DNA from: Rhizomicrobium sp.
Lineage (GTDB): Bacteria; Pseudomonadota; Alphaproteobacteria; Micropepsales; Micropepsaceae
NCBI GenBank assembly: GCA_037200045.1
Contig: JBBCHM010000002.1
Coordinates: 1,353,241-1,417,240, forward strand
Reading direction: 5' to 3'
DNA length: 64,000 nt
The stretch's first letter is position 1; the number at the start of each line of letters is the position of its first letter. This document shows, piece by piece, positions 1 through 64,000 of this stretch. A program made the translations under genes and the position numbers. Below the pieces are notes generated by a model. It was not told the origin of the DNA, made no database searches, and saw nothing but the letters and a program-made list of their open reading frames with translations.

Positions 1-410
1 CGTTCGAGGTAGCGCAGGTGGGCGTCGGCCGCCTTGCTCACCGTGCCGCGCATCTTCAGGCCGCGTGAGCCGCGCTGCGGGTTGAGCTTGACCACCCGCG
101 CCTTGACCACCACACGGCGCGAACGAAACCGCGCGCCGTTCCCGTCGCGGCTCCATCCGCCACCGTCTTTCGGAAAGGAAGCCACCACCTTCGCGCCCCG
201 GCCGTGCGCATTGAACCGCCCGCCGCCTTCCCCTTTCCGGCTGCCCGCCGATCCCGATCCCCGGCCGATCCGATTGGGGTTGCCGCCGGCCTTGCGAACG
301 GCCGCCTTGACCTGTTGCAGGAACGGCAGGTCGTGCGAACGGACGCGCGTCCTTTGGGTACGGGACCGCCCCGGTTTGATGCGGAAATCGTCTGCGTCAT
401 TGCCTGCCAT
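1..410 (-). CDS. Relaxase/mobilization nuclease with DUF3363 (5' part only, cut by the window edge)
   Basis: About 136 N-terminal residues are visible; the rest lies left of the window. The ATG at 408-410 is followed by an arginine-rich, glycine-rich leader, then the segments GGRFNAHGRGAKVV, WSRDGNGARF and RRVVVKARVVKLNP, ending in DAHLRYLER. This order is characteristic of the VirD2-like relaxases with a DUF3363 region found on broad-host-range plasmids and integrative conjugative elements. Relaxases nick the transfer origin and lead the transferred strand; the catalytic histidines would be downstream of this fragment. No strong ribosome binding site was seen. It marks mobile DNA at the left edge. 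Family recognition is confident; whether the complete gene is functional is unknown. Confidence 0.8.
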   Translation of the reverse strand, partial: MAGNDADDFRIKPGRSRTQRTRVRSHDLPFLQQVKAAVRKAGGNPNRIGRGSGSAGSRKGEGGGRFNAHGRGAKVVASFPKDGGGWSRDGNGARFRSRRVVVKARVVKLNPQRGSRGLKMRGTVSKAADAHLRYLE

Positions 411-1031
411 GACAGGACGATCAGCATCGGATTCGGGATGCGCAAGTCCTCGAAAGCACTCGTCGTGGTGTGGCGGAAAAAGACTTGCTGTAGCGTAGAA
501 ACGGCAGAACGCGCCACGCGGCACCTTGCGACCGCCACCCACTTTTGCATTGAAAATAAAGAGAAAAGTGCCTCAGGCGGCACCACGCACACCGTTCGGA
601 GTGCCGCTACATCGCCGTAAAGCGGCTCAAAAACAATGTGCAGACAACCACTTACGACCGAAGGGAGCGCGGATTGAAAATCCGCTTTATCTTGCCATCC
701 CCGTCCCAGCACAAATCGGCGCCTTCGTGCCTTCGCTCTTCCTACGTCGCACAACCCTAACTACGATCTTTGACCATGTCGTCGCTGAGCAGGATTGGCG
801 CATATCGTACAGTCGGGACTGTCCATGAACCTTGATCGGAATGGCGCAAATTTGCGTAGCGAGGTGCCAGGTCGCGGCTGCGCGACGAACGGACTTGTGC
901 ATGAGCCACCGCTTCTGAGACCGACGATTAGGATCGCGTCCGCTCCGGTCGTTCGTCGCCAGCAGGACACCGCATCGCCATCTTTCTCGACGGATGAGAG
1001 CAAGGCGGGCGCTGTCAGGACGCATGTGGTA
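411..1031. other. Non-coding stretch upstream of the relaxase and PIN genes
   Basis: No convincing gene was found in these 620 bases. The open frames on both strands have shadow-like composition and no recognisable domain. A small hairpin lies at 669-685. Because transfer origins usually lie just upstream of relaxase genes, oriT may be here, but no specific nic motif could be identified. An in-frame extension of the PIN gene back to a TTG at 795 or an ATG at 825 is possible but reads as low-complexity non-domain sequence. Confidence 0.4.
669..685. repeat. Short palindrome (hairpin) in the relaxase upstream region
   Basis: The sequence GCGGATT-GAA-AATCCGC is a perfect 7-bp inverted repeat with a 3-base loop, followed by TTTAT. 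It could be a weak terminator or part of a transfer origin. The sequence alone does not decide between these. Confidence 0.4.
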
Positions 1032-1868
1032 ATGCTCACGCCGATGCATCGACCGTACGATTCAACTCCTTTGACGGTGACGTTCGACACCAACACGCTG
1101 GCCTCGGTGGTTGCCCCCGAAACCGCGCAACGTGGGACCGGCGCAAGCGGGGCCATTGTCGCGGCTGCCATGCGGGCTGGGCGCGTTCGCGGCTTTTTTA
1201 GTGAGACCGTTATCACGTTGGAGGGAATCAAGAACGTCGATCGTGCCGACGTTCTTGGGAGCGCTCGGGTGGTTTCCGATGCCTCATCGACCGGCAAGAA
1301 TAATGTCACTCTCACGGTTGGCATCCGGCATGTCCGAAATCCCCTCGACCCCCGATCCTCTGCAAGAGTCCGGGCGGCACTGGAGCTAGGCATGCGATCC
1401 TTACGAACGGCTGCCCGAATCGGCGGATATCATCTGAGGGACCAAGATTGCGAGCTTTACGAGCCGGATGGGGGAATACTCGAACTCGTCCGTTGCATGG
1501 ACAAGGTAAATGAGCTGACAACTGAAATCGCGAGACGCGGCGTCGGTCAGGCCATCGCTGTCGAGCTTGGATTGCAGTTTAGCCAACGTGATGGTGTCGA
1601 GAATCCGGAGTTATTCCTGCAAGGCCTTGGCCGCGCGAAGGATAAGCCGGAAAGGAGAAAGGTAGCAGAAGCAGTCCGTGAATGGGCAGACGGCGATAGT
1701 GTTGCTGCTCACTACGGTTTCGGCTTGAAGCTTTTTTGCAGTGAAGATTTCCGAAAGGATGGCACGGGTCGTTCCGTGCTCGACCACGATAATCGCCAGT
1801 GGCTCAATACAAAGTTTGGAATTGAATTTGTAACGCTGGCAGAGCTCGCACAGAGGGTAATCGAATGA
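1032..1868 (+). CDS. PIN-domain-like protein (putative ribonuclease)
   Basis: The roughly 278-residue protein begins with a classic PIN strand, TVTFDTNTLASV, with the first acidic residue and a following Thr-Asn. A second acidic position lies in FFSETVITLEGI, and the C-terminal part has FCSEDFRKDG and LDHDNRQW, like the third and fourth acidic positions of PIN nucleases. PIN proteins are Mg2+-dependent ribonucleases and many are toxins. This one is far larger than the usual 130-150 residue VapC toxins, with a central helical insertion, so a toxin role is not assumed. The ATG at 1032 was chosen because it directly precedes the PIN strand; upstream starts at 795 (TTG) or 825 (ATG) are possible. 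It overlaps the next gene by 4 bases, implying translational coupling. Confidence 0.65.
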   Translation: MLTPMHRPYDSTPLTVTFDTNTLASVVAPETAQRGTGASGAIVAAAMRAGRVRGFFSETVITLEGIKNVDRADVLGSARVVSDASSTGKNNVTLTVGIRHVRNPLDPRSSARVRAALELGMRSLRTAARIGGYHLRDQDCELYEPDGGILELVRCMDKVNELTTEIARRGVGQAIAVELGLQFSQRDGVENPELFLQGLGRAKDKPERRKVAEAVREWADGDSVAAHYGFGLKLFCSEDFRKDGTGRSVLDHDNRQWLNTKFGIEFVTLAELAQRVIE

Positions 1869-2461
1869 GCCGACTCCCTACCACCATTATGTTGGCGCTG
1901 GTCGTAAGCGTCTGCAGTGCCTCAATCTCATGGGCACAAAACAGCGTTCAGGTTCCAACACAACAAAGAGAACTCACGCGCATCCTTTCAAAATACAATG
2001 ATCTCCATGAGAGCGCTCCGAACGACATCCAGCGAGACAAGATTGATTTGGAATTTCGGAAGGAGTTTTGCGCGGCGATACCGAGGGGCGAGGTATCCGG
2101 CTGGGTCGGTGAGGTGAACTCCATCGATAACAACTCACCAGACAAGGGAATACGTCTGTCCTTGGAGGTGCATACCCAGGATCTGAGCAGCGGCGGATTG
2201 GGAGTCGAGCTTTCTTTAGGGAATTACTATGCGTATGGCGTCGATGAACAGAACACGCAGCCTCATGGTTCGACAGTAATTCCCGTTAACTCACCCCTCT
2301 ACAATACGGTCTCCATGTTTCGGAGCGGCGATACCGTGATTTTCAGCGGCACCTTCATCCCATACTCCTCGCCGCAAGCGTGCTACGACAACGATACCAC
2401 ATACTTTTCGCTATTCCGGTTTTCTACCATCCGGAAAATAGGATGGGGGATTACATTCTAG
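1865..2461 (+). CDS. Secreted hypothetical protein coupled to the PIN gene
   Basis: This 198-residue protein starts with a clear Sec signal peptide: a hydrophobic stretch at about residues 8-22 ending near SISWAQ. The mature part contains EFRKEFCAAIPRG, a GWVGEVNSI strand, and a C-terminal SGDTVIFSGTF segment, giving a predicted mostly beta periplasmic fold with two cysteines. No named family was recognised with confidence. The start codon overlaps the stop of the PIN gene (ATGA), so the two are probably one operon. Its base composition is lower in GC than the core of the window, consistent with the gene belonging to the mobile segment. Confidence 0.65.
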   Translation: MSRLPTTIMLALVVSVCSASISWAQNSVQVPTQQRELTRILSKYNDLHESAPNDIQRDKIDLEFRKEFCAAIPRGEVSGWVGEVNSIDNNSPDKGIRLSLEVHTQDLSSGGLGVELSLGNYYAYGVDEQNTQPHGSTVIPVNSPLYNTVSMFRSGDTVIFSGTFIPYSSPQACYDNDTTYFSLFRFSTIRKIGWGITF

Positions 2462-2480
2462 ACTATCGCATGCGCTGCAT

Positions 2481-3407
2481 TCACACGGGCTTGTTGACGG
2501 TCTTGCTCATCGGATGGTTGGCGATCAGATGACGCGCGATCTCGCCGAATGGCGTCGTTAGGTGGCTGAAGATGTGAGCCGTGCGCGGCGTGATCCATGG
2601 ATTCATCTCTGACGCCGGAACGGCCATTTTAATCAACTCGCGTCTGAACGCATAGCCGCGATGGTCGATGGCGGCGAGCGTGAGGATTATCCGAGTGTCT
2701 TTCACAGCGTCATAGATCGCGCGCTGCTCGGTGATGGGCGTTCTCTCGCCTAGGGTTACGGATTTGATACACTCAGGCGGGAGATGCTGTGTGTAAACTG
2801 GAAACCCGCGGGGACCAATGCCCTTTTCCTCGCAATCTGCAAGGCTGCGTATGACCCGGACTTCCTGCTCGTATTTCCACTCCTCGGACTTTGCGCAAAG
2901 TTCGGCGACGGGGATTGGTTGGGGCGGAGAGACGTATGCGCCGACATCGCGCATCGGCCGTCGCGGTCGATATTCGACATCGATCTGGCCGTCGAAGAAT
3001 TCGTGCGATCCGTCAAACTCAACCACGGCGCCGGCATATTGATTGGCATAGTGGGACCACATTAAGAGCGAGTCACTAACCCGCGACAGACAAAGAATGC
3101 CGATAAGGGTGTTGAACTGCTGAACGATGTCGCGCGACATGGAGTCGCTCGCCTGGCAGCCGTCCGGCACCTCGTTCAGCGCACCCGGCGGCGGCTGCCG
3201 GCGTTGCGCCCGTACGTCGAACGAAAAGCTGAGCTGCTTTTCGCCCGTGTCGTTAGGGACCACGACTTCCGGCAGCAACTCGAACGGATCGTTGAAGGCG
3301 CTCGGCTGTGTGAACCGTATGGAGCCTTCGAGAATTCGCTTCAGGCCGGCGATGTCCACATACTTGAAAAGCGGTGCGGAAGCCGCGCCGGTCGCCGCGT
3401 CAGTCAT
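2481..3407 (-). CDS. DUF2971 domain protein
   Basis: The 308-residue protein carries the DUF2971 signature: an N-terminal FKYVDIAGLKRILEGSIRFT, then PSAFNDPFEL, the central LMWSHYANQYAGAVVEFDG, and a later KSEEWKYEQEVRVI. Proteins of this family occur widely in genomic islands, often near defence genes, and their biochemical activity is unknown. The ATG at 3407 was chosen because GGGAGAGGACG lies immediately upstream; an ATG nine codons earlier has no comparable site. It faces the secreted protein gene convergently with only a 19-base gap. Confidence 0.85.
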   Translation of the reverse strand: MTDAATGAASAPLFKYVDIAGLKRILEGSIRFTQPSAFNDPFELLPEVVVPNDTGEKQLSFSFDVRAQRRQPPPGALNEVPDGCQASDSMSRDIVQQFNTLIGILCLSRVSDSLLMWSHYANQYAGAVVEFDGSHEFFDGQIDVEYRPRRPMRDVGAYVSPPQPIPVAELCAKSEEWKYEQEVRVIRSLADCEEKGIGPRGFPVYTQHLPPECIKSVTLGERTPITEQRAIYDAVKDTRIILTLAAIDHRGYAFRRELIKMAVPASEMNPWITPRTAHIFSHLTTPFGEIARHLIANHPMSKTVNKPV

Positions 3408-3739
3408 CGTCCTCTCCCTTGGTTGACGGGGCACCTCTGGTCGAAATCTTTACCACGCTGTTAGCCCATGCGGGCCAGACCCGCATTCCGACCTTCGCTA
3501 ATCCCAGGAGCGAGACGGTCCGGCCTCGGCCAGCCTTTGTGCCTGAGATTATCGGGCTATAGCGTAGACATAGTGCTCATCATCGTCGGCCGTGGCCCGC
3601 CAAGTTGACATGTAAGTGTCTGATTATATTATATATTATCGTTTATGGTGCTGCCTACCCCTAACCCTTCCCAAACCCGCTAGGACGCCTCTGGAGCGGG
3701 TGCTTTTCTGGGCCAGCCTGGCTGCCTCCAGCGCTGGAG
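3408..3739. other. AT-rich intergenic stretch at the edge of the accessory segment
   Basis: These roughly 330 bases contain no gene. They include an AT-rich tract around 3620-3650, unusual for this genome, and a GC hairpin followed by T residues at 3675-3706. The composition shift suggests a boundary between mobile DNA on the left and the core catabolic region on the right. No duplicated attachment site could be identified inside the window. Confidence 0.45.
3675..3706 (+). terminator. Possible weak Rho-independent terminator
   Basis: A 7-bp stem (ACCCGCT and AGCGGGT) with a 13-base loop is followed by GCTTTT. No gene ends close by on the plus strand, so the assignment is tentative. Confidence 0.3.
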
Positions 3740-3838
3740 CTAGCGAGTCTGGGCGTAGGGCACCGTGTCGGTGAAATCGCGCAACGCCATGCCGATGTCG
3801 CGGCCGCCCACGAGGATTATTTCTGGCTCGTCAGCCAT
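3740..3838 (-). CDS. Small ORF of 32 residues, possibly a gene remnant
   Basis: The ATG at 3838 opens MADEPEIILVGG and continues to a TAG at 3740. The residues look protein-like (acidic start, hydrophobic ILVGG, then RDIGMALRDF) rather than like a shadow frame. It may be a remnant of a larger gene broken at the island boundary or a genuine small protein. GAGTGGA lies 6-12 bases upstream of the start. No family was recognised. Confidence 0.25.
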   Translation of the reverse strand: MADEPEIILVGGRDIGMALRDFTDTVPYAQTR

Positions 3839-3851
3839 TCATTTCCACTCA

Positions 3852-3974
3852 CTGTCATCCCCGGCCGAGCGAAGCGAGAGGAAGGGGATCCAGGCGGGTA
3901 GACCTAGCTTACTCTGACCGCCTGGGCCCCCTCCCCTTCGCGATGCTGTCGCATCGCTCAGCCGGGGGTGACAG
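3852..3974. repeat. Dispersed palindromic repeat, copy A
   Basis: This 123-bp unit begins CTGTCATCCCCGGC and ends GCCGGGGGTGACAG, so its termini are inverted repeats with one mismatch over 14 bases. Internal arms pair in part around the CGAAGCGAGAGG and CCCTCCCCTTCGCG segments. It resembles the short GTCATCCC-type palindromic repeats common in alphaproteobacterial intergenic regions. It lies downstream of the mmsA relic and could act as a terminator or be a small non-autonomous repeat. Confidence 0.6.
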
Positions 3975-3982
3975 GCGGGCAT

Positions 3983-4351
3983 TCATTTCATCGTCGGAAT
4001 TACGAAGCTGGCGTTTTCGCGCACGCCGCCTTTGGGCCAGCGCGCCGTCACCGTCTCGACGCGTGTATAGAACCGCACGCCCTCCGGGCCGTGCTGATTC
4101 ACGTCGCCGAACGCCGAGCGCTTCCAGCCGCCGAACGTGTGATAGGCCAGCGGCACCGGGACTTCGGCGACGACCTTGCCGTGCTCGGACGACAGCAGGC
4201 GCGCCAGCTCGTCCATGTTCTTCTCGACCATCGCCTTGAAATTGAACATCACCCGGGCGCGGCGCTGGGGATTGACGGCGGACCATTCGCGGAACGCCTT
4301 GGACGCGACCGCGACGGTCTTGCCGTCGATGAAATGGCCGTATTGTTTCAT
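3983..4351 (-). pseudogene. mmsA: mmsA relic (methylmalonate-semialdehyde dehydrogenase with two internal deletions)
   Basis: The 122-codon frame joins three pieces of a family that is normally about 500 residues. The N-terminus, MKQYGHFIDGK, is followed directly by NPQRRARVMFNFKAMVEKN and LLSSEHGKVVAE. It then jumps to the extreme C-terminus, VPVPLAYHTFGGWKRSAFGD through SFVIPTMK. Compared with the intact copy at 21477-22985, an early segment of a few dozen residues and a central block of roughly 340 residues are gone. The missing block includes the NAD-binding core and the catalytic cysteine motif. The reading frame is preserved across both joins. It cannot be an active dehydrogenase. It lies last in the minus-strand catabolic series, about 240 bases downstream of the FAH-family gene. 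Confidence 0.85.
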
Positions 4352-4587
4352 GGCATCGAACTCCCGTTCGGCGGTGCTCTACCATGGCGGACGGCAAATC
4401 GCACGCGTCCGAACGAATCCGAAAACTTCGGGCGCAGAATGCGGAAAATCGGATGGCGTTCCGGCTATGCGCCGCTGATCCCGCCGCCAGCGCTCAAGTC
4501 GGACGCCGGCAACTCGCCCGCCACGCGACACGCACGGGCGGCGGCGCGCGCGCCTCCTCGCTTTCGGAGCTTTGCGCCGCACAGTCT

Positions 4588-5532
4588 TCAGGCGTGCCGG
4601 CGCACGATGCGGTTGCGCAAGATGCCGATCTTCTCAATTTCCAATTCGATCGTGTCGTTCGGCTTGAGAAAGCGGTCGAATTCCAGGCCGCAGCCGGTGC
4701 CGACAGTTCCGCTGCCGATGACTTCGCCGGGATACAGGGTTTCCTCGATCGAGATAAAGGCGATGATGGCGGCGAAGGAATGATACATATCGGACGAATT
4801 CCCGCCGCCCCAGCGCTCGCCATTGATCCGCACTTCCATGTCCAGATCCTGTGGGTCGCCGATTTCGTCCCGCGTCGTGATCCACGGTCCGAGGACGTTG
4901 CCGGTATCGAAATCCTTGCCCTTGGTCGGGCCCTGGCTGAAGATTTTTTCCTTGGCCTGGGTGTCGCGCGCAGAGACGTCGTTGAAAATGGTAAAGCCGA
5001 AAATGTGATCCAGCCCTTCGGCGCGCGATATGTCCTTGCCGCCGCGTCCGACGATGCAGGCGAGTTCGAGCTCGAAATCCATCTGCTCGGAATAGCGCGG
5101 CCAGATAATGTCAGCGCCGCTTCCAATCACGCTCATCCGGTTGCCCTTGTAATAGGTCGGTCGCTCGAACCAGAGCGGCGTGATCGGCACCGGCGGGTGC
5201 CCGGAAATCCGGGAGAGCCGCTCGGCGCCGTTGATCATGTGCTGCTGGAACACCAGGCAGTCGCGCAGCGAGACCGGACGCGGCAACGGCGCAAGTAGAT
5301 CGAGGCCGGTCAGCGGCAGGCTTGCCCCTTGCGGCCATTCTTCGGCAACACGCTTGGCCTCGGCGAAGCCCGCGTCGCCGGATTCGATCAGGTCGATCAT
5401 GCTGGCAAAGACATCCCCATCGCCCTTGAGGATTTTCGCCGCGCCCGCAAGGTCCAGGACGCGATCCTTCGCGACGTCCACCGCGCCGATGCGCCGGGCG
5501 CCCGATGGCGACAGGAAGGTGGCGAGTTTCAT
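4588..5532 (-). CDS. Fumarylacetoacetate hydrolase (FAH) family protein
   Basis: The 314-residue protein has the FAH fold: an N-terminal MKLATFLSPSGARRIGAV domain and a C-terminal catalytic domain with metal ligands at E154 and E156 (MDFELELACIVG) and D185 (FTIFNDVSARD), then FDTGNVLGPW and a C-terminal EEVIGSGTVG-like turn. The family cleaves C-C bonds in 3-ketoacids or hydrates and decarboxylates dienols, typically the final steps of aromatic ring degradation. The ATG at 5532 was chosen because the domain begins there. The gene follows the amidohydrolase gene by 25 bases, so both are probably cotranscribed. The exact substrate cannot be deduced. Confidence 0.9.
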   Translation of the reverse strand: MKLATFLSPSGARRIGAVDVAKDRVLDLAGAAKILKGDGDVFASMIDLIESGDAGFAEAKRVAEEWPQGASLPLTGLDLLAPLPRPVSLRDCLVFQQHMINGAERLSRISGHPPVPITPLWFERPTYYKGNRMSVIGSGADIIWPRYSEQMDFELELACIVGRGGKDISRAEGLDHIFGFTIFNDVSARDTQAKEKIFSQGPTKGKDFDTGNVLGPWITTRDEIGDPQDLDMEVRINGERWGGGNSSDMYHSFAAIIAFISIEETLYPGEVIGSGTVGTGCGLEFDRFLKPNDTIELEIEKIGILRNRIVRRHA

Positions 5533-5557
5533 GGGGCCCTCCGAAAGACCGCGCCGC

Positions 5558-6439
5558 TCAGAAGGCGTAAACCCGCGCCGGATTGTCGACGAATATCTTC
5601 CGGCGAATGGCGGCGTCGGGCACCCAGTCATGCACCAGATCGACCATGACCCCGACATCGGGGGCGCTGTCGCCCATGGCGACATAGGGCCAGTCCGACC
5701 CCCAGAGCAGCCGGTCGGGATTGGCCGCGACCAGCGCATCGTGGAACGGCTTCAGCTCCGCATAAGACGGATACTGGTTCGAGCGGCGGCAGAGCGTGAG
5801 CTTCACATAGACATCGCCGACGCGGACATGGCGCAGCAGCGACTGGAACGACGGATCGCCGACGCCGCGGGAAACATCGAGACAGGCTAGGTGATCGAGC
5901 ACGATGGCGATGCCGTGCGGAATGAGATCGGGTAGCAGGGCCAGGTGGTCGTCCAGATTCGCCCAGAGTTCGGCATGCCAGCCCAGCGCCTTCATGCGCG
6001 GGGCGAGATGCGTGAGTTCGCGCGCCGAAACCGCGCCCGAAAATTTGTTGCCCTGAAGGTCTAGCATGTCGACGAAGCGCAGGCCGCGCACGCCCGCCTC
6101 GTCGAGTTCGCGTAAAGCGGCATCGGCGATCGCCGGTGTGGCGATGGCAATGCCCCGCAGACGGCCCTTGGCCGCCTTCAGCGCATGCACCATCAGACGC
6201 GTATCGGTGCTGTAGGGCGCGGGCTGCACGATGACGCCGCGCGCCGCGCCGATCGTATCCAGCATCTTCAGATGCCGCTCGACCGGTGCGTCCGGCGGCG
6301 GGTAGCTCGACGGAAGCATCAGGGGAAAGCCGTCGAACGGGCCGAAGACATGCGTGTGCCCGTCGCAGGCCAAAGGCGGCAGCGTGTTGCGGGGCCGCGT
6401 AGGCATTTTCGGCATGACAGGTTGCTGGACATCGGCCAT
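5558..6439 (-). CDS. Amidohydrolase-2 family hydrolase, 2-pyrone-4,6-dicarboxylate lactonase-like
   Basis: This 293-residue TIM-barrel protein has the metal-binding start CDGHTHVFGP (H28, H30) and the C-terminal LLWGSDWPYVAMGD motif with its catalytic aspartate at about residue 249. Together with VKLTLCRRSN these match the 2-pyrone-4,6-dicarboxylic acid lactonase (LigI)-like branch of cytoplasmic amidohydrolases. Members hydrolyse lactones or decarboxylate aromatic catabolites. It lies between the GST and FAH genes with gaps of 40 and 25 bases, so a shared aromatic or lactone catabolic operon is likely. The substrate remains uncertain. Confidence 0.85.
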   Translation of the reverse strand: MADVQQPVMPKMPTRPRNTLPPLACDGHTHVFGPFDGFPLMLPSSYPPPDAPVERHLKMLDTIGAARGVIVQPAPYSTDTRLMVHALKAAKGRLRGIAIATPAIADAALRELDEAGVRGLRFVDMLDLQGNKFSGAVSARELTHLAPRMKALGWHAELWANLDDHLALLPDLIPHGIAIVLDHLACLDVSRGVGDPSFQSLLRHVRVGDVYVKLTLCRRSNQYPSYAELKPFHDALVAANPDRLLWGSDWPYVAMGDSAPDVGVMVDLVHDWVPDAAIRRKIFVDNPARVYAF

Positions 6440-6479
6440 TTCGGATTACCTTCTCGAAGACGTCATTTGCGGCGCGGGA

Positions 6480-7100
6480 TCAGGAAACGACGGGATCGGG
6501 CCTGGTGGCGCGGACCGACGGCCGGCTCTCAAAGCCTTCATGCCAGGCGGCCAGAAGCGGCCGGTCGCTGCGCCAGGAAAGATCGGCGAAGCGAAAATCG
6601 ATATAAGAGAGCATGCAGCCGAGCGTGACGCTGCCGATGTCGAACGGTGCTTCGGCAAGCGCCTCGGCCTGTTCTTCCAGCTGATCGAGGGCCGTCGCGA
6701 CCTTGAGCGCGAACGCCGTCAGCAATTCCGGCGTCTGCCGTTCCAGCGTCTTCAGTCGCTCCTGCCGCCACAAGATGAGCGCATCCATCAGCCCGTCGCC
6801 CAGAGCCTGGCGGCGCAGCGCGTCCCAGCGCGCCTCGCCGGCCTCGGGAAAGAATTTGCGCTGGCCGTGAAGGGCGTCGAGATATTCGCAGATCAGCCGC
6901 GAGTCGTAGAGCGGACGGCCGTCGTCGAGCACAAGCGTGGGAATCTTGCTGAGCGGGTTGTCGTTCAGCAGCACCTCATTGGCTTTTGTCATCGAGACGG
7001 CGGTGCTGGCCAGCGTCAGGCGCTCGGCCTGGCCGGTTTCATGCGCCAGGATCATGACCTTGCGCACGAACGGAGACCGCGATGCCCAATAAAGCTTCAT
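6480..7100 (-). CDS. Glutathione S-transferase family protein
   Basis: The 206-residue protein starts MKLYWASRSPFVRKVMI, a thioredoxin-fold N-terminal domain with Ser at the likely glutathione-activating position. It continues with the cis-proline KIPTLVLDDG, the glutathione-binding LYDSRLICEYLD, and an all-helical C-terminal domain from about residue 85. Such GSTs in catabolic operons often act as isomerases or in ether or thioether cleavage. The ATG at 7100 was chosen since it matches the family start; an upstream extension reads as non-domain sequence. It lies 40 bases upstream of the amidohydrolase gene. Confidence 0.88.
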   Translation of the reverse strand: MKLYWASRSPFVRKVMILAHETGQAERLTLASTAVSMTKANEVLLNDNPLSKIPTLVLDDGRPLYDSRLICEYLDALHGQRKFFPEAGEARWDALRRQALGDGLMDALILWRQERLKTLERQTPELLTAFALKVATALDQLEEQAEALAEAPFDIGSVTLGCMLSYIDFRFADLSWRSDRPLLAAWHEGFESRPSVRATRPDPVVS

Positions 7101-7254
7101 CGAAATGCCCCAACTCCGGTCTTGTGAACGCGCCGATACTGCCCATGGGCGCCTGACGCGGACTTTAGAGACGAAAATCCGGCTCCTCAAGACCTATTAA
7201 GCCATGTTTTTAGTCTTTCTTGCCGTGACGCCAGCCGGCGGTCCGGCCGCAGGC

Positions 7255-8007
7255 CTATTTCAGCTTCATGCTGAGCCAGACCACATCGCCGCGATAGACG
7301 GTTTCACCCATGAAGATGAGCGAACCTTTCTTGTCGGAGGCGTAGCGCCGCATGAAGGCGACGGGGGCGTTCAAATCCATGTTAAGCATCTCCGCGGTGA
7401 CCATGTCCGCGGCGCCGATCGTCAGGATCTGGCGGACGTCGCCGATTTCCAGGCCGCGCACTTCGGACAAGATTTGCAGGCCCGTCTTCGTCGCGATCGT
7501 GGCGCGCGGCACGCGCTTGCAAAGGGCCTCGTCGATATAGATGTCCGATAAAAGAAACGGTTCGCCGTTGCGCCAGTGGCGGCGGCGAAAATGGCGGTAG
7601 CCTTTGGTGTGCTTGCCCGCGACATCCGGCAGCACGGGAAGCTGCTGGTTGACGCTTTCGGCGAGGGTTTCGATCGTCGCGCCCTTGCGCGAACGCAGCA
7701 GGCCGGGCCAGTCCGTCTCGACCTCGCACCACAATTGCTCTTCGGGATGGTGCGTCACGAACGTGCCCTTGGCACGGAACCGTTCGATCAGCTTTTCGCT
7801 GTCCAGAATATCCAGTGCCTGTCGCACGGTGGCGCGCGCAACGCCGTGCTCCGCGGCCAACTCCTCGATCGTCGGGATCTGCTCGCCGATCTTCCAGCGT
7901 CCCGTCGCGATATGGCGCCGGAACAGCGTGGCGAGCTGTATATAGCGCGAGACGCCGCTGCTGCCGTTCGCAAGCACCGATTTTGCGTCACTTTCTTGTT
8001 CGCGCAC
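7255..8007 (-). CDS. GntR-family (HutC subfamily) transcriptional regulator
   Basis: The 250-residue protein has an N-terminal winged helix at about residues 18-85 (GEQIPTIEELAAEHGVARAT, VRQALDILDSEKLIERF) and a C-terminal UTRA effector domain from about residue 100 with FLLSDIYIDEALCKRVP and ending PVAFMRRYASDKKGSLIFMG. HutC-type regulators bind small catabolites and usually repress adjacent operons. It is transcribed with the GST, amidohydrolase and FAH genes and downstream of the CoA-transferase genes, so it probably controls this catabolic series. Confidence 0.92.
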   Translation of the reverse strand: MREQESDAKSVLANGSSGVSRYIQLATLFRRHIATGRWKIGEQIPTIEELAAEHGVARATVRQALDILDSEKLIERFRAKGTFVTHHPEEQLWCEVETDWPGLLRSRKGATIETLAESVNQQLPVLPDVAGKHTKGYRHFRRRHWRNGEPFLLSDIYIDEALCKRVPRATIATKTGLQILSEVRGLEIGDVRQILTIGAADMVTAEMLNMDLNAPVAFMRRYASDKKGSLIFMGETVYRGDVVWLSMKLK

Positions 8008-8438
8008 TTGTAGTCCTCACTTGAAATATCGTGGCATTGTCGGGGCATTCGACGGAGAAGCCCGCCGCCTCAGGGAGCCGCAAGCAAGGCGACCGGAATG
8101 CCACGCCATCGGGCTCTTTGTTTGACAGGATGCGTTCTGCGCTCCAACAATATTACGGCGGAACGGAAACTCCTACACCGGATCTCGCCAAGAATTCCCG
8201 CCACTACCTATGCCCGGTGGGCAGAGAATCGTTTCAGGATAGCAGGGAATTTACCAAAAGCGAGATGACTGGACTATAGGCCCATTACGGGCGATCGGTC
8301 CGGCCCCATCGACCGTATGATAGCGCGCTAGACCCCGCTCCAAGATCGTGGCGATGCCGGCCGACGCCGATGCACATCGTGTAGAGACCTCGTCGAGCTC
8401 GATGACATCCATCGGTATGGCTCAGTCGGCCCTCCGTT
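8008..8438. other. Intergenic stretch holding a thiolase remnant
   Basis: Between the GntR gene and CoA-transferase subunit B there are about 430 bases without an intact gene. The only recognisable coding trace is the thiolase C-terminal fragment at 8330-8412. The rest shows no domain, and the short plus-strand open frame at 8031-8279 does not resemble a protein. Confidence 0.5.
8330..8412 (-). pseudogene. Thiolase (acetyl-CoA acyltransferase) C-terminal fragment, frameshifted
   Basis: On the minus strand one frame reads GLYTMCIGVG and the next frame continues GIATILERG. Together they reproduce the conserved thiolase C-terminus that contains the second catalytic cysteine (xTMCIGxGQGIA). The frames are separated by a shift consistent with loss of two bases at the GQG codons. 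Nothing else of the roughly 390-residue enzyme remains. A thiolase next to a two-subunit CoA-transferase would be expected in a beta-ketoadipate-type pathway, so this is probably the remnant of that step. Confidence 0.7.
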
Positions 8439-9230
8439 CTATCTGCCGTCGCCGTGCGCGGCGCGGGTGCGCGCATGCAATTCGCGCAGGATAGCAAGTT
8501 CCTCGCGGCCCGGCGGAACGGTCTCCTCCAGCCGCTCCGCGAAGTTCACCTCCCAACCTGTCGCCGCCCGCACCTGCTCGCGCGCGATGCCGGGATGCAG
8601 GCTGACGACGGTGAGAGCCTTGGTCGTTGGATCGGGTTCCATAATGCACAGATCGGTGATGACCTTGACGGGTCCTTTGGTCGCGACGCCGAGGCGCCAA
8701 CGCTCGTTGCCGCCGCTGCCGAAGCCGAGCGAGGTAACAAAATCGACCTTCTCCACGAAGCTGCGCTTGGACTGTTTCATGACCACGAAGACGGCCTGAC
8801 AGGCGGTCGCGATTTCGGGCGCCCCGCCACCGCCCGGAAGCCGGGTCTTGGGCCGGCCGTAGGTTCCGCCGACAAAGGTGGTGTTGATATTGCCATAACG
8901 GTCGAGCTGGGCCGCACCGAGGAAACCGACGGTGATCCGCCCGCCCTGTAGCCAATAGCGAAACATCTCCGGCACCGAAACCGTCGTCAGCGCGGTCTCG
9001 CACAGCTCGCCGTCGCCGATGGAGAGCGGCAGCACGCTCGGACGCGTTCCGATGGTGCCGGATTCGTAGATCAGCGTGATGCCGGGCGCGTGCGACAGCC
9101 GCGCGAGGTTGCAGGCCGCGGACGGATTTCCGATGCCGACGAAGCAGACATCGCTGCTGGCCAGCAGCCGTGCCGCCGCGACCGTCATGATTTCGTCCGG
9201 CGAATAGGTCTCGGGCATCGGTTCGGGCAT
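8439..9230 (-). CDS. CoA-transferase subunit B (glutaconate/3-oxoadipate CoA-transferase family)
   Basis: The 263-residue protein belongs to CoA-transferase family I, of the CatJ/GctB type. It has VCFVGIGNPSAACNLARL, then ITLIYESGTIG with E56 where the catalytic glutamate of the glutaconate CoA-transferase beta subunit lies, then the GGRITVGFLGAAQLDRYGN loop and KVITDLCIMEPD. With subunit A it moves CoA between an acyl-CoA donor (usually succinyl-CoA) and a dicarboxylic or 3-oxo acid. The start lies 9 bases after the stop of subunit A. A start four codons later (M5) is also possible. Substrate is inferred only from context. Confidence 0.9.
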   Translation of the reverse strand: MPEPMPETYSPDEIMTVAAARLLASSDVCFVGIGNPSAACNLARLSHAPGITLIYESGTIGTRPSVLPLSIGDGELCETALTTVSVPEMFRYWLQGGRITVGFLGAAQLDRYGNINTTFVGGTYGRPKTRLPGGGGAPEIATACQAVFVVMKQSKRSFVEKVDFVTSLGFGSGGNERWRLGVATKGPVKVITDLCIMEPDPTTKALTVVSLHPGIAREQVRAATGWEVNFAERLEETVPPGREELAILRELHARTRAAHGDGR

Positions 9231-9239
9231 CTTTCGGTT

Positions 9240-10094
9240 CTAGGCTTCGTTGCGCCGATAGGCCTGCGACGCGAATACGTCCGGCCCCTTGCGCATCACG
9301 TTTTCGTCCATCCAGGCGAGGAATGTGTCGCGCTCGCGCGCAATGTCGTCCCAGGCGATATAGAAGCCGTTGTTGCGCGGATAATAGCCCTGGGCATAGG
9401 ACGGAAACGCCCCGCCTCGCACCACCACCACCGCGCCCACCGCCCAGTGCGGCAGGATGCAGGCGTTCGGGCTTGCCGCGTCCAACGACGTCACGCGTTC
9501 CTCCACCGTCACGATCGAACGCTTGGCCGCCAGCACCGCCTGTTTCTGCACGCCGACAATGCCCTCGATCAGCACATTGCCGTCGGCATCGGCCTTCTGC
9601 GCGTGGATGACCGCAACGTCGGGGCGAATTGCCGGCACGGCCGCCAGCCTTTCGCCGGTGAAGGGACAGGCGATGGATTTGATCCGGGGATTGACCTCGG
9701 CCAATTCGGCGCCGCGGTAGCCGCGAAAGACGGCAAAGGGAAGATTGGCGGCGCCGGCGTCATACGCGTTGGCCATCGCGGCGTGGCTGTGCTCGTCGAG
9801 CGCCAGGGGGCCCGGCCAGGATTTCTCCACCGCATCGCGAAGACGGTGCAGCGATCCCACTCCGGGATTGCCACCCCAGGAAAACGTCAGCCGGGCCGCG
9901 CAGCCCATGCCGATCATCTGGTCGTAGAGGATATCGGGCGTCATGCGCACGAGCGTCAGGTTCCGGCGCTCCTGACGGATGATCTCGTGGCCCGCGGCAT
10001 AGGGAATGAGATGGGTGAAGCCCTCGAGCGCGACGACATCGCCGTCGCGCACGAATTGCGAAACCGCATCGTGGAGCGTCATATGGGTCGCCAT
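9240..10094 (-). CDS. CoA-transferase subunit A (glutaconate/3-oxoadipate CoA-transferase family)
   Basis: The 284-residue protein is the alpha-type partner: it has DGDVVALEGFTHLIPYAAGHE, a TFSWGGNPGVGSLHR loop, RGYRGAELAEVNP, and a CPFTGERLAAVPAI segment typical of the CatI/GctA group. It is the first gene of the minus-strand catabolic series, which may be read through to the FAH gene. In this family the A subunit binds CoA and the catalytic glutamate is in B. A divergent 199-base region separates it from the tandem EthD gene and holds two copies of an ATAGC(G/A)CTTTT motif. Confidence 0.9.
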   Translation of the reverse strand: MATHMTLHDAVSQFVRDGDVVALEGFTHLIPYAAGHEIIRQERRNLTLVRMTPDILYDQMIGMGCAARLTFSWGGNPGVGSLHRLRDAVEKSWPGPLALDEHSHAAMANAYDAGAANLPFAVFRGYRGAELAEVNPRIKSIACPFTGERLAAVPAIRPDVAVIHAQKADADGNVLIEGIVGVQKQAVLAAKRSIVTVEERVTSLDAASPNACILPHWAVGAVVVVRGGAFPSYAQGYYPRNNGFYIAWDDIARERDTFLAWMDENVMRKGPDVFASQAYRRNEA

Positions 10095-10179
10095 TCAGAC
10101 CTCGTCCTCGCGGGCCGCGTCGTTCGAGGTGCGCCGCCGGTAAACGATCATAAGACTGTCCTTTCAGTCGAATTAAAGC

Positions 10180-10233
10180 ATAGCGCTTTTGACAAAACAC
10201 TTAAAACACGGATAATTAGATGATAGCACTTTT
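10180..10233. promoter_or_regulatory. Repeated 11-base motif in the divergent control region
   Basis: ATAGCGCTTTT (10180-10190) and ATAGCACTTTT (10223-10233) differ at one base and are 43 bases apart centre to centre. They lie in an AT-rich stretch between the divergent CoA-transferase A and EthD genes. They could be a pair of regulator sites, for example for the GntR or LysR protein encoded nearby. No binding data can be inferred from sequence. Confidence 0.35.
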
Positions 10234-10293
10234 TACCGAAAAGAATCGAGGCAGCCACCACAGAGCTGGCCCGCCGTACTGAGGAGACGACCG

Positions 10294-11079
10294 ATGCCGG
10301 CATTGCTGCATACGAGACGTGGGATCCTGGCGGGTGCCGCTGTCCTTGCGGTCTGCGCGCCCGCGTTGCGCGCGACGGCGGATGGGACGCCGGCCCGCCG
10401 ATACCTGACCGTCGTGGCGCGCAAGGACGGCCTCTCGCATGAAGACTTCGCCGCGCAATGGCTGGCTCAGGGAAGCGCGGCGAAGGCGTTGCCGAATTTC
10501 TTCAGTGGGCTCGTGATGTCCGAAGTCATCGGCGAGAAATTGCCGGCCAATCTCGACGCCTCCATCCCCTCTGCGCCCGTCGATGGCGTCCTGGAGGTGT
10601 GGTCGCCGAACGACGCTGCACGAAAGACGACCTTGTCCGCCGCCAAGGACTGGGCCGCAGCGACCGATGCGCTCGCGAGCAAGGCCACGACCTTTGTGAC
10701 GCGGCAGCACGTCTTCATTCCGCCGCCGCGCGGCACGATCAAGCAATTCGCGCTCTTGGTGCGCAAGGACGGCTTGACCCATGCGGAATTCGTCGATCAC
10801 TGGCTCACGATCCACGGCCCGATGGCGCTCACGGTGCCGGGCCTGAAAGGCTTCGTCCTGTCCGAGATCGTCGGCACGATTCCGGGCGACGAAGCGGTGT
10901 ATCCCGGTATCGACGGCATCGCGGAGGTGTGGTGGGAAGCCAGCACCGATGGGCGGGGACAAATGAATTTCTCCGACCAGATGAAGACCTGGGGCGCCGA
11001 CGGAAGCACCTTCATCTCGCGCAACAAGAGCCGAACGCCAGTTCTTCAGGAGCACGTCTTCATCGCGCCCGTGATCTGA
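10294..11079 (+). CDS. Exported tandem EthD-domain protein
   Basis: The 261-residue protein begins TRRGILAGAAVLAVCA, a twin-arginine-like signal followed by a hydrophobic stretch and an Ala-rich cleavage region near residue 29. Two EthD/ferredoxin-like dimeric alpha-beta-barrel repeats follow at about residues 36-135 and 148-258. The matching motifs are VARKDGLSHEDFAAQW and VRKDGLTHAEFVDHW; the second contains the H-x-x-x-H-G-P-like IHGPMA. EthD-fold proteins include cofactor-free decarboxylases, cyclases and mono-oxygenases; most are single-domain cytoplasmic proteins. GAGGAG lies upstream of the ATG. It is convergent with the second exported EthD-like gene. The reaction is unknown. Confidence 0.85.
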   Translation: MPALLHTRRGILAGAAVLAVCAPALRATADGTPARRYLTVVARKDGLSHEDFAAQWLAQGSAAKALPNFFSGLVMSEVIGEKLPANLDASIPSAPVDGVLEVWSPNDAARKTTLSAAKDWAAATDALASKATTFVTRQHVFIPPPRGTIKQFALLVRKDGLTHAEFVDHWLTIHGPMALTVPGLKGFVLSEIVGTIPGDEAVYPGIDGIAEVWWEASTDGRGQMNFSDQMKTWGADGSTFISRNKSRTPVLQEHVFIAPVI

Positions 11080-11104
11080 GCATCGGCGCCGCCTTGCGGA
11101 AACG

Positions 11105-11908
11105 CTACTTCGCGTGCCGCACCGGGCCGATCGGCGAGAGATAAAAATTCAGCACGCCCTTGCCGAACGATCCCTTGGGAAAGGGACGGGTGATGCCGGT
11201 GCGCAGGCGGCGAATCACTTCGGCGATGCTGCCGTCGAGATCGTAGCTCTGGAACTCATACGCCGCGAGATAGCCGGGAAACACGGTTCCCGCCGGTTCG
11301 ATGGCGACGAGCTTGGAGCGCGCGCCCCAGACCATCCCCGGATTGCGCAGCACATCCGGGCGATGCGTCTCGTTGTAGAATGTGTTGAACTCCTCGTCAT
11401 GGCCCTCGGCCACGTTGAGATGGGCGAAGAGATAGTAGGTCCGCAGTTCGGTTTTGCCCGGAACCGGCGCCGGCGGGCTGATGCCCGGCAAATCCTTTGC
11501 CATGACGGTGGGGCCGAGCGGAGAAAAGATCGCGGTGATGGTGCTTGCGGTATCGACGGCATCGGTTTGCGGAATATTCCTGGCGCGCTGAGCGATGGTC
11601 GCCCTGGTCGCATCCAGATCCGCGGTCTCGACGCCGAAAATCGTGACATAGGGCGGGCCATCGGGCGTCTGTCCCCGATCGATGTGGAGACGCTGCGCCG
11701 TCACGACGCCGGGCACCGCCAGCAGGGCGGGAATATATTGCTCGTCGAGCCAAGCATTGAACGCGACATCCCTGCCCTCCGCCGGCCGGTCGAACTCCAT
11801 GATGTCGTAATGCCGGGTGGCCTCGGCGGCCGCCGCGCCGCAGACCGATGCCGCGATCGCGACGACCGCGGCACAGATCGCCGCTTTCTTCAAAGCCGAA
11901 TGATGCAT
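11105..11908 (-). CDS. Exported tandem EthD-like (dimeric alpha-beta barrel) protein
   Basis: The 267-residue protein starts with a Sec signal peptide (KKAAICAAVVAIAASVCGAA, cleavage near residue 27). It has two ferredoxin-like halves: HYDIMEFDRPAEGRDVAFNA with the following YIPALLAVPGVV, and YLFAHLNVAEGHDEEFNTFY with HRPDVLRNPGMV. The second half keeps an N-E-T-H-R-P motif typical of EthD-like proteins. GGGAGAGAGAT precedes the chosen ATG at 11908. It is followed 75 bases after its start by the end of the TonB-dependent receptor on the same strand, so the receptor and this protein are probably one operon. Function inferred: periplasmic transformation or binding of an imported aromatic or polyketide-like compound. 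Confidence 0.8.
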   Translation of the reverse strand: MHHSALKKAAICAAVVAIAASVCGAAAAEATRHYDIMEFDRPAEGRDVAFNAWLDEQYIPALLAVPGVVTAQRLHIDRGQTPDGPPYVTIFGVETADLDATRATIAQRARNIPQTDAVDTASTITAIFSPLGPTVMAKDLPGISPPAPVPGKTELRTYYLFAHLNVAEGHDEEFNTFYNETHRPDVLRNPGMVWGARSKLVAIEPAGTVFPGYLAAYEFQSYDLDGSIAEVIRRLRTGITRPFPKGSFGKGVLNFYLSPIGPVRHAK

Positions 11909-11983
11909 ATCTCTCTCCCGGAACGACACGCTTCAAGCCGGAAGACCCTCGCCCGCTTCCGCGGACGAAGGTCCCCGTAAAGA

Positions 11984-14806
11984 TCAGTACCTCATCCGGA
12001 TGCCGGCCATCCATCGCGCGCCGAGGCGGTCGTAATAAGGCGACTGGGCGGCATTGGCCAGCGAGAAGTTCTGAGGCACCAGCGGCGGATCGACGTCGAA
12101 CACGTTCACGCCGCGAGCGTAGAACGTCCAGTGTTCGTCGTAGTCGTAGGAGGTCGACAGGTCGACATAGGTACGGCCGGAGATGTTGTTGTTGTTGATG
12201 TCCACACCTTGGACATAGGTCGCATTGTAAAGGCCGCCCTGGACGTTGCGAACGAGGACCGAGAACGTATACGGCTCGTTGGTGTAGGTCGCGCCGATAT
12301 TGACCCGCCAATGCGGCACGCCACTCATGACCTGACCGGCATTGTCGATGGCCACATTGTTGTTGATCGAGATAAGGTGATCGACATAGGTGCCGAGGAC
12401 GCGGAAGTCGAGATCGCCGCCCGTGCCCTTGAACCAGTCATCCACCGGAAAATCGTAATCCATCTCGAAATCCACGCCGCTGGTCTTCAGGGTCTGCGAA
12501 TTGATCAACGTGGCCTGAACCTTGGTGATGGTCTGGGTCACGGGATCACGCGTGATCAGGGGACAGAAGATCGTCTGGCCCAGGAAGCAGTCCTGGATGA
12601 TCGTCTGCACCGGGGTTGTCGTGATCGCGCCCGCGATGTTGATGTTGTAGTAGTCGATTGACGTCCTGAGGCCGGGAAGATAACTCGGCTGATAGACCAG
12701 GCCGAAGGTGCGGGTGTCCGAGATTTCGGGCCGAAGCGCCGGGTTGCCGCCGTTGAGTTGCAGGACAAGCGACTGGCGGTTGTTGTTGAACGGATCGGTG
12801 ACGGGCTGGTTCAGGGTGGTGTTCTGGCCCGAGAACAGCTCGTTGATGGTGGGCGCGCGAATGTCGTGCGAGATCGTTCCGCGCAGACGCAGATCGTCGA
12901 TCGGCATATAGTTCAAGCCGACCTTCCAGGTCTCGACCGTGCCGCTGGTGCTGTAGTCGGTTACGCGCGCTGCGGCGTTGACCTCAAGCAACTTCGCCCA
13001 GGAATAGTCGTTGGCGAGCGGGATGACGGTTTCGACATAGCCTTCCTTGACATTGACGGCGCCATTGATGGGCTGCTGGTTGACCGAGCGCCAGCCGGAA
13101 GCGAGCGAAATCGGATCCGATGTGCCATCGATCGTTTCGGAACGATATTCGAAGCCGGTGGCGACGGATACCGGGCCGGCCCAGATGGAGAACGGATTGC
13201 CGCGCAGGTTGACCGCGTAATCGTTCTGGCTCTGCTCCTCGCGCGTCCACGACGTACCCTCGTAATAGGCGATGGAGGCCGGGCTCACCATATTGATGCC
13301 GAACACGTCGGCCGGTACGCAGCCATTGTTGGGATTCGCCAGGGTCGAACGGCAGACCGGCTGACCGGTGGCCGGATTGATCACCGAATCCACCGCGTTG
13401 AGCCAATTGGCCTGGATGCGATTGTTCGGGACGGTCGCATAATATTGGTTGCGCGAAATCTGCGCGTGGGCATCCCACGACCAGCCGTCACCGAACACGC
13501 CTTCGAGGCCCGCCGCATAACGGCCGTCATTCTGCGCCGAATAATTGCCGCCGAAGCCGCCGTCAATGCCGGAGCGGCCATAAAGGAAGGTGGTCTGGCC
13601 GGCCCCCGCCATCTCGTTCTTGATCGCAGTAGGCAGGAAGGCATTGTCGTTGTGGATCGTCAGTGTGCCGTTATCGTAATTGCTGACGAGGTGATAGAAG
13701 CCGGTTTCGTGCGCATAGAGCACGTCGACATAGCCGGTGATGTTTTCGTTGAAGTCGTACGTCAAGCGGCCATAGCCGACGTCGCGCCGTTCCTTGGGGA
13801 AGATGTTGGCTTGGCCCTGCTCGCTGCCGCCGCCGCCGCCCTGCTGCCAGAACACGCCGACATATTGACCGTATTGGAACGGATAGGGCGTGCCGCCGAC
13901 GCCGAAGGCGGTGCCTTTCGCCACGCCGCTATCGATCAAGCCGCCATCGGTCATCTGCGACCAAGTGCAGCCCGTGGCGATGATGTTCGTTGCGGTGATC
14001 GGCCCGCTGGTCGAATTCTTCGGATTAATCAGCAAGCAGCCATTCTTGGCGCCCCAGGGGCGCGAGCCTTCGTTGTTCTCGCCCGTATTGTTGTAGACAT
14101 CCGCCGCAACGACCAAATGGCCGCGCCCGCCGGCGAACGAGGTGCCCCAGGCGCCGGACAGATCGGCCTCCTTGACGTCGTCATAGCCGGTCTGGCCGTA
14201 CTGGGCTTGCGCCTTCAGGCCTTCGAATTTGTTGTCGAGCGAAATGTTGACCACGCCGGACACCGCGTCCGAGCCATAGGCGGCCGAGGCGCCGCCGGTG
14301 ACGATCTCGACCCGGTTGACCAGAGCGCCGGGGATCAGCGAGACGTCGATCCCACCCACCGGGTTCGAGGCTTCGAGGCGCCGGCCATCGAGGAGGACCA
14401 ATGTGCGCGTCGGGCCGAGCCCGCGAAGGTCGAGATTGGCGCCGCCGATCGGGGCGGCATTGTTGGAAACGTCCTGTTGCGGCTTGAACTCCGGAATATC
14501 GTATTGGAGGCTGGAAATGTTCACGACGGCTTTGAGCTGAAGCTCTTTCTCGCTCACCGTCGTCATCGGCGTCGGCGCTTCGAAGCCGCTGCGCTGAATC
14601 TGGCTGCCCGTGACCACGACCGTTTCCACGTCCGGAGCCGGCGCGGCCGATGCGTCCTGCGCGCTGGCGGCGCCGTGAAAGCCGATGCATCCGACCATCG
14701 CCAGGGCAAGCGGTCCGATCATTCCCGCCGAGCGCGCGCGCGCGCGGCTACCCCGCCACCCCTTCCCCAAGGTTTCCGCCGCATTCCTTTTTTTCCGAAC
14801 CTTCAT
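11984..14806 (-). CDS. TonB-dependent outer-membrane receptor
   Basis: The 940-residue protein has an Arg/Lys-rich start, a signal segment (LALAMVGCIGFHGAASA), and a TonB-box-like VETVVVTGSQIQR. The plug domain follows with LRGLGPTRTLVLLDGRRL and VNRVEIVTGGASAAYGSDAV, then a beta barrel with repeated aromatic strands ending in GIRMRY. Receptors of this group in alphaproteobacteria import bulky substrates such as oligosaccharides, lignin fragments or polyketides as well as chelates. The ATG at 14806 has GAGGGGG upstream. It sits immediately upstream of the exported EthD-like gene and within a catabolic locus, so uptake of the pathway substrate rather than iron is inferred. Confidence 0.95.
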   Translation of the reverse strand: MKVRKKRNAAETLGKGWRGSRARARSAGMIGPLALAMVGCIGFHGAASAQDASAAPAPDVETVVVTGSQIQRSGFEAPTPMTTVSEKELQLKAVVNISSLQYDIPEFKPQQDVSNNAAPIGGANLDLRGLGPTRTLVLLDGRRLEASNPVGGIDVSLIPGALVNRVEIVTGGASAAYGSDAVSGVVNISLDNKFEGLKAQAQYGQTGYDDVKEADLSGAWGTSFAGGRGHLVVAADVYNNTGENNEGSRPWGAKNGCLLINPKNSTSGPITATNIIATGCTWSQMTDGGLIDSGVAKGTAFGVGGTPYPFQYGQYVGVFWQQGGGGGSEQGQANIFPKERRDVGYGRLTYDFNENITGYVDVLYAHETGFYHLVSNYDNGTLTIHNDNAFLPTAIKNEMAGAGQTTFLYGRSGIDGGFGGNYSAQNDGRYAAGLEGVFGDGWSWDAHAQISRNQYYATVPNNRIQANWLNAVDSVINPATGQPVCRSTLANPNNGCVPADVFGINMVSPASIAYYEGTSWTREEQSQNDYAVNLRGNPFSIWAGPVSVATGFEYRSETIDGTSDPISLASGWRSVNQQPINGAVNVKEGYVETVIPLANDYSWAKLLEVNAAARVTDYSTSGTVETWKVGLNYMPIDDLRLRGTISHDIRAPTINELFSGQNTTLNQPVTDPFNNNRQSLVLQLNGGNPALRPEISDTRTFGLVYQPSYLPGLRTSIDYYNINIAGAITTTPVQTIIQDCFLGQTIFCPLITRDPVTQTITKVQATLINSQTLKTSGVDFEMDYDFPVDDWFKGTGGDLDFRVLGTYVDHLISINNNVAIDNAGQVMSGVPHWRVNIGATYTNEPYTFSVLVRNVQGGLYNATYVQGVDINNNNISGRTYVDLSTSYDYDEHWTFYARGVNVFDVDPPLVPQNFSLANAAQSPYYDRLGARWMAGIRMRY

Positions 14807-15118
14807 TGGATTTCCCCCTCTTTCAGGTTTTTGATGAACGATATGGCCGGCGACGGCGGGCACACCACACGCTTCGCCTCATTGGCGAACACCCGTTGTG
14901 GGCAAGCGCGCGCGGGCCGGGACGATGGGTGCGGGATTGCGCGGCGGGGCCGCCCGACGGATGCGCGGGCGCATTGCCCTCACATCCACGGCTCAAACCG
15001 CTTGGCGCGACCCGAATGTTCAACGCGTCTTCCTCCCAGCCAGCGGCCCTTACCAGGCCGTCCGATTATGCAAGCATTCAATTCAGTTTTCGGCTTTGTT
15101 GTCAAAGTCTAGTTCTAT

Positions 15119-15136
15119 GACCTTTACGATAAGGTC
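15119..15136. promoter_or_regulatory. 18-base dyad upstream of the TonB-dependent receptor
   Basis: GACCTT-TACGAT-AAGGTC is a perfect 6-bp inverted repeat with a 6-base spacer, in an AT-richer stretch about 310 bases upstream of the receptor start. It has the size of a dimeric regulator site. Assignment to a specific regulator is not possible from sequence. Confidence 0.4.
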
Positions 15137-15495
15137 GATGCTGTGCCGCGGGCGCCACACCCGCGCGGCCGGATCCTGCTTTTGCAAGCCGCCGCAACGC
15201 GACGCGCCCGGCCGTTTGGCGGAGAGAGCGGGATCGATGGCGAAGATGCCGGGAGCGGCATGGCGCTGCACAGATGGGTGATTCGCGATGCGATCGGTTC
15301 GAAGGCATCGGCGCACGCAGACGCCATCGTCGTGGTGATACATTCCCTCGCCCTCGCAGGTCACGTTTCCAGCCCGGTGTGATCTCACCGACGCTCTGCG
15401 CGCCGGCCCCCAAGGAGCCGGTGCGGCACGCAGAACGGTCGTCGCCACACTCTTATAGGCGGGAACCTTGCGAAGCCGGCCTCGAAAAGTCAATA

Positions 15496-15516
15496 GTATA
15501 GTTTTTTGTGCTATAC
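15496..15516. promoter_or_regulatory. LysR-type dyad upstream of the LysR gene
   Basis: GTATAG-N9-CTATAC is a perfect 6-bp inverted repeat and fits the T-N11-A pattern of LysR boxes. It lies 120 bases upstream of the GTG start of the LysR gene in a T-rich stretch. Autoregulation is the likely use; this is inference. Confidence 0.5.
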
Positions 15517-15580
15517 GACAACTATCCTTGACCGGCGCGCCGCCGATCGCAGTTCCCAGGCCGAATCTAGTATGTCGGAT

Positions 15581-15625
15581 TGTGCGAAAAAACGTGCATT
15601 ATCGCGCCGTCTATGTGCAAAAATG
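15581..15625. promoter_or_regulatory. 45-base shared element, copy 1 (upstream of LysR gene)
   Basis: The reverse complement of this segment matches 20201-20245 at 39 of 45 positions by direct comparison, including the shared cores CACATAGA and GGCGCGATAATGC and a T-tract followed by CGCACA. It ends just before the ribosome binding site of the LysR gene. A long conserved non-coding match in front of a regulator and a catabolic operon is best explained as a shared operator or promoter. Confidence 0.65.
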
Positions 15626-15637
15626 CGGGAGGGACGC

Positions 15638-16543
15638 GTGACGAAGCGATTCAACTGGGACGACCTGCAATTTCTTCTCGCCGTTGCGCGCGCGAAGACC
15701 ATCTCCCAGGCCAGCCGCTGGCTCGCCGTCGACCATGCGACGGTCATCCGCAGGCTGGACAATCTCGAACGCTCGCTCGGGGCCAAGTTCTTCGAGCGAA
15801 ATCCGCGCGGCTATAATCTCACCCAGACGGGCGAGCGGCTGCTGGCTTCGGCGCAGGCCATCGAGAGCGAAACCCTGCGGGCGATGGCGAGCATCGCGGG
15901 AACCGATCCCAAGATCACCGGCGTCGTGCGCATCAGCTCCCTGGAAGGCTTCGGAAATTTCTTCCTGGCCGCCAAGCTGCCGCGCTTCGCGGCTGCCCAG
16001 CCCAACCTCTCCATAGAGCTGATTGCGATCCAGCAGATCGTCGCGCTGTCACGCCGCGAAGCGGACATCGCCATCACCCTGCAGCCACCGGGACAAGGCC
16101 GCTTCGTCTCGGAACGGCTGACGGACTATATGCTGTACGTCTATGGCGCCAAATCCTACCTTGCGCGCGCACCGGCCATACGCACGCGCGAAGACCTCCA
16201 GAGTCACCTGTTTTGCGGTTATATCGACGATCTCGTCTTCATGCGCGACCTGGACTATCTGAGCGAGATCGGCTTCAAGCGGCGCCCACACCTGCAGAGT
16301 TCGAGCCTGCATGCCCAGATGGAAGCGGCGCTCGCCGGCTATGGCCTGTGCGTGCTGCCGGCCTTCATTGCCTCGCGCCAAACGAACCTGGTGCCCGTGC
16401 TGCCGAAGAAGATATCGCTGCGGCGCAGCTACTGGCTCGTGATGCACGCCGATACCGCCGAAACGGCGCGTATTCGCACCGCCCGCCGGTTCATCCTCGA
16501 CGAGGCGGCCTCGGCGCAAGGCGCCTTCATGGGCGTGCCGTGA
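15638..16543 (+). CDS. LysR-family transcriptional regulator
   Basis: The 301-residue protein has a winged helix at its N-terminus (FNWDDLQFLLAVARAKTISQ, ASRWLAVDHATVIRRLDNLE) and a LysR effector domain from about residue 95, including the late GYGLCVLPAFIASRQ hinge region. The GTG at 15638 was chosen because GGGAGGGACGC directly precedes it and the length then matches the family; an open frame extending back to 15506 overlaps the operator-like elements. It is divergent from the TonB-dependent receptor and convergent with the triple SnoaL gene. The shared 45-base element ties it to the iron dehydrogenase/mmsA operon. Confidence 0.92.
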   Translation: MTKRFNWDDLQFLLAVARAKTISQASRWLAVDHATVIRRLDNLERSLGAKFFERNPRGYNLTQTGERLLASAQAIESETLRAMASIAGTDPKITGVVRISSLEGFGNFFLAAKLPRFAAAQPNLSIELIAIQQIVALSRREADIAITLQPPGQGRFVSERLTDYMLYVYGAKSYLARAPAIRTREDLQSHLFCGYIDDLVFMRDLDYLSEIGFKRRPHLQSSSLHAQMEAALAGYGLCVLPAFIASRQTNLVPVLPKKISLRRSYWLVMHADTAETARIRTARRFILDEAASAQGAFMGVP

Positions 16544-16560
16544 CGCGGCGACGCGCACGG

Positions 16561-18666
16561 CTACCTCGGCTTTTCCAGATCCTTTTCGCAGGTCGTCTCG
16601 TCCGGGCAGTAATAGGGCGGCACGCGGCCGCTGACCGGATTGCGATAGCTGAACCACATCGGCTTGATGTCCGGGAATTCGATGATCTTGGCGTCGCCGC
16701 CGAAACCCTGTTCGCGCATCGGCATGGTGGTGAGCGGGATGTCCGGCGGGAAATCATGGATCAATTTGTCCATGATCGTCGGCTTGCGCGGACCGGACGG
16801 CGGCGGGACGGGAGCCGGAAAGCGCGCCCAGCCATCGGCATAGCTGGCGGATTGGAAATAGGGCTCGTCGATCGCGACATTGGTGAATTTCCACACGCCG
16901 CCATCGAGGACGGCATGATCGTTCGGGTACATGCCGCTGGAGAACGCGCCGGCGCGCGTGGCGCTGCTGCGCATCAAAAGCAGCCGGGTGCGGATGTTCG
17001 CGGATTTTCCGTCCGGGGCGACATCGATGACCGGCTGGGTGCGGAAATGATTGTCGATGGAACCGCGGGGCGTCTTCAACTCGCCCAGTTCGGAAACCTC
17101 CGCCTGACGGATGCGCTCCGGACCGATATAGAAGCCGACAAGATATTTCTGCCGCCGCCCATCCTTGGTAAAGAGGGCACTCGACTTGTCCCATTGATAG
17201 TCGTTGATCCAGTCGAAGGCGGCCGAGATATTATCGACCCCGTCATAGGCTTTCGACACCGCAAGCTTGCGCTGCGCGTCGGCCAGCGTCACATGCGGAG
17301 CGGGCGCGGCGGCGACCGGCGAAAGCAGATCGCCCCCGCCCACGATGCGCGCGGCCGCCGGATAGGCCACCGGCTTGCCGCTGCCCGGGTTCGGATCGCG
17401 GAAGACCGGAATCGCTTGGCCTTCCATGGCATCGGACGCGGGCACCGGCGCATCGGGCGCGAATGGTGCCGCCGGCGCCGGCGTGCGCAGCGCACTCTTG
17501 GCCCAGCCTTGATAGTAATCGGTGCTCATGACCGGAAAAATCCGCACTTCGCGAATCCGCCAGACGCCATCTTGCTTGACATAGCGGTTCTCGAAAACCG
17601 CCAGCCCCATCGATGCCGTGCCGCTATCGACGTCGCCCAGCATGGCGAATTCGATGCCGCGCGCGTGGGCCTCCATTCCGCCGGACGAAATGGTTACCAG
17701 AGTGTCGGGCATGACGTGATCGTTGAGCTGGCCACGCAGGAGTCCCGCCGGGCCGTGCCGTTCCAGTGCGCGGCGGATGCTCTTCACGCCGCTATAGACG
17801 CCCAGATCGGCGATTTCGAGCGTGCCGTCTTCGGTGAAGAGATCGGTGACATCGTCCCACATCTTGCGGTCGACGTAATAACCATAGGCGTTCTGAAGAT
17901 TGCGGACTTTGTCCTCGTCGTTCATCGCCGAAATGCGCCGGTCGATCTCCAGAAGGCGCGCGGCGGGCTTTTGTTTCGAAACCACGACGCCGGTATTGCC
18001 CACCGCGTCGGGAACGGGAGTGCCCGCCTCATCCGGCGTGTAGTGATAGGGAACGACCTTCTGGTCGGCATCGACGTTCCTCCAGCCCGCCTCGTAGGGG
18101 CCGGCGAATATCGGGAAATAATGCAGGCGCGCGAACTTCCAAACGCCATGCTCCTTTACATACTCATTCTCCTCGACGCCGCCGGCCCAGTCGGCGTTCG
18201 CGCCAAAGCGACCGAGCATCGACACCTCGTGCCAGCGCGCCTTGGCGGTCTTGCCGTCGACGGACAGATTGACGATCGGATCGAACACCATCTGGGTGTG
18301 CAGGCCGCCCGGCGGCAGGCCTTGCCGGCCATTGCCGAAACTGTTCAGGAAGTAGGCGGCAATCGCCTTGCGCCCGCGCGCCGTGTCCTTGCCGTAGATC
18401 AGCTCGGCCCGGTCGGCGAACAGGGCCGCCATCTCGTTCCACAGGCCGAATTGCGAATATTGCGCATAGGCGATCTGGAGCCGCTTGACGTCGCGCACCG
18501 CTTCGGCGCGATCGACATCGCGGGCGAGCCGCGCGACGGCGAGCCCCGGATTGTCGCCGGCCGCCGGCGCCGTCGCCGACAGCGCACCCAAGGCGATCGA
18601 CACGAGGACGGCCTTTGCCGCGAAGCGGCCGCAGAATTTCGCGATGCGATGGAGCGCGTCCGTCAT
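16561..18666 (-). CDS. Exported protein with three SnoaL-like (NTF2-fold) domains
   Basis: The 701-residue protein has a signal peptide (KAVLVSIALGALSATAPAAG, cleavage near residue 36). Three NTF2/SnoaL_4-like units follow, at about residues 50-205, 245-425 and 480-640. The matching motifs are IAYAQYSQFGLWNEMAALFA, YGYYVDRKMWDDVTDLFTED and FDWINDYQWDKSSALFTKDG. The C-terminal tail contains two cysteines (YYCPDETTC). Single SnoaL-like domains act as cofactor-free cyclases, dehydratases or isomerases; three fused and exported units are unusual. It is divergent from the MFS transporter gene and within the same uptake locus. The reaction is unknown. Confidence 0.85.
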   Translation of the reverse strand: MTDALHRIAKFCGRFAAKAVLVSIALGALSATAPAAGDNPGLAVARLARDVDRAEAVRDVKRLQIAYAQYSQFGLWNEMAALFADRAELIYGKDTARGRKAIAAYFLNSFGNGRQGLPPGGLHTQMVFDPIVNLSVDGKTAKARWHEVSMLGRFGANADWAGGVEENEYVKEHGVWKFARLHYFPIFAGPYEAGWRNVDADQKVVPYHYTPDEAGTPVPDAVGNTGVVVSKQKPAARLLEIDRRISAMNDEDKVRNLQNAYGYYVDRKMWDDVTDLFTEDGTLEIADLGVYSGVKSIRRALERHGPAGLLRGQLNDHVMPDTLVTISSGGMEAHARGIEFAMLGDVDSGTASMGLAVFENRYVKQDGVWRIREVRIFPVMSTDYYQGWAKSALRTPAPAAPFAPDAPVPASDAMEGQAIPVFRDPNPGSGKPVAYPAAARIVGGGDLLSPVAAAPAPHVTLADAQRKLAVSKAYDGVDNISAAFDWINDYQWDKSSALFTKDGRRQKYLVGFYIGPERIRQAEVSELGELKTPRGSIDNHFRTQPVIDVAPDGKSANIRTRLLLMRSSATRAGAFSSGMYPNDHAVLDGGVWKFTNVAIDEPYFQSASYADGWARFPAPVPPPSGPRKPTIMDKLIHDFPPDIPLTTMPMREQGFGGDAKIIEFPDIKPMWFSYRNPVSGRVPPYYCPDETTCEKDLEKPR

Positions 18667-18879
18667 TGCCGCCTTCTTCCCCGCGCCGTTTGGATTGGCG
18701 CTGCCTGTTCGTCCCTGATGCTCTTGTTATGCAATGCACGCGCGGATGGGCGGCGCGATCGAGCGCAAAAAACCTAGCCTCAAAAGTCCAGAAAGGTCAA
18801 TATGCCAGTGTTTCGGATAAAGCTTGGCGCGAGCGGTCTTCTGCGATAAGCCGGCCGCCGGCAAACGGGAGCCGCCCGC

Positions 18880-20181
18880 GTGAACATCGAAAACACCATC
18901 GCTCCGCGCCGCCGGAGCCTGTTCAAACATCGCAATTACGTTCTGGCGATGGTGACGCTCATCTACGTCGTCAATTACATGAACCGGCAAATCCTCAACA
19001 TCCTGCTGCCGCAGATCAAGGCGGAATTCCACCTGACCGATACCGAGCTCGGCATGCTCGCCGGACCCGTCTTCGCCGTGGTCTATTCGGTGCTCGGCCT
19101 GCCGCTGGCGCTGATTGCCGACCGGGTGAGCCGGCGCAACCTCATCGCGGTGACGCTGGCGCTGTTCAGCGCGACGACGTTCCTGTCGGGTTATGTCACG
19201 AATTTCGTGCAGCTTCTGGCCGCCCGTTTCGGCACCGGCATCGGCGAGGCGGGGACTTCCCCGGCGGTCAGCACGATGATCTCCGACCTGTTTCCGCCGG
19301 AGGAACGGGCGACGGCGCTCGGCGTCTATTCCAGTGGCCTCAACATCGGCCTGCTGATCGCATTTTTCGGCGGCGGCTGGTTCGCCGAGCATTATGGATG
19401 GCGCGCGGCGTTCATGGTGGCGGGCATCCCCGGCCTCATCCTCGTCTTCCTGTTCCTCTTCACCATCGAGGAGCCGAAACGCGGCCTTGTCGACCGGCTG
19501 GAAGACACCGCCAAGGCGCCCGGCATCTTGGGGGCGGCGAAGCATCTGTTCGCGCTGCGCAGCTTCCGCTACATCGTGGCGGGCGCGTCGCTCAGCTCCT
19601 TCACCGGCTATGCCGGGCTCGCGTTCAACCCCTCCTTCCTGTCCCGCACGCACCACATGACGCCGGTGGAGATCGGCGTCATGCTGGCACTGCTCACCGG
19701 TTTCTTCGGCTTCTTCGGCACGATGCTGGCCGGCGTGATCGCCGACCGGCTCGGCAAAACGGACAGGCGCTGGGGCATGTATGTGTCGATGATCGGCGTG
19801 CTGCTCGCCCTGCCCGCCTTCCCGGTGTTTTATCTCGCCGACAGCCTGACCTGGACCATTGCGGCGGCGGCGATCCCCTCGGCCCTGAGCACGACTTATA
19901 TGGGCCCGAGTTTCGCGGCAGTGCAGGGACTGTCGCCGCTTCGCGTTCGCGCCAAGGCACAGGCGCTCCTGCTGTTCATGGTCAATATGGTGGGGCTGGG
20001 CCTCGGCCCGCAATGGGTCGGTATCGTCTCCGATCTGCTGCGTCCGCGCTTCGGCACGGATTCGCTGCGCTACGCCATGGTGACGACCATTATCCCACTT
20101 GCCGCCGCGGCTTGGTGCTTCTGGCAGGCGAGCCGCTCGGTGCGCGAGGACACCGCGCGGGTCGCAGCGATGCGGCAATAG
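18880..20181 (+). CDS. MFS transporter (spinster-like)
   Basis: The 433-residue inner-membrane protein has about 12 predicted helices. It shows MFS signatures NYMNRQILNILLPQIKAEFH in helix 1, the loop RVSRRNLIAVTL between helices 2 and 3, and GEAGTSPAVSTMISDLFPPE, typical of the spinster-type/aromatic-acid branch. It would move a pathway substrate or product across the inner membrane. The GTG at 18880 follows ACGGGAG. The gene is divergent from the SnoaL gene across 213 bases and precedes the iron dehydrogenase operon by 123 bases, which include copy 2 of the shared element. Confidence 0.92.
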   Translation: MNIENTIAPRRRSLFKHRNYVLAMVTLIYVVNYMNRQILNILLPQIKAEFHLTDTELGMLAGPVFAVVYSVLGLPLALIADRVSRRNLIAVTLALFSATTFLSGYVTNFVQLLAARFGTGIGEAGTSPAVSTMISDLFPPEERATALGVYSSGLNIGLLIAFFGGGWFAEHYGWRAAFMVAGIPGLILVFLFLFTIEEPKRGLVDRLEDTAKAPGILGAAKHLFALRSFRYIVAGASLSSFTGYAGLAFNPSFLSRTHHMTPVEIGVMLALLTGFFGFFGTMLAGVIADRLGKTDRRWGMYVSMIGVLLALPAFPVFYLADSLTWTIAAAAIPSALSTTYMGPSFAAVQGLSPLRVRAKAQALLLFMVNMVGLGLGPQWVGIVSDLLRPRFGTDSLRYAMVTTIIPLAAAAWCFWQASRSVREDTARVAAMRQ

Positions 20182-20200
20182 GCAAGACGCTCATCTTCCA

Positions 20201-20245
20201 CATTTGCGCACATAGATGGCGCGATAATGCTTGTTTTTCCGCACA
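20201..20245. promoter_or_regulatory. 45-base shared element, copy 2 (upstream of iron dehydrogenase/mmsA operon)
   Basis: This stretch is the inverted counterpart of 15581-15625, with six mismatches in 45 bases. It lies between the MFS stop and the dehydrogenase start, ending 59 bases before that ATG. Conservation is densest in GGCGCGATAATGC. The position suggests an operator or promoter through which the LysR regulator controls the operon. Confidence 0.65.
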
Positions 20246-20304
20246 CCCGGCCGGACTAGCCTGCCGGCCGGCTTGCACAGAACACAAAAATCTTCGAGGA
20301 AATA

Positions 20305-21480
20305 ATGGTTGCAGCGATCGCGTTGCCGCGCCTGATGCGGATCGGCGGCGGCGCCTCCGCCGAATTGGCGGCGGTTCTCCAACAACAGGGCCTGTCACGC
20401 CCGCTGATCGTCACCGACCGTTATCTCGTCGACAGCGGACGCGTGGATCGCCTCGCCGATGGGCTGAAGGCGGCGGGTATCGCGCCTCGCGTGTTCGCCG
20501 ATTCCATTCCCGATCCCACGGTCGCATCGGTTGAGGCCGGCCTCGCCTTCCTGCGCGAGGCGGAGCACGACTGCGTCATCGGATTCGGCGGCGGCAGCCC
20601 GATGGACAGCGCAAAGGCGATCGCCGTGCTCGCGGTCCATGGCGGGCGGATGCAGGACTACAAGGCGCCGCATGTTCAGGACGAACCCGGCCTTCCCATC
20701 ATCGCGATCCCGACCACGGCGGGCACCGGCTCCGAAGCCACGCGCTTCACCATCGTCACCGACGAGGTCACCGACGAGAAGATGCTGTGCCCCGGCGTCG
20801 CCTATCTGCCCATCGCCGCGCTGATCGATTTCGAGTTCACCCTGACCAAGCCGAGGCGGCTGACCGCCGATACCGGCATCGACTCGCTGACGCATGCGAT
20901 CGAGGCCTATGTTTCGAAGCGCGCCAATCCGTTCTCCGATGCGATGGCGCTGAGCGCCATGCGCGCCATCGCGCCCAATCTTCGCCGCGTCTATCGCGAT
21001 CCGGCGGACCGCGCGGGGCGCGAGGCGCTGATGATCGGCGCCACGCTCGCCGGCATAGCCTTTTCCAACAGCTCCGTCGCGCTTGTGCACGGCATGAGCC
21101 GGCCGATCGGTGCGCATTTCCATGTGCCGCACGGCCTGTCGAACGCGATGCTGCTGCCGGCGGTGACGGCTTATTCCGCGCCCGCCGCGCTCGGCCGCTA
21201 CGCCGACAGCGCCCGCGCCATGGCCATCGCCAACGAAGGCGAAGGCGACCAGGCTGCGGTGGCACGCCTGCTCGAAGAACTCTCGCGGCTCAACACGGAT
21301 CTCGAAGTGCCGCCGCCCAAGGCCTATGGCATCGATGAGGCACGCTGGAACGGCCTGATCGGGACGATGGCGAAACAGGCGCTCGCCTCCGGCTCGCCGG
21401 GCAACAATCCGCGCGTACCCAGCCATGAAGAGATAGAGCAGCTATACGCGGACGTATGGCGCGACGGAGACCACGCATGA
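20305..21480 (+). CDS. Iron-containing alcohol dehydrogenase (group III)
   Basis: The 391-residue enzyme has the NAD-binding [13 protein letters not shown] (residues 93-105), [12 protein letters not shown], and the metal ligands D193, H197 ([12 protein letters not shown]), H262 and H276 ([20 protein letters not shown]). These are the hallmarks of Fe2+/NAD(P)-dependent dehydrogenases such as lactaldehyde, 4-hydroxybutyrate and maleylacetate reductases. The stop overlaps the MmsA start by 4 bases (ATGA), so an alcohol-to-semialdehyde step followed by MmsA is a reasonable reading. The precise substrate is inferred, not shown. Confidence 0.93.
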
Positions 21481-22985
21481 GCAGGACCGTTCGGGACATC
21501 ACGCATTTTGTGAACGGCATGCATGTCGCCGGGACCTCGGAACGCTTCGCGGACGTGTTCAATCCCGCGACTGGCGCGGTGACGGGACGTGTCGCGCTCG
21601 CCTCGCGCGAGGACGCCGATGCCGCGATCGCCGCCGCCGCCGATGCCTTCCCGGCTTGGTCGGCGACGCCGCCGCATGTGCGCGCGCGTGTGCTGTTCCG
21701 TTTCCGCGCCCTGGTCGAGGCCGCCACCGATACGCTGGCCGCGATCATCACCGCCGAGCACGGCAAGATCCTGTCGGACGCAAAAGGCGAAATCGCGCGC
21801 GGGTTGGAGGTCGTCGAGTTCGCCTGCGGCATCCCGCAACTGCTCAAGGGCGAATACAGCGAAAGCGTCGGCCGCGGCGTCGATTCCGTCGCGCTGCGCC
21901 AGCCCTTGGGTGTCGTTGCCGGCATCACGCCGTTCAACTTTCCGGCCATGGTTCCGATGTGGATGTTTCCGGTGGCGCTGGCCTGCGGCAACACCTTCGT
22001 CTGCAAGCCCTCCGAGAAGGATCCGTCGCTCGCGGTGGCCCTGGCCGAATTATTGAAAAAAGCGGGACTGCCGGACGGGGTGTTCAACGTGTTGCAGGGC
22101 GACAAGATCGCGGTGGACGCGCTGCTCGACCATCCCAAGGTGCGCGCGATCAGCTTCGTCGGTTCGACACCCATCGCTGAATATGTCTATAGGCGCGGCA
22201 CGGCGGCCGGAAAGCGGGTGCAGGCTTTGGGCGGCGCCAAGAACCATATGATCGTCATGCCCGACGCCGACCTCGACCAGGCCGTTGACGCCTTGATGGG
22301 CGCGGCTTACGGCTCGGCAGGCGAGCGCTGCATGGCGATCTCCGTCGCGGTGCCGGTGGGCGCGGGCACCGCCGATGCGCTGGTCGAGAGGCTGAAGCCC
22401 CGCGTCGCGGCGCTGAAGGTGGGTCCGGGCATCGACGAGGAGGCCGAGATGGGGCCGCTGGTGACAGCGCAGCATCGCGAAAAGGTGTCGTCCTATATCG
22501 ACCTCGGTGTCGCGGAAGGTGCCGACCTCGTGGTGGATGGCCGCGGGCTGCGACTGCAAGGCTATGAAGACGGCTTTTTCCTCGGCGGCAGCTTGTTCGA
22601 TCATGTGCGCCCGGACATGCGCATCTATAAGGAAGAGATTTTCGGACCTGTGCTTTCCGTTGTGCGCGCAAAAAGTTTCGACGACGCGCTGGGCCTGGTG
22701 AATGCGCATGAGTTCGGCAACGGCACCGCGATCTTCACCCGCGATGGCGACGCCGCCAGCACCTTCCTCTCCGACGTCCAGGCCGGGATGGTCGGCATCA
22801 ACGTGCCGATCCCCGTGCCGATGGCGTTCCACTCCTTCGGTGGCTGGAAGCGGTCCCTGTTCGGAGACCACCATATGCATGGCCCGGAGGGCGTCCGCTT
22901 CTACACGCAGCTCAAGACCGCGACCATGCGCTGGCCGACGGGAATCCGCGCCGGCGCGGAATTCGTCATGCCGACGATGAAATGA
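21477..22985 (+). CDS. mmsA: CoA-acylating methylmalonate-semialdehyde dehydrogenase
   Basis: The 502-residue aldehyde dehydrogenase has the full MmsA layout: [20 protein letters not shown], the [19 protein letters not shown] Rossmann entry, [32 protein letters not shown] with Asn where hydrolytic enzymes carry a general-base Glu, and the catalytic C285 in SAGERCMA. It ends [14 protein letters not shown] and FVMPTMK. The family oxidises malonate or methylmalonate semialdehyde to acetyl- or propionyl-CoA. The ATG at 21477 overlaps the iron dehydrogenase stop. It is the intact counterpart of the relic at 3983-4351, though the two differ enough in sequence to be independent family members rather than recent duplicates. 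Confidence 0.95.
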
Positions 22986-23514
22986 CGGAGCGCTCTTCTT
23001 GATTTGTTTTTGATCCCGGATTTGAGGGGGCATCTTTTTCAGTCGATGCAGCACCAATCCGAAGACGGTCGCGAAGCGGAAGAGGCGCGGACCGTCGGCC
23101 CGCAACCACGCCATGATCGCGAAGAGCGAGCCTTTGCGGCTCTCGCCCGTTTCAACCTCACGCCGGCACCGCTTGTCAGCATCAACGATCTGCTCTCGCA
23201 GAGGGGACGGCTCTTCTGCTGGAAAGAGACGCCCATGACTGGCAGCCGGAAAGATCTGACCTCGTCACGCTGGCCCGCTCGGCGCGACCTTTCAATCCGG
23301 CCGCGATTCCGCGAAAATGATGGGATGCATGGGTATCAGCCGGAAAGTGGGTATTTCGGCGGGTACCACCACGAAAGTTAACCAAATAAATCAGATAGAT
23401 AGGTGCGATTTGCTACTGCTCATCGTACGTCAGCGAGCCGCCGATTCTGCGCCGGTATCGATCGAAGGTGCGCAAAACACATTCGTCAAAAGCGGAATCG
23501 ATTACTGACGCTCC
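22986..23514. other. Intergenic stretch upstream of the damaged PAS gene
   Basis: About 530 bases without an intact gene. From about 23407 to 23505 the frame that continues into the PAS protein reads plausible N-terminal residues (FVKSGIDY) and is then stopped by a TGA at 23506. The remainder up to about 23390 contains no recognised domain on either strand. Confidence 0.5.
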
Positions 23515-24183
23515 TTGTGTGGGCAAAGGCGGTTTCCCGCGCGCGACGACCTGACGCTGCGTGGCATGGCGACGATCCTCCGCTATATTATAACCGCCAG
23601 AGTGATCGGTGACGGCGCAGACTATGAGTACCGCTATGTGGGAGACGCTGAAAGACAGGCCTTCAACAGGTACTTCAAAGGGATACGCATCACGCAGATA
23701 GAGGCTCATGTACCGGAATTCGAGCGGATACTTAGAAGCGTATACGAACAAGTTCGTTCGACCGGTACGCCATACCTCACCCGCGGGCCTTTAGATCACG
23801 AGCCGCAAGACTCTTTAGTGCAATATCATGAGGCCGCCTTTCCGCCTCTTGGTATCAGTGATGCAGCGGTCGATCACCTTCGAGTCTTTAAGCAATCAAC
23901 GCTGCGTGGGCACATCTGCACCAGCATCAAGCACTACCTTGTCGCCATCGTCTCCTGGCGAGATGCCTCAGGAATCCGCCGCGTCCTTGGTCCGATATTT
24001 TACTTGACGTTGATACATTTCAGACATTCCGCGCCTCCTCTTCCCAAGTTTGCGTCTCCGGACGCGAAATTCGCCCGGGCCAAGCGTGATATTTTCCTGA
24101 ACATCACGCGCCCGCGAAGCCCATTTGACGGCCCACACCTGTCGCGGCGGGCCGATCAGCCGAACGTGAATGAGAACGCCTGA
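23515..24183 (+). CDS. PAS-domain (PAS_5-like) protein, 5' end interrupted by a TGA
   Basis: The open part (from a TTG at 23515; alternative ATG at 23566) reads GQRRFPARDDLTLRGMATIL, then ADYEYRYVGDAERQAFNRYF and HEAAFPPLGISDAAVDHL. This is the layout of small alphaproteobacterial PAS_5 proteins that start with a D-Y-W-R-x-L-R-G-x-R-x-x-P-A-R-x-D motif. Directly upstream in the same frame the sequence reads GIDY, then TGA, then RSLCGQ, so the expected tryptophan codon TGG appears mutated to a stop. After AVDHL the last 90 residues no longer resemble the family, suggesting a second lesion. It is probably a pseudogene. Its 3' end overlaps the convergent DipZ-like gene by 28 bases. Confidence 0.55.
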   Translation: MCGQRRFPARDDLTLRGMATILRYIITARVIGDGADYEYRYVGDAERQAFNRYFKGIRITQIEAHVPEFERILRSVYEQVRSTGTPYLTRGPLDHEPQDSLVQYHEAAFPPLGISDAAVDHLRVFKQSTLRGHICTSIKHYLVAIVSWRDASGIRRVLGPIFYLTLIHFRHSAPPLPKFASPDAKFARAKRDIFLNITRPRSPFDGPHLSRRADQPNVNENA

Positions 24184-25886
24184 ACGCCGGGATCCAGGAA
24201 CTTGATCGCGAAGGTTCGGCCGCCGACCGGGCCGTTCTGCCGAACCAGCTGATAGAGCCGCTGTCCGGTGATCGTGCCGGACCCGTTCTGGTCGGTGTCG
24301 GCGCCGTGGTCCGCGCCGGGCGGCGCGCCGTCGATCGTCACCCGGAACCGCACCGGCTTGCCGTCCGGTCCGGGACCCATCACCAGATGCAGGTCGCGGG
24401 CGTAGAAGCGGAAGACGATCTCGCCCGGCGCGCGGGCGAGCGCGGCGTGCTCGCCGGAGATGGTCCAGGTCCCGACCAGGCCCCATTGGTTGAGCTGGAG
24501 CGAAGTCGGCACGGCATAAGACTGCGGCGCATCGAATAACGGCGTGCCCGAGGCGAAATTCTCGGCGCGCGCGTAGCCGATATAGGTCTCCGGCGACTGC
24601 ATGTCGGCGTTGTCGGCGGCGGCCAGGGCGCCGGTGGCCTGCGGATTGACGATGCCCGCCGGCACGTTCCGGTAGCCGGCTTCCTTCAGGAGCTTCTGGA
24701 TCACCCTTTCGGAATCGTCGTACGCGCCTTCGCCGAAATGATGGTGGCGGATGCGGCCCTGCGCGTCGATGAAGTAGTGCGCCGGCCAATATTCGTTGTG
24801 GAACGCCTGCCAGATCTTCAAGTCGTCGTCCAAGGCGACCGGATAGGTCACGCCGAGATCGCGAACCGCGGTCTTCACGTTGTCGAGGTCCTTCTCGAAG
24901 GCAAATTCCGGCGCGTGCACGCCGATCACGACCAGGCCGTGATCCTTGTACTTCGCCGCCCAGGCGCGGATATAGGGCAAAGCGCGCAGGCAGTTGATGC
25001 AGGAGTACGTCCAGAAATCCACCAATACGACCTTGCCGCGCAACTGCGCTGGCGTCAGCGGCGGCGCGTTCAGCCAGGTCGTCGCGCCGCCAAGCGACGG
25101 GAACGTGCCCTCGACCGGAAGATCGCTGCCCGCCACCGCCACGGTCGTCACCTTGCGCTCCGGCATGGCCTTGTCGACAAGCACCTGTTCGAGGCCCGCC
25201 GTCCGGGCGAGCGACAGCCGCGCCAGGATGCCGGTGTCCAGTCCCAGCGCGATGGCGACCACGCCCAGAAGCACCGCGACGCCCAGCCCGCGCCTGATCC
25301 ATTCGCCGGCGCCCAGGGATTTCTTCATGAACGCAAAGACGCGGCCGCCGACCAGAAGCGCCGCCGCGAGCGACGTCGCGGCGCCGGCCGCATAGGCAAA
25401 CAGCAGCAGCGTCGTGCTGGCGCTCGCGCCCTTGATCGCCGCGCCGGTCAGGATCAGACCGAGAATGGGCCCGGCGCACGGCGCCCAGAGCAGGCCGGTG
25501 GCGACGCCCAGCAAGAGCGAGGCGCCGATATTGCCGTTTCCGTCGCCAGTATCGCCGGTCCGCCGGCTGAGCCGGTCGCCGAACGCAACGAGCGGCCGCG
25601 TCAGCCGCTCGGCGAGCGAATCCGAAAGCAGCGTGAGCCCGAAAAACGCGAGCAGGATCAGCGCGGCGATCCGGCCATACTGGTTCGCGTGGATGGCCCA
25701 ACTGCCGCCCAGCGTCGCAAGCGTCGCGATGGCGGCGAAGGTGAGCGCCATGCCCAGCAACAGCGGCAACCCCGAACGCACAAAGGGCTGATCGGCGCGC
25801 GCGAACACGAACGGCAGGACCGGCAGGATGCAGGGGCTGACGATCGTCAGGACGCCGCCGAGATACGACAACAAGAGCAAAATCAC
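24156..25886 (-). CDS. DipZ-like protein: CcdA membrane domain, thioredoxin domain and C-terminal sugar-binding-like domain
   Basis: The 576-residue protein has three parts. Residues 1-225 form a CcdA/DsbD-like membrane domain with the paired cysteines C19 (TIVSPCILPVLPF) and C137 (LLWAPCAGPILG). Residues about 270-420 form a periplasmic thioredoxin-like domain with the C296-x-x-C299 site in FWTYSCINCLRALPY. Residues about 430-576 form the beta-rich DipZ C-terminal domain. This architecture transfers electrons from cytoplasmic thioredoxin to periplasmic disulfides. The GTG at 25886 was chosen because GGGAGGG precedes it by 5 bases and the first helix starts immediately. It lies 126 bases downstream of the OFA-type transporter gene on the same strand. 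Confidence 0.9.
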   Translation of the reverse strand: MILLLLSYLGGVLTIVSPCILPVLPFVFARADQPFVRSGLPLLLGMALTFAAIATLATLGGSWAIHANQYGRIAALILLAFFGLTLLSDSLAERLTRPLVAFGDRLSRRTGDTGDGNGNIGASLLLGVATGLLWAPCAGPILGLILTGAAIKGASASTTLLLFAYAAGAATSLAAALLVGGRVFAFMKKSLGAGEWIRRGLGVAVLLGVVAIALGLDTGILARLSLARTAGLEQVLVDKAMPERKVTTVAVAGSDLPVEGTFPSLGGATTWLNAPPLTPAQLRGKVVLVDFWTYSCINCLRALPYIRAWAAKYKDHGLVVIGVHAPEFAFEKDLDNVKTAVRDLGVTYPVALDDDLKIWQAFHNEYWPAHYFIDAQGRIRHHHFGEGAYDDSERVIQKLLKEAGYRNVPAGIVNPQATGALAAADNADMQSPETYIGYARAENFASGTPLFDAPQSYAVPTSLQLNQWGLVGTWTISGEHAALARAPGEIVFRFYARDLHLVMGPGPDGKPVRFRVTIDGAPPGADHGADTDQNGSGTITGQRLYQLVRQNGPVGGRTFAIKFLDPGVQAFSFTFG

Positions 25887-26012
25887 GGCGACCCTCCCTC
25901 TCGCGGACCGCGCTGTGCCGTCGCGAGGCCGTCCGTCCGGCAAGAGGCGAGCTTCGCCTCAAATCGCGTGATATCCAATGGGATATCACGCGAATGTTGG
26001 CGCGGCGCGCCG

Positions 26013-27641
26013 TCAGAACAGCGCCGCCGCCTTGGTGAGGGCGATATAAAGGCCGATCAGGAACGGAACGCCCACCGCCAGCCACGCCACGACGCCGAGC
26101 GCGCCGAGCCCGCCCCGCGCCGCGGTAGCGGCATCGGCCGTCACGCGGTCTTCATGCTGCAGCGCCCGTTCGCGCGCCAGCTGTTCCTCGGTCATGTAGT
26201 TCTTCTCGTTGACCGGCCGCACGAACAGGTTGCACAGCAGGCCGACGAACAGAAGGCCGGCCATGATGTAGAGCGTCCCGTCATAGACGAGCGCTTTCGG
26301 CACGCCATGCGCAAGCTGGGTGTCGCGCAGGCCCGCGATCAGCGCCGGTCCCGCCACGCCGGCGACCGACCAGGCGGTGATGAGCCGGCCATGGATGGCG
26401 CCGACCATCTGCGTGCCGAAGATATCGGCGAGATAGGCCGGAAGGGTGGCGAAGCCGCCGCCATACATCGTGATGATGATGCAGACCGAGGCCACGAACG
26501 CGGTCGCAAGACCCATATGGCCCCAGGTCGGCAGCAGACAGTAGAGGACGATGCCGAGAATGAAGAACACGAAATAGGTGTTCTTCCGGCCGAGATAATC
26601 CGACAGCGAGGCCCAGAACAGCCGGCCCAGGCTGTTGAAGAGGCTGATCAGGCCGACCAGTCCCGCCGCGGCGGCGACGATCGCCGCCTTTTGCAGGTCG
26701 GTGAGCGCGGTATGCGCGGCCAGACCGAGCAGCCGGCCGCCGAACACCTCCTGCAGCATCGGGCTCGCCATCGAGATCACGGCGATGCCGGCGGTGACGT
26801 TCATGCACAACACGCCCCAGATCAGCCAGAATTGCGGCGTCTTCCATGCGACGTTCAGATGGACATGGCGGCCGGTGATCATGCCGCTGTTCGCGGCGGC
26901 CGGTTGGGTCCAGCCGGCGGGCTTCCAGCCGACCGGCGCGACGCGGAAGCCGAAGGCGCCGAGCGCCATGGCGACGAAATAGATCGCGCCCATGACCATC
27001 AGCGTGCTCGACACGCCCGACGTCCCGTCGGTCGCGAAGCGCGCCATCAGCCACACCGCGAGCGGCGAGCCGATCATCGCGCCGCCGCCATAGCCCATGA
27101 TGGCGAAGCCGGTCGCCATGCCGCGGCGGTCGGGAAACCATTTGATCAGGGTCGAGACCGGCGTGATGTAGCCCAGCCCCTGCCCGATGCCGCCGATGAA
27201 GCCGCAGCCGAGATAGACCAGCCAGAGCTGGTGGATCAGCACGCCATAGCCGCCGAGGATCAGTCCGCCGCCCCAGCACAACGCGGCGTAGAGCCCGGCC
27301 CGGCGCGGCCCGGCGCGCTCCAGCCAGCCGCCCCAGATCGCCGCCGAGATGCCCAGCATGGCGATGAAGGTCTCGAAGATGTGGGTGACGTCGGCAACCG
27401 ACCAGTTGCAATTGCTCGCCGTCAACTCGGCGAGGAATCCGCCCGAGCAGGCGGCCGCGCCGGGCAGCATCTTGCTCATCGGCAGCCAGAACACGCTGAA
27501 GCCATAGGCCATGCCGATGCACAGATGGATGGCGAGCGCCGCCGGCGGCACCAGCCAGCGGTTGAAGGCGGGGCCCGCGATGGTGCGCTCGCGCGCGAGG
27601 AAACTCGAGCCTCCGGTGCCGGAAAGGGTCGTGCTGGTCAT
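26013..27641 (-). CDS. OFA-family MFS transporter (oxalate/formate antiporter-like)
   Basis: The 542-residue membrane protein has about 12-14 helices. It carries OFA-family features such as HLCIGMAYGFSVFWLPMSKM, GCGFIGGIGQGLGYITPVST, LIKWFPDRRGMATGFAIMGY and GRLFWASLSDYLGRKNTYFV. The family exchanges oxalate and formate or takes up related monocarboxylates. A C-terminal cytoplasmic stretch precedes one last helix. The ATG at 27641 follows GGGAGACC. It lies 14 bases after the HPP gene and downstream of formate dehydrogenase, so formate or a related acid is the likely substrate. No oxalyl-CoA decarboxylase or formyl-CoA transferase is present in the window. Confidence 0.88.
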   Translation of the reverse strand: MTSTTLSGTGGSSFLARERTIAGPAFNRWLVPPAALAIHLCIGMAYGFSVFWLPMSKMLPGAAACSGGFLAELTASNCNWSVADVTHIFETFIAMLGISAAIWGGWLERAGPRRAGLYAALCWGGGLILGGYGVLIHQLWLVYLGCGFIGGIGQGLGYITPVSTLIKWFPDRRGMATGFAIMGYGGGAMIGSPLAVWLMARFATDGTSGVSSTLMVMGAIYFVAMALGAFGFRVAPVGWKPAGWTQPAAANSGMITGRHVHLNVAWKTPQFWLIWGVLCMNVTAGIAVISMASPMLQEVFGGRLLGLAAHTALTDLQKAAIVAAAAGLVGLISLFNSLGRLFWASLSDYLGRKNTYFVFFILGIVLYCLLPTWGHMGLATAFVASVCIIITMYGGGFATLPAYLADIFGTQMVGAIHGRLITAWSVAGVAGPALIAGLRDTQLAHGVPKALVYDGTLYIMAGLLFVGLLCNLFVRPVNEKNYMTEEQLARERALQHEDRVTADAATAARGGLGALGVVAWLAVGVPFLIGLYIALTKAAALF

Positions 27642-27655
27642 GAGGTCTCCCGATT

Positions 27656-28165
27656 TTATTGGATTGGATAGGGTCGATGCGAAAGGATGCGGTGATAGAC
27701 GAAGGCGCCGGCGACGATCAGCACCGCGCCCGCGAGCACCGGCGACAGCAGGAACGTCCATCCCGCCTTGGCCAGGATCGCCACGATGGGATCGGCGCCG
27801 GCCGGCGGGTGCAGCGTGCCGGTCAATTCCATGAGCGCGATGGAAAGCCCGACCGCGAGCGCGAAGCTCCACGGCGTGGCGCCGAGCAGCGCGTAAGCCG
27901 AAAGGCCGACCGTGGCGGACACCAGATGCCCGCCGATCACATTGCGCGGCTGCGCCAGGGGGCTGTGCGGCAGCGCGAACACCAGCACGCAGCTCGCCCC
28001 GAACGGCGCGATGAGAAGCATCGTGTGCAGGCTCGCGCTCGCCTGCGCCAGCAGGAAGATCACGATGAACCCGCCGAGGCCGGAAACCGCCGCGAAGCCG
28101 AGCTTGCGCGCCAGCGACGGCAGAGGCTCCGGCCCCAGCTTTGAAGCGTCGTCCTGTATGGACAT
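27656..28165 (-). CDS. HPP-family membrane protein
   Basis: The 169-residue protein has four predicted transmembrane helices and the diagnostic LTGTLHPPAGADP motif that gives the HPP family its name, plus LIAPFGASCVLVFALPHSPL. HPP proteins are integral membrane proteins; some plant and cyanobacterial members have been linked to nitrite transport, but most are uncharacterised. The ATG at 28165 was chosen over a TTG five codons earlier. It lies 56 bases after formate dehydrogenase and 14 bases before the OFA transporter, so it may help move a small anion in this operon. Confidence 0.88.
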   Translation of the reverse strand: MSIQDDASKLGPEPLPSLARKLGFAAVSGLGGFIVIFLLAQASASLHTMLLIAPFGASCVLVFALPHSPLAQPRNVIGGHLVSATVGLSAYALLGATPWSFALAVGLSIALMELTGTLHPPAGADPIVAILAKAGWTFLLSPVLAGAVLIVAGAFVYHRILSHRPYPIQ

Positions 28166-28221
28166 TCCCGGTGTTTCCAAAACGAGAAGGGCCGGCGCGT
28201 GCCGGCCCCTCCCTTGCGTTT

Positions 28222-29421
28222 TTATCGTTTGAACTTGGCGGCTTCTTCGGAACCCTTGGTGGCGTCGCCTTCGCTGTAGGAATGCGCGCCGGTGCCCGCG
28301 AGCTTGCCGCCCTGAACGATCAGGTACTCATCGCGGATCGGACGACCCTCGAAGAAGCATTCCAGGATCTCGCGCGTGCCCGCCGCGTAGCGTGCCTGCG
28401 CCGACAGCGAGGTGCCGGAGATATGCGGCGTCATACCGTGATGCGGCATGGTCCGCCACGGATGATCCTTGGGCGCCGGCTGCGGGAACCAGACGTCGCC
28501 CGCATAGCCGGCGAGCTGGCCGCTTTCCAATGCGCGCACGATGGCGTCGCGGTCGCAGATCTTGCCGCGTGCCGTGTTCACCAGATAGGCGCCGCGCTTC
28601 ATCTTCGACAGCAGCTTGTCGTTGAACAGGCCCTCGGTCTCGGGATGCAGCGGCGCGTTGATGGTGACGACGTCGCACACCTTCACCATGTCCTCGACAT
28701 TGGGATGCCAGGTCAGGCCCAGTTCCTTCTCGACCGCATCCGGCAGGCGATGGCGGTCGTAATAGTGCAGGTGCATGTCGAAGGGCTTAAGCCGCTTCAG
28801 CACGGCCAGGCCGATGCGGCCGGCGGCCACGGTGCCGACATGCATGCCTTCGACGTCATAGGAGCGTGCCACGCAGTCGGCGATGTTCCAGCCGCCCTTC
28901 ACCACCCACTGATAGGAGGGGATGTAGTTGCGCACCAGCCCGAGGATCATCATCACGACATGCTCGGAGACGCTGATCGAGTTGCAATAGGTCACCTCGA
29001 CGACCGAGATGCCGCGCTCGCTCGCGGCCTTCAGATCGACGTGGTCGGACCCGATGCCGGCGGTGATCGCGAGCTTCAGGTTCTTGGCCTTGGCGATGCG
29101 CTCGGCGGTCAGATAGGCCGGCCAGAAGGGCTGCGAGATCACGATGTCGGCATCGACCAGCTCGCGCTCGAACACCGAGTCCGGGCCGTCCTTGTCGGAG
29201 GTCACGACGAATTTGTGGCCGTGGGATTCGAGATATTTGCGCAGACCCAGCTCGCCCGACACGCTGCCCAGCAGCGTGCCCGGCTTGAAATCGATCGCTT
29301 CGGGGGTCGGCAGCGTCTGCCCGCCGGGATAGCCGTCTATCTTCGGCAGGCCGTCCCGCGCATAGGATTTGGGATAGCCGGTGACCGGATCGTCATAGAG
29401 AACGCAAACAACCTTCGCCAT
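28222..29421 (-). CDS. fdh: NAD-dependent formate dehydrogenase (metal-free)
   Basis: The 399-residue enzyme matches the Pseudomonas sp. 101-type formate dehydrogenase in length and motifs. These are SQPFWPAYLTAERIAKAKNL, AGIGSDHVDLKAA, the NAD site VGTVAAGRIGLAVLKRL followed by the NAD-selecting aspartate in YYDRHRLP, NTARGKICDRDAIV, and the catalytic histidine in PHISGTSLSAQARYA. It oxidises formate to CO2 with NAD+ reduction in the cytoplasm. AGGA precedes the chosen ATG at 29421. It is downstream of a LysR gene on the same strand and upstream of the HPP and OFA transporter genes, forming a formate-use locus. Confidence 0.95.
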   Translation of the reverse strand: MAKVVCVLYDDPVTGYPKSYARDGLPKIDGYPGGQTLPTPEAIDFKPGTLLGSVSGELGLRKYLESHGHKFVVTSDKDGPDSVFERELVDADIVISQPFWPAYLTAERIAKAKNLKLAITAGIGSDHVDLKAASERGISVVEVTYCNSISVSEHVVMMILGLVRNYIPSYQWVVKGGWNIADCVARSYDVEGMHVGTVAAGRIGLAVLKRLKPFDMHLHYYDRHRLPDAVEKELGLTWHPNVEDMVKVCDVVTINAPLHPETEGLFNDKLLSKMKRGAYLVNTARGKICDRDAIVRALESGQLAGYAGDVWFPQPAPKDHPWRTMPHHGMTPHISGTSLSAQARYAAGTREILECFFEGRPIRDEYLIVQGGKLAGTGAHSYSEGDATKGSEEAAKFKR

Positions 29422-29634
29422 TGGGATATTCCTCATGCTTCGAATTTTGCGGAAGAGGAACGTCCATGGCGGTCTTGGGGATTGTCATCGAAGTGTCGCG
29501 CGCCGGATCGTTTCCTCGTTCGAAGGAAGCGTGCGCTTGGCGCGCCTTCGTCTCGCATCGAACGCGGCGATACTGGTCCTGCGTGCGTTGCAGCATCCAA
29601 TGAAAGCTTTGGAACGCCTGATAGGCGAATCCGA

Positions 29635-30549
29635 TCAAGCTTCTCGCGGTTGCGAGAAGGTGAAGCCGAGATCGCCTTCCAGCACCGTGGCGAGCAGCGC
29701 GTTCGACATCGGCGACGGCGGCTCCCGGTTGGAGAGCACCAGCCCGATGGCTTGCGTGTGCACCGGCTCGACCAGGTCGATGGCCACCAGATCGCGCATG
29801 CCGCCGAACATGTAGGAGAAGGTGTGCGGCACGATGCTCGACCATTCGCCGTGCTGGAGGTGCGAATAGATGCCGAGAAAGGAATTGCTGACGATCGGCG
29901 GCGTTATCGCCACGCCGATGGAGGCGAGAAGATTGGTGATGATGCGCCGGTTCTGCATGTCCTCGCTGAGAAGGCAGAGCTTCTCGGCGGCGGCCTCGGT
30001 CCAGGTGACGGTGCGGCGCGCCGCCAGCGGATGCTCGCGCCGCGTCACGAACACGTAATGCTCGCGGTAAAGCGGAATGCGGCGGACATTCTCCAGCGGC
30101 TCGTTCTCCAGATAGGTGATGCCGCCGTCGAGCTCGAATGCGTCGAGGCCGCGCTGGATGGTGCGCGAGTTCAGCGACTGGATTTCGACGTCCGCGGCCG
30201 GATGGTCCTTGCAGAACTTCGCCGTGACGAACGACACCGAGGGCATGGCGGCCGGGATGACGCCGAGCCGCAGCGTGCCGACCATGCCCTTGCGCAGGCG
30301 CGAGAGGTCGTCGCGCAGGCTGTTGTAGTCGGTGAGAATCTGCCGGCCCCAGGCGAGCACCCGCTCGCCCTCCGGCGTCAATCCGACGAAGTGGTGATTG
30401 CGGATCACGAGGCGGGCCTCGAGGTCCTCTTCCAGCTTGCGGATCGCGGCGGACAGCGTCGGCTGCGCCACGTTGCTGGCCTCCGCGGCGCGCGCGAAGT
30501 GGCGCTCCCGCGCCAGGGTCACGAAATAGGCAAGATGGCGGACAAGCAT
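29635..30549 (-). CDS. LysR-family regulator of the formate locus
   Basis: The 304-residue protein has the N-terminal winged helix (LAYFVTLARERHFARAAEAS, NVAQPTLSAAIRKLEEDLE) and a LysR effector domain with LGVIPAAMPSVSFVTAKF and a C-terminal LVEPVHTQAIGLVLSNREPP. It is read in the same direction as the formate dehydrogenase gene, 213 bases upstream. LysR regulators of this subgroup often accompany formate dehydrogenase genes and activate them in response to formate; that role is inferred here from position. No clear dyad was found in the 213-base gap. Confidence 0.9.
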   Translation of the reverse strand: MLVRHLAYFVTLARERHFARAAEASNVAQPTLSAAIRKLEEDLEARLVIRNHHFVGLTPEGERVLAWGRQILTDYNSLRDDLSRLRKGMVGTLRLGVIPAAMPSVSFVTAKFCKDHPAADVEIQSLNSRTIQRGLDAFELDGGITYLENEPLENVRRIPLYREHYVFVTRREHPLAARRTVTWTEAAAEKLCLLSEDMQNRRIITNLLASIGVAITPPIVSNSFLGIYSHLQHGEWSSIVPHTFSYMFGGMRDLVAIDLVEPVHTQAIGLVLSNREPPSPMSNALLATVLEGDLGFTFSQPREA

Positions 30550-31218
30550 GGCCGGATGGTTATAGCAGGGTTTTCAAGCCGGGCGGCCTCGGCCATCGAC
30601 CTCAAGCCGATGTGGCGATCCGGAAGGCGCCGCGCAGGCATCGGATCGCCATGCCGAGCGGCACGGCGAGCGCCGTCCAGGCCAGAACGCGCGCCACGGC
30701 GCTGTCGATCAGCAAGGCGTCAATGCGGTTCTGGATAGCCTGCACCGCCAGGCCGGCTGGCAGATGCCGGGGCTGCTCGCCCATCTGGCGATGGAGGCCC
30801 AGAAAGGGCTGGTAAGCGGCACGCAACCCGCCGACGCGAAATATTACCGCGACAAGCTGATTCCGATCGGCCGCTGATCCGGCGGTCGGCAATGGGGTTC
30901 GAAGACGGTGGTGCCATGAGACGGCCCTCGCAAGGAATGCGCGCTTGGGGGACTGAACCTGCCGAAACGCGCGGTCACCGCGCTGAAGCGCGCCGGCATT
31001 TTCACGCTGGACGATGCCGCCGAATGGTCGGATCGCAGCCTTCTCTCGCTGCCGCATATCGGTCCGGTGGCGGTGGCTTCGTTGCGGGCGCTCATCGGCG
31101 AGACGGCGAGGACCGGCGAGCTGCTTCGCCTGCCGTCTCGGCGGGCGATGCGCGGCGGTCCGCGCGAACATGCAAGCCTGCCGTGACGGGTCCGATCCAG
31201 ATGCTTTCCCGGCGAAGT
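30550..31218. other. Decayed intergenic region with gene-like fragments
   Basis: About 670 bases lie between the LysR and D-2-hydroxyacid dehydrogenase genes. Three fragments look protein-like but lack starts: a minus-strand C-terminal tail ending at 30602 with a hydrophobic helix (VLAWTALAVPLGMAI), a plus-strand tail ending at 30877 (KYYRDKLIPIGR), and the helix-hairpin-helix segment at 30920-31186. The region looks like a graveyard of small genes. Confidence 0.4.
30920..31186 (+). pseudogene. Helix-hairpin-helix / RNA-polymerase-alpha-CTD-like fragment without a normal start
   Basis: The frame reads LNLPKRAVTALKRAGIFTLD, then AAEWSDRSLLSLPHIGPVAV and ASLRALIGE. This resembles the helix-hairpin-helix unit of RNA polymerase alpha C-terminal domains (A-x-x-x-L-x-x-x-G-x-x-T-L-x-D with L-x-x-L-x-x-I-G-P). 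An in-frame TGA lies at 30917-30919 and no ATG, GTG or TTG occurs before the domain; only CTG codons do. It is therefore a 5'-truncated remnant or uses a rare start. The tail after the domain is Arg-rich. Confidence 0.4.
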
Positions 31219-32205
31219 CTAACGCCGCAGCGCCTCGCGGTTCACGATCCGCACGGGCTTTCCATCCAGCCACGCCGCCACGGCTTCCACCGCGTCGGAA
31301 TAGACCGCGCCCAGCAATTCGCGGGTGACGTATCCAAGGTGGGGAGACAGCGTCACGTTCGGCAGGAACCGCAACGGATGATCGGCCGGCAGCGGTTCGG
31401 CGTCGTAGACATCCAGTCCCGCTCCGGCGATCTGTCCGGCCCCGAGCGCGGCGATCAGAGCCGCTTCGTCGACGATCGGGCCTCGGGACGTGTTGATCAG
31501 ATAGGCGCTCGGCTTCATCAGCGCCAGTTCGGATTCGGTGACGAGACCTCGCGTGCGCTCCGACAGCACCAGATGGATGGAGACCACATCCGCTTCCGCA
31601 AAGAGAGCCGTTTTCTCGACCCGGCGCACGCCAACCGCCGCCGCGGCCTCGTCGGTCAGATTCTGGCTCCAGGCGATGACCTCCATCCCGAACACTTTCG
31701 CGTATTCGGCCATGCGTTTGCCGATCCGGCCGAGGCCGAGAAGGCCGAGCGTCTTGCCGTGCAAGGTCATGCCGGTGGTGGTCTGCCACCCGCCCTCGCG
31801 CATGCGCCGATGTTCTTCGGCCAGGTTGCGCACCGTCGCGATCATCAACCCCCAAGCCAGTTCCGGGGTGCCGTTGCCGGCAGCGGCGAATCTGGGGTTG
31901 GCGAAGTTGGGATGGACCACAAGGATGCCCCGTTCGCCGGCGGCCGCCATGTCCAGGTTCGTCAGGCTCATGCCGACGATGGTGATCAGTTTCAGTTTCG
32001 GCAGCCGCTCGATCAGCGTGCGCGGAAAAGCCATGCGCTCGCGCAGGGTGCAGACCGCGTCGAACGCTTGCAGCGCCTCCACGGCCTCGTCCTCGGTGAG
32101 ATGACGGTCGAAAGCCGTGACGTCCGCCCTGCTCCGCACGGGCGACCAGTCGGCGAGGTCGAGCGCGACGCCGGCATAGTCGTCGAGTATCGCCACTTTG
32201 GGCAT
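31219..32205 (-). CDS. D-2-hydroxyacid dehydrogenase family protein
   Basis: The 328-residue protein has the two-domain fold of the family. It shows the NAD-binding LGLLGLGRIGKRMAEYAKVF, the catalytic-arginine region INTSRGPIVDEAALIAALG, GAGLDVYDAEPLPADHPL, and the catalytic histidine in VTLSPHLGYVTRELL. The substrate-binding N-terminal part contains KLITIVGMSLTNLDMAAAGE. Members interconvert 2-hydroxy acids and 2-oxo acids with NAD(P)H or act in phosphonate and serine pathways. GGGAGACC lies just upstream of the ATG. It stands alone between a decayed region and the kinase/HerA pair, and the substrate is unknown. Confidence 0.92.
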   Translation of the reverse strand: MPKVAILDDYAGVALDLADWSPVRSRADVTAFDRHLTEDEAVEALQAFDAVCTLRERMAFPRTLIERLPKLKLITIVGMSLTNLDMAAAGERGILVVHPNFANPRFAAAGNGTPELAWGLMIATVRNLAEEHRRMREGGWQTTTGMTLHGKTLGLLGLGRIGKRMAEYAKVFGMEVIAWSQNLTDEAAAAVGVRRVEKTALFAEADVVSIHLVLSERTRGLVTESELALMKPSAYLINTSRGPIVDEAALIAALGAGQIAGAGLDVYDAEPLPADHPLRFLPNVTLSPHLGYVTRELLGAVYSDAVEAVAAWLDGKPVRIVNREALRR

Positions 32206-32500
32206 GCGGTCTCCCGGTGTTCAACGACGCGGACGAATTGGATGCTACCACGCAAGCGAACGCCCATGCCATCCGGGCCTCTTCGGTGGCTGTTCCATCG
32301 CGCCGTGTTGACGCCGGCCAGCGGCGTGGCGAGCATCGCCGCATGAACGTCGATCCATCTACCCTCGTGACCCGAACATCGCTGCGGGAAGCTCGGCACG
32401 GCCGGAGCGTTAACGGCCGTTTACCCTGGAACGGGAACCGTCGTTAACCGGGAGTGAAAGTATCGCCCCCTATCCTCGGCCCTTCAGTCGGGGTGCACGC

Positions 32501-33319
32501 ATGCAACGCCAGCGCAAGATCGCGCTTCGGGAATCGCTTCTGTCGCGATACGCGGAATCTCTCGGCGAGATGACGATGCGCAAGCGGCACGAACAGGCGA
32601 TGAAGGCCGCGCGCGCCGAATCCGAACTCGCCAACCGCACCAAATCCGCCTTCCTCGCCACGATGAGCCACGAGCTGCGCACGCCGCTCAATTCGATCAT
32701 CGGCTTCTCCGACGTGATCGTGTCGCAGAAGGACCCCAGAAGCGCCGAATACGCCCAGCACATCGCCAAATCGGGGCGCCGGCTGCTCGAGGTCGTGTCC
32801 GACATCCTAGACATCTCCAAGATCGAGAGCGGCAGCTTCGTGCTCAACCGCCAGCCGGCCGATCTGGGCGACATCGTGGACGCCGCCGCCGAGACGATGC
32901 GCGAGGCGATCGCGCAAAAGCACCAGGCGCTGGACGTGCGCGTGCCGCGCGACCTGCCGATGCTGACGGTCGATTCCAAGCGCATCCGGCAGGTGCTGGT
33001 GAACCTGCTTTCCAACGCCAGCAAATTCACGCCGGAGCGCGGCCGCATCGTCCTGGTGGCGCGCGCCAATCCCGATGGCGGCGCGACCATCGCCGTGGCC
33101 GATACCGGCGTCGGCATGTCCCCCGACCAGATCGCCGTCGCGCTCAAGCCCTTCGGCCAGGTCCAGGGCCATCTGTCGCGCACCCAGGAAGGGGCCGGCC
33201 TCGGCCTTCCCATCGCGCGCGGACTGGCGCGCCAGCACGGCGGCGACATCTTCATCGAGAGCAAGCCCGGCCAGGGCACCACCGTCCTCTTCAGCCTGCC
33301 ACGGAGCGCCGCGTCATGA
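32501..33319 (+). CDS. Sensorless histidine kinase
   Basis: The 272-residue protein lacks transmembrane and sensor domains. It has a short N-terminal coiled segment (residues 1-50) and then a HisKA domain with the phospho-acceptor H57 in ATMSHELRTPLNSIIGFSDV. The catalytic HATPase domain follows with the N-box (LVNLLSNASKFTPE, N172), the G1 box DTGVGM (201-206), and the G2 box GAGLGLPIARG. It should autophosphorylate in the cytoplasm. Its stop overlaps the start of the HerA-like ATPase gene (ATGA), so translation is coupled. No response regulator is encoded next to it. Confidence 0.92.
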   Translation: MQRQRKIALRESLLSRYAESLGEMTMRKRHEQAMKAARAESELANRTKSAFLATMSHELRTPLNSIIGFSDVIVSQKDPRSAEYAQHIAKSGRRLLEVVSDILDISKIESGSFVLNRQPADLGDIVDAAAETMREAIAQKHQALDVRVPRDLPMLTVDSKRIRQVLVNLLSNASKFTPERGRIVLVARANPDGGATIAVADTGVGMSPDQIAVALKPFGQVQGHLSRTQEGAGLGLPIARGLARQHGGDIFIESKPGQGTTVLFSLPRSAAS

Positions 33320-35016
33320 ACCAGGTCTTCCGTCCGCCGGCACCGCCCGCCAGCGCGGCCCTGCCCAAGGAACGCCGCGGCGTGCCGGCCAGCCCGCCGG
33401 TGCAGATCGCCCATGTCGTGTCGGTCGCCGGCTCGCACTGCATCGCGGTGCTGGAGCACCGGGCCAAGGGCGCGGTCGCGGCCAAGGATCCGCGCGTGCA
33501 GATCGGCGCGCTGGTGAAGATCGTGACGCCCGCTTCCGCCGTGATGGGACTGGTCTCGGCGATGACCGCGCCGATGCCCAACGCCGACGGCCCCGAGGAG
33601 ACCGGCCTCATCGAGATCAATCTCGCCGGCGAAGTGGCGGTCGACGACACTTCCAAGCGCCTGACCTTCAAGCGCGGCGTGACGCAGCTTCCCTCGATCG
33701 GCGATCCGGTGCTGTTCGCCGACCGCCACGACCTGACCCGCGTCTACGCCCCGCCGGCGGTCGCCAGCGTCAAGGTCGGCACCCTGTTCCAGGACCCGAG
33801 CGTGCCGGCGCGGCTCCTGACCGACGATCTGCTCGCCAAGCATTTCATCGTGGTGGGCTCGACCGGCTCGGGCAAGTCCTGCGCGCTCACCGCGATCCTG
33901 CAGCGGCTGCTCTACGAGCATTCCGGCGCCCATGTCGTGATCCTGGACGTGCACAACGAATATGCCACCGCCTTCGAGGGCATGGTGGAGCGGGTCACGC
34001 TGAACAATTTCAACCTGCCCTTCTGGCTGCTCAACTTCACCGAATTGTCGGCGGCGCTGACCTCCAAGGACCAGCACCACGACGCCGAGATCGAGATCCT
34101 GAGCGAGGCGGTGGTCTACGCCAAGCGGCGCTATTCGGAAGCCGCGGCGGGCCGCGCGCGCCGGCCGCAGGAAATGTCCGCGGTCATCAGCGTCGACACG
34201 CCGACGCCGTTCCGCCTCTCCGACGTGACCGCCTATATCGACGACCGGCTGGGCAAGCTGGAACGCACGCATATGACGCTGCCCTATCGCCGGCTGAAGA
34301 CCCAGATCGAGAGCCTGGTCGCCGACCAGCGCTACAATTTCATGTTCGGCAGCCTGACCATCCAGGACACGATGACCGACGTGCTGAGCCGGCTGTTCCG
34401 CATCCCGAACGAGGGGCGGCCGATCACCGTGGTGGACCTTTCCACCGCGCCGCCGGAAATCCTCGACGTCATCATCTCGGTGATCTCGCGGCTTGCCTTC
34501 GACCTCGCCGTCTGGAGCAACGGCGCGGTGCCGATGCTGCTGGTCTGCGAGGAGGCGCATCGCTACGCCCCGGCCTCGGACAAGGACGTGACCTTCGTGC
34601 CGACGCGGCGCGAACTGGGGCGCATCGCCAAGGAGGGACGCAAATACTCGCTGTCGCTGGCGCTGGTGACGCAGCGGCCGTCCGACCTCGATCCCAACAT
34701 CCTGTCGCAATGCGGCACCGCAGTCGCCATGCGCCTTTCCAGCGAGCGCGACCAGCAGGTGATCCGCGCCAACACCTATGAGGGCATGATCGATCTGCTC
34801 GATTTCCTGCCGCTGCTCGGCGACCGCGAGGCCATCGTGCTCGGCCAGGGCGTGTCGATGCCGATGCGCATCAAGTTCGACGTGCTGGGCCGCGGCAATG
34901 TCCCGAAGAACATGAACGCCGGCTTCTCCAAATCGTGGAAGGGCCAGAAGCTGGAGCGCGCCTCGCTCGACGCCATCGTCACGCGCTGGCGCCAGGGCGG
35001 GCGCGAGCGGGAATAG
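33316..35016 (+). CDS. HerA-like ATPase / DNA translocase (DUF87)
   Basis: The 566-residue protein has an N-terminal HAS-barrel-like domain (residues about 30-150) and then a HerA/FtsK-type ATPase with Walker A GSTGSGKS (181-188), DVHNEYATAF, and Walker B LLVCEEAHRYAP (408-419). Sensor and arginine-finger regions follow: RRELGRIAKEGRKYSLSLAL, TQRPSDLDPNILSQCGT and MRLSSERDQQVIRANTYEG. HerA enzymes form hexamers that pump DNA, normally with the nuclease NurA, and related forms occur in defence systems. No nuclease gene adjoins it here; the partner encoded in the same operon is a histidine kinase, which is unusual. Confidence 0.92.
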   Translation: MNQVFRPPAPPASAALPKERRGVPASPPVQIAHVVSVAGSHCIAVLEHRAKGAVAAKDPRVQIGALVKIVTPASAVMGLVSAMTAPMPNADGPEETGLIEINLAGEVAVDDTSKRLTFKRGVTQLPSIGDPVLFADRHDLTRVYAPPAVASVKVGTLFQDPSVPARLLTDDLLAKHFIVVGSTGSGKSCALTAILQRLLYEHSGAHVVILDVHNEYATAFEGMVERVTLNNFNLPFWLLNFTELSAALTSKDQHHDAEIEILSEAVVYAKRRYSEAAAGRARRPQEMSAVISVDTPTPFRLSDVTAYIDDRLGKLERTHMTLPYRRLKTQIESLVADQRYNFMFGSLTIQDTMTDVLSRLFRIPNEGRPITVVDLSTAPPEILDVIISVISRLAFDLAVWSNGAVPMLLVCEEAHRYAPASDKDVTFVPTRRELGRIAKEGRKYSLSLALVTQRPSDLDPNILSQCGTAVAMRLSSERDQQVIRANTYEGMIDLLDFLPLLGDREAIVLGQGVSMPMRIKFDVLGRGNVPKNMNAGFSKSWKGQKLERASLDAIVTRWRQGGRERE

Positions 35017-36063
35017 TCAGGCGGTCCGCGGAAAGCATTCCGCGATCGCCTTGATCCATTGCTTGACGCTCTCGATCGTGTCCTCTTGCGTGGCGCCGAG
35101 GCGCACGATGACGAGATCGCGATCCGGCACCACCACGATGAACTGCCCCTGAAAGCCGTTCGCCGAGAAGCTGCCCGGGCCGGCGATGTCGAGCCACCAA
35201 TGCGCGCCATAGCGGCCGGTCTCGATCGACTCCTGCGAGGTCGGCGTGCGGGCGTAATCGACCCAGCCTTCCGGCAACAATCGCACGCCATCCCAGACGC
35301 CGTCGCGCAGATAAAGCAGGCCGAAACGCGCGAAGTCGCGCGCCGTCGCAAAGCAATAGGACGAGCCGATGAAGGTGCCCGCCGCGTCGAATTTCGGCAC
35401 AGGCGAGGCCATGCCGAGCGGCGCGAACAATCGCGCGCGCATGTAAGCCTCGAAGTCGGCGCCGAACTTGCCCGTCGCGATCGAGGCGGCGCGCGCCACC
35501 AGATTCGCTGTGCCGCTGGAATAGGACCAGAACGTGCCCGGCGCGTGCGCCAGCGGCTTCTGCGCGGCGTAATGCGCGACGTCGTCCCTGCCCTCGCCGA
35601 ACAGCATCGCGACCGTGTCCGACGGCCCGTCCGGCGTGTAGACTTCGAGAAAGGCGAGCCCGTCGGACATGCGCAGCATCTGATCGAGCGTGATCGCGCG
35701 GCGCGGATCGCCGGGCTCCCGCCATTCCGGCACGGCGGCCGGCGCGGTGATGTCGGCCAGGCCGTCCTTCACCACAAGGCCCATAAGGGCCTGGGTGATG
35801 CTCTTGGCGACCGACCAGGACGGCAGCGTGTCGGTGGCGGTCACGCCGGCGCCATAGCGCTCGAATACAAGGCGGCCGCGATGGATCACGACCAGCGCAT
35901 GGGTCTCGCGTAGATCGTCGGGCAGGATGGACGCGAAGGCATAGTCGGCGAGTTGGTGCAGGCGCGTCCGGTCGGCGGAGGCGGGAACATCGCCGGTCGG
36001 CCAATCCCGCGTCGGCCAGGGCGTGCCGGCGGGCTGCGGCGGAAGAGATACGAGATCGGTCAT
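35017..36063 (-). CDS. Serine hydrolase of the class C beta-lactamase family (6-aminohexanoate-dimer hydrolase-like)
   Basis: The 348-residue protein has the S84-x-x-K87 nucleophile motif in PSWSVAKSITQALMG, the tyrosine motif region WSYSSGTANL (Y181), and the late GAHWWLDIAGPGSFSANGFQ segment that replaces the KTG box in NylB-like enzymes. No signal peptide is visible, so it is probably cytoplasmic. Such enzymes are amide or ester hydrolases rather than drug-resistance enzymes. It ends directly after the HerA-like gene in convergent orientation with no gap. Confidence 0.88.
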   Translation of the reverse strand: MTDLVSLPPQPAGTPWPTRDWPTGDVPASADRTRLHQLADYAFASILPDDLRETHALVVIHRGRLVFERYGAGVTATDTLPSWSVAKSITQALMGLVVKDGLADITAPAAVPEWREPGDPRRAITLDQMLRMSDGLAFLEVYTPDGPSDTVAMLFGEGRDDVAHYAAQKPLAHAPGTFWSYSSGTANLVARAASIATGKFGADFEAYMRARLFAPLGMASPVPKFDAAGTFIGSSYCFATARDFARFGLLYLRDGVWDGVRLLPEGWVDYARTPTSQESIETGRYGAHWWLDIAGPGSFSANGFQGQFIVVVPDRDLVIVRLGATQEDTIESVKQWIKAIAECFPRTA

Positions 36064-36157
36064 GTGAAGACCCTAGGCACCCGCGCAACGGCCGTAAAGT
36101 CGGGTTGATCGCGCCGCCGTCCCGAAGCACAGTCCGCCCGTTCCGTCGGAGGCCGTC

Positions 36158-36760
36158 ATGAAGCTTTATTTCGCGCGCGGGACCTGTTCGCTGTCGCCGC
36201 ACATCGTGGCGGAGGAGGCGGGGATCGCGCTCGAATATGAGAGGGTCGACATCAAGACGCATAGGACCGCGTCGGGCGCGGACTTCCATGCCATCTCGCC
36301 CAAGGGCTATGTGCCGGCGCTGCTGCTCGACGACGGCACGCTGCTGAGCGAAGGCCCGGCGATCGTGCAGTACCTCGCCGATCTCAAGCCCGAGGCAGGG
36401 CTGTTGCCGCCGGTCGGCGACGTCGCGCGCTATCGCGTGATCGAATGGCTGAGCTTCGTCAATTCGGAGATGCACAAGAGCTTCTCGCCGCTGTTCGACC
36501 CCGCGGCCTTGGCCGAGGTCAAGGCGGAGTCGCGCGCGAAACTCGCCAAGCACTTCGCCTTCGCCGGGGCGGCGCTGGGCGACCAGAGCTATCTGACCGG
36601 CGAGACCTTCACCGTCGCGGACGCCTATTTCTTCGTGATGACAAGCTGGTCGATCTTCCAGAAGATCGAGGTGCCGCGGAACGTCGCCGATTTCCGCACC
36701 CGCGTCACCGCGCGTCCCGCCGTGCACCGGGCACTGAAGGCCGAGGGACTGACGGCGTAA
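36158..36760 (+). CDS. gstA: Glutathione S-transferase, beta-class-like
   Basis: The 200-residue protein starts MKLYFARGTCSLSPHIVAEE, with Cys10, the catalytic cysteine of bacterial beta-class GSTs. It has the cis-proline GYVPALLLDDG, LLSEGPAIVQYLADL, and a helical C-terminal domain with TGETFTVADAYFFVMTSW. It conjugates or binds glutathione in the cytoplasm. It is 14 bases upstream of the GFA-family gene on the same strand, so both may handle glutathione adducts together. Confidence 0.93.
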   Translation: MKLYFARGTCSLSPHIVAEEAGIALEYERVDIKTHRTASGADFHAISPKGYVPALLLDDGTLLSEGPAIVQYLADLKPEAGLLPPVGDVARYRVIEWLSFVNSEMHKSFSPLFDPAALAEVKAESRAKLAKHFAFAGAALGDQSYLTGETFTVADAYFFVMTSWSIFQKIEVPRNVADFRTRVTARPAVHRALKAEGLTA

Positions 36761-36774
36761 GACAGGAGACTCCC

Positions 36775-37269
36775 GTGCCGAAACTTCTCGAAGGCTCGTG
36801 CCATTGCCGCGCGGTGACGTTCCGCCTGCAAAGCCATACGCCCCATCCCTATCAGCTCTGTTATTGCTCGATCTGCCGCAAGACGGCGGGCGGCGGCGGC
36901 TTCGCCATCAACATCATGGGCGATTTCGCGACGCTCGACATGGAGGGCAAGCGGGCGATCCGGGTCTATCACGCGAAGATCCGCGAGGAGGACGGAAGCT
37001 GCCGCACCAGCTCGGGGCAGCGGAATTTCTGTTCCAAATGCGCCACGGCGCTGTGGATGTACGACGACGCCTGGCCGGAGCTGGTGCATCCCTTCGCCTC
37101 GGCGATCGACACCGCGCTGCCCAAGCCGCCGTCGAAGGTGCATCTGATGCTGCGCTACAAGCCGAGCTGGGTGGTGCCCGACATCGGCCCGGGCGACAAG
37201 AAGTTCCAGGAATATTCCAGGGAGTCGATCGAGGGCTGGCATCGCAAGCGCGGGCTGTGGATCGACTGA
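36775..37269 (+). CDS. GFA-family (glutathione-dependent formaldehyde-activating-like) zinc protein
   Basis: The 164-residue protein has the zinc-binding cysteines of the GFA family: GSCHCRAVTF, YCSICRKTAGGGG and NFCSKCATALWMYD. The family prototype, Gfa of Paracoccus, binds glutathione, and enzymatic formaldehyde activation is disputed for many members. The GTG at 36775 is preceded by AGGAG. The neighbouring GST gene supports a glutathione-related role. Confidence 0.9.
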   Translation: MPKLLEGSCHCRAVTFRLQSHTPHPYQLCYCSICRKTAGGGGFAINIMGDFATLDMEGKRAIRVYHAKIREEDGSCRTSSGQRNFCSKCATALWMYDDAWPELVHPFASAIDTALPKPPSKVHLMLRYKPSWVVPDIGPGDKKFQEYSRESIEGWHRKRGLWID

Positions 37270-37291
37270 CGCGGCGGCGTTCCCCGCCCCT

Positions 37292-38017
37292 TCAAGGCGC
37301 GGCCGGGACCTTCGGCGGCGGCGCGTCGCGCTCCACGGTGACCGTCGTCGCGACCAGCGTTCCGCTGGCGTCGGCCGCCGCCGAAACGCTGACCGTCGCG
37401 CCGGGCAGGAGCTGCGCGGTGTCGCCGGCCTCGATCGCGATGATCGGCACGCCGCGCGCGAACTGGATCGCGGCCGCTCCGTTGCAGCCGTCCGGCGCCG
37501 CGCGGCCGGCGCATTCGCTTCCCGCCTGGGCGGCCGCGCCATGGAAAGCGATGGTCACCACGCCGCCGATGCCGCCGGGCGCCACCGACGTGACCGCGCC
37601 GTTGATCAGAAGCCGCATCGGGTTCGCCGGATCGATGGGATAGGCGCCCTCGCCCTGCCCGCGCATCTCGGCCGGATAGACGCGGATGCCCTGCGCCCGT
37701 AGCTTGCCGTCGGCGCCCTTGAGCGCCGCGACGCCGACATAGGTCCCGGCCTGAAGATCGGCCAGCATCAGGGCGCGGTTGTGGACGATGCGCGTCTCCG
37801 CCGTCATGCCGAGGGTCACCGTCTTCTTGCCGGTCAGCGTCAACGTCAGGAACGGCCCGTCGAATTCCGCCAGCGTGCCGCGATAGCGCTGCGCCGCGAC
37901 CGGCGCGGCGGATGCTGGTGCCGCGGGGGGAACGGCGGGAACCGCCGGCGGGTCCGCCCTCGCCGATGCCAGGAATAGAAGAGCGCCCGAAACGAGCGTG
38001 AAAAGTCGGGCGCGCAT
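37292..38017 (-). CDS. Exported DUF5666-like protein
   Basis: The 241-residue protein has a signal peptide (LFTLVSGALLFLASARA, cleavage near residue 21), a Pro/Ala-rich linker, and beta-strand repeats of the DUF5666 (OB-like) type: YRGTLAEFDGPFLTLTLTGK with MTAETRIVHN, and later GDTAQLLPGATVSVSAAAD. Such repeats are thought to be periplasmic or surface domains of unknown function. The stop of the exported methyltransferase gene lies 11 bases upstream of its start on the same strand, indicating one operon. Confidence 0.8.
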   Translation of the reverse strand: MRARLFTLVSGALLFLASARADPPAVPAVPPAAPASAAPVAAQRYRGTLAEFDGPFLTLTLTGKKTVTLGMTAETRIVHNRALMLADLQAGTYVGVAALKGADGKLRAQGIRVYPAEMRGQGEGAYPIDPANPMRLLINGAVTSVAPGGIGGVVTIAFHGAAAQAGSECAGRAAPDGCNGAAAIQFARGVPIIAIEAGDTAQLLPGATVSVSAAADASGTLVATTVTVERDAPPPKVPAAP

Positions 38018-38028
38018 CCAGGTCCTTG

Positions 38029-38787
38029 TCAGTGTCTCGGCTTGATGAATTTGAGGATGAATTGGTCCGTATGATGGCGGATCGAGGGATCGAAGACGAG
38101 CTTGTCGCGCGGGTCCTTGGGGTTGCGCAGCACGTTGCTCTCGCCCGCGAATTTGAAGCCGGCCGCCTCGACCTCCTGCTTGACCGCCGCCTCGTCGATG
38201 CGGTGCAGCGTGTCGGTGTCGCGCAGGCCCGAGCCGTTCGCGGCCGCGTGGTCGAGCACGACGAAAACCCCGCCCGGCTTCAGCGCGGCGAACACCGCCT
38301 TGTTGACGAGGGCGAGATCGGCCGGCGCGTAGAACGGATCGTGGAAGTCGTGATAGTTCTGCGCCGTCCACACCACGTCGAGCGATTCCGGCGCGGCCAG
38401 GCTGTTGATCGGCCCGTGCAGCACGCTGACATTCGGATAGGCGGCGAACATCTTCTTGATGTCGACGCCCGGCGAGCGCTTGGCGAGGATCGGATCGAGC
38501 TCGGCCGGCACGAAGGCATAGACCCAGCCCTTGTCGCCCACCACTTTCGCGAAGATGCGCGTGAAATAGCCGCCGCCGGGCGCCAGGTCCATGACGCGGC
38601 TACCGGGCCGGATGCCGGCGAAGACGACCATCTCGGCGGGCTTGCGCTCGTCGTCGACCTTCCGGTCGGCGTCCGGCCGGCCGGGATCGGCGATGGCGGC
38701 GGTCACGGCGGCTGGTGCTTTCGCGAATGCCGGCGCGGCGGCGAGCGTTGCCGTCAGAAAAGCGGCGGCCATCCAATGGCGGGACAT
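38029..38787 (-). CDS. Exported class I methyltransferase-like protein
   Basis: The 252-residue protein has a Sec signal peptide (MAAAFLTATLAAAPAFAKA, cleavage near residue 22) in front of a Rossmann-type methyltransferase fold. Motif I is SRVMDLAPGGGYFTRIFAKV, with later VVWTAQNYHDFHDPF and PGGVFVVLDHAAANG. S-adenosylmethionine is normally absent from the periplasm, so activity there is doubtful or depends on an unknown supply. GGGAGGA precedes the ATG at 38787, supporting a start that includes the signal peptide. It precedes the DUF5666 gene by 11 bases. Confidence 0.85.
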   Translation of the reverse strand: MSRHWMAAAFLTATLAAAPAFAKAPAAVTAAIADPGRPDADRKVDDERKPAEMVVFAGIRPGSRVMDLAPGGGYFTRIFAKVVGDKGWVYAFVPAELDPILAKRSPGVDIKKMFAAYPNVSVLHGPINSLAAPESLDVVWTAQNYHDFHDPFYAPADLALVNKAVFAALKPGGVFVVLDHAAANGSGLRDTDTLHRIDEAAVKQEVEAAGFKFAGESNVLRNPKDPRDKLVFDPSIRHHTDQFILKFIKPRH

Positions 38788-38889
38788 GCGTTCCTCCCCG
38801 GTTTTGCGGCGCGACACTAGCCCGGCGGCGCGCGCGATGCACGGACCGCAAAGGCGCTTCACGCCGCGGTGATGTTTCTCACGGTCCGG

Positions 38890-40716
38890 TCAGGTCTTGA
38901 GCGCGCCGCGCACCAGCGCGCGATAGAGGCGTTCGGCCAGTCCCCTGGGCGTTTCCAGTGCCATGCGCCGCAGCGCCTCGGCTTCGTTCGGCGCCGGCGA
39001 CAGGCCGGACGCGGCAAAGCCTATCAATTGGCGCGGCGTTGCATCCTTGAGGCGTTCGAGTGCCGGCAGCAGGCGCCGCTCGACCGGCGTGAAATCGCAG
39101 CCGAGCGGATAATCCGGCAAAAGGCCGCGCGCCCGCAGCGGCGCCAGCGCCGTCTCGATGCGGCCGGGATGGTTGTCGCGATGCGCGGCGGGAATTTCGT
39201 AATCGCGCGCGATCTTGCCGGCGTCTTTCGCGCGCCGCAGAAGCTCGTCCTGGAAGCGGGAATCCGCGATCGCGAGCATCTGTTCCACGACATCCGCGTC
39301 GCTTTTGCCGCGCAGATCGGCGATGCCGTATTCGCTGACCACGATGTCGCGCAGATGGCGCGGGACCGTCGTGTGGCCGTAGGACCAGCGGACATTCGAC
39401 TGCATGCGCCGGCCCTGGCCCCGCGTCGCGGCAATCGCGATGATCGAGCGGGCGCCTTCGAGCGCGAAGGCCTGGTCGACGAAATTGAACTGGCCGCCGA
39501 CGCCGCTGACCACGCGCCCGTCTTCCAATCCGTCGGAGATCACCGCGCCCAGCAGCGTCGCCATCATCGCGCTGTTGACGAAGCGCGCCTTGACGCGGGC
39601 GGCGCGCTTGGCCGCTTCGCCGCCGTAAAGCGCGTTGGTGAAGGAGATGCGCGTCATCTGGATGCGCGCGAGCTCGTCCGGCGCCATCTCGCGCAGGCGG
39701 CGGTAGAAGCTGTTGGGCCCGACGAAGAAGCCGCCATGCACCAAAACGCCGTCGACTTCGCGCTTGACGATGCCGGCATCGATCAGCGCGAGGAAGCCGT
39801 CGACCAGCATCTCGCTGAGGCCGTAAAGCCCTTGCGCGAAGGGCGCACGCTGTTCGATGGCGAGCGGCGGCGCGCCGCCGGTGAGCCGGTTCACCGCTTC
39901 GCCGAACGCCTCCGTCTCGCGGTGGCGCAGGATCATCGCCTGGACCGCGGCGTCGCCCTCCTCGCCGATGCCGATCTGCAGCGTGCCGCCGTCGGCGATC
40001 AGCCGCGCGATATGGATGCCGCTGGCATATTCCGCCGTGGCGATCGGCTGCTTGGGCACGCTGAACAGCGGAAAGTCGTTGCCGTCGAGAATATGGCTGA
40101 AGGTCTCGCCCGGAAGATCGCCGTCGCCCGGCATGAAGGGCAGTTCGGAATTCACCTGCCCCACCAGCAGGAAGTTCGCGCGGCCTTGCTCGCGCGCCGA
40201 AAGCAGGTCGAGCGTGAGATCGGGATTGCAGCTCAGGCTGTAGCGCTCGCCGCGTCCGGCGACGAGCTGGGCGACGACGTTGACGCCGCGCGCCAAGAGA
40301 TAATCGGCGGCATGGGTGTAATTGGCCGAGATGTAGCTGCGCTGCGCCGCGCCGTTGCTCAGCCAGCGTCCGGCGAGGAAGAAGAACTCGTCGACCCGGA
40401 TATTGGGCGGCAAGCTGCCGCAATGCAGCGCCACCGCGTAGTCGAGCGGCGGATAGCCGCCGAGCAGGCGTTCGGAGATCGGCGCCGTGAACCGGCGTTC
40501 GAGCTCGCTCTTGGCCACCGGCGCCTCCAGCGTCAGCGCCGTGAAGATGTGCAATTCGATCGACGGATCCTTCGCCGCGCGCCGGAACAGCGCGTTGGCG
40601 ACATGGTTCGCCTTGCCGAGGCCGAGCGGCAGGCCGAGCACGATTCTGCGGCCGACCGCGGCGATGATCGCCTCGGCGAGGACTTCCGGATCGGTGAGCT
40701 TCTGCGGCATGTGCAT
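38890..40716 (-). CDS. Acetyl-CoA hydrolase/transferase family protein
   Basis: The 608-residue protein has the two-domain family I CoA-transferase layout with the long N-terminal region (GRRIVLGLPLGLGKANHVAN) and the C-terminal catalytic part containing DGGTLQIGIGEEGDAAVQAM, VVSGVGGQFNFVDQAFALEG and VVSEYGIADLRGKSDADVVE. Such enzymes hydrolyse acetyl-CoA or transfer CoA between short acids. It ends 102 bases from the exported methyltransferase start and is divergent from the phosphotransferase gene across 36 bases. The exact acyl-CoA is not predictable. Confidence 0.9.
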   Translation of the reverse strand: MHMPQKLTDPEVLAEAIIAAVGRRIVLGLPLGLGKANHVANALFRRAAKDPSIELHIFTALTLEAPVAKSELERRFTAPISERLLGGYPPLDYAVALHCGSLPPNIRVDEFFFLAGRWLSNGAAQRSYISANYTHAADYLLARGVNVVAQLVAGRGERYSLSCNPDLTLDLLSAREQGRANFLLVGQVNSELPFMPGDGDLPGETFSHILDGNDFPLFSVPKQPIATAEYASGIHIARLIADGGTLQIGIGEEGDAAVQAMILRHRETEAFGEAVNRLTGGAPPLAIEQRAPFAQGLYGLSEMLVDGFLALIDAGIVKREVDGVLVHGGFFVGPNSFYRRLREMAPDELARIQMTRISFTNALYGGEAAKRAARVKARFVNSAMMATLLGAVISDGLEDGRVVSGVGGQFNFVDQAFALEGARSIIAIAATRGQGRRMQSNVRWSYGHTTVPRHLRDIVVSEYGIADLRGKSDADVVEQMLAIADSRFQDELLRRAKDAGKIARDYEIPAAHRDNHPGRIETALAPLRARGLLPDYPLGCDFTPVERRLLPALERLKDATPRQLIGFAASGLSPAPNEAEALRRMALETPRGLAERLYRALVRGALKT

Positions 40717-40752
40717 CTAGGTGCGGGGCGGGCGAAGCGGTTATAAAAGGTT

Positions 40753-41766
40753 ATGAGCGCAAAGGAACAGGTCGAGGTCGGCGCGGCGCTGGCCGGCATG
40801 GGTCTGCTCGCCGAAGGCGAACAATTCGCCCTGGCGCGGCTGGCCGGCGGCGTCTCCTGCGATATCTGGCGCGTCGAGGTGAAGCGCCGGCCGCCCGTCG
40901 TGGTCAAACGGGCGCTGGAGAAGCTGAACGTGGCGGCGGACTGGCGCGCGCCGCCGGAACGCGCCGCGACCGAAGTCGCCTGGATTCGGCTGGTGGCCGC
41001 GATCGATCCGCGCTGGGTGCCCAAGGTCGTCGGCGAAGACCGCGCGCGGCACATGTTCGCGATGGAATTCCTGCCGCCGCGAACCTATCCGGTCTGGAAG
41101 GGCGAATTGGCGGCGGGCCGCATCGATATCGGCTTCGCGGGCGCGGTGGGCGCGGCGCTCGCCCGCATCCATGGCGCAACCGCCGGCCGCGCCGACATCG
41201 CCGCGGCATTCGACAACGGCGCGCAATTCCAGGCGCTGCGGCTGGAGCCCTATCTGCTGTTCACCGCGGAGCGCCATCCGCTCCTGGCGCCCGCGATCCG
41301 GGGCGAGGCGGCGCGCATCGCGGCCGCGCGCATCGCGCTGATGCAGGGCGACATTTCGCCCAAGAACATCCTGTGCGGGCCGCACGGCCCGGTGTTCCTG
41401 GACGCGGAGACCGCCTGCTACGGCGATCCGGCCTTCGACCTCGCCTTCTGCCTGAACCATTTTCTGCTCAAGGCGGTGTGGCAGCCGCAATGGACGGCGC
41501 CATACGCGCAAGGCTTCGCGGCGCTGAAGACCGCCTATCTCGCGGGCGTCGGTTGGGAGAAGGCGCGCGAGATCGACCGCCGCACGGCGCGGCTGCTGCC
41601 GATGCTGTTCCTTGCCCGCGTCGACGGGAAATCGCCGGTGGAATACCTGACCACGGAGGCGGACAAGTCCTTCGTCCGCGCCGCCGCGATGCAGATGATC
41701 GTCGAGCCGCCGCTCGACCTGGACATGCTGACGCAGGCGTATTTTCCGATCGCGGCGCAACGATAA
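40753..41766 (+). CDS. Aminoglycoside-phosphotransferase-like (APH family) kinase
   Basis: The 337-residue protein has the APH kinase fold: ARLAGGVSCDIWRVE in the nucleotide-binding loop, VVVKRALEKLNVA with the ATP lysine, the catalytic loop MQGDISPKNIL with its aspartate, and FLDAETACYGDPAFDLAF as the metal-binding DFG-equivalent. It probably phosphorylates a small hydroxylated metabolite; many such environmental homologues have no drug-resistance role. It is convergent with the VOC gene and separated from it by a strong hairpin. Confidence 0.88.
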   Translation: MSAKEQVEVGAALAGMGLLAEGEQFALARLAGGVSCDIWRVEVKRRPPVVVKRALEKLNVAADWRAPPERAATEVAWIRLVAAIDPRWVPKVVGEDRARHMFAMEFLPPRTYPVWKGELAAGRIDIGFAGAVGAALARIHGATAGRADIAAAFDNGAQFQALRLEPYLLFTAERHPLLAPAIRGEAARIAAARIALMQGDISPKNILCGPHGPVFLDAETACYGDPAFDLAFCLNHFLLKAVWQPQWTAPYAQGFAALKTAYLAGVGWEKAREIDRRTARLLPMLFLARVDGKSPVEYLTTEADKSFVRAAAMQMIVEPPLDLDMLTQAYFPIAAQR

Positions 41767-41767
41767 A

Positions 41768-41797
41768 TTTCCTCCCCCGCAACAGCGGGGGAGGAAA
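41768..41797. terminator. Bidirectional Rho-independent terminator
   Basis: TTTCCTCCCCCGC-AACA-GCGGGGGAGGAAA forms a perfect 13-bp stem with a 4-base loop, preceded by A and followed by T-containing flanks. It fills the 32-base gap between two convergent genes and should serve both. Confidence 0.85.
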
Positions 41798-41798
41798 G

Positions 41799-42362
41799 TT
41801 ATTTCGCCGTTTCTAAATACCGCGTCTTGTCCTCGGCCTTGGCCGGCTTGACCGCGACGTCCGCCGCCGTGCCGAGGGGGCGGGTCCAGGCGGCGAATTC
41901 CAGCGCGATGCCGTCGGGATCGTAGAAATAGATCGAGCGCACGAAGGTCGTCGGCGTCCGCTCCAGGCTCGCCTGCATCGGCGATTCGTCGTGGTTGATC
42001 ACCCGGCTCGCCTTGATGCCCTTGGCGCGGAGCTTTTCGTAATATTCGTCGATCCGCTCCGCCGGCACGTTGATCGCGACATGGTTCATCGATCCGTGGG
42101 CGGAGGGTCCCGGGATCATGCCCCGCGCGGCCGAGGCCACACCGGGCGCGGCGTCCGGCGCGCTCGGAAACCAGAAGAAGGCGAGGCTGTCGCCATTGCC
42201 GAGATCGAAAAAGAAGTGCTGTCCCATGCCGCCCGGCAGTTCGATGGTCTTGATGAGCGGCATGCCGAGCAGGTTGGAATAGAAATCGACGGTGCGCGCC
42301 ATGTCCTTGCATACCAGCGCCAGGTGATTGACGCCCTGCAGATCGAACTCTTTATTGACCAT
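41799..42362 (-). CDS. VOC-family (glyoxalase/extradiol dioxygenase fold) protein
   Basis: The 187-residue protein has paired beta-alpha-beta-beta-beta units: VNHLALVCKDMARTVDFYSN, then FFFDLGNGDSLAFFWF, MNHVAINVPAERIDEYYEKL and a C-terminal SIYFYDPDGIALEFAAW. Metal ligands typical of the fold are present (His in NHLA, His in MNHVA, Glu in LEFAAW). The fold supports isomerases, dioxygenases and fosfomycin-resistance enzymes; the specific reaction is not predictable. GGGGAGCAGG precedes the ATG. Confidence 0.88.
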   Translation of the reverse strand: MVNKEFDLQGVNHLALVCKDMARTVDFYSNLLGMPLIKTIELPGGMGQHFFFDLGNGDSLAFFWFPSAPDAAPGVASAARGMIPGPSAHGSMNHVAINVPAERIDEYYEKLRAKGIKASRVINHDESPMQASLERTPTTFVRSIYFYDPDGIALEFAAWTRPLGTAADVAVKPAKAEDKTRYLETAK

Positions 42363-42498
42363 GGCCTGCTCCCCGATCCCGCCGGCGAGGCTATCAGAAA
42401 CCGGCGCGGCCGACGAAGCGGAATCGCTCCGGGTACGGTTAGAGGTTGAGCCGGCGGCTCCGCTCCGTTAGTTCTTTTCGGTCCGGGGGAGTTGGTCG

Positions 42499-44136
42499 AT
42501 GGCCGAAACGCGCCGCACGCGCATGGGGCTGGTGCTGTCGGCATCGGCCGCCGGCACCGTGTTCGAGTGGTACGACTTCTTCATTTTCGGCTCGCTGCTG
42601 TCGATCGTCAGCCGGCATTTCTTCGCCGGCGCGGGCGAGACCAAGGGCTATATCTTCGCGCTCCTGACCTTCGCGGTCGGCTTCGCGGTGCGGCCGTTCG
42701 GCGGTCTGGTGTTCGGTTATTTCGGCGACCGCACGGGGCGCAAGCGCACCTTCCTCTTCACCATCGTCATCATGGGCCTCGCCACTTTCGCCATCGGGCT
42801 GCTGCCCGACACCGCGGCGATCGGCGGGCTGGCGCCCTTTCTCCTGATCGCGCTGCGCGTGTTGCAGGGCTTCGCGGTCGGCGGCGAATATGGCGGCGCG
42901 GCGGTCTATGTCGCCGAGCATGCCGAGCGCGACCGGCGCGGCGCGGCGACGGGCTGGATCCAGGTCGCCGCCACGGTGGGCCTGTTCCTCGCGCTCTGCG
43001 TCATTCTCATCCTGCGCACCGCGATGGGCGAGGACGCCTTCGCCGCCTGGGGCTGGCGCGTGCCGTTCCTGCTGTCGGCGATCCTGCTCGCGATCTCGAT
43101 CTGGATCAGGCTGAAGCTCGACGAGTCGCCGGCGTTCCGCGCCTTGAAGGAGGCCGGCACGACCTCGCGCGCGCCCTTGTCGGAGACCTTCCTGCGCTGG
43201 CGCAATCTGCGCATCGTGCTCGTGGTGCTGATCGGCCTGCTGATGGGCCAGGGCGCGGTCTGGTACACGGCGCAGTTCTACACCCAGTTCTTCCTGGAGC
43301 GTGTCATGAAGGTCGAGCCGCGCCTGGTGAACCTTCTGATCCTGAGCGTGACGGTGGCGAGCGCGCTGCTGCATATCTTCTTCGCGCGGCTGTCCGACCG
43401 GGTCGGGCGCAAGCCCGTGATGCTGGGCGGGCTTCTGCTCGCCGCCGTCGCGTTCGTGCCGGGCTTCCAGCTCCTGGCGGCGGCGGTCAATCCCGGCCTG
43501 ACCGAGGCCATCGCGAAGGCGCCGGTCACGGTGTTCGCGGCGCCCGGCGACTGCTCGTTCCAGTTCGACCTTGTCGGCCAGTCGAAATTCGCCAGCTCCT
43601 GCGACATCGCCAAGAGCACCCTCGCCAATCTCGGCGTGCCCTATCGCAACGAGGCCACCCCGCCCGGCGAACTGGCGCGCATCCGGGTCGGCACGGCGAC
43701 TCTGTCGAGCATCGACGGAACGGTGCTGGCGAGCACCGCGCTGGCGACGGCGCAGAAGAATTTCGCCGCCGAGGTGAAGACCTTGCTGGCCGCGGCGGGC
43801 TATCCGGCGAAGGCGGATTCGCGCCGGGTCGATTTCCCGCTGGCCTTCGGACTGCTGCTGATTTTCGTGGTCGCGGCGGCCGCGCTTTACGGCCCGCAGG
43901 CGGCGGCGCTGGTGGAGCTGTTTCCGACGCGCATCCGCTATTCGGCGCTGTCGCTGCCCTATCATCTGGGGGTGGGCTGGTTCGGCGGTTTCCTGCCGCC
44001 CATCGCCTTCGCCATCGTGGCGGCGACGGGCAATCTCTATGCCGGGCTGTGGTACCCGGTGAGCATCGCCGCGATCGGCTTCGTCGTGACGCTGCTGTTC
44101 CTGCCCGAGACCAAGGGGCGGGACATCGCGGGATAG
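42499..44136 (+). CDS. MHS-family MFS transporter with a 115-residue extracytoplasmic insertion
   Basis: The 545-residue protein has metabolite:H+ symporter signatures: FEWYDFFIFGSLLSIVSRHF, VRPFGGLVFGYFGDRTGRKR, LQGFAVGGEYGGAAVYVAEH, and a C-terminal FLPETKGRDIAG. Between a helix near residue 330 and the next near 447 there is an insertion (about 332-446) with two cysteines (C352, C368) and no membrane segment, so it is likely periplasmic and possibly disulfide-linked. Relatives with this insertion are usually annotated simply as MHS transporters. The substrate is probably a carboxylate or betaine-like compound. It is convergent with the Lrp gene, 4 bases apart. Confidence 0.92.
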   Translation: MAETRRTRMGLVLSASAAGTVFEWYDFFIFGSLLSIVSRHFFAGAGETKGYIFALLTFAVGFAVRPFGGLVFGYFGDRTGRKRTFLFTIVIMGLATFAIGLLPDTAAIGGLAPFLLIALRVLQGFAVGGEYGGAAVYVAEHAERDRRGAATGWIQVAATVGLFLALCVILILRTAMGEDAFAAWGWRVPFLLSAILLAISIWIRLKLDESPAFRALKEAGTTSRAPLSETFLRWRNLRIVLVVLIGLLMGQGAVWYTAQFYTQFFLERVMKVEPRLVNLLILSVTVASALLHIFFARLSDRVGRKPVMLGGLLLAAVAFVPGFQLLAAAVNPGLTEAIAKAPVTVFAAPGDCSFQFDLVGQSKFASSCDIAKSTLANLGVPYRNEATPPGELARIRVGTATLSSIDGTVLASTALATAQKNFAAEVKTLLAAAGYPAKADSRRVDFPLAFGLLLIFVVAAAALYGPQAAALVELFPTRIRYSALSLPYHLGVGWFGGFLPPIAFAIVAATGNLYAGLWYPVSIAAIGFVVTLLFLPETKGRDIAG

Positions 44137-44140
44137 GCGA

Positions 44141-44620
44141 TCAGGCGCGCACTTCCAACGGGACGCCGGCTTCGTTCTTGCTCGAATGGATCACCAGCGA
44201 GCTCTTCACGCTGGCGACGTTCTTCTCCGCCGTCAGCGTCTCGGTCACGAAACGCTGAAAGCTGGAAAGGTCGGTCGCCACGCATTTCAGCAGGAAATCC
44301 ACCTCGCCCGACAGCATGTAGCACTCGCGCACCGCCGGCCAGGAACGCACCCGTTCCTCGAAGTGCTTCAGGTCCGTGTCGTGCTGGCTGGAGAGCCGCA
44401 CGAAGACATAAGCCGTCACCTCGAAGCCCAGTGCCTTGGCGTCAAGATCGGCGTGATAGCCCTGGATGAATCCGGTCTTCTCCAAGGCCCGCATCCGGCG
44501 CAAGCATGGCGGCGCGGTAATCTTCGCCCGGCGGGACAGTTCGACATTGGTGATGCGGCCATTCGCCTGAAGTTCGGACAGAATGCGCATATCGATGGAA
44601 TCGAGCTTGTGATGCTCCAC
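44141..44620 (-). CDS. Lrp/AsnC-family transcriptional regulator
   Basis: The 159-residue protein has an N-terminal helix-turn-helix (LDSIDMRILSELQANGRITN, VELSRRAKITAPPCLRRMRA) and a C-terminal RAM effector domain with VTAYVFVRLS and VRECYMLSGEVDFLLKCVAT. The family senses amino acids and controls amino-acid metabolism. The GTG at 44620 gives the normal family length; no in-frame ATG lies near. It is divergent from trxB across about 290 bases. Confidence 0.92.
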   Translation of the reverse strand: MEHHKLDSIDMRILSELQANGRITNVELSRRAKITAPPCLRRMRALEKTGFIQGYHADLDAKALGFEVTAYVFVRLSSQHDTDLKHFEERVRSWPAVRECYMLSGEVDFLLKCVATDLSSFQRFVTETLTAEKNVASVKSSLVIHSSKNEAGVPLEVRA

Positions 44621-44909
44621 GGCAGGACCTTCGACTGAATGGAAACGGGCGGCATTTAACCCTTCTCGCCCGTCCAGCGCAATAATATTTCTGTAGCGCA
44701 AGTTCCCGTCCCGATTCGCCATGTCGCTTTTGCAAAAGTGCCGCGGGGCCGGCCAAATCCCTGCCACAAAACTGCAATTCGGCCTGCTTGACCTTTCGGG
44801 CCGGCCTTCCGATATGAGAAGTCTCAGCCAAGGGGCGATGGGCTTTCGGGGCGTGGCCAGGCGGCCGGCGCGCCCTCGGCGTCCGGCTCCCCGCCGAGTC
44901 GGAGCGGTC

Positions 44910-45845
44910 ATGTCCCATTCCAAAGTCGTCATCCTCGGCAGCGGCCCGGCCGGTTGCACCGCCGCGGTCTATGCCGCGCGCGCCATGCTGGAGCCGACCT
45001 TGATCGCCGGCATCCAGCCGGGCGGCCAGCTCACCATCACCACCGAGGTCGAGAACTATCCCGGCTTCGCCGACGCGATCCAGGGCCCCTGGCTGATGGA
45101 GCAGATGCAGGCGCAGGCCGCCCATCTCGGCACCAAGATGGTCCAGGACACGATCGCCGGCGTCGATCTCACCCGCCGGCCGTTCCGGCTCAAGGGAGAC
45201 AGCGGCACCGACTACACCGCCGACACGCTGATCATCGCCACCGGCGCCAGCGCCAACTGGCTGGGCCTGCCGTCGGAGAGCAAATACCAGGGCTTCGGCG
45301 TCAGCGCCTGCGCGACCTGCGACGGCTTCTTCTTCCGCGGCAAGAACGTCGCCGTGGTCGGCGGCGGCAATACCGCGACCGAGGAAGCGCTGTTTCTGAC
45401 CAATTTCGCCGAGAAGGTCACGCTGATCCACCGCCGCGACAGTTTCCGCGCCGACATGACCAACCAGACCCGCGTGCTGGCGAACCCCAAGATCGAATGC
45501 CTGTTCGACACCGAGGTCGTCAATGTCCTGGGTGGCGAGAACCCGAAAGGCGTCACCGGCGTCAAGCTGCGCAACACGATCACCGGCTCGATCCACGATC
45601 TCGCGGTGGACGGCCTCTTCATCGCCATCGGCCATTCGCCGGCGACCGAACTGTTCAAGGGCAAGCTGGAGATGGACGAGGCGGGCTACATCAAGACCGC
45701 GCCCGATTCGACCCACACCAGCGTCGCCGGCGTGTTCGCCGCGGGCGACGTGAAGGACAAGATTTTCCGCCAGGCCGTGACGGCGGCCGGCATGGGCTGC
45801 ATGGCGGCGCTGGAAGCCGAGCGCTTCCTCGCCGGCGGGCACTGA
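44910..45845 (+). CDS. trxB: Thioredoxin-disulfide reductase
   Basis: The 311-residue flavoenzyme has the FAD-binding [36 protein letters not shown], the redox pair C134-A-T-C137 in [16 protein letters not shown], the NADPH-binding [14 protein letters not shown], and the FAD-closing [17 protein letters not shown]. It reduces thioredoxin with NADPH. GGAG precedes the ATG at 44910. It is followed by lsrB 69 bases downstream, a gene order conserved in alphaproteobacteria. Confidence 0.96.
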
Positions 45846-45914
45846 AATTATGCGTCACGAACTTTGCATTGAACTATGTAGCTAGGGCCCGCCGGCCCGA
45901 ATAAGGTAACGAAG

Positions 45915-46805
45915 ATGGACTGGGACAAGCTTCGCATCTTTCACGCGGTCGCCTCGGCGGGCAGCTTCACCCATGCCGGCCAGATGCTGACGCTCAGCCA
46001 GTCCGCCGTCAGCCGCCAGATCAGCGCCTTGGAAGAAGAGATCACCACGCCCCTGTTCCAGCGCCACGCCCGCGGCCTGACGCTGACCGACGAGGGCGAG
46101 ATGCTCTACGCCGCGGTCAGCGACGTGCTGACCCGCCTCGCCCAGGCCGAGGAGGCGCTCAAGAACGTGCGCGAGGCGCCGCGCGGCGCGCTCAAGATCA
46201 CCTCCAGCCACGGCATCGGCACCTATTGGCTGGTGCCGCGGCTCGACGACTTCCTGAAGGAATACACCGAAGTCGAGGTGCATCTCGTGATGGAGGATCG
46301 CGAACTCGATCTGGCGCAGCGCGAGGCCGACATCGCCATCCGCATGCGCGCCCCGGTGCAGGCCGACCTCATCCAACGCAAGCTCTTCACCGTGCATTAC
46401 CACATGTACGCGACGAAGGAATATCTGGATAAGTACGGCACGCCGCGCACGCTCGACGAGATCGCCGACCACACGGTCATCTCCTATGGCGAGACCGCGG
46501 CGCCCGAGATCCGCGAGATCAACTGGCTGCTCGACCAGACGCGGCGGCGCATGAACGGCAAGGGCCGCACGGTGCGCATCAACAACGTCACCGGCATATT
46601 GTGCGCGACGGAAGCCGGCCTCGGCATCTCCGCGGTGCCGGATTATGTCGCCGCCAACCGGCCGCACCTGATCCGCGTGTTGCCCGACGTGCCGGGCCCG
46701 AGCTTCGACGTGCATCTGGTCTACGCGGACGCCTTGCGGCAATCCAAGCGCGTCGGCGCGTTCCGGGACTTCCTGGTCAAGGCGTCGAAGGACTGGAAGT
46801 TCTGA
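45915..46805 (+). CDS. lsrB: LysR-family regulator, LsrB/VtlR-like
   Basis: The 296-residue protein has a winged helix (WDKLRIFHAVASAGSFTHAG, LTLSQSAVSRQISALEEEI) and a LysR effector domain including GIGTYWLVPRLDDFLKEY. Its position directly after trxB matches lsrB of Sinorhizobium and vtlR of Brucella, which control redox stress responses, cell-surface traits and symbiosis or virulence. It contains a single cysteine, C230 (NVTGILCATEAG). The Sinorhizobium protein is reported to use several cysteines, so redox sensing here would have to rely on one. The orthology is inferred from synteny and sequence. Confidence 0.85.
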   Translation: MDWDKLRIFHAVASAGSFTHAGQMLTLSQSAVSRQISALEEEITTPLFQRHARGLTLTDEGEMLYAAVSDVLTRLAQAEEALKNVREAPRGALKITSSHGIGTYWLVPRLDDFLKEYTEVEVHLVMEDRELDLAQREADIAIRMRAPVQADLIQRKLFTVHYHMYATKEYLDKYGTPRTLDEIADHTVISYGETAAPEIREINWLLDQTRRRMNGKGRTVRINNVTGILCATEAGLGISAVPDYVAANRPHLIRVLPDVPGPSFDVHLVYADALRQSKRVGAFRDFLVKASKDWKF

Positions 46806-46811
46806 TTCTTT

Positions 46812-46830
46812 GTAATGACAACGACATTAC
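46812..46830. promoter_or_regulatory. Palindromic operator candidate of the toxin-antitoxin operon
   Basis: GTAATG-ACAACGA-CATTAC is a 6-bp inverted repeat with a 7-base centre, 35 bases upstream of the antitoxin ATG. DUF1778/GNAT toxin-antitoxin pairs repress their own promoters by binding such palindromes, so autoregulation is likely. Confidence 0.6.
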
Positions 46831-46864
46831 GGCCATGGTAGGGTGACCCTCGGAGGATCGGCCG

Positions 46865-47143
46865 ATGACCGTTCATGAGCCCAAGCGTCGCGAGACGCTG
46901 AACATCCGCATTCGCGCCTCCGAGCGCGGATTGATCGACCGCGCCGCCGAGGCAACGGGAAAGACCCGCACGGACTTCATCCTCGAAGCCGCAAGACGCG
47001 CCGCGGAAGAGGCGCTTCTCGAGCGAACCTTGTTCCGAGTCAGTCCCGAGGCCTATGCCGAGTTCGTCAAGCGGCTGGATGCACCTCCCAAGCCGAATGC
47101 ACGCCTGCGCAAGATGCTGGCGAAACGCCCGCCTTGGGAATAG
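46865..47143 (+). CDS. tacA: DUF1778-type antitoxin, TacA family
   Basis: The 92-residue protein has the ribbon-helix-helix start RRETLNIRIRASERGLIDRA, AEATGKTRTDFILEAARRA, and a C-terminal toxin-neutralising tail (SPEAYAEFVKRLDAPP). It binds DNA through its N-terminus and blocks the GNAT toxin with its C-terminus. GGAGGA precedes the ATG. It overlaps the toxin gene by 10 bases. Confidence 0.93.
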   Translation: MTVHEPKRRETLNIRIRASERGLIDRAAEATGKTRTDFILEAARRAAEEALLERTLFRVSPEAYAEFVKRLDAPPKPNARLRKMLAKRPPWE

Positions 47144-47649
47144 GGGCCATACCGACATCTCCGGAGCCGCTCGATGGCGATCACGAGATCGAAGGCTTCG
47201 ATTGCGGTGTCCCGTCTCTGGACGATTGGTTGCGGCGGCGCGCGCGCGCCAATCAGGCGAGCGGCGCTTCCCGCACCTTCGTTCTCTGCGAAAGCCGCCG
47301 CGTTGTGGGCTATTTCGCACTCGCGTCCGGCGCAATCGAGACGGCCGGCGTCACTGGCCGCTTCCGGCGAAATATGCCTGAACCGGTCCCCGTGGCCGTG
47401 CTCGCGCGTCTCGCGATAGCGAGAAGGCTTCATGGGTCGGGCTTCGGATCGCTGCTCGTTCGCGACGCGGCACTGCGCGTGATGCGCGCCGCCGATTACA
47501 TCGGAATCAGGGGCATGATCGTTCACGCCATATCCGACGAGGCTACGACCTTTTATGAACGGCAGGGTTTCGAAGTATCGCCACTCGATCCCAGGCTCTT
47601 GATGGTGACCCTGGCGGATTTGCGCGCCGGCCTGAAACCACCCCCTTGA
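47134..47649 (+). CDS. tacT: GNAT acetyltransferase toxin, TacT family
   Basis: The 171-residue protein has the family start PEPLDGDHEIEGFDCGVPSL with the DWL element. The acetyl-CoA-binding loop is LARLAIARRLHGSGFGSLLV (R-x-x-G-x-G type) and the catalytic tyrosine is Y141 in TTFYERQGFE, matching the position in Salmonella TacT. These toxins acetylate the amino group of charged tRNAs and stop translation. No ATG or GTG precedes the domain, so the TTG at 47134, overlapping the antitoxin gene, is the likely start. A low toxin translation rate from TTG would fit the antitoxin excess needed. Confidence 0.9.
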   Translation: MGIGAIPTSPEPLDGDHEIEGFDCGVPSLDDWLRRRARANQASGASRTFVLCESRRVVGYFALASGAIETAGVTGRFRRNMPEPVPVAVLARLAIARRLHGSGFGSLLVRDAALRVMRAADYIGIRGMIVHAISDEATTFYERQGFEVSPLDPRLLMVTLADLRAGLKPPP

Positions 47650-47783
47650 ACCGTCCAAAACCGCACCTACTTCCAATGACGCTGCCGGCCATCCCCCCAA
47701 ATGCGGCCGGCGGCGCGGTTTTGTGCCCCCAAAGCACTTGACCGGCGCGGGGCCTTCGGGCCCTGCGCATCCCAAGCACACTG

Positions 47784-47820
47784 ACGCCGGGGCCGCGAAA
47801 GCTTCCCCGGCGTTTTTTTT
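47784..47820 (+). terminator. Rho-independent terminator after the toxin-antitoxin operon
   Basis: ACGCCGGGG and CCCCGGCGT form a perfect 9-bp stem with a 12-base loop, followed by eight T residues in all. It lies 135 bases after the TacT stop and before the LemA gene. Confidence 0.85.
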
Positions 47821-47891
47821 GAAAATGTTGACCGGGCACAATACTTAAGGCGTAAACGCCTGTTCCTGATGTCGTCAGCTTTGCGAGGGAG

Positions 47892-48503
47892 ATGAAATCC
47901 ATGTCTTCGACCGTCATGAAATACGCCGGCCGCTTCCTGGCGCTCGGCCTCGTTTTGTTCGGCCTTACGGCCTGCGGCATCAACGACGTGCCGACCCAGG
48001 ACGAGCAGGTGAAGGCGGCCTGGAGCGAGGTGCAGAACCAGTACCAGCGCCGCGCCGATCTGATCCCCAACCTGGTCGCGACCGTCAAGGGCTATGCCAA
48101 GCAGGAAGAGACCGTGCTGCGCGAAGTCACCGAGGCGCGCGCCCATGCGACCCAGATGACGATCCCGTCCGACATCCTCACCAATCCCGAGAAATTCCAC
48201 GAGTTCGAGCAGAACCAGGCCGCGATCTCCGGCGCGCTCGGCCGCCTCCTGGCGGTGAGCGAGAACTATCCCGACCTGAAGTCGAACCAGAACTTCCTGG
48301 CGCTGCAGGCGCAGCTCGAAGGCACGGAGAACCGCATCACCGTGGCGCGCAAGGATTACATCGACGCGGTGCAGCGCTACAACACCACGCTGCGCACCAT
48401 CCCGTCGCGCTGGGTGGCGGCGATCTTCTATCCCGACGCCAAGCCGCGCGAGGTGTTCACCACTTCGGAGAAGAACCAGTCCACGCCGACCGTGCAGTTC
48501 TGA
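47892..48503 (+). CDS. lemA: LemA-family lipoprotein
   Basis: The 203-residue protein has a lipoprotein signal with the lipobox LTAC (FLALGLVLFGLTACGINDVP) and the LemA helical core: WSEVQNQYQRRADLIPNLVA, TVKGYAKQEE, then LGRLLAVSENYPDLKSNQNF and ENRITVARKDYIDAVQRYN. Function of LemA is unknown, but it usually sits next to TPM-domain genes, as here. The ATG at 47892 has GAGGGAGA upstream; M4 and M9 are alternatives. Confidence 0.93.
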   Translation: MKSMSSTVMKYAGRFLALGLVLFGLTACGINDVPTQDEQVKAAWSEVQNQYQRRADLIPNLVATVKGYAKQEETVLREVTEARAHATQMTIPSDILTNPEKFHEFEQNQAAISGALGRLLAVSENYPDLKSNQNFLALQAQLEGTENRITVARKDYIDAVQRYNTTLRTIPSRWVAAIFYPDAKPREVFTTSEKNQSTPTVQF

Positions 48504-48505
48504 CC

Positions 48506-49270
48506 ATGCGCCTCGGCTCGCGGGTCTTCGCGGTCGCGCTCGCCGCCCTCGCCTTCCTGGCGGTGGCGGCGCGGGCAGCGGCGCTCGACTTCCCGCCGCT
48601 GACCGGGCGCGTGGTGGACGAGGCGGCCGTCCTTTCGGACGACACGCGGGAAAAGCTCACCGCGCTCCTGGCCGAGCACGAGAAACAGACCGGCAACCAG
48701 GTCGTGGTCGCGACGCTCAAATCGCTGCGCGGCACCACGATCGAGGATTACGGCTACCAGCTCGGCCGCGCCTGGGGCATCGGCCAGAAGGGCCGCAACA
48801 ACGGCGCCCTCATCATCGTCTCGCCGAGCACCCACGACGTGCGGATCGAGGTCGGCTACGGCCTGGAAGGCACGCTGACCGACGCGCAGAGCGTGCTGAT
48901 CGTGCAGAACGTGATGCTGCCCGCCTTCCGCAAGGGCGATTACGACACAGGCGTGCTGAACGGCACGCTGGTCACGCTGCAGGCGCTGGGCGGCAAGCCG
49001 TCGACCTCGCCCCCCCAGGATTTCCAGTCGCTGCAGCGCGACGCGAGCGACGACGGCGGCGGCGGATTCCACATCCCCATCATCGTCATCATCATCGTGC
49101 TGTGGCTCGTCTTCGGGCGCTTCCTCTGGCCGCTGTTCTTCCTCGGCGGCCTGGGCGGCGGGCGCGGCGGCGGCTGGGGCGGTGGCGGCGGTTGGAGCGG
49201 CGGCAGCGGTGGAGGGTTCTCCGGCGGCGGCGGCTCGTTCGGCGGCGGCGGCGCCTCGGGGCACTGGTGA
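48506..49270 (+). CDS. TPM-domain membrane protein with glycine-rich tail (YgcG-like)
   Basis: The 254-residue protein has a signal peptide (VFAVALAALAFLAVAARAA), a TPM domain at about residues 30-155 (LTGRVVDEAAVLSDDTREKL, QVVVATLKSL, NGALIIVSPS, DVRIEVGYGLEGTLTDAQ), a transmembrane helix near residue 192 (IPIIVIIIVLWLVFG), and a Gly/Ser-rich tail. TPM proteins form periplasm-exposed complexes of unclear role, possibly in membrane quality control. The start lies 2 bases after lemA and the stop overlaps the next gene (TGATG). Confidence 0.93.
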   Translation: MRLGSRVFAVALAALAFLAVAARAAALDFPPLTGRVVDEAAVLSDDTREKLTALLAEHEKQTGNQVVVATLKSLRGTTIEDYGYQLGRAWGIGQKGRNNGALIIVSPSTHDVRIEVGYGLEGTLTDAQSVLIVQNVMLPAFRKGDYDTGVLNGTLVTLQALGGKPSTSPPQDFQSLQRDASDDGGGGFHIPIIVIIIVLWLVFGRFLWPLFFLGGLGGGRGGGWGGGGGWSGGSGGGFSGGGGSFGGGGASGHW

Positions 49271-49842
49271 TGGCGAAGCTGAACCCCGAGGAGAACGCGC
49301 GCTTGGCGAAGGCGGTCGATGCCGTGCGCGCCAAGACCTCGGCGCGCTTCGAGCTTCTGATCGTGCCGGTCAGCGACCGCTACGCGCTCTATCCCGTTGC
49401 CTATGGCGCCTTCGCCGCGCTGATCGTCGGCGGCCTCCTGGCGGCGGTCCGCCCCGGCCTGCCGCTGGGCGATGCCTTCGCGATCGAGGCCGTCGTCTTC
49501 GTGCTGTCCTCGGTGGCGCTGGAATGGCCGCCGCTCAAGCTGTTGCTGGTGCCGCGCCGGCTGAAGCACGAGCGGGCGCGCCAGTTCGCGCATCGCGCCT
49601 ATGCCGCCCGCATCCTGGCGGCGCACGAGCGCAAGCTGGGCATGGTGGTGTTCGCCTCGCTGGGCGAGCGCTATGTCGAACTCGTCACCGACGACGCGCT
49701 GGACCGCCGGATCGGCCAGGACAAATGGAACGCCATCGTCGCGGCGTTCACGGCGACGGCGAAGACCGGCCGGATCGCGGACGGCCTCGAAACCGCGATC
49801 GCGGCCTGCGGCGCGCACCTGGCCCAGCATTTCCCGAAGTAA
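49270..49842 (+). CDS. Second TPM-domain membrane protein
   Basis: The 190-residue protein begins with NPEENARLAKAVDAVRAKTS and FELLIVPVSD, part of a TPM domain. It then has two hydrophobic helices (residues about 40-85), then RAYAARILAAHERKLGMVVF, ASLGERYVELVTDDALDRRI and a C-terminal amphipathic helix. It lacks a signal peptide and the glycine tail of its neighbour. The overlap of its ATG with the preceding stop indicates translational coupling within the lemA operon. Confidence 0.88.
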   Translation: MAKLNPEENARLAKAVDAVRAKTSARFELLIVPVSDRYALYPVAYGAFAALIVGGLLAAVRPGLPLGDAFAIEAVVFVLSSVALEWPPLKLLLVPRRLKHERARQFAHRAYAARILAAHERKLGMVVFASLGERYVELVTDDALDRRIGQDKWNAIVAAFTATAKTGRIADGLETAIAACGAHLAQHFPK

Positions 49843-49910
49843 GTTTGATCGCGCGCAATGCCGCCGCGCCGCGCGACTGAGAGCCTGCGCCGTCCATTCG
49901 GAGACCGGTC

Positions 49911-50375
49911 ATGTCCGCGCTCACCGACCGGATCCGCCGCATCATCGCGTCCGGCAACGACATGACGATCGCAACGGTCCGGCCCGATGGTTGGCCGCAG
50001 GCGGTGACGGTGTCCTATGCCGGCGACGGGCTGGCGATCTATTTCGGCACCGGCGCCGCTTCGCAGAAGGCGCGCAACCTCGCGAAGAACAACAAGGTTT
50101 CGCTGACCATCAATCTGCCCTACGCCGATTGGAACCATATCGAGGGCATCTCGGCGGCCGGCCTCGCCACGCGGATCACCGATCCCGCCGAGCTGGCGCG
50201 TTTCGGACAAGTCATGCTCGCGAAATTCCCGCAAGTGATGTCCGCCGTGCCGCCGGAAGGCGCCGGCGAGATGGCGATGTTCCGCGTGACGCTCACCGTG
50301 GTGTCGGTCCTCGATTACACCAAGGGCTTCGGCCACACCGAGCTTGTGGAGCTCGGCGCGGCCGCGACGGCCTAA
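49911..50375 (+). CDS. Pyridoxamine 5'-phosphate oxidase (PPOX) family flavin-binding protein
   Basis: The 154-residue protein has the split-barrel motifs MTIATVRPDGWPQAVTVSYA, AIYFGTGAASQKARNLAKNN and KVSLTINLPYADWNHIEGIS. Members bind FMN or F420 and act on small molecules or as general stress proteins. It overlaps the end of the convergent HdeD-family gene by 4 bases. Confidence 0.88.
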   Translation: MSALTDRIRRIIASGNDMTIATVRPDGWPQAVTVSYAGDGLAIYFGTGAASQKARNLAKNNKVSLTINLPYADWNHIEGISAAGLATRITDPAELARFGQVMLAKFPQVMSAVPPEGAGEMAMFRVTLTVVSVLDYTKGFGHTELVELGAAATA

Positions 50376-50923
50376 GGCTTCAGCGCCCGCGACACGAAGA
50401 TGTAGCCGAGACCCGTGCTGAGGAAGTTCACCCCCAGCAGGATGCCGAGCGCGATCGTCGAGACCTCCGGCCAGCCCGCCGCGATGACGATCGCCAGGAA
50501 GGCACTCGCCAGTCCCGACAGCAGCATGCTCCACCAGCCGGGCAGCGGCCGCAGCTCGAAGGCGAAGAAGATCTCGAACGCGCCCTGGAACATGAACAGG
50601 AAGCCCAGCAGCAGCGTCAGCGCGACGGCGCCGGCGAGCGGGCTGAACAGGATGAACACGCCGGCGGCGAGCGACAGCAGGCCGGTGAGCAGCGCGCCGA
50701 AGAACGGACCGGTGCCGTGGATCGAGAACGATCCGACGAAGATCAGCGCGCCGCCGAACAGAAGCGTCCAGCCGACAACCAGCGCCGCGACGAGCGTGGA
50801 GGCCATCGGAAAGACGATCGCCGCGATCCCCAGCAGAGATAGCGCCAGGCCGAGCCAGAGCAGCCGGCCCGAAGCGCCGCGCACGCGGCCGTGGAAGGGC
50901 GTCTCTGTGTTCGTATCGGTCAT
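50372..50923 (-). CDS. HdeD-family acid-resistance membrane protein
   Basis: The 183-residue protein has six predicted transmembrane helices with repeated ALSLLGIAAIVFPMASTLVA and ALLTGLLSLAAGVFILFSPL units typical of the HdeD/DUF308 family, named for an E. coli acid-stress protein. AAGGA lies 8 bases before the ATG at 50923. The molecular function is unknown. Confidence 0.9.
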   Translation of the reverse strand: MTDTNTETPFHGRVRGASGRLLWLGLALSLLGIAAIVFPMASTLVAALVVGWTLLFGGALIFVGSFSIHGTGPFFGALLTGLLSLAAGVFILFSPLAGAVALTLLLGFLFMFQGAFEIFFAFELRPLPGWWSMLLSGLASAFLAIVIAAGWPEVSTIALGILLGVNFLSTGLGYIFVSRALKP

Positions 50924-51023
50924 GATCAAATCCTTGCTGTGAACATCGCGGCAAGACTAGCGCCCGCGCGTGACAGCGGATAGACGGCGGAGCGGCCCTG
51001 CCCTGGCCGCTCCGCGCCCCCTC

Positions 51024-53060
51024 TCACGCCGCCTTGGCCGTCGCCACGACCTGGTCGGCGAGCTTGCCGGTCAGTTCGGCCAAATGGTCGAACGCCGTTT
51101 CGAACGTACCCACGCCCTGCGTCAAAGAGCGCAGGTCGATGATCAGGTCGGAGAGCTCCGACTGCGGCATCTGCGCCTCCACCGTGTCCCAGCCCTTCCA
51201 GCCCGGCCGTGCGTCGAAGCCCATGAGCTGGCCGCGCCGTCCGCTGACCACCGCATTGACCTTCGCCGTCGCCTCGCTCGGCACGTGGATCTTCACATGC
51301 ATGATGGATTCGAGCAGCACCGGTGCGCAGTTCGGCATGCCCTCCGTCATCGCGATGCGCGCCGCGGTCTGGAACGCGGCATCGGAGGAATCGACCGCGT
51401 GGTACGATCCGTCGGTCAGCGCCACGGCGACATCGACCACCGGAAAGCCGAGCGGTCCGCTCTTGAGATAATCGACGACGCCCTTCTCGACCGAGGGGAT
51501 CCACTGGCGCGGCACCACGCCGCCCTTGATCTTGTCCTCGAACACGAAACCCGCGCCGCGCGGCAAGGGCCGGATGTCGAGATGCACGTCGCCGAACTGG
51601 CCGTGGCCGCCGCTCTGGCGCTTGTGGCGGCCATGCTGCGCCACGCCCTTGCGGATGGTCTCCTTGTAGGGGATGCGGGGGGCACGAACCCTGAGCTTGA
51701 GGCCGTATTTGCTCTGCAGCTTCTCGACCGCGACCTTCAGATGGATCTCGCCCTGGCCGACCAGCGCCATCTCCTGAAGCTCGGCGTTCTGGTCGAAGAT
51801 CAGCGACGGATCCTCCTCGCGCAATTTCGCGATGGCGGAGGTGAGCTTGACCTCGTCCTTGCGGTCGCTCGCTTCGATGGCGAGGCGATAGACCGGCGTG
51901 AGCCGTTCGATCAGGGCCTTCGGCAGTTTCGTCTTGCCCGTGGCCAGCGTCTCGCCGGTGACGACGCCTTCGAGGCGGCCGAGCGCGACGATGTCGCCGG
52001 CCTGCGCTTCGGCAAGCTTGGTCTGCGCCTCGCCCTTCAGGGCGAAGATGCCGCCGACCCGCGCCTCGCCGCCATCGGCGCGGCGCAAGAGCGCGCCGTC
52101 CTTCAGCGTGCCGGATAGCACGCGCGCCAGGCTCAGCTTGCCGCCATGGCTCGAATGATAGGTCTTGAGGATTTGCACCACCGCATCGCCGTTGGTTTCG
52201 AGCCCCAGCCGCTTGGCCGCCGCCGAAACCGGCGGCACTTCGTGGCGCAGCGCCTTCAGGAGACGGCGGATGCCGTTATCGCCTTCCGCCGAGCCGAGCA
52301 GCACCGGCACGACGAGGCCCTGCGCCAATTCCTTCGCCAGATCGCCGAACACTTCCTCCTTCGGCGGCTCGACGTCGAGCAGCAGTTCCTCCATCAGGTG
52401 CTCGTCATAGTCGGCGAGCTTTTCCAGCATCGCGAAGCGCGCCCGCTTCTCGCTGTCCTTGTCGGCGATGTCGACGATCTCGCTGGCGTCGTGCGGGCGG
52501 TAGACATAGGCGCGTTCGAGCGCCAGATCGACGAAGCCGGTCACGACATCGTTCTCCCAGATCGGAATCTGGCGCAGCAGCAGCGGCATCTCGCTCGCGT
52601 CCTGCAGCATCGTCAGCAGCGCGCGCAGCGAGCCGCTCGCCTTGTCGATCTTGTTGACGAACAGGATATGCGGGATCTTCAGGTCGGCGAGCCGCTTCAG
52701 ATAGGGCTGCAGCATCTGCAGCTTGGCCGGCTCCGGTTCGCACACCACGATCGCGGCGTCGACGCCCGGCAGCACGTTCAGCGCGTCCGACAGGAATTCG
52801 ATCGAGCCGGGGCAATCGAGGAAGGTGAAACCCTGGTCGAGATAGCGCGTCGTCGCGCAATTGACCTCGACGCTCATCTGGCGGGCGCGCGCCTCGGGAC
52901 TGCAATCGCCCACCGTGTTCTTCTGCGCCACCTGGCCTTTTCGCTGCACCGCGCCCGTGACGGAAAGGATGCTCTCCAGCAGCGTGGTCTTGCCGCTGCC
53001 ATAAGGTCCCACCACGGCCACGGCGCGTGGTTCTCTGCCGCTGGTATGTTGTCCTGACAT
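51024..53060 (-). CDS. Elongation factor G-like translational GTPase (EF-G2 type)
   Basis: The 678-residue protein has the GTPase domain with P-loop GPYGSGKTTL (18-27), G3 DCPG (82-85), and G4 NKID (136-139), followed by domains II-V including SGGHGQFGDVHLDIRPLP in domain IV and AMPQSELSDLIIDLRS-like residues in domain V. It differs from canonical EF-G in the switch region (ARARQMSVEVNCATTRYLD), as in the family of EF-G-like paralogues that support ribosome recycling or specialised translation. AGGAGG lies upstream of the ATG. Canonical fusA neighbours (rpsL, rpsG, tuf) are absent. Confidence 0.93.
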   Translation of the reverse strand: MSGQHTSGREPRAVAVVGPYGSGKTTLLESILSVTGAVQRKGQVAQKNTVGDCSPEARARQMSVEVNCATTRYLDQGFTFLDCPGSIEFLSDALNVLPGVDAAIVVCEPEPAKLQMLQPYLKRLADLKIPHILFVNKIDKASGSLRALLTMLQDASEMPLLLRQIPIWENDVVTGFVDLALERAYVYRPHDASEIVDIADKDSEKRARFAMLEKLADYDEHLMEELLLDVEPPKEEVFGDLAKELAQGLVVPVLLGSAEGDNGIRRLLKALRHEVPPVSAAAKRLGLETNGDAVVQILKTYHSSHGGKLSLARVLSGTLKDGALLRRADGGEARVGGIFALKGEAQTKLAEAQAGDIVALGRLEGVVTGETLATGKTKLPKALIERLTPVYRLAIEASDRKDEVKLTSAIAKLREEDPSLIFDQNAELQEMALVGQGEIHLKVAVEKLQSKYGLKLRVRAPRIPYKETIRKGVAQHGRHKRQSGGHGQFGDVHLDIRPLPRGAGFVFEDKIKGGVVPRQWIPSVEKGVVDYLKSGPLGFPVVDVAVALTDGSYHAVDSSDAAFQTAARIAMTEGMPNCAPVLLESIMHVKIHVPSEATAKVNAVVSGRRGQLMGFDARPGWKGWDTVEAQMPQSELSDLIIDLRSLTQGVGTFETAFDHLAELTGKLADQVVATAKAA

Positions 53061-53103
53061 TTAAGCGCCTCCTGCGGGCCTGCTGCTGGCAGGTCCCTTC
53101 CTT

Positions 53104-53158
53104 GGTCGCGCAACTGACGTTGCGCGACCTTTCTTTGGTCGCGCAACTGACGTTGCGC
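53104..53158. repeat. Tandem palindromes upstream of the EF-G-like gene
   Basis: The first unit, GGTCGCGCAAC-TGAC-GTTGCGCGACC (53104-53129), is a perfect 11-bp inverted repeat with a 4-base loop and is followed by TTTCTTT. The second, from 53137, repeats GGTCGCGCAAC-TGAC-GTTGCGC but loses the outer pairing. The units are 33 bases apart. They could be a strong plus-strand terminator, paired protein sites or a small RNA element. They lie about 45-100 bases upstream of the GTPase gene, so a role in its regulation is possible. Confidence 0.6.
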
Positions 53159-53352
53159 TCCTGGGCGCGGCGGGCGTGCATCCCGAGTCTTCGGGTCGCG
53201 TCACGCGCCCCACTTCGATGGCGCGATGCTCGCGCCGCCACCGGGCGAAGGCAAGGTGTCACCGTTCACAAATCCCGGTAATATGAACCGGCATACCGCA
53301 GGTGCGAACGCGTCTTGCGCAATAGTCTGTCGCGGTGCGATTGGAGATTTGC

Positions 53353-53820
53353 ATGAAACCATCGACCCTCGGCTTCGCCGCCGTCGCCGCGGCCTTTCTC
53401 GCTTTCGCGCCGGGCGCGCAGGCGCGCTGGACGCCGAGCGGCTCCTACGAGGCGACCTGCCGCCATGTCGATTTCGACGGCGACATGCTGACCGCGAGCT
53501 GCCAGCGCCGCGACGGATCCTGGCGCAACACCTGGCTCGACAATGCCGGCGACTGCGACGGGCACATCGCCAACGACAACGGACAGCTCGAATGCAGCCG
53601 GCGCGGCTGGCGCGACCGCGGCCGCGATTACGACGTCGGCCCGCGCGGTTCCTATCGAGAGACCTGCCGCAACATCCGCATGGACGGCTACACGCTGCAG
53701 GCGACCTGCCAGCGGCGCGACGCAAGCTGGCGCTGGACCTCGCTCGACGGCGCCTATGACTGCGACGGCCGCATCGCGAATTTCGACGGCAGGCTGGTCT
53801 GCACGCGCGGGCGGTATTGA
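53353..53820 (+). CDS. Secreted CVNH (cyanovirin-N homology) domain protein
   Basis: The 155-residue protein has a signal peptide (LGFAAVAAAFLAFAPGAQA, cleavage near residue 26). Two tandem repeats follow, with motifs SYEATCRHVDFDGDMLTASC, QRRDGSWRNTWLDNAGDCDG, and SYRETCRNIRMDGYTLQATC, QRRDASWRWTSLDGAYDCDG. Each carries cysteines placed for disulfides. CVNH proteins bind mannose-type glycans in characterised members. GGAGATTTGC precedes the ATG at 53353. The ligand here is unknown. Confidence 0.9.
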   Translation: MKPSTLGFAAVAAAFLAFAPGAQARWTPSGSYEATCRHVDFDGDMLTASCQRRDGSWRNTWLDNAGDCDGHIANDNGQLECSRRGWRDRGRDYDVGPRGSYRETCRNIRMDGYTLQATCQRRDASWRWTSLDGAYDCDGRIANFDGRLVCTRGRY

Positions 53821-53826
53821 GCGGCG

Positions 53827-54330
53827 CTAAGGCGCCATCGGTTCGAACCGGTGTCCCTTCGCGGCCTTCAGCGCGCCGGCCAGCGCGTCGCCATGGCGTT
53901 CCGGCGCGATGCGCGACAGCGCATCGTTTAGGCGCAGGCGCGCGGGATAATGGCCCGCGGGCCCCGGCACGGCGAGGAAGACCGGCGTGCCGCCGCGCAG
54001 CACCGCGGTCAGGACGGTGAGGAACGCCGGCCGGCGGATCGCGGGTTCGCCGCCCAGCACGAGGAACTCGATGCCCTCGCTTTGTCCCGCGTCGTGGGGC
54101 GAGATGAGGATGCCGCTGCGATCCGGCCGCCAGTCCTCGCCGAGCTCCGGCAGGCCGAACCAGCCGCAGAAATAGCTCCGGCAGATCGGATAGCGCGTCA
54201 GGTAGATGCCGCAGCCCGACGCCGTGCAATGAACGCAGGCGACGCCCGGCGCCTTGCGCAGCGCGGCGGTCTCGATGGCGAGCGCGGTGCAGCACACCGT
54301 GCATTCGCCGCAGCTTCGCTGAGCCGCCAT
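53827..54330 (-). CDS. YkgJ-family cysteine-cluster protein
   Basis: The 167-residue protein has the N-terminal cysteine pattern CGECTVCCTALAIE, then ACVHCTASGCGIYLTRYPIC and SYFCGWF, consistent with a zinc or iron-sulfur site of the YkgJ family. The C-terminal half is an unremarkable alpha/beta extension. Function is unknown. It is 7 bases from the convergent CVNH gene and precedes no coupled gene; the CPBP gene upstream ends 7 bases from its start on the same strand, so the two may be cotranscribed. Confidence 0.85.
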   Translation of the reverse strand: MAAQRSCGECTVCCTALAIETAALRKAPGVACVHCTASGCGIYLTRYPICRSYFCGWFGLPELGEDWRPDRSGILISPHDAGQSEGIEFLVLGGEPAIRRPAFLTVLTAVLRGGTPVFLAVPGPAGHYPARLRLNDALSRIAPERHGDALAGALKAAKGHRFEPMAP

Positions 54331-54337
54331 GGCGCCC

Positions 54338-55132
54338 TCAATGACCCGCCATAAGGAACGGCACGATCGTCACGCCCGCCAGGGTGCCGTTATAGGCGGC
54401 GTGAAAAGCAAAGGGCGGCCACAGCGAGCGGGTGCGCAGCGCCAGCGTCGCGTTGACGACGCCGACCATGCCGATCAGCCCGGTCAGCATCCATCCCTCG
54501 ATGCCGGGCTGCGTCAGGAAGCGGAAATGCAGCAGCGCAAAGATCGCGGCGCTGGCGAAGACGGCAAGCACGACATGGAGCTTACGGCACAGCCAGCTCA
54601 GCACGATGCCGCGGAAATAGAACTCCTCCACGAAGGGCGCGACGGCCGCGACGGTGAAGAGGATGACGGGGAACTGGAACGCCGGGCCCGGCGCGAACAT
54701 GCGCTCGTTCGGATGGTCGTGCGGCTTGTAGAGGCCGCGCTGGTAGAGCTGCACCAGCGCGACGGTCGTCAGCACCGCGAACGCCGCGCCGCCCAGCGCC
54801 GCGAGCAGCAGGACCCAGCCAGGGACGGCGCGATAGCGCGCCACCATCGCGCGGTCGGCGACGCGCCGCGCGATCCGCCACAGGAAGAACACCAGAACGA
54901 GGTCCGAGGTCGCGGTGATGAGCTGCGCCGCCACCGGCTGGCGCAGCAGCGCGGGCAGATCGCGCGAGACCTGGGCGCTCGACACGCCGGCGCTGGCCAG
55001 GATCGGCAGGGCGACCGCGAAGGCGATGATCGCGAGTCCCAGCCAGACCAGGGCGGCCTCGACCGGCACGGTCACGTCGGTCCATCGCACGAATTCGTAT
55101 CGCCGCCACGTGCCATCGCGCTCGTCGGCCAT
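54338..55132 (-). CDS. CPBP-family intramembrane metalloprotease
   Basis: The 264-residue protein has about seven helices and the CPBP/ABI motifs: the glutamate pair in APFVEEFYFRGIVLSWLCRK, the histidine in FALLHFRFL, and a late FAFHAAYNGTLAG. These residues build the zinc site of Rce1-like membrane proteases. GGGAGAG precedes the ATG. Its substrate is unknown. The end of this gene and the start of the cysteine-cluster gene are 7 bases apart. Confidence 0.9.
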   Translation of the reverse strand: MADERDGTWRRYEFVRWTDVTVPVEAALVWLGLAIIAFAVALPILASAGVSSAQVSRDLPALLRQPVAAQLITATSDLVLVFFLWRIARRVADRAMVARYRAVPGWVLLLAALGGAAFAVLTTVALVQLYQRGLYKPHDHPNERMFAPGPAFQFPVILFTVAAVAPFVEEFYFRGIVLSWLCRKLHVVLAVFASAAIFALLHFRFLTQPGIEGWMLTGLIGMVGVVNATLALRTRSLWPPFAFHAAYNGTLAGVTIVPFLMAGH

Positions 55133-55223
55133 CCGCGCTCTCCCACCCGCCAGGCGCCAGCTTAGCGGACGGGCGCGGCGGCGCTATCGCAGGAATGCCA
55201 CGGAAGGAAGGGAAATGGACGGC

Positions 55224-56585
<1,362 letters not shown>

Positions 56586-56587
56586 TC

Positions 56588-57028
56588 ATGCGTCCGCTGC
56601 TCGCGCTCCTGTTCGCCGCCCTGCTTCTTGCGTCCTGTTCCAGGAACCCGCCGCCGGCGGGCCGCTGGGAGGGCGCGTTCGACGACGGCACGACCTTCGT
56701 CGCGGCGCGGCTGGAGATCGAGACCGACGGCACCGTGCGGGTGAGCGCGCCCGACGTGGTCGACACCGGCATCGCGAGCGAGGACGACCGCGCGGCGATG
56801 CGCCAGAATATGAGCGCCCGGCTGGCCGGCGCCTGGGGCGAGGTGGCGCCCCGGCCGATGGATTTCGACGGCACGACCTTCCGCAAGCCCGGCGGCATCG
56901 CGCCGCAGATCGAATGGGACGCGACGACCAAGACGATGACGCTCTACGTCTATATCGGCACGCAGCCGGCGCTGAAGATCCCGCTGCACCCGGTCGGCGA
57001 CTTCACGGACAATCCGTGGGGGCGTTAG
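56588..57028 (+). CDS. Small hypothetical lipoprotein
   Basis: The 146-residue protein has a lipoprotein signal with lipobox LLASC (LLALLFAALLLASCSRNPPP) and a mature beta-rich domain beginning GRWEGAFDDGTTFVAARLEI and ending in IPLHPVGDFTDNPWGR. It probably sits in the outer membrane. No named family was recognised. It is divergent from the aminotransferase gene. Confidence 0.85.
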   Translation: MRPLLALLFAALLLASCSRNPPPAGRWEGAFDDGTTFVAARLEIETDGTVRVSAPDVVDTGIASEDDRAAMRQNMSARLAGAWGEVAPRPMDFDGTTFRKPGGIAPQIEWDATTKTMTLYVYIGTQPALKIPLHPVGDFTDNPWGR

Positions 57029-57063
57029 GGCACCAAAGGCGCGCCCGCGCGCAAATAAATAAA

Positions 57064-57177
57064 GCTGTCATGCCCCGCGAATGCGGGGCACCCAGTTGAC
57101 GTTTGCACCGGCGGCGCAGATTTCACCTGGGTCCGCCGTTCGTACGCTGTCGCTACGAACTCGCGGCGGATGACAGC
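57064..57177. repeat. Dispersed palindromic repeat, copy B
   Basis: This 114-bp unit starts GCTGTCAT and ends ATGACAGC, perfect 8-bp terminal inverted repeats. It contains the hairpin TGCCCCGC-GAAT-GCGGGGCA near its left end and CGTAC/GCTACG arms in its right half. The first 28 bases after its terminus match the sequence at the right edge of the window. Like copy A it lies between genes, here between a lipoprotein gene and the XRE gene. Confidence 0.65.
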
Positions 57178-57202
57178 GGGTGGGCCTTTCCGATTCTGAC
57201 CA

Positions 57203-57454
57203 CTACCGCCGCACCGCTCGCAACAGCGGCCGCTTGGGTTCCGCCGCCTCCTCCGGCTGGTACTCCAGGATATCGCCCGGCTGGCAGTCAAGGACGCGGC
57301 AGAGCGATTCCAGCGTCGAGAAGCGGATCGCCCGCGCCCGTCCCGTCTTCAGGATCGACAGATTGGCCAGCGAGATGTCGACCGCCGCCGACAGGTCGGT
57401 CAGCTTCATCTTCCGCCGCGCCAGCATGATGTCGAGATTGACCACGATTCCCAT
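57203..57454 (-). CDS. XRE-family small helix-turn-helix regulator
   Basis: The 83-residue protein has the Cro/CI-type helix-turn-helix MLARRKMKLTDLSAAVDISL, ANLSILKTGRARAIRFSTLE and SLCRVLDCQPGDILEYQP, a layout typical of the short YozG-like XRE proteins. Its start is 2 bases after the stop of the DUF2975 gene on the same strand. DUF2975 membrane proteins and these regulators form a widespread two-gene module of unknown signal. Confidence 0.9.
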   Translation of the reverse strand: MGIVVNLDIMLARRKMKLTDLSAAVDISLANLSILKTGRARAIRFSTLESLCRVLDCQPGDILEYQPEEAAEPKRPLLRAVRR

Positions 57455-57456
57455 GG

Positions 57457-58260
57457 CTAAACCGTGCCGCGCACGTCTTCGGCGAGCGCGTTCGCCTCGT
57501 GCACGATGCGCGCGATCAGCACGGTGAACACGCCGGCGAGCACCATCGCGATGTTGATCCCGCCGCCCGCCACCAGCGGCAGCGGACCGACAGGGTCCGG
57601 GCCGACCAGCGACAGCGCCGCGTTGCGCAGCAGCGCGAAGATGTCGACCTGCGGCAGGAAACCGAGCGCGGCCACGGACAGCCCGACAAGCTGGAGCCGG
57701 CGCACGGTGGCCTCGGCGAAGACCGAGCCCTGCTCGAACGCTTTCAGCAGCCGCTCGATGTTGAACAGGATGCCGAGCACGAACAGCAGCGACAGCACCG
57801 ACAGCGCGACATCGCCCGCGCCCGGCGGCGGCGCGTCGACGCGGCTGCGCACGACCAGTTGCGGCGGCAACGGCACGACCTGCGCCGCCGGATCGAGCTC
57901 GGGATCGCCCGCGACGGAGAAATCGGCCTTGATGAAGCCGCTGTGCTGCGGCGGCGCCGGAAGCTGGGTCTTCGGCGTGTCGGGCTGCTCGCCCGGCTTC
58001 AGGTCGCGCTCGGTGCGCGTGCATTTGCGATTCCCGTTCGTCGTGGCGCATTGGACGATCACCTCATGGCGCGTGCCCGGCGCATCCGCGTGCAGTCGCA
58101 GGATGCCGTCCTCGTCCCGCAGATACATCACATCGCGGCCGGCGCCGCCGACGCTGAGCGCATAGATCGCGGCGAGCGGCACCAGGACGAGAAGCACGAG
58201 AATCAGAAGACGCAGGAGCCGGCTGGCACGCTCCGCGGTGGCCCAGTGAAACGGCGACAT
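57457..58260 (-). CDS. DUF2975-family membrane protein with a large N-terminal periplasmic insertion
   Basis: The 267-residue protein has a first helix at residues 15-38 (LLRLLILVLLVLVPLAAIYA), a charged and Pro-rich segment at about 40-150 with C71 and C80, and then three helices (near 151-170, 190-215, 228-255) with IERLLKAFEQGSVFAEATVR, the DUF2975 signature. Typical members lack such a long first loop. It is followed immediately by the XRE gene. The loop may sense an external signal and release or sequester the regulator; this is inference. Confidence 0.85.
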   Translation of the reverse strand: MSPFHWATAERASRLLRLLILVLLVLVPLAAIYALSVGGAGRDVMYLRDEDGILRLHADAPGTRHEVIVQCATTNGNRKCTRTERDLKPGEQPDTPKTQLPAPPQHSGFIKADFSVAGDPELDPAAQVVPLPPQLVVRSRVDAPPPGAGDVALSVLSLLFVLGILFNIERLLKAFEQGSVFAEATVRRLQLVGLSVAALGFLPQVDIFALLRNAALSLVGPDPVGPLPLVAGGGINIAMVLAGVFTVLIARIVHEANALAEDVRGTV

Positions 58261-58351
58261 GGATGTTCCCCTCTAGGACGGCGTGGGAAACCTCGCCGCG
58301 TTCGCGACGATTGTCAATAAATATTTATCGATTATCGATATTACGTCGCCG

Positions 58352-58693
58352 TCACTTCAGGAACGAAAAATAGGCCGCCAGCGCCAGGCAGGCGAAGGCC
58401 GCCGCATGGTTCCAGCGAATCGCCTCGCCCAGATAGGTGATCGAGAAGATCGCGAACACGATCAGGGTGACGATCTCCTGGATGGTCTTGAGCTGGACCG
58501 GCGAATAGACGCGCTGGCCGAAATGATTGGCCGGGACCGCGAAGCAATATTCGAAGAACGCGATGCCCCAGCCGGCGAGCACCAGAAGCCACACCGGCGT
58601 CGTGGGGAAGCGCAGCTGCCCGTACCAGGCGAAGGTCATGAAAACATTGGAGACGCACAAAAGCAGGATCGGATAGATCGTCGACCAGGTCAT
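58352..58693 (-). CDS. DMT-superfamily small membrane protein (DUF486)
   Basis: The 113-residue protein has four predicted helices and the DUF486 motifs LLLCVSNVFMTFAWYGQLRF, VPANHFGQRVYSPVQLKTIQ and YLGEAIRWNHAAAFACLALA. DUF486 proteins belong to the drug/metabolite transporter superfamily and have no known substrate. GAGGGCG precedes the ATG at 58693. Confidence 0.92.
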   Translation of the reverse strand: MTWSTIYPILLLCVSNVFMTFAWYGQLRFPTTPVWLLVLAGWGIAFFEYCFAVPANHFGQRVYSPVQLKTIQEIVTLIVFAIFSITYLGEAIRWNHAAAFACLALAAYFSFLK

Positions 58694-58804
58694 GGATCGC
58701 CCTCGCGGAGAAACGCCAAAACGCATGCTCGCGCGCCATTCCCGCCGTGGACGGACGGCACGCACAAGTGGCATGATGGCAGGGTTCACTGCGTGGAGGC
58801 AGCC

Positions 58805-59368
58805 ATGAACGCCCACATCGCGCTCGCCGCGGCCCTTGCCGCGCTGTTCGCCGCGCCGTCGGCCGAGGCCGCGGTTTCCGTGGTCGGCGGCGGGCCGGCG
58901 CAGTTCTGCTACCAGGGCGCCGAGAGCGGCTCCAGGCCGGAAGATTTCCTCCTCTACTGCAACATAGCGCTGGGCAGCGGGCTGAACGACGCGGACCGCG
59001 CCGCGACCTATGTCAATCGCGGCGTGCTGAAGATGGCGATGGCCAAATACGATTCGGCGGCCGACGATTTCACGGCCGGCCTGGCGATCAACGACAAGAT
59101 GGGCGAGGGCTATATCGATCTGGGCGCGACGCAGATCGCGCATAAGCGCTTCGCCGAGGCGATCGCCAATATCAACAAGGGCTTGGCGCTGGGCACGAAA
59201 CAGCCGCAGAACGCCTATTTCGACCGCGCGATCGCCGACGAGGCGCTCGGCAACTTGCAGGCCGCCTATGACGATTACCGCCAGGCCCTGGCGGTCGCGC
59301 CGGATTTCACCCTGGCGAGCGACCAATTGAAGCGCTTCAAGATCGTCGAAAAGCCAAGCGGAACCTGA
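58805..59368 (+). CDS. Secreted tetratricopeptide-repeat protein
   Basis: The 187-residue protein has a signal peptide (LAAALAALFAAPSAEAAVS, cleavage near residue 22), one cysteine-containing segment (FCYQGAESGS and LLYCNIALGS), and three TPR units: YVNRGVLKMAMAKYDSAADD, YIDLGATQIAHKRFAEAIAN and YFDRAIADEALGNLQAAYDD. It is probably a periplasmic scaffold. Its partner is unknown. It stands alone, divergent from the DUF486 gene. Confidence 0.9.
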   Translation: MNAHIALAAALAALFAAPSAEAAVSVVGGGPAQFCYQGAESGSRPEDFLLYCNIALGSGLNDADRAATYVNRGVLKMAMAKYDSAADDFTAGLAINDKMGEGYIDLGATQIAHKRFAEAIANINKGLALGTKQPQNAYFDRAIADEALGNLQAAYDDYRQALAVAPDFTLASDQLKRFKIVEKPSGT

Positions 59369-59710
59369 ACGCGCGCCGGATTGCCGATTATTGTTTCGCG
59401 AGCGCCCGCCGTGCACCGCCCGGGCGACACTGCGTTACAAATCGCGGCTTTCCCCGTTTCTCTTGCGATTGCACAATAGTGTCGTCACCGTGTGTGATTT
59501 TGCCCGTGTCCTAAAGGCGCTCCAGTCCGGACACGGTCGAAGGGCGGCTGGACCGGCTGAGACGCCCCCAAGTCGAGGCATTCGGTCCGGCCGCCCGCGT
59601 TTTCCCGGCAGAGATCGTGATTGTCGCGGGCCTTGGTGCGGGTGTACTGCTTGCGTCCCGGTTTCGGGCAACTATGTAGAGGGTCCCGGGGACCGATTTA
59701 GAGAGACTCC
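59369..59710. other. Upstream region of the outer-membrane efflux gene
   Basis: About 340 bases with no gene. The final stretch ends AGAGAGACTCC before the ATG of the efflux factor and contains the expected ribosome binding site. A promoter is likely but no clear -35/-10 pair could be picked. Confidence 0.45.
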
Positions 59711-61132
59711 ATGAAATTTCTGATGCGTTCTTCGTCGCTGGCCGTCCTGGCGCTCGTCGCCGCTGGCTGTTCCACGCCGCCGCCGGTTCCCCTGAAGCAG
59801 GGCGACCTTCCCCCCGGCTTCACCGCGCCGACCACGCCCGACACCGCGAACGCCCCGGTTTGGCCGACCACCGCCTGGTGGACCGGCTTCAACGCCCCGG
59901 AACTTCCCGCCCTGGAGACCACCGCGCAGGCGGAGAATCTCGACCTTCTGGCCGCGGCCGCGCGCGTCGTGCAGGCACAGGCCAATACCGGCATCGCCGG
60001 CTCGGCCCTGTTCCCGACGCTGAGCGGGACCGGCCAGGCCACGCGGAACGGAACCAACGTCAAGGGCGTGCCGGGCGGCAATTCCAGCAACACCTTCGGC
60101 ATCGGCGCCCAGGCGAGCTATGAAGTCGATCTGTGGGGCCTCAACCGCGACGAATTGCGCGCGGCCGAGCAGTCCGAGCTCGCGGCCCGCTATGCACAGC
60201 AGACCGTGGCGCTGACCATCACCGCCGACGTCGCCAACACCTATATGGACGTGCTCGCGCTGCGCGAGCGCGTCGCGATCGCCCAGCAGAACATCGACGC
60301 CGCCAAGCGCATCCTGACGATCACCGAGGCGAAGGTGACGAACGGCGTGTCGTCCAACCTGGAGCTGGCGCAGCAGAAGGCCCAGTTGGCCGGCGAAGAG
60401 GCCGCCATCCCGCAGCTTGAAGAACAGGAACGCGAGGCGCGCTACGCGCTCGCGATCCTTTTGGGCCGCGCGCCCGAAGGCTTCGACGTCAAGGCGGTGA
60501 ACCTGGACGGCATCCTGGCGCCGCCGGTGAAGCCGGGCCTGCCCTCCGCCCTGCTCGAGCGCCGGCCGGACGTCGCCCAGGCCGAGGCGCAGCTCTATGC
60601 CGCCCATGCCAATGTCGACGCCGCGCGCGCCGCGTTCCTGCCGCAGATCGGGCTGTCCGGCGGCATCACGCAATTGTTCAACCCGTCGAGCCTGGCGTGG
60701 AGCATCGGCGCCTCGCTGCTGCAGACTATCTTCGACGGCGGCAGGCTGAGCTCGGAAAGCGATCTGGCCAAGGCGCAGCAGACCGAGCTGCTGGTCGATT
60801 ACCGCAAGGCGGTGTTCAGCGCGCTCAGCGACGTCGAGAGCTCGATCGGCCAAGTCAAGGCGCTGACCGACCAGGAAGGCTTCCTCACCGACGAAGTGAC
60901 CAACGCGCAGGAAGCCTATCGCATCTCCGAGCTGCAATATCGCGAGGGCGTGACCGATCTTCTGACCGTGCTGCAGACGCAGCAGACGCTGTTCACCGCG
61001 CAGGATCAGCTCGTGCAGGTCAAGCTGGCGCGGCTGCAGGCGGGCGTGTCGCTCTACCGTTCGCTCGGCGGCGGCTGGACGGTCGCGACCGACCCGAACG
61101 CGGCGCCGGACGCCGGCTGGAGCCCGTTGTAA
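59711..61132 (+). CDS. Outer-membrane efflux factor (TolC/OprM, NodT family lipoprotein)
   Basis: The 473-residue protein has a lipoprotein signal with lipobox VAAGC (SSLAVLALVAAGCSTPPPVP). The two structural repeats of the NodT/OprM family follow: WWTGFNAPELPALETTAQAE, DVANTYMDVLALRERVAIAQ, and LPSALLERRPDVAQAEAQLY, FDGGRLSSESDLAKAQ, YREGVTDLLTVLQTQQTLFT. It would form a trimeric outer-membrane tunnel for a tripartite pump. No periplasmic adaptor or inner-membrane pump gene adjoins it, so its partner is elsewhere. Confidence 0.93.
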   Translation: MKFLMRSSSLAVLALVAAGCSTPPPVPLKQGDLPPGFTAPTTPDTANAPVWPTTAWWTGFNAPELPALETTAQAENLDLLAAAARVVQAQANTGIAGSALFPTLSGTGQATRNGTNVKGVPGGNSSNTFGIGAQASYEVDLWGLNRDELRAAEQSELAARYAQQTVALTITADVANTYMDVLALRERVAIAQQNIDAAKRILTITEAKVTNGVSSNLELAQQKAQLAGEEAAIPQLEEQEREARYALAILLGRAPEGFDVKAVNLDGILAPPVKPGLPSALLERRPDVAQAEAQLYAAHANVDAARAAFLPQIGLSGGITQLFNPSSLAWSIGASLLQTIFDGGRLSSESDLAKAQQTELLVDYRKAVFSALSDVESSIGQVKALTDQEGFLTDEVTNAQEAYRISELQYREGVTDLLTVLQTQQTLFTAQDQLVQVKLARLQAGVSLYRSLGGGWTVATDPNAAPDAGWSPL

Positions 61133-61137
61133 TAATA

Positions 61138-61161
61138 ACCTCTCCCGCTTGCGGGAGAGGT
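61138..61161. terminator. Bidirectional hairpin terminator
   Basis: ACCTCTCCCGC-TT-GCGGGAGAGGT is a perfect 11-bp inverted repeat that fills the 35-base gap between two convergent genes. Confidence 0.75.
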
Positions 61162-61167
61162 AAGTTC

Positions 61168-62151
61168 TCACTGGTGCCCGATGATCGGCCGCGTCTGGTA
61201 GCCCTTCGACAGCGCCTTCACCTCGTCGGCCGTCAGCTTCACCTCGACCGCGGCGATCGCGTCGTCGAGATGCTTCATCTTCGAGGCGCCGACGATCGGC
61301 GCGGTGACGACCGGCTGATGCAGCAGCCAGGCGAGCGCGATCTGCGCCGCGCTCACGCCCTTCTCCTTCGCCAGCGCATCGACGCGGTCGCGGATGTCGT
61401 AGTCGCTTTCCAGGAACGCGCTCGGCGTCAGGATGTTCGCGTCCGACTTGGCGCGCGTCGTCTGCGCCGCGCCGTCGCGGCCGCGGTTGCCGGCCAGGAA
61501 GCCGCGCGCCAGCGGGCTCCACGGGATCACGCCGATGCCGGCGTCGCGGCAGAGCGGCAAAACCTCGCGCTCCTCCTCGCGGTAGACGAGGTTGTAGAAA
61601 TTCTGCATCGACACGAACTTCGCGGCGCCGGTCTTCTCCTGGATGTGCAGATATTTGGAGAACTGCCAGGCGAACATCGAGGACGCGCCGATATAGCGCG
61701 CCTTGCCGGAGCGGACGACGTCGTTCAGCGCCTCGACCGTTTCCTCGATCGGCGTCGTCGGATCGAACCGGTGGATCTGGTAGAGGTCGACATAGTCGGT
61801 GCCGAGCCGGCGCAGCGAGTTGTCGATGCCCGTCAGGATGTGCTTGCGCGACAGGCCGCGGTCGTTGATGTCGTCGCTCATTGGGCCGCAGACCTTGGTC
61901 GCGAGCACGATGTCGTCGCGCTTGGCGAAATCCTTGAGCGCCTTGCCGACCACCTCCTCGCTGCGGCCGATCGAATAGACGTCGGCGGTATCGAAGAAAT
62001 TGATGCCGGCCTCCAGCGCGCGCTTGATGAAGGGCCGCGCCTCTTCCTCGCCCAGGACCCAGTCGCGCCAGTTGGGCGATCCATAGGTCATCGTGCCGAG
62101 GCAGATGCGAGAAACCTTGAGACCGGATTTGCCGAGACGGGTCGTTTCCAT
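61168..62151 (-). CDS. Aldo/keto reductase
   Basis: The 327-residue TIM-barrel enzyme has the family residues: the aspartate and tyrosine in NFFDTADVYSIGRSEEVVGK, the lysine in DIVLATKVCG, DYVDLYQIHRFDPTTPIEET, and the NADP-binding APIVGASKMKHLDDAIAAVE. It belongs to the YajO/Tas-like branch and reduces aldehydes or ketones with NADPH. The physiological substrate is not predictable. Confidence 0.93.
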   Translation of the reverse strand: METTRLGKSGLKVSRICLGTMTYGSPNWRDWVLGEEEARPFIKRALEAGINFFDTADVYSIGRSEEVVGKALKDFAKRDDIVLATKVCGPMSDDINDRGLSRKHILTGIDNSLRRLGTDYVDLYQIHRFDPTTPIEETVEALNDVVRSGKARYIGASSMFAWQFSKYLHIQEKTGAAKFVSMQNFYNLVYREEEREVLPLCRDAGIGVIPWSPLARGFLAGNRGRDGAAQTTRAKSDANILTPSAFLESDYDIRDRVDALAKEKGVSAAQIALAWLLHQPVVTAPIVGASKMKHLDDAIAAVEVKLTADEVKALSKGYQTRPIIGHQ

Positions 62152-62365
62152 GCGAATTCCTTCCTTGCCGCCCCCGGCAAGACTAGGACGATCTCGCGCC
62201 GACGGAAACCGGAAATCCGGCTCCGCGCCTTAGAGCCGATTGCCGCAACGGGAGGGGAACCCACCCGCGGGCGCCTGCGACAATCGCGGCGCAAGGCGCC
62301 TCGGATTGATTCAAGGCGGCGCCGCTTGTAGAGCCATGGGCACCGCTATTTTCCGGAATCGACAG

Positions 62366-63538
62366 ATGAGCATCAAGGGCAAGGCCTATGTCATGGGCGC
62401 GTTCGAGCATCCGACGCGCGAAGCCCCCGACAAATCGACGCCGCAGCTTCACGCCGAATGCATGCGCGGCGCCCTCGCCGATGCCGGCCTGACCAAGGAC
62501 GACATCGACGGCTATTTCTGCGCCGGCGACGCGCCGGGCTTCGGCGCCCTGTCGATGGCGGACTATCTGGGCCTGCGCAAGCTCCGCCATGTCGATTCCA
62601 CCGAGACCGGCGGGTCGTCCTACATCCTGCATGTCGGCCATGCGGCCGAAGCGATCGCGGCGGGCAAATGCTCGGTGGCGCTGATCACGCTGGCCGGCAA
62701 GCCGCGCACCTCGCCGCCCGGCGGCGGACCGCGCGGCAGCAGCGGCTTCGCGGCGGCGCCGGAAGCCGGTTTCGAGAATCCCTATGGCGGCACGACGCAC
62801 AACACCTACGGCATGTGCGCGGTGCGCCACATGCACGAATTCGGCACGACCAGCGAGCAGCTCGCCTGGATCAAGGTCGCCGCGAGCCATCACGCGCAGT
62901 GGAACCCGCATGCCTTCCTGAAAGACGTCGTGACGGTGGAAGACGTGGTGAACTCGCCGATGATCGCCACGCCGCTGCATCGGCTCGATTGCTGCGTCGT
63001 CACCGATGGCGGCGGCGCGCTGATCGTGACCAGCCCGGAGGTCGCCAGGCGGCTGAACCGGCCGCGGGTGAAAGTGATCGGCGCGGGCGAGGCGCCCAAG
63101 GGCACCTATGGCGGCAAGGTCGATCTCACCTTCTCCGGCGCGGCGTGGAGCGGGCCCAAGGCCTTCGCCGAGGCCGGCGTGACGCCCGCCGACATCAAAT
63201 ACGCCTCGATCTACGACAGCTTCACGATCACCGTCCTGATGCAGCTCGAGGATCTCGGCTTCTGCGCCAAGGGCAAGGGCGGCGCCTTCGTCGCCGACGG
63301 CAATCTCATTTCCGGCGTCGGCAAGCTGCCCTTCAATACGGACGGTGGAGGACTCTGCAACAACCATCCGACCAATCGCGGCGGCATCACCAAGGTGATC
63401 GAGGCGGTGCGCCAATTGCGCGGCGAAGCCCATCCCAAGGTGCAGGTGAAGAATTGCGATCTCGCCATCGCGCACGGCACGGGCGGTTCGCTCGGCACAC
63501 GCCACGGTTCGGCGACGCTGATCCTGGAACGGGAGTAG
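62366..63538 (+). CDS. Thiolase-like (SCP-x/lipid-transfer type) acetyl-CoA acetyltransferase-like protein
   Basis: The 390-residue protein has a thiolase fold with MGAFEHPTREAPDKSTPQLH, VDSTETGGSSYILHVGHAAE, LHRLDCCVVTDGGGALIVTS, YASIYDSFTITVLMQLEDLG and a late GGLCNNHPTNRGGITKVIEA. The usual nucleophilic Cys position is replaced by Ser/Gly-rich residues (GGSSYI), as in the non-decarboxylating thiolase-like proteins that pair with DUF35 partners in steroid and acyl-CoA degradation. The ATG at 62366 was chosen since the domain starts there; an earlier ATG at 62337 is possible. It is 4 bases upstream of the DUF35 gene. Confidence 0.88.
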   Translation: MSIKGKAYVMGAFEHPTREAPDKSTPQLHAECMRGALADAGLTKDDIDGYFCAGDAPGFGALSMADYLGLRKLRHVDSTETGGSSYILHVGHAAEAIAAGKCSVALITLAGKPRTSPPGGGPRGSSGFAAAPEAGFENPYGGTTHNTYGMCAVRHMHEFGTTSEQLAWIKVAASHHAQWNPHAFLKDVVTVEDVVNSPMIATPLHRLDCCVVTDGGGALIVTSPEVARRLNRPRVKVIGAGEAPKGTYGGKVDLTFSGAAWSGPKAFAEAGVTPADIKYASIYDSFTITVLMQLEDLGFCAKGKGGAFVADGNLISGVGKLPFNTDGGGLCNNHPTNRGGITKVIEAVRQLRGEAHPKVQVKNCDLAIAHGTGGSLGTRHGSATLILERE

Positions 63539-63542
63539 GACG

Positions 63543-63953
63543 ATGTCGGAGACCAAGCCCGCCCCCGCTACGCGCAAGATCGCCGCACCCGCCGTCAACA
63601 CCGAGACGGAGAAATTCTGGAAGGCCGCCGAGGACGGCAAGCTGCTCTATGGCTGGTGCCTCGCCTGCGGCGAGCCGCATTACTATCCGCGCAGCTTCTG
63701 CCCGTTCTGCTTTTCGGATCGGGTCGAGTGGCGCGAGGCCAGCGGCGCGGCGACGGTCTATTCCTATTCGGTCATGTACCGCTCGCCGACCGGGCCTTAC
63801 ACCATCGCCTTCGTCGAGCTGGCGGAGGGTCCGCGCATCCTGACCAACATCGTCGATTGCGACTTCGCGAAGATCGCAATCGACGCGGCCGTGAGGCTGG
63901 TATGGAAGCCGAGCGATGGCGGCGCCCCGGTGCCGTTCTTCACGCTGGCGTAA
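63543..63953 (+). CDS. Zn-ribbon OB-fold protein (DUF35), partner of the thiolase-like protein
   Basis: The 136-residue protein has an N-terminal helix, a rubredoxin-like zinc ribbon (YGWCLACGEPHYYPRSFCPF, then CFSD) with two C-x-x-C pairs, and an OB-fold with AATVYSYSVMYRSPTGPYTI and AFVELAEGPRILTNIVDCDF. DUF35 proteins bind acyl-CoA and form complexes with thiolase-like partners, for example in steroid side-chain cleavage. Its gene is 4 bases downstream of the thiolase-like gene, which supports such a complex. Confidence 0.92.
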   Translation: MSETKPAPATRKIAAPAVNTETEKFWKAAEDGKLLYGWCLACGEPHYYPRSFCPFCFSDRVEWREASGAATVYSYSVMYRSPTGPYTIAFVELAEGPRILTNIVDCDFAKIAIDAAVRLVWKPSDGGAPVPFFTLA

Positions 63954-63972
63954 ACGCCATTCCCCGCACCGG

Positions 63973-64000
63973 TGTCATCCTCCGCGAATGCGGGGGACCC
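63973..64000. repeat. Dispersed palindromic repeat, copy C (cut by the window edge)
   Basis: The 28 bases beginning TGTCATCCTCCGCGAATGCG match the start of copy B (57067 onward) with four differences and continue beyond the window. It lies just downstream of the DUF35 gene. Confidence 0.55.

Follow-up and report, generated by a model that had tools for sequence, protein, structure and literature searches.

A histidine kinase without a sensor and a HerA-like DNA translocase form a conserved two-gene unit in alphaproteobacteria

What could be the input of a histidine kinase that has no sensor, and what could be the role of a HerA ATPase that is accompanied by neither NurA nor a defence effector? 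These two puzzles are joined in the window analyzed here, a 64,000-nucleotide stretch of the genome of Rhizomicrobium sp., where the gene of a cytoplasmic-type, sensorless histidine kinase of 272 amino acids (32501–33319, + strand) is followed by that of a HerA/DUF87 DNA translocase ATPase of the hexameric type having 566 amino acids (33316–35016, + strand). In an earlier note the stop codon of the former gene was reported to overlap the start codon of the latter; both open reading frames are indeed present and share the tetranucleotide ATGA at 33316–33319 (+ strand), an arrangement typical of translational coupling. The HisKA, HATPase_c and DUF87 matches of the pair all exceed the Pfam cut-offs. 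Since the upstream gene (31219–32205) is divergently oriented and the downstream gene (35017–36063) is convergent and touches the HerA stop, the unit is two genes long; a scan of the locus for promoters and terminators found none.

The only Pfam domains of the kinase are HisKA (residues 48–111) and HATPase_c (residues 158–268), so that the absence of sensor and membrane domains, also claimed in the note, stands. The ATG at 32501 is the sole start codon of the open frame, with none further upstream, and a longer, sensor-bearing form of the kinase therefore does not exist; in the predicted model a single continuous helix (residues 13–75) runs into the kinase core. Pfam, the start-codon check and the model thus all failed to find a sensor domain belonging to the kinase itself. 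Because the phospho-acceptor His57 (codon at 32669–32671, + strand), contained in the H-box SHELRTP, and residues N168/N172, D201/G203/G205 and G231/G233/G235 of the N, G1 and G2 boxes are invariant among 22 aligned kinases, the protein should be active, as predicted from the integrity of these boxes.

The paired kinases are characterized by an N-terminal helix motif, LLxxYxxxxGxxxxRxxxExA (residues 11–33; 32531–32599, + strand), whose L13, L14, Y17, G22, R27, E31 and A33, all located within the first 45 residues, are invariant in the 22-sequence alignment. A motif of the LLxxY type is present in 54 of 54 intact paired kinases vis-à-vis 2 of 46 other kinases, the latter figures resulting from an initial set of 48 kinases, four of which had the motif, after removal of two that proved to be themselves paired. 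It is proposed that this segment represents a docking or signalling helix. The kinase cores of TorS, DivJ and PdhS, which have HisKA and HATPase_c in common with the window kinase, gave good scores; unlike the histidine kinases of these types, however, the latter has no sensor, PAS, receiver or membrane part and no adjacent regulator, possesses its own N-terminal motif and remains below the equivalog cut-offs. None of the PADLOC families matched it, and in a tree of kinase domains a single origin of the paired kinases is neither shown nor excluded.

As to the second protein, Pfam (DUF87, 1e-37), PADLOC (HerA model PDLC04105, 3e-108), the predicted model (pLDDT 81.9) and the fold matches of this model (SIR2/HerA 8wld, 1.4e-37; DUF4297-HerA 9c1m and 8xav) all identify it as a HerA-type ATPase with a HAS barrel and a RecA core. 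The strands of the HAS β-barrel occupy residues about 30–150 of the model (33403–33765, + strand). The Walker A motif GSTGSGKS (residues 181–188; 33856–33879, + strand), of which G181, T183, G184, G186, K187 and S188 do not vary, the Walker B motif CEEAH with its acidic pair E412–E413 (34549–34554, + strand), an RK pair and a QRP motif are invariant across 25 sequences.

HerA relatives were sought among 100 relatives and, class-wide, in 386 genomes, with a named collection adding Parvibaculum and other alphaproteobacteria, and loci were found in many families. Wherever the identity of HerA is at least 57%, the kinase gene is found directly upstream on the same strand at every locus having intact and covered upstream DNA; separation of the two genes in relatives, which the earlier note had named as the observation that would speak against their partnership, was looked for in close relatives, and there the genes stay together. 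The pair recurs in other families at about 41–46% HerA identity (14 loci); among its carriers is a cultured species, Parvibaculum indicum. In 43 of 57 non-redundant pairs HerA starts at exactly −4, counting from the last nucleotide of the kinase stop, and, since the kinases of most of these are only about 50–60% identical to the window kinase, the recurrence of the overlap is far beyond chance; the pairs lacking it are mostly divergent ones.

The co-occurrence of the two genes was scored in 37 genomes, taking as thresholds an identity of at least 53% for HerA and of at least 51%, with at least 265 bits, for the kinase orthologue, the next-best kinases reaching at most 229 bits and leaving a clear gap. 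Both genes are present in 21 genomes and neither in 14, the kinase never occurs alone, and in both genomes with HerA alone the gene is broken, being split between frames in one (L103) and reduced to a C-terminal remnant in the other (L104). The hypergeometric probability of this distribution is near 2e-8, a value that exaggerates the association since the genomes are related and not independent. The distances of kinase and HerA are correlated (r = 0.86 over 51 pairs), as expected from shared descent, and this correlation indicates only the absence of frequent swapping. A third gene conserved in the unit across clades did not emerge from the comparison of neighbourhoods. Strong support exists for regarding the pairing as a functional unit; the pair is no accident of this locus, and many alphaproteobacteria carry it as a conserved unit.

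What position does the kinase occupy in this unit? Eight more distant HerA loci (about 30–33% identity) were examined, two belonging to the class and six lying outside it, and in all eight a SIR2-family gene, confirmed by PADLOC, is located directly upstream; furthermore, the genome of origin itself contains a second HerA belonging to a SIR2–HerA pair (G000:C1:1861500–1873500; L197:3996–7446, minus strand), in which the genes of a SIR2 of 462 and a HerA of 689 amino acids overlap by 8 nt, with type I restriction genes next to them; this pair is useful as an internal control. The view expressed in the note that HerA is usually associated with a defence effector is thereby borne out, and these findings imply that, in a familiar two-gene layout, the place of the effector is taken by the kinase. 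Since related bacteria have a toxic enzyme of a HerA-based anti-virus system in this place, the arrangement suggests that the ring-shaped DNA motor feeds a signalling pathway here rather than killing the cell. The likeness to the SIR2–HerA (Nezha-type) defence pair includes the HerA fold (8wld, E 1e-37) and the effector gene directly upstream on the same strand, as is that of the kinase, whereas the differences concern the partner (SIR2 vs histidine kinase), the setting (defence vs metabolic) and HerA itself, which is only about 30–34% identical to the kinase-paired protein. Likewise, the DUF4297–HerA (Cap4 nuclease) pair offers a structural match for HerA and the same two-component design of effector and HerA, but no nuclease domain exists in the partner found here, which consists of HisKA and HATPase_c and is neither a SIR2 nor a DUF4297/Cap4 effector. 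In DUF4297–HerA the HerA ring is the scaffold on which the effector is seated, at the level of the HAS ring; assembly activates both enzymes, the HerA ATPase being switched on when its partner binds (PMC11291478).

The HerA–NurA end-resection complex has the DUF87/HerA motor in common with the present pair but differs in its NurA nuclease, which is absent here. Co-occurrence of HerA with an unlinked nuclease, which the note had also set against a partnership with the kinase, was not seen in the case of NurA, which was found in 0 of 41 genomes in a search that detected the positive control in 7 of 14; NurA as an unlinked partner was rejected on this basis. A search of 31 genomes for a Cap4/DUF4297 nuclease, carried out without a positive control, yielded no match.

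The reading that we prefer, to which we give about even chances, is that of a two-gene effector–HerA module in which the histidine kinase is the effector, the HerA ring provides its input and the output is directed to an unlinked response regulator. In this reading the N-terminal helix of the kinase would be its point of attachment to the HerA ring, the probable site being the HAS crown, on which DUF4297 is seated in the complex that it forms with HerA. The state of the ring, with DNA or ATP bound, would then take the place of the missing sensor and determine whether the kinase works as an autokinase or as a phosphatase, with the phosphoryl group being transferred to a response regulator encoded elsewhere; in this way a state of the DNA, such as free ends or stalled or foreign DNA, could be converted by HerA into two-component signalling. 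The earlier statement that no response regulator is found nearby holds for the neighbours examined in the window, none of which adjoins the pair as such a regulator. When HerA proteins of equal core identity are compared, HAS is slightly better conserved in those paired with the kinase than in the solo ones (mean 0.35 vs 0.28–0.33 at 45–55% core identity), a difference that is suggestive only; V35 and P86 alone stood out as residues specific for the paired HerA.

The direction of this control could also be the opposite, the kinase being the regulator and HerA the output, with binding or phosphorylation switching the DNA pump on or off. The evidence of pairing, overlap and co-inheritance serves this interpretation equally well, and the activation of the HerA ATPase by its partner in DUF4297–HerA (PMC11291478) offers a precedent for it; yet Pfam finds no receiver domain in HerA, and a kinase devoid of a sensor, if placed at the head of the pathway, would lack any obvious stimulus, so that we regard the reverse direction as rather unlikely. 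Accordingly, of the kinase-controlled DNA pump contemplated in the note the pairing is real, whereas the direction is the less likely one. The direction from HerA to the kinase is preferred since a sensor is missing from the kinase and a receiver domain from HerA, and we infer only, from what the two proteins lack, that HerA is the input.

A second possibility is that the unit serves anti-phage defence, HerA detecting phage DNA and the kinase, as the effector, triggering dormancy or cell death via a two-component pathway. Indeed, HerA matches the defence HerA model PDLC04105, SIR2 fills the equivalent slot in distant loci and presence in the genus is patchy, kinase and HerA being absent from about a third of it. 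On the other hand, HerA remains far from the NCBIfam cut-offs for anti-phage HerA equivalogs (240 vs 850 bits and 139 vs 800), and the surroundings lend no support to the defence idea put forward in the note. The neighbours in the window encode 2-hydroxyacid dehydrogenases, a LysR regulator, a beta-lactamase-like protein, a GST and an acetyl-CoA hydrolase-type enzyme; in general the flanking genes are metabolic or housekeeping, common to the members of each clade and not shared between the clades compared, so the neighbourhood is stable within clades and not island-like. One weak match to a defence model occurs nearby, namely that of the protein encoded at 38029–38862 (− strand) to PADLOC mads_2 (7e-11); it has no Pfam match at 1e-5 and is probably not a defence protein. 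Plasmids and phages yielded no close relative, the best plasmid match having 39% identity, and a phage origin was rejected, the one weak match being to a terminase (26%). The distribution resembles that of genes passed on vertically at a small number of chromosomal sites and not that of a mobile defence island, and the defence function is considered unlikely.

Conservation of the pair is not universal. It holds in close relatives, but many alphaproteobacterial HerA proteins at about 37–45% identity have no kinase; solo HerA is common and of full length, is preceded by varied genes and is the form found in several whole families and in Methylobacterium. Relocation of the kinase elsewhere was rejected, no short LLxxY-type kinase being seen in those of 22 genomes checked that have solo HerA. 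In a tree of 107 HerA sequences the pairing state changes seven times and is strongly clustered, gain and loss being indistinguishable. Four genomes (G030, G035, G039 and G041; loci L099–L102) have a second HerA, about 53% identical, that lacks the kinase, and the first three of them carry the kinase–HerA pair elsewhere; at L100 and L101 this HerA adjoins genes that look like those of Mla/VacJ-type lipid transport. Since full-length HerA is found without the kinase, even as a second copy (L099–L101), HerA can work without it. Could HerA then be a general DNA-maintenance ATPase and the kinase a facultative partner, gained and lost with no tight joint mechanism? The abundance of full-length solo HerA and the seven changes of state are compatible with such a role, but it is made very unlikely by the strict overlap, the kinase-specific N-terminal motif and the joint loss.

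A few individual loci deserve mention. In family f12 solo HerA is regularly preceded (nine loci) by the gene of a conserved, apparently secreted protein of ~255 amino acids with a VPxVSxRxIxI motif near its start, possibly a different HerA partner. At another locus (L094) a decayed HerA without kinase, of which residues 313–565 are left, is found in the vicinity of a gene resembling QueF. In a single MAG (L085/L105; L085:9197–11677) kinase and HerA form one frame of 827 codons: the kinase stops at HGG and is followed by TLHIDRP, the HerA N-terminus without its Met, with the loss of about 20 C-terminal kinase residues and of HerA's own start, the junction CTGCATATCGA being also found at the HerA start of relatives. 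The fusion may have arisen by a natural deletion, by decay of the locus or by a fault of assembly and gives minor support only to the pairing.

In the literature searched, which did not extend to the 2004 FtsK-HerA survey, no paper was found describing a histidine kinase as a partner of HerA or DUF87. The existence of a conserved kinase–HerA unit makes testable both the question of what informs a sensorless kinase and that of what HerA does without NurA or a defence effector. More tentatively, and with some doubt, HerA rings might be regarded as a general input platform for NADase, nuclease and kinase outputs, the present pair being a DNA-sensing two-component system in which a hexameric DNA translocase replaces the sensor. 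Should the kinase read a ring that threads DNA, the structure of DNA would be linked directly to two-component signalling, a connection for which the literature searched offered no example and, if this is true, the HerA scaffold of anti-phage killing can be turned to signalling.
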